From: Clostridia bacterium
GTDB lineage: Bacteria; Bacillota; Clostridia; Acetivibrionales; STF1-152
Length of the DNA stretch: 36,159 nucleotides
Assembly: GCA_028280575.1 (NCBI GenBank)
Contig: JANQLN010000008.1
Span: 1-36,159 of the forward strand
Direction of reading: 5' to 3'
Part shown: in pieces, positions 1 through 36,159 of the stretch
Layout: each line of letters opens with the position of its first letter
How positions within the stretch are numbered: position 1 is the stretch's first letter
Notes under the pieces: generated by a model
Databases searched by the model: none
What the model was told of the DNA's origin: nothing
Seen by the model: only the letters and a program-made list of their open reading frames with translations
Made by a program: the position numbers and the translations under genes

Positions 1-1
1 A

Positions 2-853
2 GCTCCCGTAGATATGCTATCTTATATCAGTTTATATAAAAAAAACTGGCAGCAGCACAGCTACGTAAACCTAGACGGTGTGGCCGAACATGCTATGCTG
101 CATGTACTACAAAATAATGAACACCTACATGAAATAGTTCTATGTATCGACCATGATGCTGCAGGTATAGAAGCTACGGGTCGCCTTCAAGAAATACTAA
201 ATGATAAAGGACATAACAACATTTCAGTTTTACAACCTAAATTCAAGGATTGGAATGAAGACTTAAAATCGAAGTATGGGATTACGCCTATCCCGGCACA
301 GGAACACCCCAAAATAGAAGCTTGCCGTGAGCTTTGTACAGAACTTTGTGACTTAGGCGATAACGTAAAATCTGTAAAAAATCCTCATGAGATAATAATA
401 GAACACTTCGAAAAATTTAAATCCCTCACCAGAAATGAAAAAAACATAAATGGCAATGAAGCTCCCGTAATGCTAGAACTGCAAAACATGGCATTCTATG
501 CTATTCTTGCAACTGCAACGCAATACCGCCAAATTGAAAAACCGGTGTCTATAGAGCAGCTAACAGAACAACTTCATAAGAGCTATTATCCCCATAAAGA
601 CAAAAACAGGTGGAAAGTAAAAACTGATAACATTCAACAAGGTATAAATGCTATAAGTAATAAATTGCTCACGGATGGCATTCGTACTTTTGATGACAAG
701 AAAAAGCTAATATCATCTTATAAGAACTTAGTTCTCAATTGCGTAAAAGCACATATTTTCATAGGCCAGCAAATTCAACAAGAACAGTGTTTAAGTCAGA
801 ATAAACAAGCAGCTTGTGAAGAACCTTCACAACCAAAATTAAATCTATCTTAA
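2..853 (+). CDS. Toprim / DUF3991-type ICE protein, 5' truncated by window edge
   Basis: The frame is open to the first bases of the window, so the N-terminus is missing. The visible 283 residues begin with the tail of a toprim-like nucleotidyl domain: a glycine-containing strand (VNLDGVAEHAML) followed by an acidic metal-binding motif CIDHDAAGIEATGRL, as in DUF3991/toprim proteins of Firmicutes conjugative elements. The remainder is a helical, charged C-terminal domain of unknown role. Toprim domains coordinate Mg2+ in primase or topoisomerase-type reactions; a role in element DNA processing is inferred, not shown. It is followed after 11 nt by a small gene with its own AAAGGAG site, so the two are probably co-transcribed. 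Confidence 0.75.
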   Translation, partial: APVDMLSYISLYKKNWQQHSYVNLDGVAEHAMLHVLQNNEHLHEIVLCIDHDAAGIEATGRLQEILNDKGHNNISVLQPKFKDWNEDLKSKYGITPIPAQEHPKIEACRELCTELCDLGDNVKSVKNPHEIIIEHFEKFKSLTRNEKNINGNEAPVMLELQNMAFYAILATATQYRQIEKPVSIEQLTEQLHKSYYPHKDKNRWKVKTDNIQQGINAISNKLLTDGIRTFDDKKKLISSYKNLVLNCVKAHIFIGQQIQQEQCLSQNKQAACEEPSQPKLNLS

Positions 854-864
854 AGGAGAATTAA

Positions 865-1116
865 ATGATGGAAAACAATCGCTTTAAACCTGAATGCAAA
901 CTCATAGGTGAAGACGGTAATATTTTTAATCTCCTAGGTATTGCTTCAAGAACTCTGAAAAAAAATAATCTCAATGAAGAAGCTGGTGAAATGTGGGAGA
1001 GGGTCATGGAGTCTGGTAGCTACAATGAAGCTCTGAACATCATCGGTGAATATGTGACTATTGTAGGAGAAACGACACAAATGGATGATGAAAACTTTCA
1101 AATGAAGATGGAATAA
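865..1116 (+). CDS. Small hypothetical ICE protein
   Basis: An 83-residue acidic protein with no signal peptide or membrane segment. A ribosome binding site (AAAGGAG) sits 6-7 nt before the tandem ATG ATG start, and either ATG could be used. Helical stretches (SRTLKKNNLNEEAGEMWERV) and the position directly after the toprim gene match a small protein often seen at this place in clostridial conjugative elements; I do not know its function. It is followed at once by a hairpin terminator that separates it from the coupling-protein gene. Confidence 0.65.
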   Translation: MMENNRFKPECKLIGEDGNIFNLLGIASRTLKKNNLNEEAGEMWERVMESGSYNEALNIIGEYVTIVGETTQMDDENFQMKME

Positions 1117-1124
1117 AAAATTAG

Positions 1125-1163
1125 AAAAAGCCATGTATGCACATAACAGCACATGGCTTTTTT
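1125..1163 (+). terminator. Intrinsic terminator / attenuator before virD4
   Basis: AAAAAGCCATGT pairs with ACATGGCTTTTTT around a 14-nt loop, followed by a T-run. It lies just after the 83-residue gene and ends 17 nt before the coupling-protein ATG, so it can end the upstream transcript or attenuate entry into virD4. Confidence 0.75.
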
Positions 1164-1180
1164 GTATAAGGAGGTACTCC

Positions 1181-2944
1181 ATGCAAATTGTAATGTTAAT
1201 TATTGCTGCTGCAACTATGTTTGGAGTCATCGGCTTTATTATCTTGCTGGCTAATTATTATACTTTAAACGGTATTAAATCCAAGACAGTGGGTGACGGT
1301 CAACATGGTACCGCAAGGTTTGCAACCAGGAGTGAGATTAAGAAAACATATACTCATATATCTTATGAGCCGGAGTATTGGCGTAAGGGTGAAAATTTAC
1401 CAAATGCACAAGGACTTGTGGTAGGTTGTAAAATAACTCGTGGTTTGGTTACAGCCCTTGTTGATCAGGAAGACGTGCATGCTCTGATGATCGGTGGAAC
1501 TGGCGTCGGGAAAACTGCCTATTTCCTATACCCAAATCTTGAGTATGCCTGTGCATCAGGTATGAGTTTTATAACTACTGATACAAAAGGTGATCTCTAC
1601 AGGAATTACGGTAACATCGCAAAAGAGCATTATGGTTATCATATATCGGTTATAGACTTGAGAAATCCAACCCGTAGTGACGGTAATAATATGCTGCATC
1701 TCGTAAATAAGTATATGGATGAATATCTTAATAATCCCGATAAGCTTTCATTAAAAGCGAGGGCAGAAAAATACGCAAAGATTACTGCTAAAACAATTGT
1801 CAATTCAGGAGGACTGGATGCTGGTTCGTATGGACAAAATGCATTTTTTTACGAAGCGGCTGAAGGGTTAATGACAGCAGTTATTTTATTAATCGCAGAA
1901 TACTGTCCTAAAGAGAAGCGACATATTATATCCGTATTTAAAATGATACAAGACCTGCTTTCCCCCTCTAATGTTAAAGGGAAAAATCAATTCCAGTTGC
2001 TAATTGAAAAGCTTCCTGCAGAACATAAGGCAAAATGGTTTGCAGGTGCAGCACTTAATACTTCAGAACAGGCTATGCAAAGCGTTCTATCCACAGCACT
2101 CTCCAGATTAAACGCATTTTTGGATTCTGAGTTGGAACAAATACTGTGTTTTGATACTGCTATTGATGCAGAAAAATTCTGCAATACCAAGTCTGCCATA
2201 TTTCTGGTAATGCCAGAGGAAGATAGTACAAAATATTTTTTAATCTCTCTTATTGTCCAGCAACTCTACCGGGAAATACTGTCGGTAGCTGACGAGAAAG
2301 GCGGCAAGCTCAAGAATCGTGTTATGATGTACTTGGATGAATTTGGAACCATACCTAAAATTGAAAGTGCGGAAATGATGTTCTCTGCTTCTCGTTCCCG
2401 CCGTGTTTCTATTGTAGCTATCATACAAAGCTTTGCTCAACTTGAAAAAAATTACGGAAAAGAAGGTGCTGCCATCATTATAGACAACTGCCAGGATACA
2501 GTTATTGGTGGATTTGCTCCAAACTCGGAATCAGCGGATGTATTGTCAAAAAACCTTGGAAACAAAACTATCATGTCAGGTTATATTAGTAGGGGAAAGA
2601 ATAACCCATCCCAGTCCCTGCAAATGATCCAGCGTTCTTTAATGACTCCGGATGAGTTAAAGACATTGCCAAAAGGAAACTTTATTCTCACTAAGACCGG
2701 GAACTGTCCTATGAGAACTAAACTTAAACTTTTCCTGGAATGGGGTATCAAGTTTGAAAAGGTTTATGAGATTGAAGAAAAATTTGCACGCAAGGTTGCC
2801 TATGCTGACCGGAGAGAGCTTGAAGAAGAAATCATAAAACGTCATATTGCTTGTGTGGAAGTGGAGGATGAGATTGAAATGAGTTCTAGCCAGGGTGCCA
2901 TTTCCCATGCGGCTTCTGTATCTAAACCTCTGCGTACAGATTAA
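1181..2944 (+). CDS. virD4: VirD4/TraG-type type IV coupling protein
   Basis: A coupling ATPase that docks relaxase-DNA complexes to the conjugative type IV secretion channel at the inner membrane. The 587-residue protein starts at the ATG behind AAGGAGG (1169-1175); an in-frame ATG at 1133 lies inside the upstream terminator and is unlikely. The N-terminus has a hydrophobic segment (residues about 4-26). Walker A is GGTGVGKT at about 105-112, followed by the family signature FITTDTKGDLY. Walker B is VMMYLDEFG near 380. Length and motifs match complete VirD4/TraG proteins of Tn1549-like elements. The downstream gene follows after 11 nt with its own AAGGAGG site, suggesting one transcript. Confidence 0.93.
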   Translation: MQIVMLIIAAATMFGVIGFIILLANYYTLNGIKSKTVGDGQHGTARFATRSEIKKTYTHISYEPEYWRKGENLPNAQGLVVGCKITRGLVTALVDQEDVHALMIGGTGVGKTAYFLYPNLEYACASGMSFITTDTKGDLYRNYGNIAKEHYGYHISVIDLRNPTRSDGNNMLHLVNKYMDEYLNNPDKLSLKARAEKYAKITAKTIVNSGGLDAGSYGQNAFFYEAAEGLMTAVILLIAEYCPKEKRHIISVFKMIQDLLSPSNVKGKNQFQLLIEKLPAEHKAKWFAGAALNTSEQAMQSVLSTALSRLNAFLDSELEQILCFDTAIDAEKFCNTKSAIFLVMPEEDSTKYFLISLIVQQLYREILSVADEKGGKLKNRVMMYLDEFGTIPKIESAEMMFSASRSRRVSIVAIIQSFAQLEKNYGKEGAAIIIDNCQDTVIGGFAPNSESADVLSKNLGNKTIMSGYISRGKNNPSQSLQMIQRSLMTPDELKTLPKGNFILTKTGNCPMRTKLKLFLEWGIKFEKVYEIEEKFARKVAYADRRELEEEIIKRHIACVEVEDEIEMSSSQGAISHAASVSKPLRTD

Positions 2945-2955
2945 GGAGGAATGAA

Positions 2956-3213
2956 ATGGGGTATTTTTCAACACTTTATAAATCAGAGCTTCCACATCGA
3001 GCTGTTGCTGTTTATATGTACTTGTATGATCGTGCTGATAAAGACGGGAAATGTTATCCTTCAATTGGTACCATTGCTAAGGAGCTTAAACTCTCCCGAA
3101 GTACGGTTAAACGAGCCATCACAGACCTTGAAACAATGGGAAATATTCGTAAGGAAAAGAGATATCGTGAAAATGGAGGTAAAAGCAGCAACATGTATTA
3201 TGTGAAGCTCTAA
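2956..3213 (+). CDS. Helix-turn-helix protein (HTH_36 type), C-terminal tail lost to in-frame stop
   Basis: An 85-residue protein starting at ATG behind TTAAGGAGG. It carries a winged helix-turn-helix (YPSIGTIAKELKLSRSTVKRAITDLETMG, about 35-63) as in replication-initiator-like or ICE regulatory proteins that follow virD4. After the TAA at 3211-3213 the same frame stays open for 41 more codons and reads like protein (NYSTVHSELCSELPTLRYN). Relatives often end in such repeated V-H/N-x-E-L motifs, so the gene is probably a truncated or readthrough allele. The DNA-binding domain itself is intact. Its target and role are unknown. Confidence 0.75.
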   Translation: MGYFSTLYKSELPHRAVAVYMYLYDRADKDGKCYPSIGTIAKELKLSRSTVKRAITDLETMGNIRKEKRYRENGGKSSNMYYVKL

Positions 3214-3339
3214 AAAATTCTTAGCTACATACCAAGGGGGAAGTCTGTCTTTTTTCTGAACTATAGTACAGTTCACAGTGAACTATGTAGTGAACTACCC
3301 ACTCTAAGATATAACCTAACAACAGAGAAGAAACAATAG
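3214..3339 (+). pseudogene. In-frame C-terminal remnant of the HTH gene
   Basis: The frame of the HTH gene continues from the TAA at 3211 to the TAG at 3337-3339 without another stop. It encodes short repeats around the motif N/H-S/Y-E-L, a tail style known in this HTH family. At DNA level these repeats appear as three TGAACTA copies (3257, 3279, 3291) and the palindrome AGTTCACAGTGAACT (3270-3284). I read them as codon repeats rather than iterons. Confidence 0.5.
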
Positions 3340-3469
3340 AAAATTGTAAAATATCTGAATTTTTTTAGGAAAATTATTAAAAAAAAGGTTTTTTAGTAAG
3401 TTTATCGAATTAAAACAATATAGAAATAACCATAAAATAACAGATTGTAACAATAATTAAATAAATAGC

Positions 3470-3570
3470 ACTAAGGGCAAACCTGTCAAAAGACAGGGAT
3501 GCTAAGTTATAGGGTCTAAGGTGTTTATAAGCACTAGCCTGAATACTGACAATTATTTACCTGCCCTTCT
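3470..3570 (+). ncRNA. Cyclic-di-GMP-I (GEMM)-like riboswitch, orphan
   Basis: The segment has the order of conserved GEMM-I blocks: AGGGCAAACC (3474-3483), a hairpin CCTGTC-AAAA-GACAGG (3482-3497) in the place of the tetraloop stem, GGGATGCTAAG in place of GGGACGCAAAG, and AGGGTCTAAG (3521-3530) leading into a second hairpin GTGTT-TATA-AGCAC. An outer helix AAGGGCA (3473-3479) with TGCCCTT (3562-3568) closes it. The 3' consensus block (GCCAGGTTGCC-like) is poorly kept. The family assignment is by eye; ligand binding may be lost or changed. No coding gene follows closely. Confidence 0.5.
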
Positions 3571-3588
3571 AACGGAAGTTTTTTTTAT
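3566..3588 (+). terminator. Terminator overlapping riboswitch closing stem
   Basis: A short stem CTTCT-AAC-GGAAG is followed by a run of eight T. Its 5' arm (3566-3570) overlaps the 3' arm of the riboswitch closing helix (3562-3568), so helix formation and termination exclude each other. The stem is weak (five pairs, one wobble). Confidence 0.45.
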
Positions 3589-4240
3589 TTTTTGAACAAA
3601 TGACTTTAGTGAAAAAGACAATTTGAACAAAGTCATATTTCGACAAAAATAAAATTTGTTATATATAACGTCATTATTATGACTTTTTTAAGGTGAGGGA
3701 TGTGTTTAATAAATGAAAAAGATTTAAAATAGCACAGATATATGCCAGGGTTGGCTTCTCAGAACCAGATTGCTTTCCAACTTTATGGAGAGGTTACCCT
3801 TTAAAATCAAATATTTTTCTCATAGGCAAAAAAGCCGCAATTTGTTTCGTACAAATTGCGGCTTTTCTATTGACAATAACTGACTATTTCCGACTTCTAG
3901 CTTGTCAAAAACAACTTTATTTTGCTAAAAAAAAACAAATCCTGCTTTTACAGTTTAATAAGAAAAAAAAACTTTATTTTTATAAATCTTTATATGGAAA
4001 AATTTTCATATACCAACAGATAAAAATCTCGGAATTTTATGCCCATAAAAAAGACGATCTTTTATTACAAAAAGCTTTGAATGAGTTCGGTCATAGTAAT
4101 GTCATTACGTCTCTCTTTTTGAATGCAGAAATGGACAAGCTCAGTTTTATTAGTTTGTTTAGGTATTCAATTGGATGTCGTTCCCCTCCCTTGTTCTTCA
4201 TTTTTCGGATTTAAAAAACCTTGAAATGGAGGACAAGTCA
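3589..4240 (+). other. Non-coding / degenerate gap before the sigma-like gene
   Basis: Apart from the terminator at 3830-3866 I see no supported gene in this AT-rich stretch. An open frame at 3870-4214 is lysine-, phenylalanine- and tyrosine-rich, lacks a ribosome binding site, begins inside the terminator tail and has no recognisable motif, so I do not call it. Confidence 0.5.
3830..3866 (+). terminator. Strong 16-bp hairpin terminator (bidirectional)
   Basis: AAAAGCCGCAATTTGT and ACAAATTGCGGCTTTT are perfect complements around the loop TTCGT, with an A-run on one side and a T-rich tail on the other. It can stop transcription from either direction. Confidence 0.85.
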
Positions 4241-4657
4241 ATGGAAAAAAATAAAGGGAAATACACATTAATTGTTGGTAAAAAACGAATTGAAGTAAGT
4301 AAAGAAATTTATAAAGCTTACTACAAATGCAGAAATAGGGAAAGGTATCTTGATAAACTGGCAAAAGAAAAAAATATATCCTTTGAGGCATGCAGTGAAA
4401 AAGGAATACAGCTAGAGTATTTGCTTGCATCTATGCAGGAATCATTAGAGGACAGTATCATTATGAAAGAAACGACTATCAAAATGCTCCAAAGTCTTAA
4501 GCAATTGGATGAAAATGAAAAATGGCTTGTAGATGCTTTGTACTACAGAGGTAAAAGTGAGTACCAAGTAGCTTCTCAACTTGGAATTAGCCGCCAAGGA
4601 GTTCATAAACGTATAATAAAAATACTCGCCAAGTTAAAAAATCTTATGGAAATATAA
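4241..4657 (+). CDS. Sigma-70-like (region 4) ICE regulator
   Basis: A 138-residue protein starting at the ATG behind ATGGAGGACAAGTCA; an in-frame ATG at 4175 has no ribosome binding site. The N-terminus (KYTLIVGKKRIEVSKEIYKAYYK) is typical of the sigma-like regulators of clostridial conjugative transposons. The C-terminus has a sigma region 4-like helix-turn-helix (SEYQVASQLGISRQGVHKRIIKILAKLKNLM, about 106-136). It probably controls transcription of element genes. The last 66 nt and the terminator are duplicated at 6880-7001. Confidence 0.82.
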   Translation: MEKNKGKYTLIVGKKRIEVSKEIYKAYYKCRNRERYLDKLAKEKNISFEACSEKGIQLEYLLASMQESLEDSIIMKETTIKMLQSLKQLDENEKWLVDALYYRGKSEYQVASQLGISRQGVHKRIIKILAKLKNLMEI

Positions 4658-4768
4658 AAATTTTGCTTGCTACCCCCTCATTTTTTCTTTATAGAAGTGA
4701 GGGGGGTTTTTTATTCTCATTTTTTTTGAAATACGTTCATAGTCGAGGTTGAGTCCCAGAATACAGCC
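4592..4768 (+). repeat. Direct repeat copy A: sigma-gene tail, terminator and downstream tag
   Basis: From 4592 the sequence matches 6880 onward with few differences through the stop codon and terminator. The repeat is then interrupted: the 22-nt tag at 4738-4759 (central part TAGTCGAGGTTGAGTCCCAG) recurs at 7245-7266. In copy A the terminator and tag are about 25 nt apart; in copy B they are about 240 nt apart. Copy A therefore looks like a deletion derivative. Confidence 0.85.
4673..4712 (+). terminator. Terminator of the sigma-like gene
   Basis: CCCCCTCA pairs with TGAGGGGG and is followed by a T-run, starting 16 nt after the stop codon. The loop also contains a TTCT/AGAA extension. Confidence 0.9.
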
Positions 4769-4946
4769 TATCCTATCTCGCTTGATGAAATAGAAGAAAA
4801 AATTTAAAAGAAATGCAATCAAAAATTTGAAGATAAATTGGATTCTTATGTTAACTAAAAAAGAAAAAGGAAAGAGATGAGTCTGATTGAACAATGATGG
4901 AATGAGAGGACATCAGGTATATGTAGATGAATATATAATAAAAGGT

Positions 4947-4977
4947 TTGACTTTTTAACGTCAAAACGTGATATAAT
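4947..4977 (+). promoter_or_regulatory. Promoter with overlapping inverted repeat
   Basis: TTGACT (4947-4952) and TATAAT (4972-4977) are separated by 19 nt, slightly long for a housekeeping promoter. The inverted repeat TTGAC-N8-GTCAA covers the -35 box and could be an operator. It is the likely promoter of the structured leader and the 106-residue gene. Confidence 0.55.
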
Positions 4978-4989
4978 TAAAGTAAATTA

Positions 4990-5130
4990 TATAGGAAAAT
5001 GTAATAATCTGACTAGACTAATCAAACTAGGCAAACAAGGAAATGTCATTAGGCTGTAGACCGCAACCTTCGGTACTCCAGGGAGTTCAATCGAATTTCT
5101 CTGGTAGGCATATAAAACTTTAAAGGAGGA
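4990..5130 (+). ncRNA. Candidate structured 5' leader of unknown class
   Basis: Between the promoter and the ribosome binding site lies about 140 nt, richer in G+C than its surroundings, with local helices: ACCG-CAACCTT-CGGT (about 5069-5083), and CCAGGGA with TCTCTGG enclosing a TTC/GAA extension (about 5087-5115). A block GCAACC...GGTAC...CCAGGG faintly recalls SAM-I/IV-type junctions, but I cannot assign a family. A cis-regulatory role over the downstream gene is inferred from position. Confidence 0.35.
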
Positions 5131-5135
5131 AAAAA

Positions 5136-5456
5136 ATGCAAGCAAAGATAATTAATACTGATCTAAACATTGACAAAATTAAACAAGAACTAGACAAAAA
5201 AACAGTTAACCTTTCTTTTGATGTTAACTATGAATACGAAGGATACAATGGGATTAGGATAGTCACAATTATGAAATATAATCAAAATAAAATCGGTGAG
5301 CCTTATTATATATACTCTATCTTTCCAGAAAAACCTGAAGTAAGAACCATAACCTATCCTACAACAAAAAGCAATATTTTTGCTCAATTTCCAAGCGGAA
5401 CGTTTCTAAGCAAGGAAGAAACACTCGAGTTTCTTAGAAACAATTATATAATATAA
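5136..5456 (+). CDS. Hypothetical 106-residue protein
   Basis: A complete small gene with a strong AAAGGAGG site 7 nt before ATG and its own terminator. The protein is soluble, with an N-terminal charged helix (INTDLNIDKIKQELDKK) and a beta-rich centre (VNLSFDVNYEYEGYNGIRIVTIMKYNQ). No family is recognised. It is a monocistronic unit with a promoter bearing an inverted repeat and a long structured leader, placed between two copies of the sigma-gene tail, so it is probably cargo of the mobile element. Confidence 0.65.
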   Translation: MQAKIINTDLNIDKIKQELDKKTVNLSFDVNYEYEGYNGIRIVTIMKYNQNKIGEPYYIYSIFPEKPEVRTITYPTTKSNIFAQFPSGTFLSKEETLEFLRNNYII

Positions 5457-5486
5457 AAACACCTTCAAAAATGAAGGTGTTTTTAT
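5456..5486 (+). terminator. Terminator of the 106-residue gene
   Basis: AAAACACCTTCA pairs with TGAAGGTGTTTT around a four-A loop, starting at the stop codon. Both flanks suit bidirectional termination. The following 150 nt up to the SLOG gene show nothing recognisable. Confidence 0.9.
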
Positions 5487-5634
5487 ATTAATTGTAATCC
5501 CTCATAGGTAGACTAATCCTAGCCAAATTTATACTATAGCAAATTGCAACTAAAATGTAATCTTTTCTTAATAATTTATGGTTATTGATTTTTAGATTAT
5601 TACCGGTAGCTTTAATTCCATCTAAAGCATATTC

Positions 5635-6192
5635 TTATCTATATATATTTTTATACTTGATAGTAATAGGATTAACTTTTGCTGCATCAGGATATATGTA
5701 GATAATTTCTCTGCCTTTTTTTCTAGCGTATGCGATAAGCTGTGTGGCAGGCTCTATGTGTGGTATAGCTTCGCTGTCATAGATTGCGATCAGGATGTCG
5801 GCATGATTAACAAGGTACTTACCACATCGCTTATGACAGCCCTTGGAATAATGGGTGCCGATCATTATAATGCCGCAACTTTTTTCATGGATATAAAAAT
5901 AACGTTCTCGCAATTCTGGAGTCCATTTTTTCGCATGATCCTCATAAGGCAGCACACAAAAAAGCCGCAACTGCTTATGCTGTTGCATGAGTTGAAGAAC
6001 CAGTTCAGCTCCCCACATGGAAGCTCCTACCTCACAATCGGTATAAAAGTCCGTAACCCCTTCTTCATAAAGAGAGAGAATTTGAAGGTGTAAGGCATTT
6101 TTGATACGGATACACATTTCATCATCTTCATCATAGCCGAATGGGAACCGCAAAGGGTGGTGCCCCACAAACGCACAAGATAGATTATTCAT
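5635..6192 (-). CDS. SLOG family protein (DUF1273/YpsA-like)
   Basis: A 185-residue protein with a Rossmann-like SLOG fold of the DUF1273 type: N-terminal CAFVGHHPLRFPFGYDEDDE, then TDFYTDCEVGASMWGAELVLQL (about 45-68), a central KKWTPELRERYFYI, and YLVNHADILIAIYDS near the C-terminus. SLOG proteins bind nucleotides or related ligands. In conjugative elements they recur next to XRE regulators, but their substrate is not established. The usual GVDMW motif reads GASMW here. The start is supported by a GGAGG site in the divergent region shared with the XRE gene. Confidence 0.82.
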   Translation of the reverse strand: MNNLSCAFVGHHPLRFPFGYDEDDEMCIRIKNALHLQILSLYEEGVTDFYTDCEVGASMWGAELVLQLMQQHKQLRLFCVLPYEDHAKKWTPELRERYFYIHEKSCGIIMIGTHYSKGCHKRCGKYLVNHADILIAIYDSEAIPHIEPATQLIAYARKKGREIIYIYPDAAKVNPITIKYKNIYR

Positions 6193-6305
6193 ATTTTTAG
6201 CCTCCTAATTTAACTGTGCAGTCAAAGTGTGCATATAGGTTATTATATTATAAGCGAACTCTGAGTACAATACAAGCATTAAGTTAAACTGAGGACGGTG
6301 AATTA
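6193..6305. promoter_or_regulatory. Divergent control region between SLOG and XRE genes
   Basis: 113 nt separate two divergently read genes. The stretch is AT-rich with TATTATATTATAAG (about 6241-6253) suited to a -10 box for the XRE gene. The XRE protein could bind here to control both genes; no convincing operator repeat was found. Confidence 0.4.
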
Positions 6306-6656
6306 ATGGAATTGAATTATAAGGCAATAGGCACACGTATAAAAAATGTGCGATCGAAAATAGGTATAAATCAGGAACGTCTAGCGGAACTGGCCGGACT
6401 GTCTGTAACACACACCAGCCACATTGAAACCGGCAACACCAAGGTGAGTCTTCCGGCACTGGTGAAGATTGCAAATGCCCTGTGTGTGTCGTTGGACGAG
6501 CTTGTGTGTGACAGTTTATTAAAGTCCCGTGCTGTTTTTGAGGATGAGCTTTCAGAAATTCTAAACGATTGCATGGAACATGAAATCAGGATAATCGTGG
6601 ATATGGCAAAAGCATTGAAGTTAAGTATGAGGGAAAGACTGAGAGGAAGGATATAG
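6306..6656 (+). CDS. XRE-family transcriptional regulator
   Basis: A 116-residue protein with a classic N-terminal Cro/C1 helix-turn-helix: IGTRIKNVRSKIGINQERLAELAGLSVTHTSHIETGNTKVSLPALVKIANAL (about 7-60), followed by a helical C-terminal part that may dimerise. It begins at ATG after a GAGGACGGTG-type ribosome binding site. Divergence from the SLOG gene suggests local autoregulation. It resembles regulators carried by Tn1549-like elements; the target is inferred only from position. Confidence 0.85.
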   Translation: MELNYKAIGTRIKNVRSKIGINQERLAELAGLSVTHTSHIETGNTKVSLPALVKIANALCVSLDELVCDSLLKSRAVFEDELSEILNDCMEHEIRIIVDMAKALKLSMRERLRGRI

Positions 6657-6879
6657 AAATACCTATTTTTTACTACTTTAGTTTCTTCATAATTTTAAAA
6701 ATTTTGCTTGTTTTGTTTTATATGTAAAAAAACAAAAATAGAAGATACAATCGCAAACTTTAACATTGAATTCTTGTTCATTGTATAAACAAATTATTCC
6801 TATAACAAGTTTTAGTACTTTCCAAAAAACAACTATAAATTAAATTATATCAAAGTTGTTTGAATAAAGTGAATTCAAC

Positions 6880-6945
6880 CGTCAAGGAATTCATAAAAGT
6901 ATAATAAAAATACTTGCCAAGTTAAAAAATCTTATGGAAATATAA
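6880..6945 (+). pseudogene. Second copy of sigma-gene tail (fragment)
   Basis: 22 codons, including the stop, match the last codons of the sigma-like gene at 4592-4657 with five base differences. Nothing upstream continues the gene, so this is a 5'-truncated remnant. It shows that two related element ends once lay here, or that a local duplication occurred. Confidence 0.85.
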
Positions 6946-6960
6946 AAATTTTGGTTGCTA

Positions 6961-7001
6961 CCCCCTCATTTTTTTCCCTATAGAAGTGAGGGGGTTTTTT
7001 T
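6961..7001 (+). terminator. Terminator of the truncated sigma copy
   Basis: CCCCCTCA pairs with TGAGGGGG, followed by seven T. It is the counterpart of the terminator at 4673-4712. The 220 nt upstream of this copy (6657-6879) are AT-rich and show no gene. Confidence 0.88.
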
Positions 7002-7017
7002 ATTCCCCATTGTTCTT

Positions 7018-7603
7018 TGAAAAATGTTGGCAAAAGTCTTCTATATCCAACGGCTCAAATACGTTAACTGTTCAGCCGCAAAACGGAAAGCGACATTGGT
7101 AAACACGCCAGGACTGCCGGACTGCCACCGACTTATTGTCCGTCGAAACGATGGCATCGAAGGTAACGAGCGAGAATGTTTGACCATAAAACAATCCGTG
7201 GTGGATTGTTTGCCATAACCTGAACAGCCACAATGATACTCCTGCATAGTCGAGGTTGAGTCCCAGAGTGCAGCCCGGAGATTCTCGGGGAGGTGGAACT
7301 CCTGTGATACCTGTTAACCATAGGTAGTTTGAGCTGTTGCCCTATCGCTCGGGAAGCAGTGGCAAATAGAGCGCATGTTAAAAATGGAGAACAAGCATAG
7401 CCACTTTGATATCAGAAAATATGTAGCGGAACTTGTGTTCCGCTGCATCATTGTGATATTAAACCATAAAAAATAAGATGAAAAGACAATGAAAAAAGAA
7501 GCACTAAATAAATTACTGAAAAAAGATCTAGCAATCTTTTATATATATGGGTAAGACATGGGCAAACCAATGCCCTGTTTATAATGGTTCCCACTTACTA
7601 TAA
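7018..7603 (+). other. Non-coding or degenerate structured stretch
   Basis: No open frame here has a ribosome binding site or recognisable motif. The sequence is richer in G+C than its surroundings and holds several local stems: GGAG-GTGGAA-CTCC (near 7290), TTGCC...GGCAA (about 7338-7366), and the perfect hairpin AGCGGAAC-TTGT-GTTCCGCT (7425-7444). It may be a structured RNA of the element or decayed coding sequence. A 30-codon frame at 7384-7476 runs through the last hairpin and is not supported. Confidence 0.4.
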
Positions 7604-7723
7604 CTAGAGGATATTGGTTACAGCATAAAAATAAAGTTATTGTCCGCTATCAATAAGGAGAGTGTATGGCTGCGCCTGATTGTTAATGGTAAACCGATCT
7701 CGGTAAGGCTCACAGATTGGTAA
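7604..7723 (+). pseudogene. Short coding remnant without start codon
   Basis: An open stretch of 39 codons reads like a natural protein tail (KIKLLSAINKESVWLRLI, then VNGKPISVRLTDW) but has no ATG, GTG or TTG near its beginning and no ribosome binding site. It is probably a remnant of a small element gene. I do not recognise the family. Confidence 0.3.
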
Positions 7724-7782
7724 TAGGACGTTCCTGTTGTTTCATAAAATGAAATAGCGGGATTGCCGAAAGGAGGGAGTGA

Positions 7783-7992
7783 ATGAGAAAAAATCATGTT
7801 CAAAGCATCATCATACATATGCCTCATGATATGGACTTTCACGCCCTCTCCGACAAAGTAAACGGGTTTCACGCCGAAGTGATAGAACGAAGGCTCAATC
7901 AATCAAATCTAACGATAGAAGAGAAGCTTGCCGTTATAGATAAAATTATCGAAAGTCTAAAGTCAAGGGAATCGGGCGGTGTCATCAAATAA
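7783..7992 (+). CDS. Small hypothetical ICE protein
   Basis: A 69-residue protein starting at ATG with an AAAGGAGGG site 6 nt upstream. The sequence HMPHDMDFHALSDKVNGFHAEVIERRL followed by LTIEEKLAVIDKIIESLKSRE is helical and charged. Small proteins of this style sit just before the large recombinase gene in some clostridial elements; that link is from memory and not certain. No recombinase follows here; instead the end of the element and feoB are reached. Its last 30 nt overlap the convergent XRE gene. Confidence 0.6.
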   Translation: MRKNHVQSIIIHMPHDMDFHALSDKVNGFHAEVIERRLNQSNLTIEEKLAVIDKIIESLKSRESGGVIK

Positions 7993-8199
7993 GTGTTTGT
8001 AGCGCCTCCATATGTGATATGGGGGCTTTGCTTGTTTTTGCTCCCAGCTTCTTAAAGTAAAATACTTTACTCCCATTAAGGCCGCTAACTCTTCCTGTTT
8101 TAGATTGTGCTCTTTACGATATAACTTTATTTTTTCTGCATAGTCATTGTAACAATTGAGTTCAAGGTTCAATTCGGCTGTTTCTTCTTTATCAACCAT
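7963..8199 (-). CDS. Small XRE-type helix-turn-helix protein at element boundary
   Basis: A 78-residue protein with a helix-turn-helix: YAEKIKLYRKEHNLKQEELAALMGVKYFTLRSWEQKQAKPP (about 20-62). The chosen ATG (8197-8199) begins MVDKEE; the frame stays open further upstream only because it runs into feoB sequence. The gene is the last of the element before the feoB junction, so its promoter would lie in or next to the attachment site. It overlaps the 3' end of the convergent 69-residue gene. Its role, possibly regulation of excision genes, is inferred. Confidence 0.7.
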   Translation of the reverse strand: MVDKEETAELNLELNCYNDYAEKIKLYRKEHNLKQEELAALMGVKYFTLRSWEQKQAKPPYHIWRRYKHLFDDTARFP

Positions 8200-8211
8200 G
8201 GAGAACAATTT

Positions 8212-8970
8212 TGTTTCTCTTTGTGTGGTGGTGCATTCCCTACCCTGATAGCTATCATTGCCATGTTCTTTGCAGGGGTTGTTGCAGGTCCTTTCCAATC
8301 GGTTTTTTCCACACTCTTGCTAACGGGAGTTATTGTTCTGGGTGTTATAATGACACTGTTAATTTCAAAAATTCTGTCCAAAACCATATTAAAAGGGCTT
8401 CCTTCATCCTTTACCCTGGAGCTTCCTCCTTACCGGAAGCCCCAAATAGGAAGGGTTATAGTAAGGTCAATATTAGACAGGACATTATTTGTGCTGGGCC
8501 GCGCTGTTTTGGTAGCAGCGCCTGCCGGTGTTATAATATGGATTCTGGCAAATATTCAAGTGGGAGATTTAAGCCTTTTAACCCACTGTGCAGACTTTTT
8601 GGATCCCCTTGCAAGGCTGATTGGCCTGGATGGTTATATTTTAATGGCTTTCATACTCGGCTTTCCGGCAAATGAAATTGTTGTACCCATTATTATCATG
8701 AGTTACATGGCTACAGGAGGTATGCTTGAGCTTGACAGCCTCAATGAATTGAGAGAATTGCTGGTTTCTAACGGTTGGACCTGGCTTACGGCAGTTTGTG
8801 TCATGCTGTTTTCCCTAATGCATTGGCCCTGCGGCACAACATGCCTGACAATAAAAAAAGAATCCCAAAGCTGGAAATGGACCCTGGTTTCATTCCTCGT
8901 ACCAACTGTAGCAGGTATTGTAATTTGTTTTATCTTCGCAAACCTTGTCCGTCTTCTGGGCCTGGTATGA
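8212..8970 (+). pseudogene. feoB: FeoB ferrous iron transporter, C-terminal fragment
   Basis: About 250 residues match the C-terminal gate/transport region of Firmicutes FeoB: FPTLIAIIAMFFAG, then SKILSKTILKGLPSSFTLELPPYR, DRTLFVLGRAV, ILGFPANEIVVPIII and MHWPCGTTCLTIKKE, with several hydrophobic membrane segments. The GTPase domain and first half of the transporter are absent. Homology begins where family members read F-V-P-C-N-G-R-F-P-T; here it is F-S-L-C-G-G-A-F-P-T. The only start is a TTG (8221) without a ribosome binding site, so the fragment is probably not functional. The break coincides with the end of the mobile element. Confidence 0.9.
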
Positions 8971-8974
8971 ATTA

Positions 8975-9010
8975 AATATGAGCCGGAACCTTACTCTTCC
9001 GGCTCATATT
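8975..9010 (+). terminator. Terminator of feoB
   Basis: AATATGAGCCGGAA and TTCCGGCTCATATT form a perfect 14-bp stem, followed by ATTTT. It is the natural end of the feoB transcript and can also act on the minus strand. Confidence 0.88.
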
Positions 9011-9082
9011 ATTTTAGGAACTGCATCTTTAATCCTTGTAATATGACTTTTAAAATACACAAAGATTAACCATTTATGATAA

Positions 9083-10045
9083 TTATAATTCGTACTCTGC
9101 GTCGGCTAGAAGCTGCTTAATACTTTCTACCGCCAGGCCACGGCTTTTTTCCGTATTTGATATATTATCCCTTGGATTGGCACCAAGCTCTGCATAGAGC
9201 TGGTTTACCCCACAAATTAAACTCATTTGAATGGTTTCATGTGCGTTCATTGCCCTGTGGGGACGTGCGACTATCCTGGTGACCGCAGCAATTTTGGATA
9301 GCTCAATTGACGAAATCTGGCCGCTTCCATACAGGGGGATACCTTTTACCGGTATTCTCCTCATCACCGCCATGACACCAACATTGTAATCCCTTGCACG
9401 CAACATCTCATCTGCAATTTCCTCGTATCCATGCTCAGGACCAATCGGTTCTATACAGTAGTAAAGCTCCAAACCTGCTTTTTTTATCGCATCCAGGGTT
9501 TTAATCCTGACTTGTGAATCTATTGACGTATCAATTCCTTCCCTTAACCGGTTTATATGATATGCTCCTGTAAAACCGGTATCTTTAAGCCTTAAAGCCG
9601 TAGTATAATCAAAGTCTCCAATATTTGCAACAAATCTTACGTTTGCAGGCATTATTTTTTTTACCTGCTTTGCAGTATTAATGAATTCGTCTACCGGATA
9701 ATCAGCAGTTGTCATAAGAAACAAGTCGTTTATGCCATCGTTAATAAGTGCTTTGCTTTCACTTAACACCGAATTAATATCCTTTTTCCATTTACTTTCC
9801 AAGGTGTAGTGGTTTTCGCCCATTGAACAGAATTTGCAGTTTGCTGAACAGGGCTCGGCATTCAAACCAATCTGTGCAAAAATATAGGCTTTGCCGCTAA
9901 ATTCAGAACGGGTCATATCATTTGCAAATGATATTAGCCTGTAAAAATCATTGGAATTGTTTTTAATATTCAAAAGCGTTACAGCCTCTTCTTTGCCAAG
10001 AAACTTTCCGTTTCGGGCACTGTCCAGGATTTTATCTATAGTCAT
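9083..10045 (-). CDS. Radical SAM protein, biotin synthase-like
   Basis: A 320-residue radical S-adenosylmethionine enzyme. The iron-sulfur cluster motif is CSANCKFC (about residues 69-76; CX3CX2C), within EPCSANCKFCSMGENHY. Later segments (ANIGDFDYTTALRLKDTGFTGAYHI, YYCIEPIGPEHGYEEI, MRRIPVKGIPL) follow the TIM-barrel pattern of the BioB/HydE/PylB-like group. The usual biotin pathway genes are not nearby, so it should not be called BioB; the substrate is unknown. The start is supported by GGAGGG 7 nt upstream. It is monocistronic, reading away from hicB, with about 200 nt of featureless AT-rich sequence upstream. Confidence 0.82.
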   Translation of the reverse strand: MTIDKILDSARNGKFLGKEEAVTLLNIKNNSNDFYRLISFANDMTRSEFSGKAYIFAQIGLNAEPCSANCKFCSMGENHYTLESKWKKDINSVLSESKALINDGINDLFLMTTADYPVDEFINTAKQVKKIMPANVRFVANIGDFDYTTALRLKDTGFTGAYHINRLREGIDTSIDSQVRIKTLDAIKKAGLELYYCIEPIGPEHGYEEIADEMLRARDYNVGVMAVMRRIPVKGIPLYGSGQISSIELSKIAAVTRIVARPHRAMNAHETIQMSLICGVNQLYAELGANPRDNISNTEKSRGLAVESIKQLLADAEYEL

Positions 10046-10253
10046 TCATTTCCCTCCAATATTATGATGCTTGTTTTAGTATAACTATAATAAAGTCCAA
10101 TTACAATGTCTTGTAAAATATTTTTTTCTTTTATAAATTTTTGTTTATTAAGCACTTCAAACATTTTTTTCCATTTCATCATCTTCATTATTACTATTTT
10201 TTAATTTATTTACTACTCTATCGCTTACATCATAAGTTATTGAAAATCATGCA

Positions 10254-10640
10254 TTACTTATCTATATCAATTCTATGCTTTGACTTCATGCCTTTGCTTA
10301 AAATATATATAAGATATTGGTTTAAACTTATTCCTTCCTCATCAGCTTCAGCAATAAGTTCTTTGTGCATGGTTTTGGGAACCCTGACAGTTATTCTGCC
10401 TTTAAAACTATCAATGTGCGAAAACGGCTCAGGTATCTCTTTACCTTGTTCAAACGCTGTCTCAATCCAGCATATTCTTGCATCTTCACCCATTCTAATT
10501 GCCTCTTCAATTGTTTCTCCATCACTTAAGCACCCGGGCAAATCAGGATATGTTATATAATATCCTCCTCCTTCTTCGGGTGATAATTTTTCTATTTTAT
10601 TTGGATAATCTAACTTCTTGTACTCCTCTAAACTCAACAT
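10254..10640 (-). CDS. hicB: HicB-family antitoxin-like protein, no HicA partner seen
   Basis: A 128-residue protein. The N-terminal half is the HicB partial RNase H-like fold (YYITYPDLPGCLSDGETIEEAIRMGEDA, about 28-55). The C-terminal half is a ribbon-helix-helix-like DNA-binding part (RITVRVPKTMHKELIAEADEEGISLNQYLIYIL). HicB normally binds and neutralises the HicA mRNA interferase and represses the operon. No HicA-like frame is visible on either side. I chose the third ATG (10640), which lies 9 nt after GGAG; the first ATG (10649) directly abuts the ribosome binding site. Confidence 0.8.
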   Translation of the reverse strand: MLSLEEYKKLDYPNKIEKLSPEEGGGYYITYPDLPGCLSDGETIEEAIRMGEDARICWIETAFEQGKEIPEPFSHIDSFKGRITVRVPKTMHKELIAEADEEGISLNQYLIYILSKGMKSKHRIDIDK

Positions 10641-10649
10641 TATCATCAT

Positions 10650-10934
10650 CTCCTTAATAATCTCTTGCTAATAATTATTACTGATATAGAAATCTGTGCT
10701 ATAAAAAAAACAATTAAAAATATGGAAAACACTATATTATTTACTTTATTCGTTATTTTATATTAAACTGCAAAACATAAACATTATCATTTTAACATAA
10801 TTATACCACATAAATCATATTAAGCCACTTCCTATATACACTCTCCAAAACCATCTTTGTAACACTTTTTTAACTTTACTTTCTATCCCTTTTATAATTG
10901 TGTTTTCATATGGGGGCAAACAGTCCGAATCAAA
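10650..10934. other. AT-rich intergenic stretch, nothing recognised
   Basis: No gene, RNA or clear repeat is visible between hicB and the tRNA terminator. The open frame at 10815-11051 runs through a tRNA and is a shadow. Confidence 0.6.
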
Positions 10935-10967
10935 TAAAAAAGCCATAGAATCATTGATTCTACAGCT
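10935..10967 (-). terminator. Terminator of the tRNA operon
   Basis: On the minus strand TAGAATCA pairs with TGATTCTA, extended by AGC/GCT, and is followed by CTTTTTTATTT. It starts just past the tRNA-Cys CCA end. Confidence 0.8.
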
Positions 10968-10969
10968 GC

Positions 10970-11044
<75 letters not shown>

Positions 11045-11143
11045 ATACCAATACACTTGCCTAAAAAGCAGTAAACCTTTTGTTTTTGTTCTGCTGGAAT
11101 GATTCAAGGATAACCGCTGTAAACCAGTCAAGCTAAATAATTA

Positions 11144-11218
11144 TGGAGCGGGTTACGAGATTCGAACTCGCGACTTTCACCTTGGCAAGGTGACACTCTA
11201 CCACTGAGTTAAACCCGC
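11144..11218 (-). tRNA. tRNA-Gly (GCC)
   Basis: A 75-nt cloverleaf on the minus strand with 5' GCGGGTT, anticodon loop TTGCCAA (GCC), T-loop TTCGAAT and encoded CCA. Confidence 0.95.
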
Positions 11219-11246
11219 ATACTCCAGATTATCACACTCTCTATTA

Positions 11247-11322
11247 TGGTGCCCAGAGGCGGAATCGAACCACCGACACGAGGATTTTCAGTCCACTGCT
11301 CTACCGACTGAGCTATCTGGGC
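11247..11322 (-). tRNA. tRNA-Phe (GAA)
   Basis: A 76-nt cloverleaf on the minus strand with acceptor stem GCCCAGA/TCTGGGC, anticodon loop CTGAAAA (GAA), T-loop TTCGATT and encoded CCA. The anticodon stem GTGGA/TCCTC has a T-T mismatch at the 28-42 pair. Confidence 0.94.
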
Positions 11323-11362
11323 ATACCGGAAACAAAAAGTAAAACGCCTTTCGTTTCTAACC

Positions 11363-11440
11363 TGGCGACCCGGAAGGGACTCGAACCCTCGACCTCCAGC
11401 GTGACAGGCTGGCATTCTAAACCGACTGAACTACCGGGCC
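11363..11440 (-). tRNA. tRNA-Asp (GTC)
   Basis: A cloverleaf on the minus strand with 5' GGCCCGG, anticodon stem CCAGC/GCTGG with loop CTGTCAC (GTC), T-arm GAGGG-TTCGAGT-CCCTT and encoded CCA. Confidence 0.95.
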
Positions 11441-11461
11441 AAATTATTAATTTAAGCTTTC

Positions 11462-11537
11462 TGGTGGGCGCTACAGGGGTCGAACCTGTGACCCCCTGCT
11501 TGTAAGGCAGGTGCTCTCCCAGCTGAGCTAAGCGCCC
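11462..11537 (-). tRNA. tRNA-Val (TAC)
   Basis: A 76-nt cloverleaf on the minus strand with acceptor GGGCGCT/AGCGCCC, anticodon loop CTTACAA (TAC), T-loop TTCGACC and encoded CCA. It is the first tRNA of the operon. Confidence 0.95.
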
Positions 11538-11647
11538 ACAAATATAACTTTCTCCCAACAAGGCAATGCCTGGTGCCTCGTTTAGCAAGTACCCATTTTT
11601 AAATGCTAATGCACTTTTTTATTAACGTACTCACGAGACTGAGTACT

Positions 11648-11676
11648 AGTATACAATGATTAAAAATCAAAGTCAA
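11648..11676 (-). promoter_or_regulatory. Promoter of the tRNA operon
   Basis: On the minus strand TTGACT and TATACT are separated by exactly 17 nt, an almost ideal housekeeping promoter, about 110 nt upstream of tRNA-Val. A small hairpin GTACTC/GAGTAC (11627-11646) follows at the transcript start. Confidence 0.85.
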
Positions 11677-11767
11677 TACCAAATTTCTGATATTTTTTAT
11701 TTTATCTTGTTCATACTTGGGCTATCTTTATATATCATTTTTACGCTGAACCACACAATAGTCCGAT

Positions 11768-12637
11768 TCATATCAATTTCCCAATATCCTCACCATTGAA
11801 AAGATACCTTGTATTGCAAAAATGGCATTGGGTCTCAATGTTTTCCTGTTCGTCAACAAGCTTATGCAGCTCTTTTTTCCCAAGGCTTATAAGGTTTCGC
11901 TCCATTCTGTCCCTTGAGCAGGTGCATTTATATTTTATATCTGTTTTTCCCAAAATACTGACTCCTTTTTCTCCCAGCAGTAAATTGATTATATCCTCCG
12001 GTAAAAGCCCTTCCGTGATTAAGGAGGTAACAGGTTTTATGCTATTAACCTTATTTTCAATATGGCTTATGAGACTTTCATCAGCACCCGGCATAAGCTG
12101 CAAAAAATATCCTCCCGAATTGACTATATTTCCATTAAAATCTACTAATACTCCTAATGATACCACAGTAGGTATCTGCTCCGAATAAGCACAGTAATAT
12201 GCTATGTCTTCACCTATTTCCCCGGAAACAAGGTTAACCTGGCCTATATAGGGCTCTTTAAGCCCCAGGTCCTTTATAATATTCAGGTACCCCTTCCCAA
12301 TACCTGCTCCTACGTTTAATTTGCCGGCTTCGTTTAACGGAAGATGGACCCCCGGATTGCTTACATACCCCCTGACATTAGAATCTGCATCTGCTACAAC
12401 AACAATTGACCCTAACGGACCGTCACCTTTTATCTGTAAGGTAAGAGAGTGCTTTTTACCCTTCAGGGATGTGGACAGTAGTGCCGCACCCATTAGAGAA
12501 CGCCCCAATGCGGCTGAAGCAGTCGGGGAAAGCTTATGAATTTCTTTTGCTCTTGCGACCGCTTTTGTTGTTAGCGCACCAACTGCTTTAACCATTCCCT
12601 GTGCGGCTGTTGCCCTTATAAGATAATCACTTGCCAT
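11768..12637 (-). CDS. hslO: Redox-regulated chaperone Hsp33
   Basis: A cytoplasmic holdase activated by oxidation. The 289-residue protein starts at MASDYL, 5 nt after GGAGG; an in-frame start at 12679 would place the ribosome binding site inside the gene. The N-terminal domain has the family pattern SPTASAALGRSLMGAALLS and LQIKGDGPLGSIVVVADADSNVRGYV. The zinc-binding redox switch is intact near the C-terminus: CTCSRDR (CXC) and CHFC (CXXC), giving four cysteines. Family length is about 290 residues. It is a single gene with a palindrome in its upstream region. Confidence 0.95.
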   Translation of the reverse strand: MASDYLIRATAAQGMVKAVGALTTKAVARAKEIHKLSPTASAALGRSLMGAALLSTSLKGKKHSLTLQIKGDGPLGSIVVVADADSNVRGYVSNPGVHLPLNEAGKLNVGAGIGKGYLNIIKDLGLKEPYIGQVNLVSGEIGEDIAYYCAYSEQIPTVVSLGVLVDFNGNIVNSGGYFLQLMPGADESLISHIENKVNSIKPVTSLITEGLLPEDIINLLLGEKGVSILGKTDIKYKCTCSRDRMERNLISLGKKELHKLVDEQENIETQCHFCNTRYLFNGEDIGKLI

Positions 12638-12677
12638 ACTAACCTCCATTTTCTTTTTAAGCAATTTGCCCTGTATC

Positions 12678-12702
12678 AATTAATATACCCCGGATATTAA
12701 TT
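12678..12702 (-). promoter_or_regulatory. Palindrome upstream of hslO
   Basis: AATTAATAT-N7-ATATTAATT has nine-base perfect arms and lies about 40 nt before the hslO start. It could be an operator or lie in the promoter; no binding protein can be named. Confidence 0.4.
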
Positions 12703-12794
12703 ATAAACAAGTTTTTTATCCTATGCTATTGTTTTTTTAAAGATCTTTTGAGAAAATAATAATGGAAAATTTAATTGAAAAGAGGTAGTTATTT

Positions 12795-13535
12795 ATATAC
12801 ACAGGTTTTGCATACAATTATGATAAATTAACAGATGATATTGACTACAATAAATGGTCTGATTATGCAGAAAAGATTTTTAAAAAGCACTTATCAAGTC
12901 CTAAATTAATACTTGACTTAGGATGCGGTACCGGCAGCTTTTGCATTGAAATGTCAAAAAAAGGTTACGAAATGATCGGAGTGGATCTTTCTTGTGACAT
13001 GCTGTCCTGCGCCGGAGCAAAAGCCCTGGAGAACAATGTTGAAATACTGTTTTTAAACCAGGACATGAGTGATTTTGAATTGTACGGAACGGTAGATGCT
13101 GTTTTTTGTTTATTGGACACTGTAAATTATATAACTGAGCATACAAGGCTTGAGAAAATGTTCAAGCTTGTTAATAATTATCTGAATCCGTCCGGGTTAT
13201 TTATTTTTGATATTAATACAATCCATAAGTTTAAAAATGTTTTAGACGGCAATATATTTTATTCGGTTGATGAAGATATAACATTCATATGGGAGAACAG
13301 CTTTAATGAGAAAACACAAATATGCAGGTTTGACCTGACTTTTTTTGAAAAGCTTCCCGACGGCTTTTATAAGAGATATGAAGAAGTACACTATGAAAAG
13401 GCATATGGCCTGGAAATAATACTTAAGCTTTTAAACCGGTCCGGATTTAAAATAGAAGGGGTTTATGACAATCTCAGTTTTGAACTCCCCGGCGGCGGCA
13501 GTGAAAGAGTATTTTTTGTTTGCAGGAAAATATAA
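12795..13535 (+). CDS. Class I SAM-dependent methyltransferase, start codon unclear
   Basis: The S-adenosylmethionine-binding motif LILDLGCGTGSFCIEM lies at about residues 37-52, with acidic post-motif IGVDLSCDML and a C-terminal region ending YDNLSFELPGGGSERVFFVCRK, typical of small-molecule or general class I methyltransferases. Homology-like sequence (YTGFAYNYDKLTDDIDYNKW) begins upstream of the first ATG (12951), which lies after the glycine motif and would destroy the fold. Upstream, the frame closes at a TAG (12786-12788) and contains only TTA, TTT, ATA before TAC; an AGAGG sequence precedes. I place the start provisionally at ATA 12795. The substrate is unknown. The alkyltransferase gene follows after 18 nt. 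Confidence 0.75.
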   Translation: MYTGFAYNYDKLTDDIDYNKWSDYAEKIFKKHLSSPKLILDLGCGTGSFCIEMSKKGYEMIGVDLSCDMLSCAGAKALENNVEILFLNQDMSDFELYGTVDAVFCLLDTVNYITEHTRLEKMFKLVNNYLNPSGLFIFDINTIHKFKNVLDGNIFYSVDEDITFIWENSFNEKTQICRFDLTFFEKLPDGFYKRYEEVHYEKAYGLEIILKLLNRSGFKIEGVYDNLSFELPGGGSERVFFVCRKI

Positions 13536-13553
13536 AATAAAGGTGGCGCAATA

Positions 13554-13862
13554 ATGGGCTTTTTTGAAAAAGTATACAATGCGGTAAGGAAAATACCTAA
13601 GGGCAGAGTAGCTACATATGGCCAAATAGCCCGCTTGGCAGGTGATCCCCGGAAAGCAAGGATTGTAGGCTGGGCTCTGCATTCAAATCCTTATAAAGGT
13701 GAAGTCCCCTGCCATAGGGTGGTAAACAGGAACGGAAACTTAAGCGGTGCCTTTGCTTTTGAAGGAATGGACGAGCAAAAACGTCTTCTTGAAATGGAAG
13801 GGATTGTATTTGAAAAAGACGGAAGTGTTGATCTGAAAAAATATAAATGGGATGATAAATAA
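13554..13862 (+). CDS. Methylated-DNA--protein-cysteine methyltransferase-like protein (MGMT domain)
   Basis: A 102-residue protein consisting only of the DNA-binding/active-site domain of O6-alkylguanine-DNA alkyltransferases. It has the helix-turn-helix GRVATYGQIARLAGDPRKARIVGWAL and the active-site motif PCHRVV (cysteine about residue 53). Because the cysteine is present it is not a classical alkyltransferase-like protein, which has tryptophan there. It lacks the N-terminal domain of full-length Ogt/Ada-C. It repairs or senses O6-alkylguanine in DNA. AAAGGTGG precedes the ATG, 18 nt after the methyltransferase, suggesting co-transcription. Confidence 0.88.
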   Translation: MGFFEKVYNAVRKIPKGRVATYGQIARLAGDPRKARIVGWALHSNPYKGEVPCHRVVNRNGNLSGAFAFEGMDEQKRLLEMEGIVFEKDGSVDLKKYKWDDK

Positions 13863-13907
13863 AAACCGTTTTTTAAAATAATGGTAAATATCAAATTTAT
13901 TTTTAAG

Positions 13908-13936
13908 TTGACATAGTTTATCTTGTGTGATACACT
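13908..13936 (+). promoter_or_regulatory. Promoter of the cold-shock gene
   Basis: TTGACA and TACACT are separated by 17 nt. About 85 nt of leader follow before the ATG, the long untranslated region usual for cold-shock genes. Confidence 0.8.
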
Positions 13937-14025
13937 CATATTTGACTTGGTTGAAGCGTTTTGTGATTTGTATCCATAAAAGTGGGTAATATAACCGGTC
14001 AAGTAATATTTTTAGGAGGAACGAC

Positions 14026-14226
14026 ATGGAAAGAGGCAAGGTTAAATGGTTTAGCGCTGAAAAAGGTTTCGGATTTATTGAAAGAGAAGACGGAAATGAT
14101 GTTTTTGTTCATTTTTCAGCATTAAACATGGATGGTTTTAAGACTTTGGAAGAAGGCGCAGAAGTTGAGTTTGAAGTTGTTGAAGGAGCTAAAGGTCCTC
14201 AGGCAGCTAATGTTGTAAGGGCATAA
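14026..14226 (+). CDS. csp: Cold-shock protein CspA family
   Basis: A 66-residue single cold-shock domain that binds single-stranded RNA and DNA. The RNP1 motif KGFGFIE and RNP2 motif VFVHFSA are intact; the N-terminus [20 protein letters not shown] and C-terminus [10 protein letters not shown] are typical. TAGGAGGA lies 6-7 nt before the ATG. It has its own promoter and terminator. The leader may fold in a temperature-dependent way as known for csp mRNAs, but this was not evaluated. Confidence 0.96.
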
Positions 14227-14260
14227 GCCTAGAGACCTCAAAATATTTTTGAGCACTTCC

Positions 14261-14294
14261 AAACCCCTGCTGGTATAATCCAACAGGGGTTTTT
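14261..14294 (+). terminator. Terminator of the cold-shock gene
   Basis: AAACCCCTG with an inner TGG pairs with CCA and CAGGGGTTTTT. It is followed by about 190 nt without a gene, up to the forespore promoter. Confidence 0.9.
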
Positions 14295-14485
14295 GATTTA
14301 AAATTCAAATTTTTATACTTTTAAAACAATATTTCAAGCTTTTTTGTTATTAATGCCCCTCACCGGAAAATTCCAGTACTCCAAAAAACATGGATGCTTC
14401 CCCCTTAACTTTCATTTTAGGAAGTCCTGCACCTTAACATAACAGTTCTATATAATATGGCCTGCTATTTTCATTGTTTGGAAAT

Positions 14486-14515
14486 GTATAACGAGCTCAT
14501 GGTTGCCACATAATA
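14486..14515 (+). promoter_or_regulatory. Sigma-G-type forespore promoter
   Basis: GTATA (14486-14490) and CATAATA (14509-14515) are separated by 18 nt. This fits the known sigma-G pattern of G-[ACT]-AT-R, 18 nt, CATWHTW. It lies about 34 nt before the spore-protein start. Confidence 0.7.
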
Positions 14516-14548
14516 CATTTTATGGAGCTATAACGGAGGTGTATGAAT

Positions 14549-14719
14549 ATGGAAAAGCAAAATGACAGGATAAAGTATGAAATTGCAGGTGAACTGGGAC
14601 TTTTGGAAAAGGTACACAAATTCGGCTGGAAAAGCTTGAGCGCTAAAGAAACCGGCAGAATAGGCGGACTGATAACCAAACGGAAAAAAATGCTGCTGCA
14701 AAAGAAAAAAGCACAATAG
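14549..14719 (+). CDS. Small acid-soluble spore protein, alpha/beta type
   Basis: A 56-residue basic protein. The sequence EIAGELGLLEKVHKFGWKSL followed by SAKETGRIGGLITKRKK is the alpha/beta SASP signature, including the GW-x-x-LSA-x-E and GRIGG-x-x-x-KR blocks. It resembles the SspF-like minor subgroup rather than the longer major SASPs. Such proteins coat spore DNA and protect it from UV and hydrolysis, so the organism forms endospores. CGGAGG lies 9 nt before the chosen ATG; an in-frame ATG six bases earlier is also possible but too close. The forespore-type promoter supports the call. Confidence 0.9.
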   Translation: MEKQNDRIKYEIAGELGLLEKVHKFGWKSLSAKETGRIGGLITKRKKMLLQKKKAQ

Positions 14720-14755
14720 GATAAATCTCAGTATTATCATATAAATCTGCTAAAA

Positions 14756-14823
14756 CTAAAAGCAGGCTCCGGCAGCACCAATACCCAAACAAATTGCTCA
14801 TACCTGCTTTTAGCTTTTGTACT
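14756..14823. terminator. Bidirectional terminator between sasp and ctpA
   Basis: CTAAAAGCAGG and CCTGCTTTTAG form an 11-bp stem around a long loop, between two convergent genes, with A- and T-rich flanks. Confidence 0.65.
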
Positions 14824-14867
14824 TGCTGCTTTGATAATAGGATTATTCGATGAAGCAGCGGCGGTTT

Positions 14868-16091
14868 TCAGCTTATCTTATTGAGCAGCTGAATAGCTCT
14901 TTGAAGCTGGTCGTCATCTTCCTTTGGTATTTGAGATACTGCGCTGTACCGGTACTCTTCATCCATCTCAACTACAATATCCGGTTCTACCCCCATCTCT
15001 TGAATGCATACACCTGAAGGTGTATAGTATTTTGCTACCGTTACCTTTATGGCCGACCCGTCCTCTAAAGGAAGCACAATCTGCACAAGCCCTTTTCCAA
15101 ATGTTGTCGTCCCGATGATAGTCCCTTTTTTATGGTCCTTTATTGCTCCTGCAAGGATTTCGGACGCACTGGCACTTCTTTCATTTGTCAAAACAGCCAG
15201 TGGTAAATCCAGCTCTCTCCTGTCCGAATTCTCAACTTCCCGCCTGTTTTCCCTGTCTTCCGTATATACAATTATTCCCTGGGGCAAAATACGGTCCAAT
15301 ATATCAACAACCTGGTCATATGCACCACCAGGATTATCCCTCACATCAATTATCAGGGACCTGATATCCTTTTCCAGCAGGTCATTCAGGCTTTTATGAA
15401 AATAGCTGGCAACTTCAGCATCAAACATTTTAATTCTTATATATCCTATATCGCCTTTAAGAACCTCACTGATGACATTGACTATTTTAATTTTCTTCCT
15501 GGTTATATTAAAATCAACAGGGATATTTTCACTTGGCCTGTATGCCGTTATTTTAACGTGTGTATCTTCCTTTCCTTTTATCATGGAAATAATAACATTT
15601 TCATCCCTTATGCCCGTAACATCTTCATCATCTACTTTTATTATCTTGTCCCCCTGCCTCATACCTGCTTTTTGCGCCGGTGAATCCGCAAAAGGTTCAA
15701 TTATTGTAAGCAGCCCGTCTTCATCCATATTTACCGAAACCCCTATGCCCACATAACTGCCCTCAGACCTCTCACTAAAAAGGCTGTACTGCTTTTCGTT
15801 AAGGTATACGGTATAAGGGTCCTTCAGCGACCTTGCCATTCCTTCCACAGCACCTTCTAATAGTGTGTCCTCTTCCACATCCTCATAAAAAAGATTCTTA
15901 AGTATATCCTTAACCTGGTTGAATTTTTCAATGCTTTCCTTTTTCACTTCTTCAGAGTCAAATTTTATCTCATATGATTTATCAGATAAAATACCCGCAG
16001 AAAGAAATACTGCCGTACCTGTAAACGTGAAAAAGGCTGTCACCACCATGGTAATAATTATTCCAATTATAAGTTTTCTGTTGTTTGCCAA
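14868..16091 (-). CDS. ctpA: S41 family C-terminal processing peptidase
   Basis: A membrane-anchored serine protease of 407 residues. The N-terminus has a single hydrophobic anchor (LIIGIIITMVVTAFFTFTGT, about 5-24). A PDZ domain follows (YVGIGVSVNMDEDGLLTIIEPFADSPAQKAGMRQGDKI, about 112-150). The catalytic core has the serine in ERSASASEILAGAI and the lysine in GTTTFGKGLVQ, as in CtpA/CtpB. It starts at TTG behind GGGGGA. CtpB-type enzymes signal in sporulation and CtpA-type enzymes tune cell-wall hydrolases. It lies downstream of ftsEX and two M23 hydrolases, separated from them by a terminator. Confidence 0.93.
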   Translation of the reverse strand: MANNRKLIIGIIITMVVTAFFTFTGTAVFLSAGILSDKSYEIKFDSEEVKKESIEKFNQVKDILKNLFYEDVEEDTLLEGAVEGMARSLKDPYTVYLNEKQYSLFSERSEGSYVGIGVSVNMDEDGLLTIIEPFADSPAQKAGMRQGDKIIKVDDEDVTGIRDENVIISMIKGKEDTHVKITAYRPSENIPVDFNITRKKIKIVNVISEVLKGDIGYIRIKMFDAEVASYFHKSLNDLLEKDIRSLIIDVRDNPGGAYDQVVDILDRILPQGIIVYTEDRENRREVENSDRRELDLPLAVLTNERSASASEILAGAIKDHKKGTIIGTTTFGKGLVQIVLPLEDGSAIKVTVAKYYTPSGVCIQEMGVEPDIVVEMDEEYRYSAVSQIPKEDDDQLQRAIQLLNKIS

Positions 16092-16257
16092 TGTAATCCC
16101 CCATGTTATTCAAATTTTAGCCGGCAATATATAATTTAAAATCCTGCATTTATCAGCGCAAAATCCTCAAAACTGCAAGATAGCTTTGGCTGATGCAATG
16201 TATGATTATATTCTATATTATAGACTATAATATAATATGCCGCTTACATATAAAATA

Positions 16258-16290
16258 TAAACCCGGATTTTAAAATCCGGGCTTTTTTTA
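16258..16290 (-). terminator. Terminator after the first M23 gene
   Basis: CCCGGATTTTAAAATCCGGG (16262-16281) is a perfect 20-bp palindrome just past the stop of the M23 gene. Its T-rich side suits the minus strand (GTTTATATTTT) and also the plus strand (CTTTTTTT). Confidence 0.85.
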
Positions 16291-16294
16291 AAGA

Positions 16295-17437
16295 TTATCT
16301 TTTCAGATAGTTTTTTAGCGGGTCCACGGGTACACCATTTTCCCTTACTTCAAAATGAAGGTGTGCTCCCCGGGCAAGTCCGGTATCACCCACTTTTGCA
16401 ATCTGCTGTCCCTTTTCAACCTTATTCCCTTTTTTGACCAGCAATTTGCTGCAATGGGCATAAAGAGTGGAAATTCCACCTCCATGGTCAATAATTGCCG
16501 TATAACCATATCCGCCTGACCAACCTGCTCTTATGACGGTTCCATTGTTTGCCGCCACTATTGATGCTCCATATTTACCGGTAATATCTATTCCATTGTG
16601 CATTCTGAGCTTTTTTAAAATTGGATGGTACTGCATACCAAAAAGCCTTGTACCCAGCTTATGGTTGCTGGGCAGAGGCCATGCCATTTCGCCCCCCGAA
16701 TACTTAATCTGGCTTTGAAGCTTTATAATTTCAGATGTAAGCCTGTTTGATTCCTTGTACAACTGCTGCAGCAGATTCTCATATTGCTTCAGGTCTGATA
16801 CTTCTGCCCTTAATTCCTTTCCCCTGTCGGATAGTGCAATTTTAGTATCCTCAATCCTGGAATTCTGCTCCTTTGCATTTTGAGACATGTCATTCTTTTC
16901 ATCCTGCATGATATTTCTTTTAAATTCCATGTCTTTTTTTAATAGTTTTAATTCTTCTATAAGCTCTTTATCCCTTTTTGCAATAGACATCATAAGCTCC
17001 AGCTTTTGAAAAAAATCTACAAAACTCCTGGATTGCAAAAGTACGTCCAAAACAGACGAAACAGAGCTCTCGTGGAGTACTCTGAGCCTTGTTTTAAGCA
17101 AATTAACCTTCCTGTCATATTTTTCCTGCGCAAGCTTTAATTCTTCATTATATTCTTCATATGTCTCGTTAAGCAGCCCTATATCTCCAACCATTCTTTC
17201 GTATTTTTGCTGCTGCTGCTGCTCTTCCTTCGTTAATGAATCAATTTTTTCTTCCAGCTTATCTATCTTGTTTTCTATACGGTTTTTATCCTTTGTAACA
17301 CTGTTTATCTTAGAATCAATGCTTTGACTGTCTCTTCTGATATCATCCAGCTTTTCATCGGTTTTGTCGGCAAAAGCGGAAAGCACTGTTATAAAAATAA
17401 ATATAAATGTCAGAAGCATTGTAAAAAAGTGTTTCAC
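16295..17437 (-). CDS. Coiled-coil M23 peptidase (EnvC-like), copy 1
   Basis: A secreted cell-wall hydrolase or hydrolase activator of 380 residues. It has a signal peptide (FFTMLLTFIFIFITVLSAFA), a long coiled coil (about 25-245, rich in K, E, Q, D) and a C-terminal LytM/M23 domain. The metal ligands are present: HNGIDITGKYG (H, D) and GAHLHFEVRENG (HXH). It starts at GTG, 7 nt after GGAGG. The neighbouring tandem paralog has the same length and layout. FtsEX is known to activate coiled-coil M23 proteins such as PcsB and EnvC, so these two are probable FtsX partners. The known substrate class is peptidoglycan cross-links. Confidence 0.9.
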   Translation of the reverse strand: MKHFFTMLLTFIFIFITVLSAFADKTDEKLDDIRRDSQSIDSKINSVTKDKNRIENKIDKLEEKIDSLTKEEQQQQQKYERMVGDIGLLNETYEEYNEELKLAQEKYDRKVNLLKTRLRVLHESSVSSVLDVLLQSRSFVDFFQKLELMMSIAKRDKELIEELKLLKKDMEFKRNIMQDEKNDMSQNAKEQNSRIEDTKIALSDRGKELRAEVSDLKQYENLLQQLYKESNRLTSEIIKLQSQIKYSGGEMAWPLPSNHKLGTRLFGMQYHPILKKLRMHNGIDITGKYGASIVAANNGTVIRAGWSGGYGYTAIIDHGGGISTLYAHCSKLLVKKGNKVEKGQQIAKVGDTGLARGAHLHFEVRENGVPVDPLKNYLKR

Positions 17438-17634
17438 AGCATTACCTCCATTCCAAAATATGTATTAAAAATTTGCTACCTTTACTATTATACTACCAAT
17501 TCCATTACATATGCAAGCCCTATACTGCGGGCAATTTGCTTATGCTTTAATTTTCTTAAATGGAACATGCCAAACCCATAATTATATACAATATGACTTT
17601 ACATATAGGACAAAGCCCGGGTTTCCAATGGATT

Positions 17635-18777
17635 TTACTTTTTTGTCAGGTACTTCTCCAAAGGATTAACCGGCTTACCGTTCTCCCTCACTTCAAAATG
17701 GAGATGAGGTCCTGTAGATAATCCGGTACTCCCAACCTTCGCAATTATCTGCTCCTTCTTAACCTTATTGCCTTTCTTTACTAGAATCTTGCTGTTATGT
17801 GCATAAAGGGTAGAAATACCTCCCCCGTGGTCTATTATTACCGTATACCCATACCCGCTCGACCAGCCTGCATATATAACAGTCCCACTGTTGGCAGCAA
17901 CAATTGATGCCCCATAATTTCCTCCAATATCAATTCCGGTATGCAGCCTATTTTTCCTTAATATTGGATGGAACCTCATTCCATAACCTGAAGTAACGGA
18001 ATGGTCACTTGGAAGAGGCCATGCCATAATGCCCCCTGCATACTTAATCTGGCTTTGGAGCTTCTTGATTTCAGCCATCAGCCTGTTGGATTCTTTGTAT
18101 AATTCGTTAAGCTTATTTTCGTAGGTTTTAAGGCTTGCTTCTGTTGTCCTTAACTCATTACCCCTGGCTGAAAGGGTATCATGCAGTTTTTGCACCTGCT
18201 GTGACTGCTCTTTTGCATTTTGAACCATATAATTTTGATCGTCCTGCCTTAACATGGTCTTAAATTCTATATCCTTTTTCATGGCCTTCATCTCATCAAT
18301 AAGCTGTCCGTCCCTTTTAGCTATTGCTACCATTACTTCTATCTTTTGAAACAGTTCTATAAGGCTTTCGGACCGGAACAGCATGTCCAATATTGAAACA
18401 ACAGAACTCTCATGCATAGCCCGAACCCTGCCTTTGAACAGCTCTTTTTTTTCCTCATACCTTTGCCGGGCCAGCTCAAGTTCATTGCCATATTTGTCGT
18501 ATGCATCCTTTAGAAGCTCAATATCCCCTTCCATTCTTTCAAGCTTCTGCTTTTTTTCCTCTTCCTCGTTGGTCAAATTGTCAATTTGCTGCTCCAACCG
18601 GTTTTTTTTGATTTCCGTCTGCTTTTTTTGGTTTGCGGTATCATTAATTTGTTTATCAATATTCTTACTGCTATCCTTAGCTTCCTTAAGCTCGTCCTCA
18701 ATCTTTCCTGCATAAGCAGGAAAGGTACACATTAATAATAACGGCAACACCAATATCAATATACTGCAACGCTTCAC
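17635..18777 (-). CDS. Coiled-coil M23 peptidase (EnvC-like), copy 2
   Basis: A 380-residue paralog of the gene after it, with a signal peptide (ILILVLPLLLMCTFPAYA), a coiled coil (about 25-245) and an M23 domain with HTGIDIGGNYG and GPHLHFEVRENG. The C-terminal domain is nearly the same as in copy 1 (for example GTVIYAGWSSGYGYTVIIDHG against GTVIRAGWSGGYGYTAIIDHG), while the coiled coils differ more. It starts at GTG after GGAGGGTGGAACG. It is the first gene after ftsX (157 nt gap). Divergence in the coiled coil could mean different FtsX contacts or timing; this is inference. Confidence 0.9.
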   Translation of the reverse strand: MKRCSILILVLPLLLMCTFPAYAGKIEDELKEAKDSSKNIDKQINDTANQKKQTEIKKNRLEQQIDNLTNEEEEKKQKLERMEGDIELLKDAYDKYGNELELARQRYEEKKELFKGRVRAMHESSVVSILDMLFRSESLIELFQKIEVMVAIAKRDGQLIDEMKAMKKDIEFKTMLRQDDQNYMVQNAKEQSQQVQKLHDTLSARGNELRTTEASLKTYENKLNELYKESNRLMAEIKKLQSQIKYAGGIMAWPLPSDHSVTSGYGMRFHPILRKNRLHTGIDIGGNYGASIVAANSGTVIYAGWSSGYGYTVIIDHGGGISTLYAHNSKILVKKGNKVKKEQIIAKVGSTGLSTGPHLHFEVRENGKPVNPLEKYLTKK

Positions 18778-18933
18778 CGTTCCACCCTCCGTTCATAAAA
18801 TCTTTTTATCTTTTGTAAAATATCTATAGCCTTATTATACCATATATGTTAATCCGTTTTCAACCTTGCTTGAAATTGATACAACGTAAATTGCTTAAGC
18901 CAAAGCAGTTTGCACCTTAATGAGCTTTTAGCA

Positions 18934-19836
18934 CTATACCTTTAAATACCGTCTCATGGATATAATACTCCCAAGGGCACCCACAACCATTCCAAGTATG
19001 GAATAAAATAATATAAGCCTCATGCTCATATAGCTCATGCCGACCAGTTCAATAAACTCGTTTCCCATTTGAGCAAGCTGCATGTTTATACTGGATTCTA
19101 CACTTCTATATCCGTAACTGGTGAGAATAAAAGCTGCCAGTGCACCTATAACCCCTATTATTATGCCTTCCACAACAAAGGGCCACCTGATGAACCAGTC
19201 GGTAGCACCAATATATTTCATAATATTTATTTCTTTTCTCCTGGCATAAACGGTAAGCTTGATAGTATTTGATATAATAAATACGGATACTATGAAAAGA
19301 ACTGCTATTAAAAAAACACTTGCAACTTTCATCCACTTTCCTACGCTGGTCATCAAATCAAGGCTTTTTTGAGAGTAATTTATTTTATAAACGCCGTATA
19401 TGTTCTCTTTAATTTCCTTTATTATTCTATCACTGTCCTCAATATTCTCAAGCTCAATAATATATGATTGTCTTAAAATATCACTCTCTATCCCCTCAAA
19501 TACATCCTTGTCCTCACCAAAGGATTTTACAATGTTGGCAAACGCTTCATCTCTGGAAGTGAGCTGGCAGCTTTTTATACCTTCGATTTTTCTCACTTCT
19601 TCTCCTATTGTTTTAACTTCAAAATCCTCAAGATTGTCATTGCAAAAAACTATTATATGGGGCTGCTGTCTCATCTTTTCAGTATTATAGCTCACGTTGT
19701 ATACGATAACAAAAAAGATGCCGAATATGAGCAGTGAAGCGATAACTATGCTTACCGAAGCCAAAGACATCAGTTTGTTTCTATATACGTTAACAAATCC
19801 TTCCTTAGCTATATACTTGGCTGTTCTTATCTTCAT
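18934..19836 (-). CDS. ftsX: Cell division protein FtsX
   Basis: A permease-like subunit of the FtsEX complex that couples cytoplasmic ATP hydrolysis to peptidoglycan hydrolase activation. The 300-residue protein has an N-terminal membrane segment (LMSLASVSIVIASLLIFGIFFVIVYNV), an extracellular loop domain with the FtsX pattern (QPHIIVFCNDNLEDFEVKTI), and three C-terminal membrane segments (VASVFLIAVLFIVSVFIIS; GIIIGVIGALAAFILTSY; ILFYSILGMVVGALGSIIS). I chose MKIRTAKYI, 9 nt after AAGGGAG; this overlaps ftsE by 32 nt and indicates translational coupling. In-frame starts at 19842 and 19860 are less likely. Confidence 0.93.
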   Translation of the reverse strand: MKIRTAKYIAKEGFVNVYRNKLMSLASVSIVIASLLIFGIFFVIVYNVSYNTEKMRQQPHIIVFCNDNLEDFEVKTIGEEVRKIEGIKSCQLTSRDEAFANIVKSFGEDKDVFEGIESDILRQSYIIELENIEDSDRIIKEIKENIYGVYKINYSQKSLDLMTSVGKWMKVASVFLIAVLFIVSVFIISNTIKLTVYARRKEINIMKYIGATDWFIRWPFVVEGIIIGVIGALAAFILTSYGYRSVESSINMQLAQMGNEFIELVGMSYMSMRLILFYSILGMVVGALGSIISMRRYLKV

Positions 19837-20512
19837 CCCCATAAACTCCCTTCTGTTCATCCCTGACTATACTGCCCCTTCTGAGGGCAATAACCCTTTT
19901 CTTAAGCGAATTAACAATTGCCTTTTCATGCGTGGCCACAATTACAGTAGTTCCCCTGTTGTTTATGTCACATAACAAATTCATTATTTCCCATGAGTTT
20001 TCAGGGTCTAAGTTACCTGTGGGCTCATCTGCAATAAGCAGTGAAGGGTTATTCACAATAGCCCGGGCAAGAGCAACCCTCTGCTGCTCGCCTCCTGAAA
20101 GCTGGGACGGATAAACATTAGCCTTTCTGCTGAGTCCGACAAGGGCAAGTGCCATAGGTACCTGTCTCCTGATTTCTTTCGGCAGTGCTTCGGTCACCTG
20201 CATTGCAAAAGCAACATTTTCATATGCGGTTTTATATGGCAAAAGCCTGAAATCCTGAAAAACCGCTCCCAAGCTTCTTCTTAAATACGGTATCTCACTT
20301 TTATCAAATTCAGATACATCATAGCCATCTACAAAAACCTTCCCTTTTGTGACGTCTTCCTCCTTCATAATAAGCTTTGTAATAGTTGTTTTTCCCGACC
20401 CGCTGGAGCCCACCAAAAATACGAACTCTCCTTTTCGTATGTGAAAAGTAGCCGCACTTAAAGCCAGGGTACCATTGGGATATTTTTTATAAACTCTTCT
20501 AAATTCAACCAT
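19805..20512 (-). CDS. ftsE: Cell division ATP-binding protein FtsE
   Basis: The ABC ATPase of the FtsEX complex, 235 residues. Walker [10 protein letters not shown] (about 35-43), Q-loop [15 protein letters not shown], signature [15 protein letters not shown], Walker [13 protein letters not shown] and H-loop VATHE are all intact. The FtsE-typical start [18 protein letters not shown] is present. The ATG follows GGGTGG at 4 nt. The C-terminus overlaps ftsX. The CdaR-like regulator gene lies 31 nt upstream on the same strand, so they may share a transcript. Confidence 0.95.
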
Positions 20513-20543
20513 TTAACCACCCGATACTTTTCTGTTCCCCGAA

Positions 20544-21632
20544 TCAATACAAATCATTGCCCTTATCAAGATACTTCTTTACAAGCATACTGACCTTGAA
20601 AATAATGGCATGATCAAATTCTCTCAAATCAAGGCCCGTCAATTTTTTTATCTTGTCCAGTCTATAAACAAGTGTGTTTCTGTGAACATACAATTGTCTG
20701 GCCGTTTCACTCACATTAAGGTTGTTTTCAAAGAATTTCTGTATTGTTAAAAGAGTTTCCTGGTCTAATGACTCGTATGCTCCCTCTTTGAAAACCTCAT
20801 TTAAAAAAAGCCTGCAAAGGGTTGTAGGAAGCTGGTAAATCAAACGTCCCAATCCCAAATTGTTATAGTGGACAATCAGTTTGTCATTTTCAAAAATTCC
20901 TCCTACAAGCATTGCCGTTTGGGCTTCCTTATATGAACGTCCTATTTCCTGGATACTGTTTGAAATTGTTCCGATACTAACCATTGCTTTTACCATTAGC
21001 TCCGTATTTAGTGTATCTACAATCACATCCGCAATCTTTTTTATTTCTTTGTCCGGATCATTTTCCCTTAGCTGCTTTACCAAAACTATATTCACATCAT
21101 CAATTATAATAACAAAATCCTTTGCCTTGTCAGGAAAGAGATTCTGGACTACCTCAGGTGAATATACGTCGCTGCCTGATTCCGTTTTTATAAGGAATAC
21201 AACCCTTTTTGAGTTGTAATCCATATGCAGCTCCTTTGCTCTTAGAGCTATGTCACCTGGTAGAATATTATCCATAATAATATTTTTCATAAGATTTGCT
21301 TTATCATATTTTTCATCATAATGAGTTTTAAGATTCTTGATGTTAATGGATATAAGGTCCAAAATCTTTTTGTTTGAAGGATCTTCAGACTCTATAAATG
21401 CTATGAACTGAATCCTGTTTCTAATATATACCCTGGCATACGATACTCCGCTGTGAACAAAATAGTCCCTATTGTTGTTATCAATAATTTCAGTTAATGC
21501 GGTGTCCTGGCTTCCTTCCTTCTTTCTATTTGAACATGCCAGTATTGTGCCCATTTCATCCATAATTCCAAAATCAGCATCTACAATATCCATCACCTGG
21601 TTTACAAAATGCTTAAAAAGCTTCAGTGGCAA
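20544..21632 (-). CDS. PucR/CdaR-family transcriptional regulator
   Basis: A 362-residue regulator with an N-terminal sensory part (DADFGIMDEMGTILACSNRK, about 17-36; related to diacid-sensing or GAF-like regions), a central GGDEF-like CdaR domain (about 130-260) and a C-terminal helix-turn-helix of the PucR type (NNLNVSETARQLYVHRNTLVYRLDKIKKLTGLDLREFDHAIIFKVS, about 302-347). The start is TTG, 7 nt after GGAGG. It resembles regulators of sugar-acid or purine use, but no such catabolic genes are nearby. It sits between an orphan sugar-type ABC ATPase and ftsEX; control of either is speculative. Confidence 0.85.
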   Translation of the reverse strand: MPLKLFKHFVNQVMDIVDADFGIMDEMGTILACSNRKKEGSQDTALTEIIDNNNRDYFVHSGVSYARVYIRNRIQFIAFIESEDPSNKKILDLISINIKNLKTHYDEKYDKANLMKNIIMDNILPGDIALRAKELHMDYNSKRVVFLIKTESGSDVYSPEVVQNLFPDKAKDFVIIIDDVNIVLVKQLRENDPDKEIKKIADVIVDTLNTELMVKAMVSIGTISNSIQEIGRSYKEAQTAMLVGGIFENDKLIVHYNNLGLGRLIYQLPTTLCRLFLNEVFKEGAYESLDQETLLTIQKFFENNLNVSETARQLYVHRNTLVYRLDKIKKLTGLDLREFDHAIIFKVSMLVKKYLDKGNDLY

Positions 21633-21743
21633 CTTTTACCCTCCATTTCAAAGATAAATTTTATCCTTTGTATCTGTTTTCTATATTATATTATACATTA
21701 AAGAAATAAAAAGACAATGCTCCGTTATATTAAAAAAATATAA

Positions 21744-21770
21744 CAAAAAAGGGAAGACACATGTCTTCCC
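21744..21770 (-). terminator. Terminator of the ABC ATPase gene
   Basis: GGGAAGACA-CA-TGTCTTCCC followed, on the minus strand, by TTTTTT. It lies 19 nt beyond the stop of the ATPase gene and upstream of the CdaR-like gene. Confidence 0.9.
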
Positions 21771-21788
21771 TTCCCAACTGCATGAATA

Positions 21789-22910
21789 TCAATGTATAAT
21801 AACCTTTTCGGTATCCTTATCAAAAAGATGTGCCCTGCTGGTATCAAGCCCTATTTTTATCTTGTCTTCCGACTTAGCTTTTGTCCTGGGATTAACCCTT
21901 GCAGTCATTGCTATATCATCAATAAATGTATAAAGTAATGTTTCGGAACCAAGCATTTCAACAACTTCCACCCTGGCCTCTACTATCAGCTCCGGCATCT
22001 GTTCAAGCATAGCGTCGTCAACATGAATGTTTTCAGGCCTGATTCCCATAACTACTTCCTTACCAATATAGTCAGTTCCAAGCATTTTTTTGGCTTTTCC
22101 GTCATCCATTTTAATTCTATTGTTTCCAAACAGCATGTATACGTCTTCACCTTCAGCTTGCAGCTTGACCGTAACAAAATTCATTTGCGGACTGCCGACA
22201 AACCCTGCAACAAATAAGTTATTAGGTCTTTCATACAGAGATTGAGGTGGATCCACCTGCTGAATAAATCCGTCTCTCATAACAACTATTCTCGTACCCA
22301 TTGTCAAAGCTTCCGTCTGGTCATGGGTAACATATATTATTGTGGTTTGAAGTCTTTGATGAAGCTTGCTTATTTCTATTCTCATCTGAACCCTTAATTT
22401 AGCATCAAGATTTGAAAGAGGCTCGTCCATAAGGAATACTTTAGGGTCACGAACTATCGCACGACCAAGGGCAACCCTCTGCCTCTGTCCACCGGACAAA
22501 GCTTTAGGCTTCCTATCAAGCAAATGTTCAATTTCAAGTACTTTAGCTGCTTCGTGAACTCTTCTTTTAATTTCATCTTTTGGAGTTTTTCTTAATTTAA
22601 GACCAAAGGCCATGTTGTCAAATACCGTCATATGAGGATAAAGAGCATAATTCTGGAAAACCATGGCTATATCCCTGTCTTTCGGCTGAACATCATTTAC
22701 CAGTTTGTCACCAATGTAGACTTCGCCTTCACTGATTTCCTCAAGGCCGGCTACCATTCTTAATGTGGTAGTCTTACCACAACCTGACGGACCAACCAGG
22801 ATAATAAATTCCTTGTCTTCAATATCAAGATTAAAATCGCTTACTGCCGTAACTCCTCCACGAGCTGCTTCGTATCTTTTATAAACATTCTTTATTCTAA
22901 CACTTGCCAT
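21789..22910 (-). CDS. ugpC: Sugar ABC transporter ATPase, MsmK/UgpC type
   Basis: A 373-residue ATPase of the MalK/MsmK/UgpC group. Walker A GPSGCGKTTT, Q-loop FQNYALYPHMTVFDNMAFGLKLRK, signature LSGGQRQRVALGRAIVRDP, Walker B VFLMDEPLSNLDAKLR and the H-loop YVTHDQTEAL are intact. The C-terminal part has the TOBE/MalK regulatory fold (VVMGIRPENIHVDD). The start MASVRIKNVYKRY follows GGGAGGGGAAGAA. No permease or binding protein is nearby, so it is probably a shared ATPase for several carbohydrate importers, as known for MsmK. It is divergent from argC. Confidence 0.92.
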   Translation of the reverse strand: MASVRIKNVYKRYEAARGGVTAVSDFNLDIEDKEFIILVGPSGCGKTTTLRMVAGLEEISEGEVYIGDKLVNDVQPKDRDIAMVFQNYALYPHMTVFDNMAFGLKLRKTPKDEIKRRVHEAAKVLEIEHLLDRKPKALSGGQRQRVALGRAIVRDPKVFLMDEPLSNLDAKLRVQMRIEISKLHQRLQTTIIYVTHDQTEALTMGTRIVVMRDGFIQQVDPPQSLYERPNNLFVAGFVGSPQMNFVTVKLQAEGEDVYMLFGNNRIKMDDGKAKKMLGTDYIGKEVVMGIRPENIHVDDAMLEQMPELIVEARVEVVEMLGSETLLYTFIDDIAMTARVNPRTKAKSEDKIKIGLDTSRAHLFDKDTEKVIIH

Positions 22911-23028
22911 TTCTTCCCCTCCCATATATAACTTACTATTTTCTGTGCTACATTAAATACTATAGCACTAGTCCGCCTGTATAAACCAGTACAGTTTTCC
23001 ACAAAATTAAATTTTTCTATTTAGTAAC

Positions 23029-23049
23029 TTTGCATAAACATTATGCAAA
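23029..23049. promoter_or_regulatory. Long palindrome between ugpC and argC
   Basis: TTTGCATAA-ACA-TTATGCAAA has nine-base perfect arms. The half-sites TTGCAT and ATGCAA are the same as in the argC operator but spaced by 7 instead of 4. It may be an auxiliary arginine-regulator site or belong to ugpC. Confidence 0.5.
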
Positions 23050-23190
23050 GCACTCATATCACTTATTTAAACACATTAATCAAAACTTATCCAAAGCTCT
23101 TAAGCATTACTTATTAGGAAACCACATCTATTTCCCCATGTCTTGAGTAAATAAAATAATCTTTAACTTACACAAAATTAAACTTAATTG

Positions 23191-23219
23191 TTGCATTTTT
23201 ATGCAAAAGTGTGTATAAT
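23191..23219 (+). promoter_or_regulatory. argC promoter with ARG-box-like operator
   Basis: TTGCAT (-35) and TATAAT (-10) are separated by 17 nt. TTGCATTTTTATGCAA (23191-23206), a palindrome with a T4 centre, overlaps the -35 box. This resembles the 18-bp ARG box (TGAAT-N4-ATTCA) with GCAT in place of GAAT. About 100 nt of leader follow before argC. Confidence 0.75.
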
Positions 23220-23322
23220 TATAAAATATTTTTTTAGTATCGGCTTAAATTATTATACATTAAATAAATTTGTTATTAAACAGGTAATATATACTAACAG
23301 CAATAAAGATGGAGGTTTTCAC

Positions 23323-24363
23323 ATGATAAACGTAGGAATTATCGGTGCAACGGGATATGTGGGTATTGAAATCGCAAGGATATTGTCGGCCCATCCCGGT
23401 TTTAAGATAACGTCCGCGGTATCCCAAAGCTTTGCCGGGAAAAGGATTTCCGATGTGTACCCCGCCTTAAATGGCATACTTGACCTGGAGCTGGAAAGTT
23501 TGTCTATTGAAAAAATTTGTGCAAATACAGATTTTTTCATAACAGCACTTCCACATGGAGTCTCGGGTAAAATTATACCGGAACTTGCGCGGAGGGGAAA
23601 GAGAATAATAGATCACAGTGCTGATTTCAGGTACAGAAATACCGGTATATATGAAAAATGGTACAAAGCAAAACATCAAATGCCCGAGCTCAATGAGCTG
23701 GCTGTATACGGCCTTCCTGAGCTTTACAGGGAAAAGATAAAAAGTGCGCGGATAACAGCCAATCCCGGGTGCTATCCCACTGCATCAATTTTGGGAATAG
23801 CTCCTTTGCTGGCTGAAAAAGTGATCTCAACGGAAGGAATAATTGTAGACGCAGCTTCCGGGATATCAGGAGCCGGACGTAAAACCGACCTGCCATATCA
23901 ATACTGCGAGGCCTCAGAAAATTTTAAGGCATATGGAATTGCCGTTCACAGGCATACATCAGAGATTGAGCAGGAAATGTCCCTGCTGGCAGGAAAAGAA
24001 ATCCTGGTTTCATTTACACCCCATTTACTTCCCATGAAAAGAGGGCTTCTTGCAACTATATATGCCGGCCTTGAGGGCAGATACTCCACAGGAAAGCTGC
24101 TTGACTTATATAAAACCTTTTACAGGGATGAGTTTTTCGTAAGGATACTGAAAGAGGGTATGTTTCCTGAAACCAGGTATACAAGCGGTTCAAATTTTAT
24201 AGATATAGGTCTTGCTGTTGACGAAAGGTTAAACAGGGTTGTAATAATTTCGTCAATTGACAACCTGGGAAAAGGAGCGGCCTCACAGGCAGTACAATGC
24301 CTGAATATAATGAACGGGCTGCCGGAAAATGCCGGTATTGAAAGAGCGGGGATGTTTATATAA
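23323..24363 (+). CDS. argC: N-acetyl-gamma-glutamyl-phosphate reductase
   Basis: It catalyses NADPH-dependent reduction of N-acetylglutamyl phosphate to the semialdehyde, the third step of arginine synthesis. The 346-residue protein starts at MINVGIIGATGYVG behind GATGGAGG; an in-frame start at 23188 lies upstream of the promoter. The nucleotide-binding motif is GATGYVGIEIARIL, the active-site cysteine lies in ANPGCYPTASILG, and FTPHLLPMKRGLLATIY and GKGAASQAVQCLNIMNGL are typical. It is first in the arg cluster, and its promoter carries the operator. Confidence 0.96.
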   Translation: MINVGIIGATGYVGIEIARILSAHPGFKITSAVSQSFAGKRISDVYPALNGILDLELESLSIEKICANTDFFITALPHGVSGKIIPELARRGKRIIDHSADFRYRNTGIYEKWYKAKHQMPELNELAVYGLPELYREKIKSARITANPGCYPTASILGIAPLLAEKVISTEGIIVDAASGISGAGRKTDLPYQYCEASENFKAYGIAVHRHTSEIEQEMSLLAGKEILVSFTPHLLPMKRGLLATIYAGLEGRYSTGKLLDLYKTFYRDEFFVRILKEGMFPETRYTSGSNFIDIGLAVDERLNRVVIISSIDNLGKGAASQAVQCLNIMNGLPENAGIERAGMFI

Positions 24364-24372
24364 CTGGAAAAA

Positions 24373-24436
24373 AGAGAACAGAATAGCTTGACTGTAGAAA
24401 ACAGGGTATTATCAAGTATCTGGCTCCCTGTTCTCT
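24373..24436 (+). promoter_or_regulatory. Hairpin between argC and argB
   Basis: AGAGAACAG (24373-24381) pairs perfectly with CTGTTCTCT (24428-24436), with an alternative inner pairing ACAGGG/CCCTGT. No T-run follows, and argB starts 16 nt later. It could be a processing or attenuation element, or a scar where argJ is found in other genomes. Confidence 0.5.
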
Positions 24437-24452
24437 GGAACGGAGGTTTATT

Positions 24453-25355
24453 ATGGAAACATTGATCAAAAAGGCAAAAATATTAATAGAAGCACTTCCT
24501 TATATACAAAAGCTCAACGGGAAAACCGTTGTAATAAAATATGGCGGCAATGCAATGGTAAATGATGAGCTGAAAAACTTCGTTATGGAGGATATTACCC
24601 TTCTTAAATACATAGGGGTAAACCCTGTAGTTGTTCACGGAGGGGGACCCGATATAACAAGGGCCCTTGAGAAATATGGTATCAAAACACGATTCATTAA
24701 CGGATTAAGAGTCACCGACGCACAAACAATGTCCGTTGCACAAATGGTTCTTATAGGCAAGACCAACAAGGAAATAGTTTCAATGCTCAACCAAAAAGGC
24801 GGCAAAGGAATCGGACTTAGCGGTATTGACGGAAGCTTTATAGAATGTGAAAAATATAAGACCATAGTTGGCGGCCAGGAAACGGATATTGGTTTTGTGG
24901 GAAAAATAACCAAAATAAATTCAAAGCTTATAGAAATACTGGCAAAGGATGAATACATACCTGTAATTGCTCCAATAGGTGTTGGGAAAGACGGGCAAAG
25001 CTATAATATCAACGCAGATACGGCAGCAAGTGAAATTGCGGCGGCTCTCAAAGCAGAAAAGCTTATGCTGCTCACAGATGTTGAAGGTGTCAAATCAGAT
25101 GTGGATAAAAACACTATAATACCTGCTTTGACTGCTGAAGAAGTCAACAAGCTGATAAAAAAAGGAGTTATCAGCGGAGGCATGATTCCAAAAGTCCTAG
25201 GGTGTGTAGATGCGGCAAAAAGAGGGGTGGGAAGAACTCATATTGTAGATGGAAGAATACCCCATTGCATTTTGCTTGAAATATTCACTAATAAAGGAAT
25301 CGGGACAATGATAATGAATGAAAGGATATTGTACCATGAGAATGAAAATTTATAG
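24453..25355 (+). CDS. argB: Acetylglutamate kinase
   Basis: It phosphorylates N-acetylglutamate with ATP, the second arginine step. At 300 residues it has the amino-acid-kinase motifs VIKYGGNAM (ATP site), [17 protein letters not shown] (substrate glycine loop), [20 protein letters not shown] and LLTDVEGV, and ends with GGMIPK and [15 protein letters not shown]. The N-terminus [20 protein letters not shown] is the helix that makes arginine-sensitive hexamers in ArgB, so feedback inhibition by arginine is likely. It starts at ATG with GGAGG at 6 nt. It follows argC after 89 nt with no argJ between. Confidence 0.97.
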
Positions 25356-25405
25356 CAGCGTTATGTATTTTTCTAAATTATTAAATATAATTTAATTTCC
25401 TGGTG

Positions 25406-25434
25406 TTGCATTTTTATGCATCGTAATGTATAAT
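25406..25434 (+). promoter_or_regulatory. argD promoter with ARG-box-like operator
   Basis: TTGCAT (-35) and TATAAT (-10) are separated by 17 nt. TTGCATTTTTATGCAT (25406-25421) overlaps the -35 box exactly as at argC. It is a second, internal promoter of the cluster under the same control. Confidence 0.75.
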
Positions 25435-25459
25435 TATAAAAAAGCCTGGGAGTGATTTA

Positions 25460-26656
25460 ATGGAACTGGAAAAAGTGGTCAAAATGGATAAAAAGTATTA
25501 CATGAATACATTTGGGGACAGGACTCCTGTTTGTTTTGATTATGGCAAGGGTATTAAGCTGTGGGATGCGAACGGCCAAAAGTATTTTGATTTCCTGGGC
25601 GGTATTGCAGTAAATATACTGGGGCACGCACACCCGGCTCTTGTCAGGGCAATTTGCAAACAGGCCGAAAAGCTTATACATTGCTCCAGCCTGTACTACA
25701 TAAAAACCCAAGCAAAACTGGCTAAAGTACTGGCGGAAAATTCGTGTACAAACCGGGTATTTTTCTGCAACAGCGGCGCGGAAGCCAATGAAGGGGCAAT
25801 CAAGCTGGCACGCCTTTATTATAGGAAAAAGGGAATTGATAATAAATATGAAATTATTACTTTAAAAAAATCCTTTCATGGCAGGACCATGACTACTTTG
25901 TCGGCAACAGGGCAGGAAAAGTATCAAAAACCTTTAACTCCGCTAACTCCCGGCTTTAAGCATGTTGAAATAAACAATATAAATGAACTGGAGAATGAAA
26001 TATCTGAAAACACCTGCGCAGTAATGCTTGAACCGATCCAGGGGGAAAGCGGGGTAAACCCGCTTAGCGTTGAGTTTATGAAAGGTGTGCGCAGGCTTTG
26101 TGATGAAAAAGACCTTTTGCTTGTTTTAGATGAGATTCAAACCGGAATCGGCCGTACGGGAAAGCTTTTTGGTTATGAGCACTTTGGCATTGAGCCTGAC
26201 ATATTCACCCTGGCAAAAGCCCTGGGAGGAGGATTTCCAATAGGAGCGGTCTGCGCAAAGGAAGAAGCTGCCGCAGCATTCGAGCCTGGAGACCATGGAA
26301 GCACATTTGGGGGTAATCCTCTTGCATGTGCCGCTGCTCTTTCGGTGATGGAAACAATAGAAAAGGAGGAGCTCCTTGCAAATTGCACCAAAATGGGAGA
26401 ATATTTTTTTGAAAAACTGGAGGGCCTTAAGGATAAACATTCTCTAATAGGTGAAATCAGAGGGAAGGGCCTTATGATTGGAATTGAGCTGAATGAGGAA
26501 AGGGCGGCCACGGTTAAGGACAAATGCTTAAAACAGGGGTACTTGGTTGGCTCAGTGGGAACAGGCATTATACGTATGCTTCCACCTCTTATAGTTACCA
26601 AAAAAAATATTGACGGGATGATAGATGTATTGGACGCGGCACTAGTGGCCTGTTAA
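25460..26656 (+). CDS. argD: Acetylornithine aminotransferase
   Basis: A PLP-dependent class III aminotransferase that makes N-acetylornithine from the semialdehyde and glutamate. The 398-residue protein has FLGGIAVNILGHAHPAL near the N-terminus, NSGAEANEGAIKLARLY (PLP phosphate contact), LVLDEIQTGIGRTGK, the PLP lysine in TLAKALGGGFPIGA (about 254) and HGSTFGGNPLACAAAL. The ATG follows GGGAGTG. Its own promoter and operator lie just upstream. Some enzymes of this family also act on succinyl-diaminopimelate. Confidence 0.96.
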   Translation: MELEKVVKMDKKYYMNTFGDRTPVCFDYGKGIKLWDANGQKYFDFLGGIAVNILGHAHPALVRAICKQAEKLIHCSSLYYIKTQAKLAKVLAENSCTNRVFFCNSGAEANEGAIKLARLYYRKKGIDNKYEIITLKKSFHGRTMTTLSATGQEKYQKPLTPLTPGFKHVEINNINELENEISENTCAVMLEPIQGESGVNPLSVEFMKGVRRLCDEKDLLLVLDEIQTGIGRTGKLFGYEHFGIEPDIFTLAKALGGGFPIGAVCAKEEAAAAFEPGDHGSTFGGNPLACAAALSVMETIEKEELLANCTKMGEYFFEKLEGLKDKHSLIGEIRGKGLMIGIELNEERAATVKDKCLKQGYLVGSVGTGIIRMLPPLIVTKKNIDGMIDVLDAALVAC

Positions 26657-26684
26657 GTTTATAATTGTGGGTTGGATTAATAGC

Positions 26685-26712
26685 TTTACATTTTGGCATG
26701 ATGCTGTATAAT
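26685..26712 (+). promoter_or_regulatory. carA promoter with degenerate ARG-box-like site
   Basis: TTTACA and TATAAT are separated by 16 nt. TTACATTTTGGCATGA (26686-26701) resembles the argC and argD operators with several mismatches, and sits in the same place over the -35 box. Regulation by the same repressor is plausible but weaker. Confidence 0.55.
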
Positions 26713-26743
26713 GTTATAGAAAAAACTTGAGGAGAGAAAACAA

Positions 26744-27814
26744 ATGAAAGCTGTACTTGTTTTGGAAGACGGTACCTACTTTACCGGGGAATCATTTGGG
26801 GAAGACGGCGAAACAATGGGAGAAGTTGTATTTAACACGTGTATGACAGGATACCAGGAAATTTCAACGGATCCGTCATATAATGGACAGATTGTGACAA
26901 TGACCTATCCTTTAATAGGTAATTACGGCTTTAATACGGATGATAACGAATCATACAAAACCCATGTTGAAGGTTTTATAGTAAAAGAGCTGTGTGATTC
27001 TCCAAACAACTGGCGAAACAGTATTCATCCCGATGAATACTTCAAAAAAAATAATATTGTGGGTATAAAAGGTATAGACACAAGGGCATTGACACAGCAT
27101 ATCCGCCAATTCGGCAGTATGTTCGGAATTATTTCAACACTAAGCGGCAACGTTGATATTTTACTTGAAAAGCTCGAAAGCAGAAAAAAGATTTCCAGGA
27201 ATCTGGTCATGGAGGTCTCAACAAAAGAAACCATCCACAAGCCGGCAAAGGGTAAAAAAGTGGCATTAATGGATTTTGGTGTGAAATATAATATTATGCG
27301 TTCCCTGGAACAGAGGGGCTGTGATACTTTTATCCTTCCCGCCGATACCTCTTGCGAAGAGATATTGAAATTCAATCCTGACGGAATTCTTCTTTCAAAC
27401 GGCCCCGGAGACCCAAGGGACCTTCCCGCCATAATTGAAAATATTAAAAAGCTGATAGGAATAAGACCCATATTTGGAATATGCCTAGGCCATCAGCTGC
27501 TGGGACTTGCACTGGGATTGGATATATATAAGCTAAAATTTGGACATCATGGCGGTAACCACCCTGTCAAGGACCTTAATACGGGACGCTGTTATATAAC
27601 ATCGCAAAACCACAATTATGCTATTGATACCAGGATGAGCCCGGATATCAAGGACAATATAACAATAACCCATATGAATGTCAACGATAATACGGTTGAA
27701 GGCTTCAAGCATAATACTCTGCCGGTACTCAGCATACAATATCATCCGGAGGCAGCTCCCGGCCCCGAGGATTCAGATTACATCTTCGACCAGTTTATGG
27801 AAATGATGGGCTGA
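26744..27814 (+). CDS. carA: Carbamoyl-phosphate synthase small subunit
   Basis: The glutaminase subunit that supplies ammonia to CarB. The 356-residue protein has an N-terminal domain starting KAVLVLEDGTYFTGESFG and a C-terminal class I amidotransferase domain. The nucleophile cysteine lies in FGICLGHQLLGLALG and the catalytic His/Glu in SIQYHPEAAPGPED; the oxyanion loop LLSNGPGDPRD is present. ATG follows GAGGAGAG. It is placed in the arg cluster, which together with the operator-like site suggests control by arginine rather than pyrimidines; a single enzyme could serve both. Confidence 0.97.
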   Translation: MKAVLVLEDGTYFTGESFGEDGETMGEVVFNTCMTGYQEISTDPSYNGQIVTMTYPLIGNYGFNTDDNESYKTHVEGFIVKELCDSPNNWRNSIHPDEYFKKNNIVGIKGIDTRALTQHIRQFGSMFGIISTLSGNVDILLEKLESRKKISRNLVMEVSTKETIHKPAKGKKVALMDFGVKYNIMRSLEQRGCDTFILPADTSCEEILKFNPDGILLSNGPGDPRDLPAIIENIKKLIGIRPIFGICLGHQLLGLALGLDIYKLKFGHHGGNHPVKDLNTGRCYITSQNHNYAIDTRMSPDIKDNITITHMNVNDNTVEGFKHNTLPVLSIQYHPEAAPGPEDSDYIFDQFMEMMG

Positions 27815-27895
27815 ATTCAGGTTGGCAGTTTAAAAGCTTAAACAAAAAATAGCATTTCGGGCTTTCTATTGCCTGTTATCTGGAATGGAGGTTAT

Positions 27896-30800
27896 ATGCC
27901 AATACGTAAAGACATAAAAAAAGCCCTGGTGATCGGATCAGGCCCCATAATTATAGGCCAGGCCGCTGAGTTTGATTACTCCGGTACTCAGGCTTGCAGG
28001 TCCTTGAGAGAAGAGGGCTTGGAAGTCATACTCATAAACAGCAATCCTGCAACAATTATGACCGACAGTGAAACAGCGGATAAAATATATATTGAACCGA
28101 TAACCCTGGATTTTGTTAAAAAAATCATACTAAAGGAAAAGCCTGATGGAATACTTGCATCCCTCGGGGGACAGACAGGCCTTAACATGGCTGTCCAACT
28201 GTCTTTAGACGGTATACTGGATGAGATGGGTATTGAGCTTCTTGGTACCTCCCTGCAGTCTATTGAAAAAGCCGAAGACAGGGAGCTTTTTAAAAAAACA
28301 ATGCAGGAAATAGATGAAAAAATAGCTGTAAGCTCTATTGTAAAAAGCCTGGAAGACGGAATTAGATTTACGGAAAAAATCGGTTTTCCCATAATCATCC
28401 GTCCCGCATATACACTTGGCGGTTCAGGCGGAGGCATTGCAAAGGATATGGACGAGTTCAAGTACATCTGCAAAACAGGCCTTAAACTCAGTATGATAAA
28501 TCAGGTCCTGGTTGAACAAAGCCTTGCAGGATGGAAGGAAATTGAATACGAGGTAATGCGTGACGCTGCGGATAACTGTATTGTCGTCTGTAATATGGAA
28601 AATGTTGACCCCGTTGGTATTCACACCGGTGACAGCATAGTCGTTGCGCCGAGCCAGACACTTTCAGACGTGGAATACCAATTGCTTCGGACAGCTTCAT
28701 TGAAAATAATCAGGGCACTTGATATAAAGGGAGGCTGCAATATTCAATTTGCACTTAATCCACACAGCTATGAATATGTTGTAATAGAAGTAAACCCGCG
28801 TGTAAGCCGTTCCAGTGCTCTTGCCTCAAAAGCAACAGGCTATCCCATTGCCAGGGTAGCTGCCAAAATTGCGGTAGGGCTCAATCTTGACGAAATCAAA
28901 AATTCCGTAACTAAGAATACATACGCCTGTTTTGAGCCTTCACTTGATTATATTGTAACCAAGGTTCCCCGCTGGCCGTTTGACAAATTTACGACTGCAG
29001 ACAGGAAGCTTGGTACTCAGATGAAGGCAACCGGCGAAGTTATGGCGATAGGAAGGACATTTGAAGAATCCCTCCTGAAAGCTATTGATTCACTGGATGT
29101 AAAGCTTAATTACCAGTTGGGGCTTAAGCTTTTTGACAACAAGTCAAGGGATGAACTCTTGGAAACTATCAAAACACCCGGAGACGAACACATATTTGCA
29201 ATATGCAAGGCCCTTCAAAAAGGCGTGCCTGTGGAAAAAATAACGGATATAACCAAGATGGATATCTTTTTTGTCAAAAAGCTTCAAAACATAGTTAAAG
29301 TTGCACAGGAAGTTAAAAATGCGGGAATAGCATGGCTTGATTATGAATTATACCTAAAGGCAAAGAAGACAGGTTTTGGTGATTCATATATTGCAAATCT
29401 TGTTAATGTACCCCTCGATACTATTTTAGAGCTTAAGGACAAATTCCCTATTGACCCCGTATACAAAATTGTTGACACTTGTGCAGGCGAGTTTGAAGCT
29501 GTAACGCCATATTATTACTCAACATATGAGTCAAAGGATGAAGTTGTCGTTTCCGGAAGGAAAAAGGTACTGGTAATAGGCTCCGGGCCTATCAGGATAG
29601 GGCAGGGCATCGAGTTTGATTACTGCAGCGTACATTCTGCAAGTACCCTTAAAGCATTAGGATATGAATCAATAATAATAAACAACAACCCTGAAACGGT
29701 CAGTACCGATTTCGATACTTCAGACAAGCTGTATTTTGAACCCCTTACCAAAGAATGCGTCCTTGATGTAATTCACAAGGAAAAACCCCTTGGCATAGTT
29801 GTTCAATTCGGAGGACAGACTGCCATAAATCTTGCTGAAACCCTTAATAAAGAGGGCGTAAGAATATTGGGCACATCTGTTGAAAGCATAGATATAGCAG
29901 AGGACAGGGACAAGTTTTTAAAGCTTTTGGATGAACTGGATATACCAATCCCAAAAGGTGATACCGCCTTTTCCTTTGAACAGGCCAGGCAGATAGCAAA
30001 CAGAATCGGCTATCCTGTGCTGGTAAGGCCATCCTATGTTTTAGGCGGGAGGGCAATGGAAATAGTTTATGACGACACAATGCTTGAAGAATACATGGAC
30101 TTAGCGGTTGAAATATCTTCAAAGCATCCCGTACTGATTGACGAGTATATAACGGGCAAGGAGATTGAAGTAGACGGCATATGCGACGGCAGCGACGTTC
30201 TGATTCCGGCAATAATGGAGCACATTGAAAGGGCAGGTGTGCATTCGGGGGACAGTATCGCAGTATATCCTCCAAGAACGCTTGATGAAGGCATTAAGAA
30301 CACAATAGTCCAATATACCAATAAACTTGCAAAAGCATTAAAGGTTATCGGCCTGTTTAATATTCAATTTGTAATGGATGAAAACAACAAGGTGTACGTA
30401 ATAGAAGTAAACCCAAGAGCAAGCCGTACAATACCTGTTATCAGTAAAATCACAGGCATACCAATGGTTAATGTGGCAACAAAGCTGCTGATGGGAGATA
30501 CGCTTTTAAACTTGGGCTATAAGCCCGGCCTTGTAAAAGAATCAAAATTTATTGCTGTAAAAGCCCCTGTTTTTTCGTTTTCCAAGCTCAAAACAGTTGA
30601 TACTTTCTTAGGTCCTGAAATGAAATCAACAGGAGAGGTAATGGGTGTGGACCAAGATTATCATTTTGCACTCTATAAGGCTCTTCTTGCCTCAGGCCTT
30701 AATATCCCGTCTGACGGCAATGTTTTGCTTTCTGTTGCAAACAGGGATAAAAAAGACTGTATTGAAGCTGCAAACAGGCTTTCAACATTGGGATTTAATT

Positions 30801-31117
30801 TATTTGCTACAGAGGACACATATTTTTATCTCAACGGAGTAGGTATAGAAGTAGAACTGGTACCAAATGATGATATTTTACCCGGCTTAAAAAACGACCG
30901 GTTCAACCTGGTAATAAATACTCCTACAAAGGGTAAGATACCAGAGCATTTAGGCTTCATGATAAGAAGAACGGCAATGGAATTCAATATACCCTGCCTG
31001 ACATCCCTTGATACTACAAAAGCAGTGCTGGAAGTTCTTGCACATATAATTAACAAACAGGATACGGAGGTATATGCGCTGGACGAATATTCGGAGTGGG
31101 ACGGTTTGACAGTGTGA
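27896..31117 (+). CDS. carB: Carbamoyl-phosphate synthase large subunit
   Basis: It makes carbamoyl phosphate from bicarbonate, ammonia and two ATP. The 1073-residue protein is full length for the family. It has two homologous halves, each with a pre-ATP-grasp motif ([40 protein letters not shown]) and ATP-grasp loops ([61 protein letters not shown]). The C-terminal allosteric domain follows (about 930-1073). The start [16 protein letters not shown] lies behind TGGAGG; the in-frame start at 27869 precedes the ribosome binding site. The gap to carA is 81 nt. Confidence 0.97.
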
Positions 31118-31169
31118 CAGCTTGGGGCCGGGACGGTTTGGCAAAACTGCGGAGTGGGAGGATATTTAT

Positions 31170-32093
31170 ATGGATCATTTAATCAGTATAGCAAAGCTTG
31201 ATTTGATGGATATTGAGAAGATTTTTAAGCTTTCAAAAAAGCTGAAAAACCTGTTAAAAAACGGTGAAAAACACCATTACCTTGATGGAAAGACCCTGGG
31301 GATGATTTTTACAAAAAGCTCTACCAGAACAAGGGTTTCATTTGAAACAGGTATTTATCAGCTGGGTGGAAAGTCTATTTTCTTAAATTCAAACGATATC
31401 CAGCTTGGACGCGGTGAAACTATTTGTGATACGGCAAAAGTCCTTTCCAGGTATGTTGACGGTATCATGATAAGGACCTATAAGCACAGTGATGCGGAGG
31501 ATCTGGCCAGATATGGCAGTATACCTGTCATTAACGGACTGACCGACCTGCTTCATCCCTGCCAGGTACTGGCGGACCTGTTTACCATATATGAGTACAA
31601 AGGCCCTTTGAAAGGGCTTAAGCTGGCATATATTGGTGATGGAAATAATGTTGCCAATTCACTCCTTAACGGTTGCAGCAAAGTGGGTATGGATATTTCA
31701 ATTGCATCACCTGAAAGATATGGCTGCAATCCCCGGATCATAGACAATGCCAAAAAGCAGTCGGCACAATCAGGTTCAAAGGTTGTAATAACTAAAGATC
31801 CTGTTGAAGCTATCAGGGACGCCGACGCGGTCTATACAGATACCTGGGTAAGTATGGGACAGGAGGATGAAAAGGAAAAAAGGCTTAGGCTTTTTATGCC
31901 ATACCGGATTGACTCCAAGCTTTTTTCATATGCAAAGGATAATGCAGTTTTTCTCCATTGCTTACCTGCATACAGGGGGTTTGAAATGACTGAAGAAATA
32001 ATTGACGGTCCCAATTCAGTTGTATTTGACGAAGCAGAAAACAGGCTGCATGTACAAAAAGCTATCATGATAATGACTATGGAAAGGGGTTAG
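31170..32093 (+). CDS. argF: Ornithine carbamoyltransferase
   Basis: It transfers carbamoyl from carbamoyl phosphate to ornithine, giving citrulline. The 307-residue protein has the carbamoyl-phosphate loop STRTRVSFE (about 51-59), HPCQVLADLFTI (about 130-141), the ornithine-binding motif DTWVSMGQE and the active-site HCLPAYRG near the C-terminus. The start MDHLISIAKLDLMD follows GGGAGG at 7-8 nt. It directly follows carB, so both substrates are made in one transcript. Argininosuccinate synthase and lyase genes are not in the window. Confidence 0.97.
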   Translation: MDHLISIAKLDLMDIEKIFKLSKKLKNLLKNGEKHHYLDGKTLGMIFTKSSTRTRVSFETGIYQLGGKSIFLNSNDIQLGRGETICDTAKVLSRYVDGIMIRTYKHSDAEDLARYGSIPVINGLTDLLHPCQVLADLFTIYEYKGPLKGLKLAYIGDGNNVANSLLNGCSKVGMDISIASPERYGCNPRIIDNAKKQSAQSGSKVVITKDPVEAIRDADAVYTDTWVSMGQEDEKEKRLRLFMPYRIDSKLFSYAKDNAVFLHCLPAYRGFEMTEEIIDGPNSVVFDEAENRLHVQKAIMIMTMERG

Positions 32094-32113
32094 GCTCCCA
32101 GGACAGGTGTTTT

Positions 32114-32593
32114 ATGAACTATTCCTTTATTATAAGAAAGGCAGCAATTAAAGATGCGGAGGATATAAGAACTGTACTCCAGGAATCCTTTATCAAGTAT
32201 ATGAAAGATACCGGGTTATCGGGTACTATGGAAGCTCTCGAAGAAGACCTTGATAAAATAAAGCTTGATATAGAAGCAAAAGACGTATTTATAGCTTATA
32301 TTGACAATATACCCGTTGGAACCATTAGGGTTGAAATCAAGCCTGATAAAACAGCATATATTTCCAGGTTCGGAGTCAGGCTTGACTATCATAATATCGG
32401 CATTGGCAAATCCCTCATGAACCTTATAGACAAGCTTCTTACTGCTCACGGCGTTACCAGTGTCAGCTTGCACACAGCATCAAAATACATGGATCTGGTA
32501 CGGTTTTATTATGGAAGAGGTTTTTATGTTAAATCGACATCAACCGACCGCGGCTATGTACGCGCGCTGATGATAAAAGAGTATGAGGAATAA
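32114..32593 (+). CDS. GNAT family N-acetyltransferase
   Basis: A 159-residue acetyl-CoA-dependent acyltransferase. The N-terminus IRKAAIKDAEDIRTVLQESF and the central acetyl-CoA motif (RFGVRLDYHNIGIGKSLMNLI, about 78-98; the glycine loop is N-I-G-I-G-K) are typical GNAT, and SVSLHTASKYMDLVRFYYGRGF is the C-terminal motif B. The start is 20 nt after argF, so it is probably the last gene of the arg operon. The substrate is unknown. Since argJ is missing from the cluster, a role in N-acetylglutamate formation is possible but unproved. Confidence 0.85.
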   Translation: MNYSFIIRKAAIKDAEDIRTVLQESFIKYMKDTGLSGTMEALEEDLDKIKLDIEAKDVFIAYIDNIPVGTIRVEIKPDKTAYISRFGVRLDYHNIGIGKSLMNLIDKLLTAHGVTSVSLHTASKYMDLVRFYYGRGFYVKSTSTDRGYVRALMIKEYEE

Positions 32594-32604
32594 CTCACAC
32601 AAGT

Positions 32605-32932
32605 AAGTCAAGGGGACGTTTTGTTTGACTTGCTAATTAAGCTTTTTGAATTATATTTCTTCCAGGAATCCTTCAAGTGTCTGATACTTGCACCTGTTTC
32701 CATTTTTATTTTTTTTTGCACGATTTTTCTTGAATGAGTTTTCAATGCCTTCACCTATAATTTTTTTTAATCCATCATCTTTATACCTCTCCCTGTCATA
32801 ATAATCCAGACATTTTTTTCTTCATTATATTTTGTATTCTTTGATACTTGAAAAGTAACCAAAACAAAAATCCGTATAAACCTTTCCTTGATTCTCCGAT
32901 AGTTAAAGTCAAACAAAACGTCCCTTTGACTT
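32605..32932. repeat. 328-bp small element with 27-bp inverted termini (MITE-like), copy 1
   Basis: The left end begins AAGTCAAGGGGACGTTTTGT and ends TTTGACTT at 32631. The right end (32906-32932) is its reverse complement with one mismatch. The interior reads on the minus strand as a broken coding remnant (DYYDRERYKDDGLKKIIGEG, later KYQTLEGFLEEI, with stops). There is no transposase. Termini with a GGGACGTT core are common on small Clostridia repeats linked to transposases; mobilisation in trans is inferred. A second copy, split by an insertion sequence, begins at 34468. Confidence 0.75.
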
Positions 32933-32967
32933 CATCTAGGACGCGCGCATGTCACGTGCACCAATAT

Positions 32968-33002
32968 AAATGCAGAACCCTCATACAAAGGATTCTGCAT
33001 TT
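32968..33002. terminator. Terminator of the secreted-protein gene
   Basis: AAATGCAGAACCC pairs with GGATTCTGCATTT with one bulge. It lies about 33 nt past the stop of the minus-strand gene; T-rich sequence follows on the minus strand. Confidence 0.7.
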
Positions 33003-33035
33003 CTTAGAAACTATTCCTTTATTTTAAATAAACAT

Positions 33036-33737
33036 TTAAACACGAAAAGTTTTTTGAACTAACCAGTCTTTAGTTGTAGTAAAAGGTATAAGAGCATTAA
33101 CAAATATTTGAACTTTTCCTTGTACATATGAACATACATTAAAAAAGCCTCGGACAGGATGAGGATTATACAGATAGGAAACAGAAGAAGTTACAGTCAA
33201 GGATTTAACTTCTCCTATGCCAGAATAACCTGTGTTAATATCATATGGATTATCACAAGATACCAACGCCCAATTAGGTACATCTGCTGGTCGGCAAAGG
33301 ACTATATCAAATTTCCATGAGGCACTAACTACGCCTGTTCCATGACCAAAAATTGATATATTATCAGTACCTGAAGTGTATTCTGTACTCTTTTTATATA
33401 CCCATGGTACCCTTGGAACTATTAGGTTGGATGTAGATTCATCAAATAATAATCCGATTTTTTGTATTTCTTTTTGTATTTTTTGTAATTTTTCTTTAAT
33501 TAGTTCTTTTTCAACCTCTTTTAAAAATTGATTAATTTCTTTTTTGTCAAATGTCTTGTTCTCATCAATATCCGCTACTTGATAATTCCCATCACCATAT
33601 TTATTAAATATTTCTTGAAGCATCATTGCGGCTTCATCAGCAGATACAGTATGATCTGCAGAGTTTGCAAATGAATTTAATGGAACAGTAATTATCATTA
33701 TTACCACTAACATTAACAGACTAACCTTTTTTAACAT
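33036..33737 (-). CDS. Secreted hypothetical protein with an EF-hand motif
   Basis: A 233-residue protein with a clear signal peptide (LLMLVVIMIITVPLNSFA, cleavage about residue 25). A canonical 12-residue EF-hand calcium loop, DIDENKTFDKKE (about 57-68), follows, then a charged coiled helix (EVEKELIKEKLQKIQKEIQK). The C-terminal half (about 110-233) is beta-rich with aromatic residues and no recognised family. AAAAAGGGAG precedes the ATG. It lies 107 nt after the LytTR gene on the same strand and is probably its target. No sortase or dockerin repeat pair is seen. Function is unknown; a secreted calcium-binding effector or surface protein is inference. Confidence 0.75.
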   Translation of the reverse strand: MLKKVSLLMLVVIMIITVPLNSFANSADHTVSADEAAMMLQEIFNKYGDGNYQVADIDENKTFDKKEINQFLKEVEKELIKEKLQKIQKEIQKIGLLFDESTSNLIVPRVPWVYKKSTEYTSGTDNISIFGHGTGVVSASWKFDIVLCRPADVPNWALVSCDNPYDINTGYSGIGEVKSLTVTSSVSYLYNPHPVRGFFNVCSYVQGKVQIFVNALIPFTTTKDWLVQKTFRV

Positions 33738-33784
33738 AACAACACTCCCTTTTTAAAGTTAATATGTTATTAGATTACATTAAT

Positions 33785-33804
33785 ATCCAACAATATTCAA
33801 CAAT
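33785..33804 (-). promoter_or_regulatory. Tandem 10-bp direct repeat before the secreted-protein gene
   Basis: On the minus strand ATTGTTGAAT and ATTGTTGGAT lie head to tail. LytTR regulators bind direct repeats with a GTT core, here in register at 10 nt. The match to the known LytTR consensus is partial. The repeat lies about 50-70 nt upstream of the start codon. Confidence 0.4.
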
Positions 33805-33844
33805 TATTTACTATTTACTATATTTATTGTATTATTTGCATGTT

Positions 33845-34177
33845 TTAATTGAATATTTTCAAGTCCTTGAAGGTACTTCCAATAGGTATTGATTTATTTA
33901 ATGAATTAAGTTTTATAATATTTGTCTCATAATCAATACAATCAATATAATTTATATTAACAACAAATGATTGATGTACTTGTATAAAATTACTTGACAA
34001 AGCAGTCTTAAACCTTGTCAAAGGAATGTGAATATATTCAATTAATTTATCTATGGTTGTCAAGTAAATTTTTCTATTAATATATTCAATATATATTAAA
34101 TCATTTTCATTGATTAATTGAACTTTATTTTTAAATTTTAATATTATTTTATTACCTTTAGTATAATATTTATACAT
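33845..34177 (-). CDS. Stand-alone LytTR DNA-binding regulator
   Basis: A 110-residue protein made of a LytTR domain only, without receiver domain. LINENDLIYIEYINRKIYL is the first beta hairpin; FKTALSSNFIQVHQSFVVNINYID (about 57-80) is the conserved F-x-R/Q-x-H-x-S-F/Y-x-V-N core; SIPIGSTFKDLKIF closes it. Such one-domain LytTR proteins often control virulence, competence or peptide genes, sometimes with a membrane partner (the LytTR regulatory system type). A tiny membrane-protein gene precedes it by about 70 nt on the same strand. ATG follows AAAGGGAT. Confidence 0.85.
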   Translation of the reverse strand: MYKYYTKGNKIILKFKNKVQLINENDLIYIEYINRKIYLTTIDKLIEYIHIPLTRFKTALSSNFIQVHQSFVVNINYIDCIDYETNIIKLNSLNKSIPIGSTFKDLKIFN

Positions 34178-34245
34178 ACATAATCCCTTTACCTATTAAA
34201 TATTCAAGTATATTAAAGCTAAAGTACAACAACAATAACATACAT

Positions 34246-34392
34246 TTATCTTTTGTTTTTAAAATATAAAATAAGATAATATATTAAAACTAATATACCG
34301 GTATATAATGCTAAATTCAAAAACACAGCTAGCTGCACAAAAATCCCCACTCTTTCAAAAATTTTATAATGATTTATAATATTATAAATCAT
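34246..34392 (-). CDS. Tiny membrane protein upstream of LytTR gene
   Basis: A 48-codon frame encoding one long hydrophobic segment (GIFVQLAVFLNLALYTGILVLIYYLILYF) followed by the basic end KNKR. From the ATG at 34392 the first codons overlap the promoter palindrome; if the predicted promoter is right, translation starts at an internal GTG (34350 or 34338; the latter has GGGGA 5 nt before it). LytTR regulators are often inhibited by a co-encoded membrane protein, and this is a candidate, though much smaller than the usual partners. It could also be a signal peptide precursor. The assignment is tentative. Confidence 0.45.
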   Translation of the reverse strand: MIYNIINHYKIFERVGIFVQLAVFLNLALYTGILVLIYYLILYFKNKR

Positions 34393-34399
34393 TATAAAA
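34362..34399. promoter_or_regulatory. 38-bp perfect palindrome at the cassette promoter
   Basis: TTTTATAATGATTTATAAT (34362-34380) is the exact reverse complement of 34381-34399. Such a length without mismatch suggests an operator or a cruciform-forming site. It coincides with the predicted -10 region of the minus-strand cassette. Confidence 0.7.
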
Positions 34400-34404
34400 G
34401 TCAA
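34376..34404 (-). promoter_or_regulatory. Predicted promoter of the membrane peptide-LytTR-secreted protein cassette
   Basis: On the minus strand TTGACT (34404-34399) and TATTAT (34381-34376) are separated by 17 nt. The -10 box spans the centre of the 38-bp palindrome, so a factor bound there would block or reshape RNA polymerase entry. Confidence 0.55.
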
Positions 34405-34467
34405 TAAATGGTTTTATTTTTTTTGGACGGGTTTTCGACAGTTCACAACTTAACAAATATCACCACG

Positions 34468-34502
34468 AAGTCAAGGGGACGTTTTGTTTGACTTGCTAAT
34501 TA
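34468..34502. repeat. MITE-like small element copy 2, left part
   Basis: The left terminus (34468-34494) is the same as that of copy 1, and the match continues through GCTAATTA to the insertion-sequence junction. The rest of this copy resumes at 36056. Confidence 0.85.
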
Positions 34503-36055
34503 GATTCCCCTGAAAAACAGGGGCTAAGAAGCTTGATAAATCAACATTCTAGCAGGAATTTCGTGGTTAGAGGTGTTAATAATGTTAAGATTGGACTACC
34601 CGGAAATTGAGGCAAGACAAATATCAATAATTGAAGGATTACTTCCTCCACAGCTTTTGAAACTACCATCGGACCTTGAGAAGGTAGACCACACCTTAAA
34701 TGATGAAAGATTTGAAGAACCTTTCATCAAGAAATTCAATGTAACCATCGGTAGAGGCTCTGTACCAATAAGACCGTATATAAGGCTTATGGTTTTGAAG
34801 TATTCAAATGAATGGGGATACGAAACACTTGAGAAAAAAGTAAATGACAGTATAACCTTAAAGAAGTTCTGCCGCATTCCCTTTGATAGAAAAGCCCCCG
34901 ATAGTACAACATTGATAAAACTAAATCATAAGTACGGCGAAGATATTATAAAAGAACTTAACAAGCTCCTTATTAATAAACTCACAGAACGAAAGATTAT
35001 CCGTGGCAGGAAACTGAGGGTTGACACTACAGTAGTAGAATCAAATATCCAATATCCCTCTGATGCAAGCCTTTTAAAGGATTGTGTGTATGCTGTTGCA
35101 GGAGCAGTAAAAAAAGTCAAGTCTGTAAGTAAGGATGCAACAAAAGGATTCAGAAGCGGTACGCGGAAAATAAAAAAGCAAATGCTAAAAATAGTAAAAG
35201 TTCTTCGGAGGCGGAATGGAAACAAAAAACAGGAAGTCAAGCAAATAGTTGATGAGATGGTCCAAACCACTGGGGATAGCGAAAAAGCTGCAAAGAAAAT
35301 CCTTAAAAAAATTAGTAACAAGGATGATTCTAAAAGTATTAAAGCAGTCAAGCAGCTTGAAGAACTCCTTGAAGTAACCCGTGAGGTAATAGAGCAAACA
35401 AAAGAAGTACAGTCGGGTAATATGCATATTAAAAACCGTATAGTAAGCATTCACGATAAGGATGCCCGGCCAATCAAAAAAGGTAAAGCCGGTGTTAATG
35501 CTGAGTTTGGCTACAAGGTACAAATTGAGGAATGCGAAAAAGGTTTTGTTTCAAACTATGAGCTCTACAAAGGAAACCCTTGTGATGATGATCTTATAAT
35601 GGATGCTGTGGAAAGACACAAGGATACCTTTGGTAAAGCACCTGATACTGTTACTGCTGACCGTGGTTATGGCAGAAAAGACAATGAAGAAAAACTAAAG
35701 GAGCAAGGAGTTAAAAGGCTGCCATACCAAGGAAAGGAAAGAAATCCAAAGACCGTAAAGAGATTGAAAATAGCCGGAGTTTTAAAAGACTTAAAAGATG
35801 GAGAGCAGCAATAGAAGCAAGAATCAGTCTTCTAAAACGAAAATACGGGCTTGATAGAAGTCTTTCCCGTGGTCATAATGGAACAACTACATGGGTTGGT
35901 TGGGGAATATTAACCCACAACTTGGTTAATGCAGTCAAATATGCATAAAGCTTCGGTGGATTACCACGAATAATCAGTATTTGATTGGCAAAGACCAAAA
36001 AAATTTTATATAACCCCTGGAGAAAATATTGAAAAATTCATTTTTCAGGGGAAAC
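34503..36055 (+). mobile_element. Insertion sequence, ISNCY-like, 1553 bp
   Basis: The ends are imperfect inverted repeats: left GATTCCCCTGAAAAA, right (reverse complement) GTTTCCCCTGAAAAA. The 6-bp target TAATTA is duplicated at 34497-34502 and 36056-36061. Both ends also form subterminal hairpins CCCCTG/CAGGGG. The uninterrupted copy of the target at 32605-32932 confirms the insertion point. It carries one transposase gene, now frameshifted. Confidence 0.88.
34582..35948 (+). pseudogene. DDE transposase, frameshifted (ISNCY-like)
   Basis: The frame starts at ATG after AGAGGTG; a GTG nine bases earlier is less likely. The N-terminal part (VPIRPYIRLMVLKYSNEWGYETLEKKVN) and RGRKLRVDTTVVESNIQYPSDASLLKD hold the first catalytic Asp; TVTADRGYG holds the second. 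In the first frame the protein ends at 35814. The proper C-terminus, KGKKSKDRKEIENSRSFKRL then RWRAAIEARISLLKRKYGLD with the third catalytic residue (Glu) and WVGWGILTHNLVNAVKYA, continues in the -1 frame to 35948. The shift must lie near 35712-35722, just after a stop in the second frame. It is most likely a one-base deletion that inactivates the enzyme. Confidence 0.85.
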
Positions 36056-36159
36056 TAATTAAGCTTTTTGAATTATATTTCTTCCAAGAACCCTTCAAGT
36101 GCTTGATGCTTGCACCTGTTTCCATGACTTTACTTTTTTGTTGCCAATAATCGGAGAAA
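36056..36159. repeat. MITE-like small element copy 2, right part (cut by window end)
   Basis: The sequence from TAATTAAGCTTTTTGAATTA onward matches 32636-32706 of copy 1 with a few substitutions, then diverges. The right terminus is outside the window. Confidence 0.85.

Follow-up and report, generated by a model that had tools for sequence, protein, structure and literature searches.

The 36,159-nucleotide window analysed here, which is the whole of contig C11 from a 143-contig draft genome of 4.35 Mb, contains what is best explained as the right end of an element that integrated into feoB through site-specific recombination and that is, in this case, probably also conjugative. It is a single instance of something wider, namely a branch of the skin recombinase family that is specific to feoB and has exchangeable cargo. 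In the account that we favor, a large serine recombinase (LSR) encoded at the other end of the element, on contig C122, would recombine a palindromic attP (arm-TT-arm) with an attB located at the first two bases, TT, of the codon for Phe in the NGRFPT motif of FeoB, and integration would split feoB into two open halves. As regards the element and the chemistry of its recombination, we assign this account a probability of roughly 85%. A small protein encoded near the junction, a putative recombination directionality factor (RDF), would then act together with the LSR to recombine attL with attR, excising the element and rejoining feoB precisely.

A feoB gene divided between two contigs

In the window, feoB-derived DNA starts with TTC (8236-8238), which encodes the Phe of the NGR|F-P-T motif, and the DNA to the left of 8236 belongs to the element. 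As described in the original prediction, ICE genes give way here to the C-terminal region of FeoB: the 3' half of the gene, which begins with the last base of that Phe codon and ends at a normal stop (8238-8970, plus strand), matches Pfam FeoB_C (E=4e-16) and Gate (E=3e-14). The sequence of the interval 8195-8240, within which the junction had been placed, is also as described, but the crossover core, the dinucleotide TT at 8236-8237 that forms the first two bases of the Phe codon and is common to attL on C122 and attR in the window, lies at the right edge of that interval rather than in its middle. The attR element arm TTGTTTCTCTTTGTGTGGTGGTGCA (8211-8235, plus strand) fits the consensus for arms of the family, AAAGTTGCCcTTTGgntGGTGGCGCA, and pairs as an inverted copy with the C122 arm, with 17 of 26 positions identical. 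A near-palindrome with a one-base bulge, GAGAACAA/TTGTTTCTC (8201-8219), had been suggested as part of the attachment site. It exists, and its right half (8211-8219) overlaps the conserved outer attP arm, but its left half falls outside the conserved site, and it was ruled out as the attachment core because crossover takes place 17 nt further right; the actual symmetry of the att site relates the arm at 8211-8235 to its counterpart at the element's opposite end. Production of the C half as a separate protein from an internal start was likewise rejected. The only in-frame start is a TTG five codons upstream that lacks a ribosome site, in agreement with the earlier claim that the fragment has no usable start, and the feoB C halves of two relatives (L103 and L076) have no in-frame start. 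Nucleotide matches to the junction were sought in plasmids, and none were found.

Uninterrupted feoB genes of relatives define the target, and the FeoB of one of them, G005 (a 782-codon open frame), served as the query for a search of the same genome. FeoB residues 1 to about 473-474 were located on contig C122 (75% identical to G005) and residues 466-716 in the window (83% identical), while no intact copy of the split feoB was present. On contig C122, genes for a regulator of the DtxR family and feoA accompany the feoB N half, which is followed by a 540-aa LSR that points at feoB and has Resolvase, Recombinase and Zn-ribbon domains, by ArdA proteins, and by CpaB-, ParA- and CpaF-type genes up to the contig end. 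The proposal that feoB is the integration site thus survives, as the N half lies beside feoA and adjoins the integrase end of an element in the same genome. When positions 4131-5548 of C122 (locus L037) and 8238-8970 of the window are joined via the shared TT, the product is a single 716-codon frame with no internal stop and the junction NGRFPTLIAI, so that, as for skin-like elements, removal of the element would restore the interrupted frame exactly. It had also been anticipated that a ferrous-iron importer would be lost unless another copy existed, and a second, intact FeoB of 683 aa (34% identical) is encoded on contig C7. Upstream of feoA on C122 (about 3760-3790), we also observed a palindrome, CTAATAT...ATATTAG, that is conserved in L141 and overlaps a sigma-K-like sequence, AC-N17-CATATATTA; this might serve as an operator of the DtxR type or as a promoter used in sporulation. 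The sigma-K-like promoter was therefore set aside as evidence: it precedes feoA in 4 of 11 loci, including C122 and L141, and in these two it overlaps the conserved palindrome, which may be an operator.

The remaining genes to the left of the junction are those of an ICE-like element. They encode a TOPRIM-domain protein whose 5' end is off the contig (2-853, plus strand; Pfam Toprim_2, E=1e-16), a VirD4/TraG-type coupling protein (1133-2944, plus; T4SS-DNA_transf, E=7e-47) with 36-66% identical counterparts on two plasmids of Oscillospiraceae-type hosts, an HTH_36 protein (2956-3213, plus; HTH_36, E=1e-17), a sigma-70 region 4-like regulator (4175-4657, plus; Sigma70_r4, E=4e-6), a YpsA/SLOG-family protein (5635-6192, minus; YpsA, E=7e-25), and an XRE-type regulator (6306-6656, plus; HTH_3, E=1e-10). 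With TraG/VirD4 in the window and a CpaF-type ATPase on C122, type IV secretion and coupling genes are present, and the element is probably conjugative, as judged from its gene content. Searches of this genome with two relaxase queries, PF03432 and MobP3, gave no match. VirB4 genes occur on contigs C2 and C123, but attempts to link these contigs, or to join C122 to C11 through them, did not succeed. Judging from these two related VirB4-bearing stretches (C2, 1-4504; C123, 1-14510), two or more conjugative elements of the same type are probably present in the genome. Rightward of feoB, the window contains an ordinary arginine/carbamoyl-phosphate cluster at 23188-32093 (putative argC, argB, argD, carA, carB, and argF).

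A recombinase family that targets one codon

A contig scan with the C122 recombinase identified 78 loci in named genomes that encode LSR relatives of 34-79% identity. In nearly 60 other records, from dozens of gut bacteria, such relatives (about 35-79% identical) lie in feoB at the same Phe codon, and for nearly all members of one LSR clade a feoB half begins no more than about 100 bp past the recombinase stop, always at this codon. The TT core was found at all 68 junctions that were read, 55 on the C side and 13 on the N side, and the flanking arms form one large palindrome, AAAGTTGCCcTTTGgntGGTGGCGCA-TT-(inverted copy). A 2-bp core, an attP with two inverted arms, and no long duplication, as seen here, are the features of an LSR integration system, and integration by the LSR at the TT is almost certain. 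This recurrence across the recombinase family also argues that the junction in the window is not due to chance. In the present genome, as in L098, L104, and L132, the orientation of the entire element is opposite to that in most of the family, so that the recombinase adjoins the N half rather than the C half; because the attP arms are nearly symmetric, it would have to be the TT core that sets the orientation of the element. A search of the open-access literature returned no report of feoB as an integration target.

The cargo differs widely among family members. Elements with both feoB halves on one contig measure 2.7-10.8 kb, and the genes carried include a type I restriction system, malate dehydrogenase with malic enzyme, a beta-galactosidase with an ABC transporter, a BlaR1/M56-like protein, lysine-pathway genes, or almost nothing; the present element is an ICE-like member of the family. 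Other LSR families use a second insertion site in feoB, about 40 codons upstream (ALT|MCMGFGC), as seen in L006/L141 (G031), L025/L142 (G018), L023 (G014), L064, and L132. The insert at this site in G031 carries methionine/cysteine-metabolism-like genes and that in G018 is prophage-like, while L064 and L132 have an insertion at each of the two sites, with a 44-codon piece of feoB left between two elements.

Comparison of recombinase and feoB divergence provided evidence for mobility. The recombinases of L056, L057, and L058 are 98-99% identical (dS about 0.15), whereas the feoB genes in which they reside are only 60-62% identical with saturated dS, and the same pattern holds for L059 and L060 (dS of 0.10 for the recombinase and 1.87 for feoB). 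As near-identical recombinases sit in strongly diverged feoB genes, the insertions at this one codon were independent, demonstrating, at the level of sequence comparison, horizontal transfer of the element family. A circular form was detected in one relative, [Clostridium] aerotolerans DSM 5434, in which contig 28 carries the recombinase, an intact attP, and the putative RDF, and has an exact 95-bp end overlap that closes it into a circle of 14,316 bp. The first 95 bp of contig 27 in this assembly repeat that sequence and end in ...GGTGGCGCATT, after which contig 27 continues as feoB (CCCAACC), forming an attR junction, while contig 28 proceeds after the 95 bp into the other attP arm (TCCACAACC). 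Since the assembly branches exactly after the TT core, integrated and circular forms both appear to have been present in the sequenced DNA, although the circle could be read as a tandem array instead. The attP pattern was absent from 391 genomes of the class, the present one included, and from viral contigs, so that the evidence for a circle comes from this one relative; neither attP nor a circle was assembled in the present genome, for which excision is inferred.

Kinship with the skin system and a putative RDF

The skin recombinase of spore-forming bacteria removes the skin element from a sporulation gene. Within the order to which the present genome belongs, recombinases of 38-40% identity sit between the halves of sigK, with a 62-69-aa protein encoded just upstream, an arrangement recognizable as the skin system. 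The C122 LSR is related to the skin recombinase both in its domains and in belonging to a sister clade of the sigK-inserted LSRs: the feoB clade, which comprised 58 feoB rows together with L068 and L075, two rows that were not scorable as feoB, was separated from the sigK clade with an SH-aLRT of 99.

The most telling part of the window, which was absent from the original prediction, is a gene at 7783-7992 (plus strand) encoding a 69-aa putative RDF. Its family is found in 49 loci, many of them at the end opposite the LSR, or adjoining the LSR in sigK-skin elements. The protein has no curated Pfam match, and a profile of the family reaches the sigK-associated small proteins weakly and in one direction (E 6e-6 to 0.05). 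Based on the position of the family opposite the LSR in many feoB elements and on this weak profile link, the protein is likely to be an RDF. The LSR/RDF pair would then be a feoB-specific sister of the sigK skin pair, and the element a skin-like one whose cargo can be exchanged. In the skin element of C. difficile, the RDF CD1234 is controlled by sigma-E and SpoIIID and is needed for excision (PMC5025042). A small XRE-type HTH regulator (7963-8199, minus strand; Pfam HTH_3) is encoded between the RDF and attR, with homologs at the same place by the RDF in L054 (57% identical) and L071, and may control the RDF or the recombinase.

The putative RDF gene is preceded by a predicted sigma-E-like promoter, TAATAGG-N15-CATAAAAT (7721-7750, plus strand), which conforms to ATA-N17-CATA. 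The mapped sigma-E promoter of C. difficile spoIIID reads ATA-N16-CATATATA (PMC3789822). The motif ATA-N16/17-CATA lies 44-75 nt upstream of the RDF start in 12 of 29 feoB-clade elements, the present one included, and is missing from the other 17; related rows in these counts are not independent, but the positives are spread over several widely separated parts of the recombinase tree. By comparison, 10 of 480 other open reading frames of the same loci (2%) had the motif, and shuffling gave a mean of 0.30 and a maximum of 3 in 2000 shuffles. It was also present in 7 of 20 sigK-associated and other RDFs, a class with a known sigma-E-driven member, and it is kept in the GC-rich members L098, L102, and L111. 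A sigE gene is encoded in the present genome and in nearly all hosts checked, the exceptions being two Melainabacteria bins and the host of L119; L119 has the motif, yet no sigE was found in its host bin, which may be incomplete. The predicted promoter suggests that sigma-E would control the RDF, in which case excision would most likely take place in the sporulating mother cell while the element stays integrated in the forespore chromosome. A C. difficile feoAB operon (CD1518-CD1517) belongs to the sigma-K regulon, with a 20-fold fall in expression in a sigK mutant (PMC3789822).

Role of excision and alternative explanations

The condition of the split gene bears on what excision is for. None of the 55 C halves or 13 N halves read at the Phe-codon site contained a premature stop, and where the host has a single insert both halves of feoB are open. 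In L063 and L097, the C half (dS 1.35), the recombinase (dS 1.5), and the shared malate cargo (dS 1.2-1.7) indicate that element and feoB diverged together, and in a Flavonifractor trio (L103/L105/L129) dS is 0.30-0.46 for the feoB C half and 0.19-0.34 for the recombinase. In the closest pairs of such co-diverging lineages, dN/dS for the C half is 0.07-0.25, and neutral decay would be expected to have produced about 2-7 stops in the C half alone; dN/dS for the N half lies above this range, with values of about 0.45-0.67 for the Flavonifractor trio. The halves could also stay intact if the element is repeatedly lost and enters again. The malate dehydrogenase and malic enzyme genes lie inside feoB in several genera (L063, L097, L119, and L072) and their synonymous divergence is close to saturation, as though this cargo had long been inherited vertically within an intervening element.

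These data weigh on an alternative to which we give close to an even chance, namely that an ordinary ICE occupies a tolerated hot spot, where it has inactivated a redundant feoB, excises for transfer only, and has an RDF promoter that was inherited from a skin-like ancestor or is otherwise used. The recombination chemistry would be the same as in our preferred account, and only the role of excision would differ. At least one further full-length FeoB was found in all 21 hosts checked (20 relatives and the present genome), so the insertion may simply be tolerated. In the hosts of L059, L060, L061, and L074, feoB has been cut at three sites (about residues 50, 432, and 473) and is dead, as its N-terminal pieces carry stops; from these hosts and the further FeoB copies, it follows that the gene is plainly redundant and sometimes lost. 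Since the C pieces of these same hosts are open, intact C halves are weakened as proof of function. Consistent with a tolerated hot spot, the N part of feoB is also cut in C. aerotolerans, with the middle not found, other LSRs enter the gene at the ALT|MCMGFGC codon, horizontal transfer is clear, and such an LSR occurs in only about 1% of genomes of the class. Against this alternative, the old, vertical-looking lineages (L063/L097/L119/L072 and the Flavonifractor trio) are stop-free in the feoB halves read and have the low C-half dN/dS given above, and the RDF promoter motif is strongly enriched. The third cut lies near the P-loop (about residue 50-59) and was seen in G433, G434, G436, and G439 (hosts of L060, L059, L061, and L074, respectively) as well as at the end of C. 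aerotolerans contig C10 (L171); in G433, one feoB lies in pieces over about 54 kb, with partial duplications and stop codons.

It is also conceivable, but improbable, that the conjugative genes of the window and the LSR of C122 derive from different, nested or tandem, insertions in feoB, given that the contigs are unjoined, the middle of the element is unassembled, and double and triple feoB insertions are known in relatives. Against this, attL on C122 and attR in the window have a common TT core, matching inverted arms, and feoB halves that end at the same codon, and RDF and LSR are partners at opposite ends in many single-contig elements. Furthermore, plasmid CP141730 of Oscillospiraceae bacterium MB08-C2-2 has the same gene orders as C122 (the T4SS genes CpaB, ParA-like, and CpaF) and the window (traG, then HTH). 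CP141730 differs in being a replicating plasmid with a MobP3 relaxase, for which a search of the present genome gave no match. Very likely, C122 and the window are the two ends of one element. An assembly chimera, with an artefactual junction and feoB intact in the organism, is highly implausible even for a 143-contig draft with the feoB halves on different contigs, because both junctions were assembled independently and agree to the base with the att structure in nearly 60 records, including the complete chromosome of Anaerocolumna sp. AGMB13025 (L121), and no intact feoB copy is present.

Returning to the preferred account, we tentatively propose, at somewhat less than even odds, that excision is a developmental rearrangement in which sigma-E of the mother cell would switch on the RDF, the LSR would excise the element, and the rejoined feoB would restore FeoB for late sporulation, while the spore inherits the element; the slot would also serve as a dock for exchangeable cargo, whether ICEs, restriction systems, or metabolic genes. 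The C. difficile skin element (LSR CD1231 and RDF CD1234 in sigK; PMC5025042) is similar in splitting a chromosomal gene, in having an LSR of the same family at one end and a small RDF-like protein with a sigma-E-type promoter motif, and in that precise excision would restore the frame. In contrast, the feoB elements target feoB rather than sigK, place the RDF across attP from the LSR, carry highly variable cargo that includes an ICE, and have undergone wide horizontal transfer, and their excision during sporulation is predicted from the promoter. The gin element in gerE of Bacillus cereus (GirC/GirX; PMC5595907) and SP-beta in spsM (PMC4191935) are also gene-intervening elements with an LSR and an RDF, and gin, like the feoB element, is not a prophage; however, their targets are classical sporulation genes and their hosts Bacilli, whereas feoB is a transporter gene. 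Diverse LSRs that share one attB at a prolyl isomerase site (Durrant et al. 2022, PMC10083194) similarly converge on a conserved site in a coding gene, but the text examined names no feoB target and describes neither a developmental RDF promoter nor gene restoration.

With these elements, an iron-transport gene joins the genes split by skin-like elements, beyond the classical sporulation regulators, and, across Clostridia, one recombinase family holds to a single codon even as its cargo is exchanged. The family also provides a set of natural combinations of LSR, attP, attB, and putative RDF, with a largely palindromic attP and elements in both orientations. It makes testable the old question of whether intervening elements persist by regulating their host or by hiding in redundant genes. 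If the developmental proposal is true, ferrous-iron import by the split FeoB would be confined to the dying mother cell.
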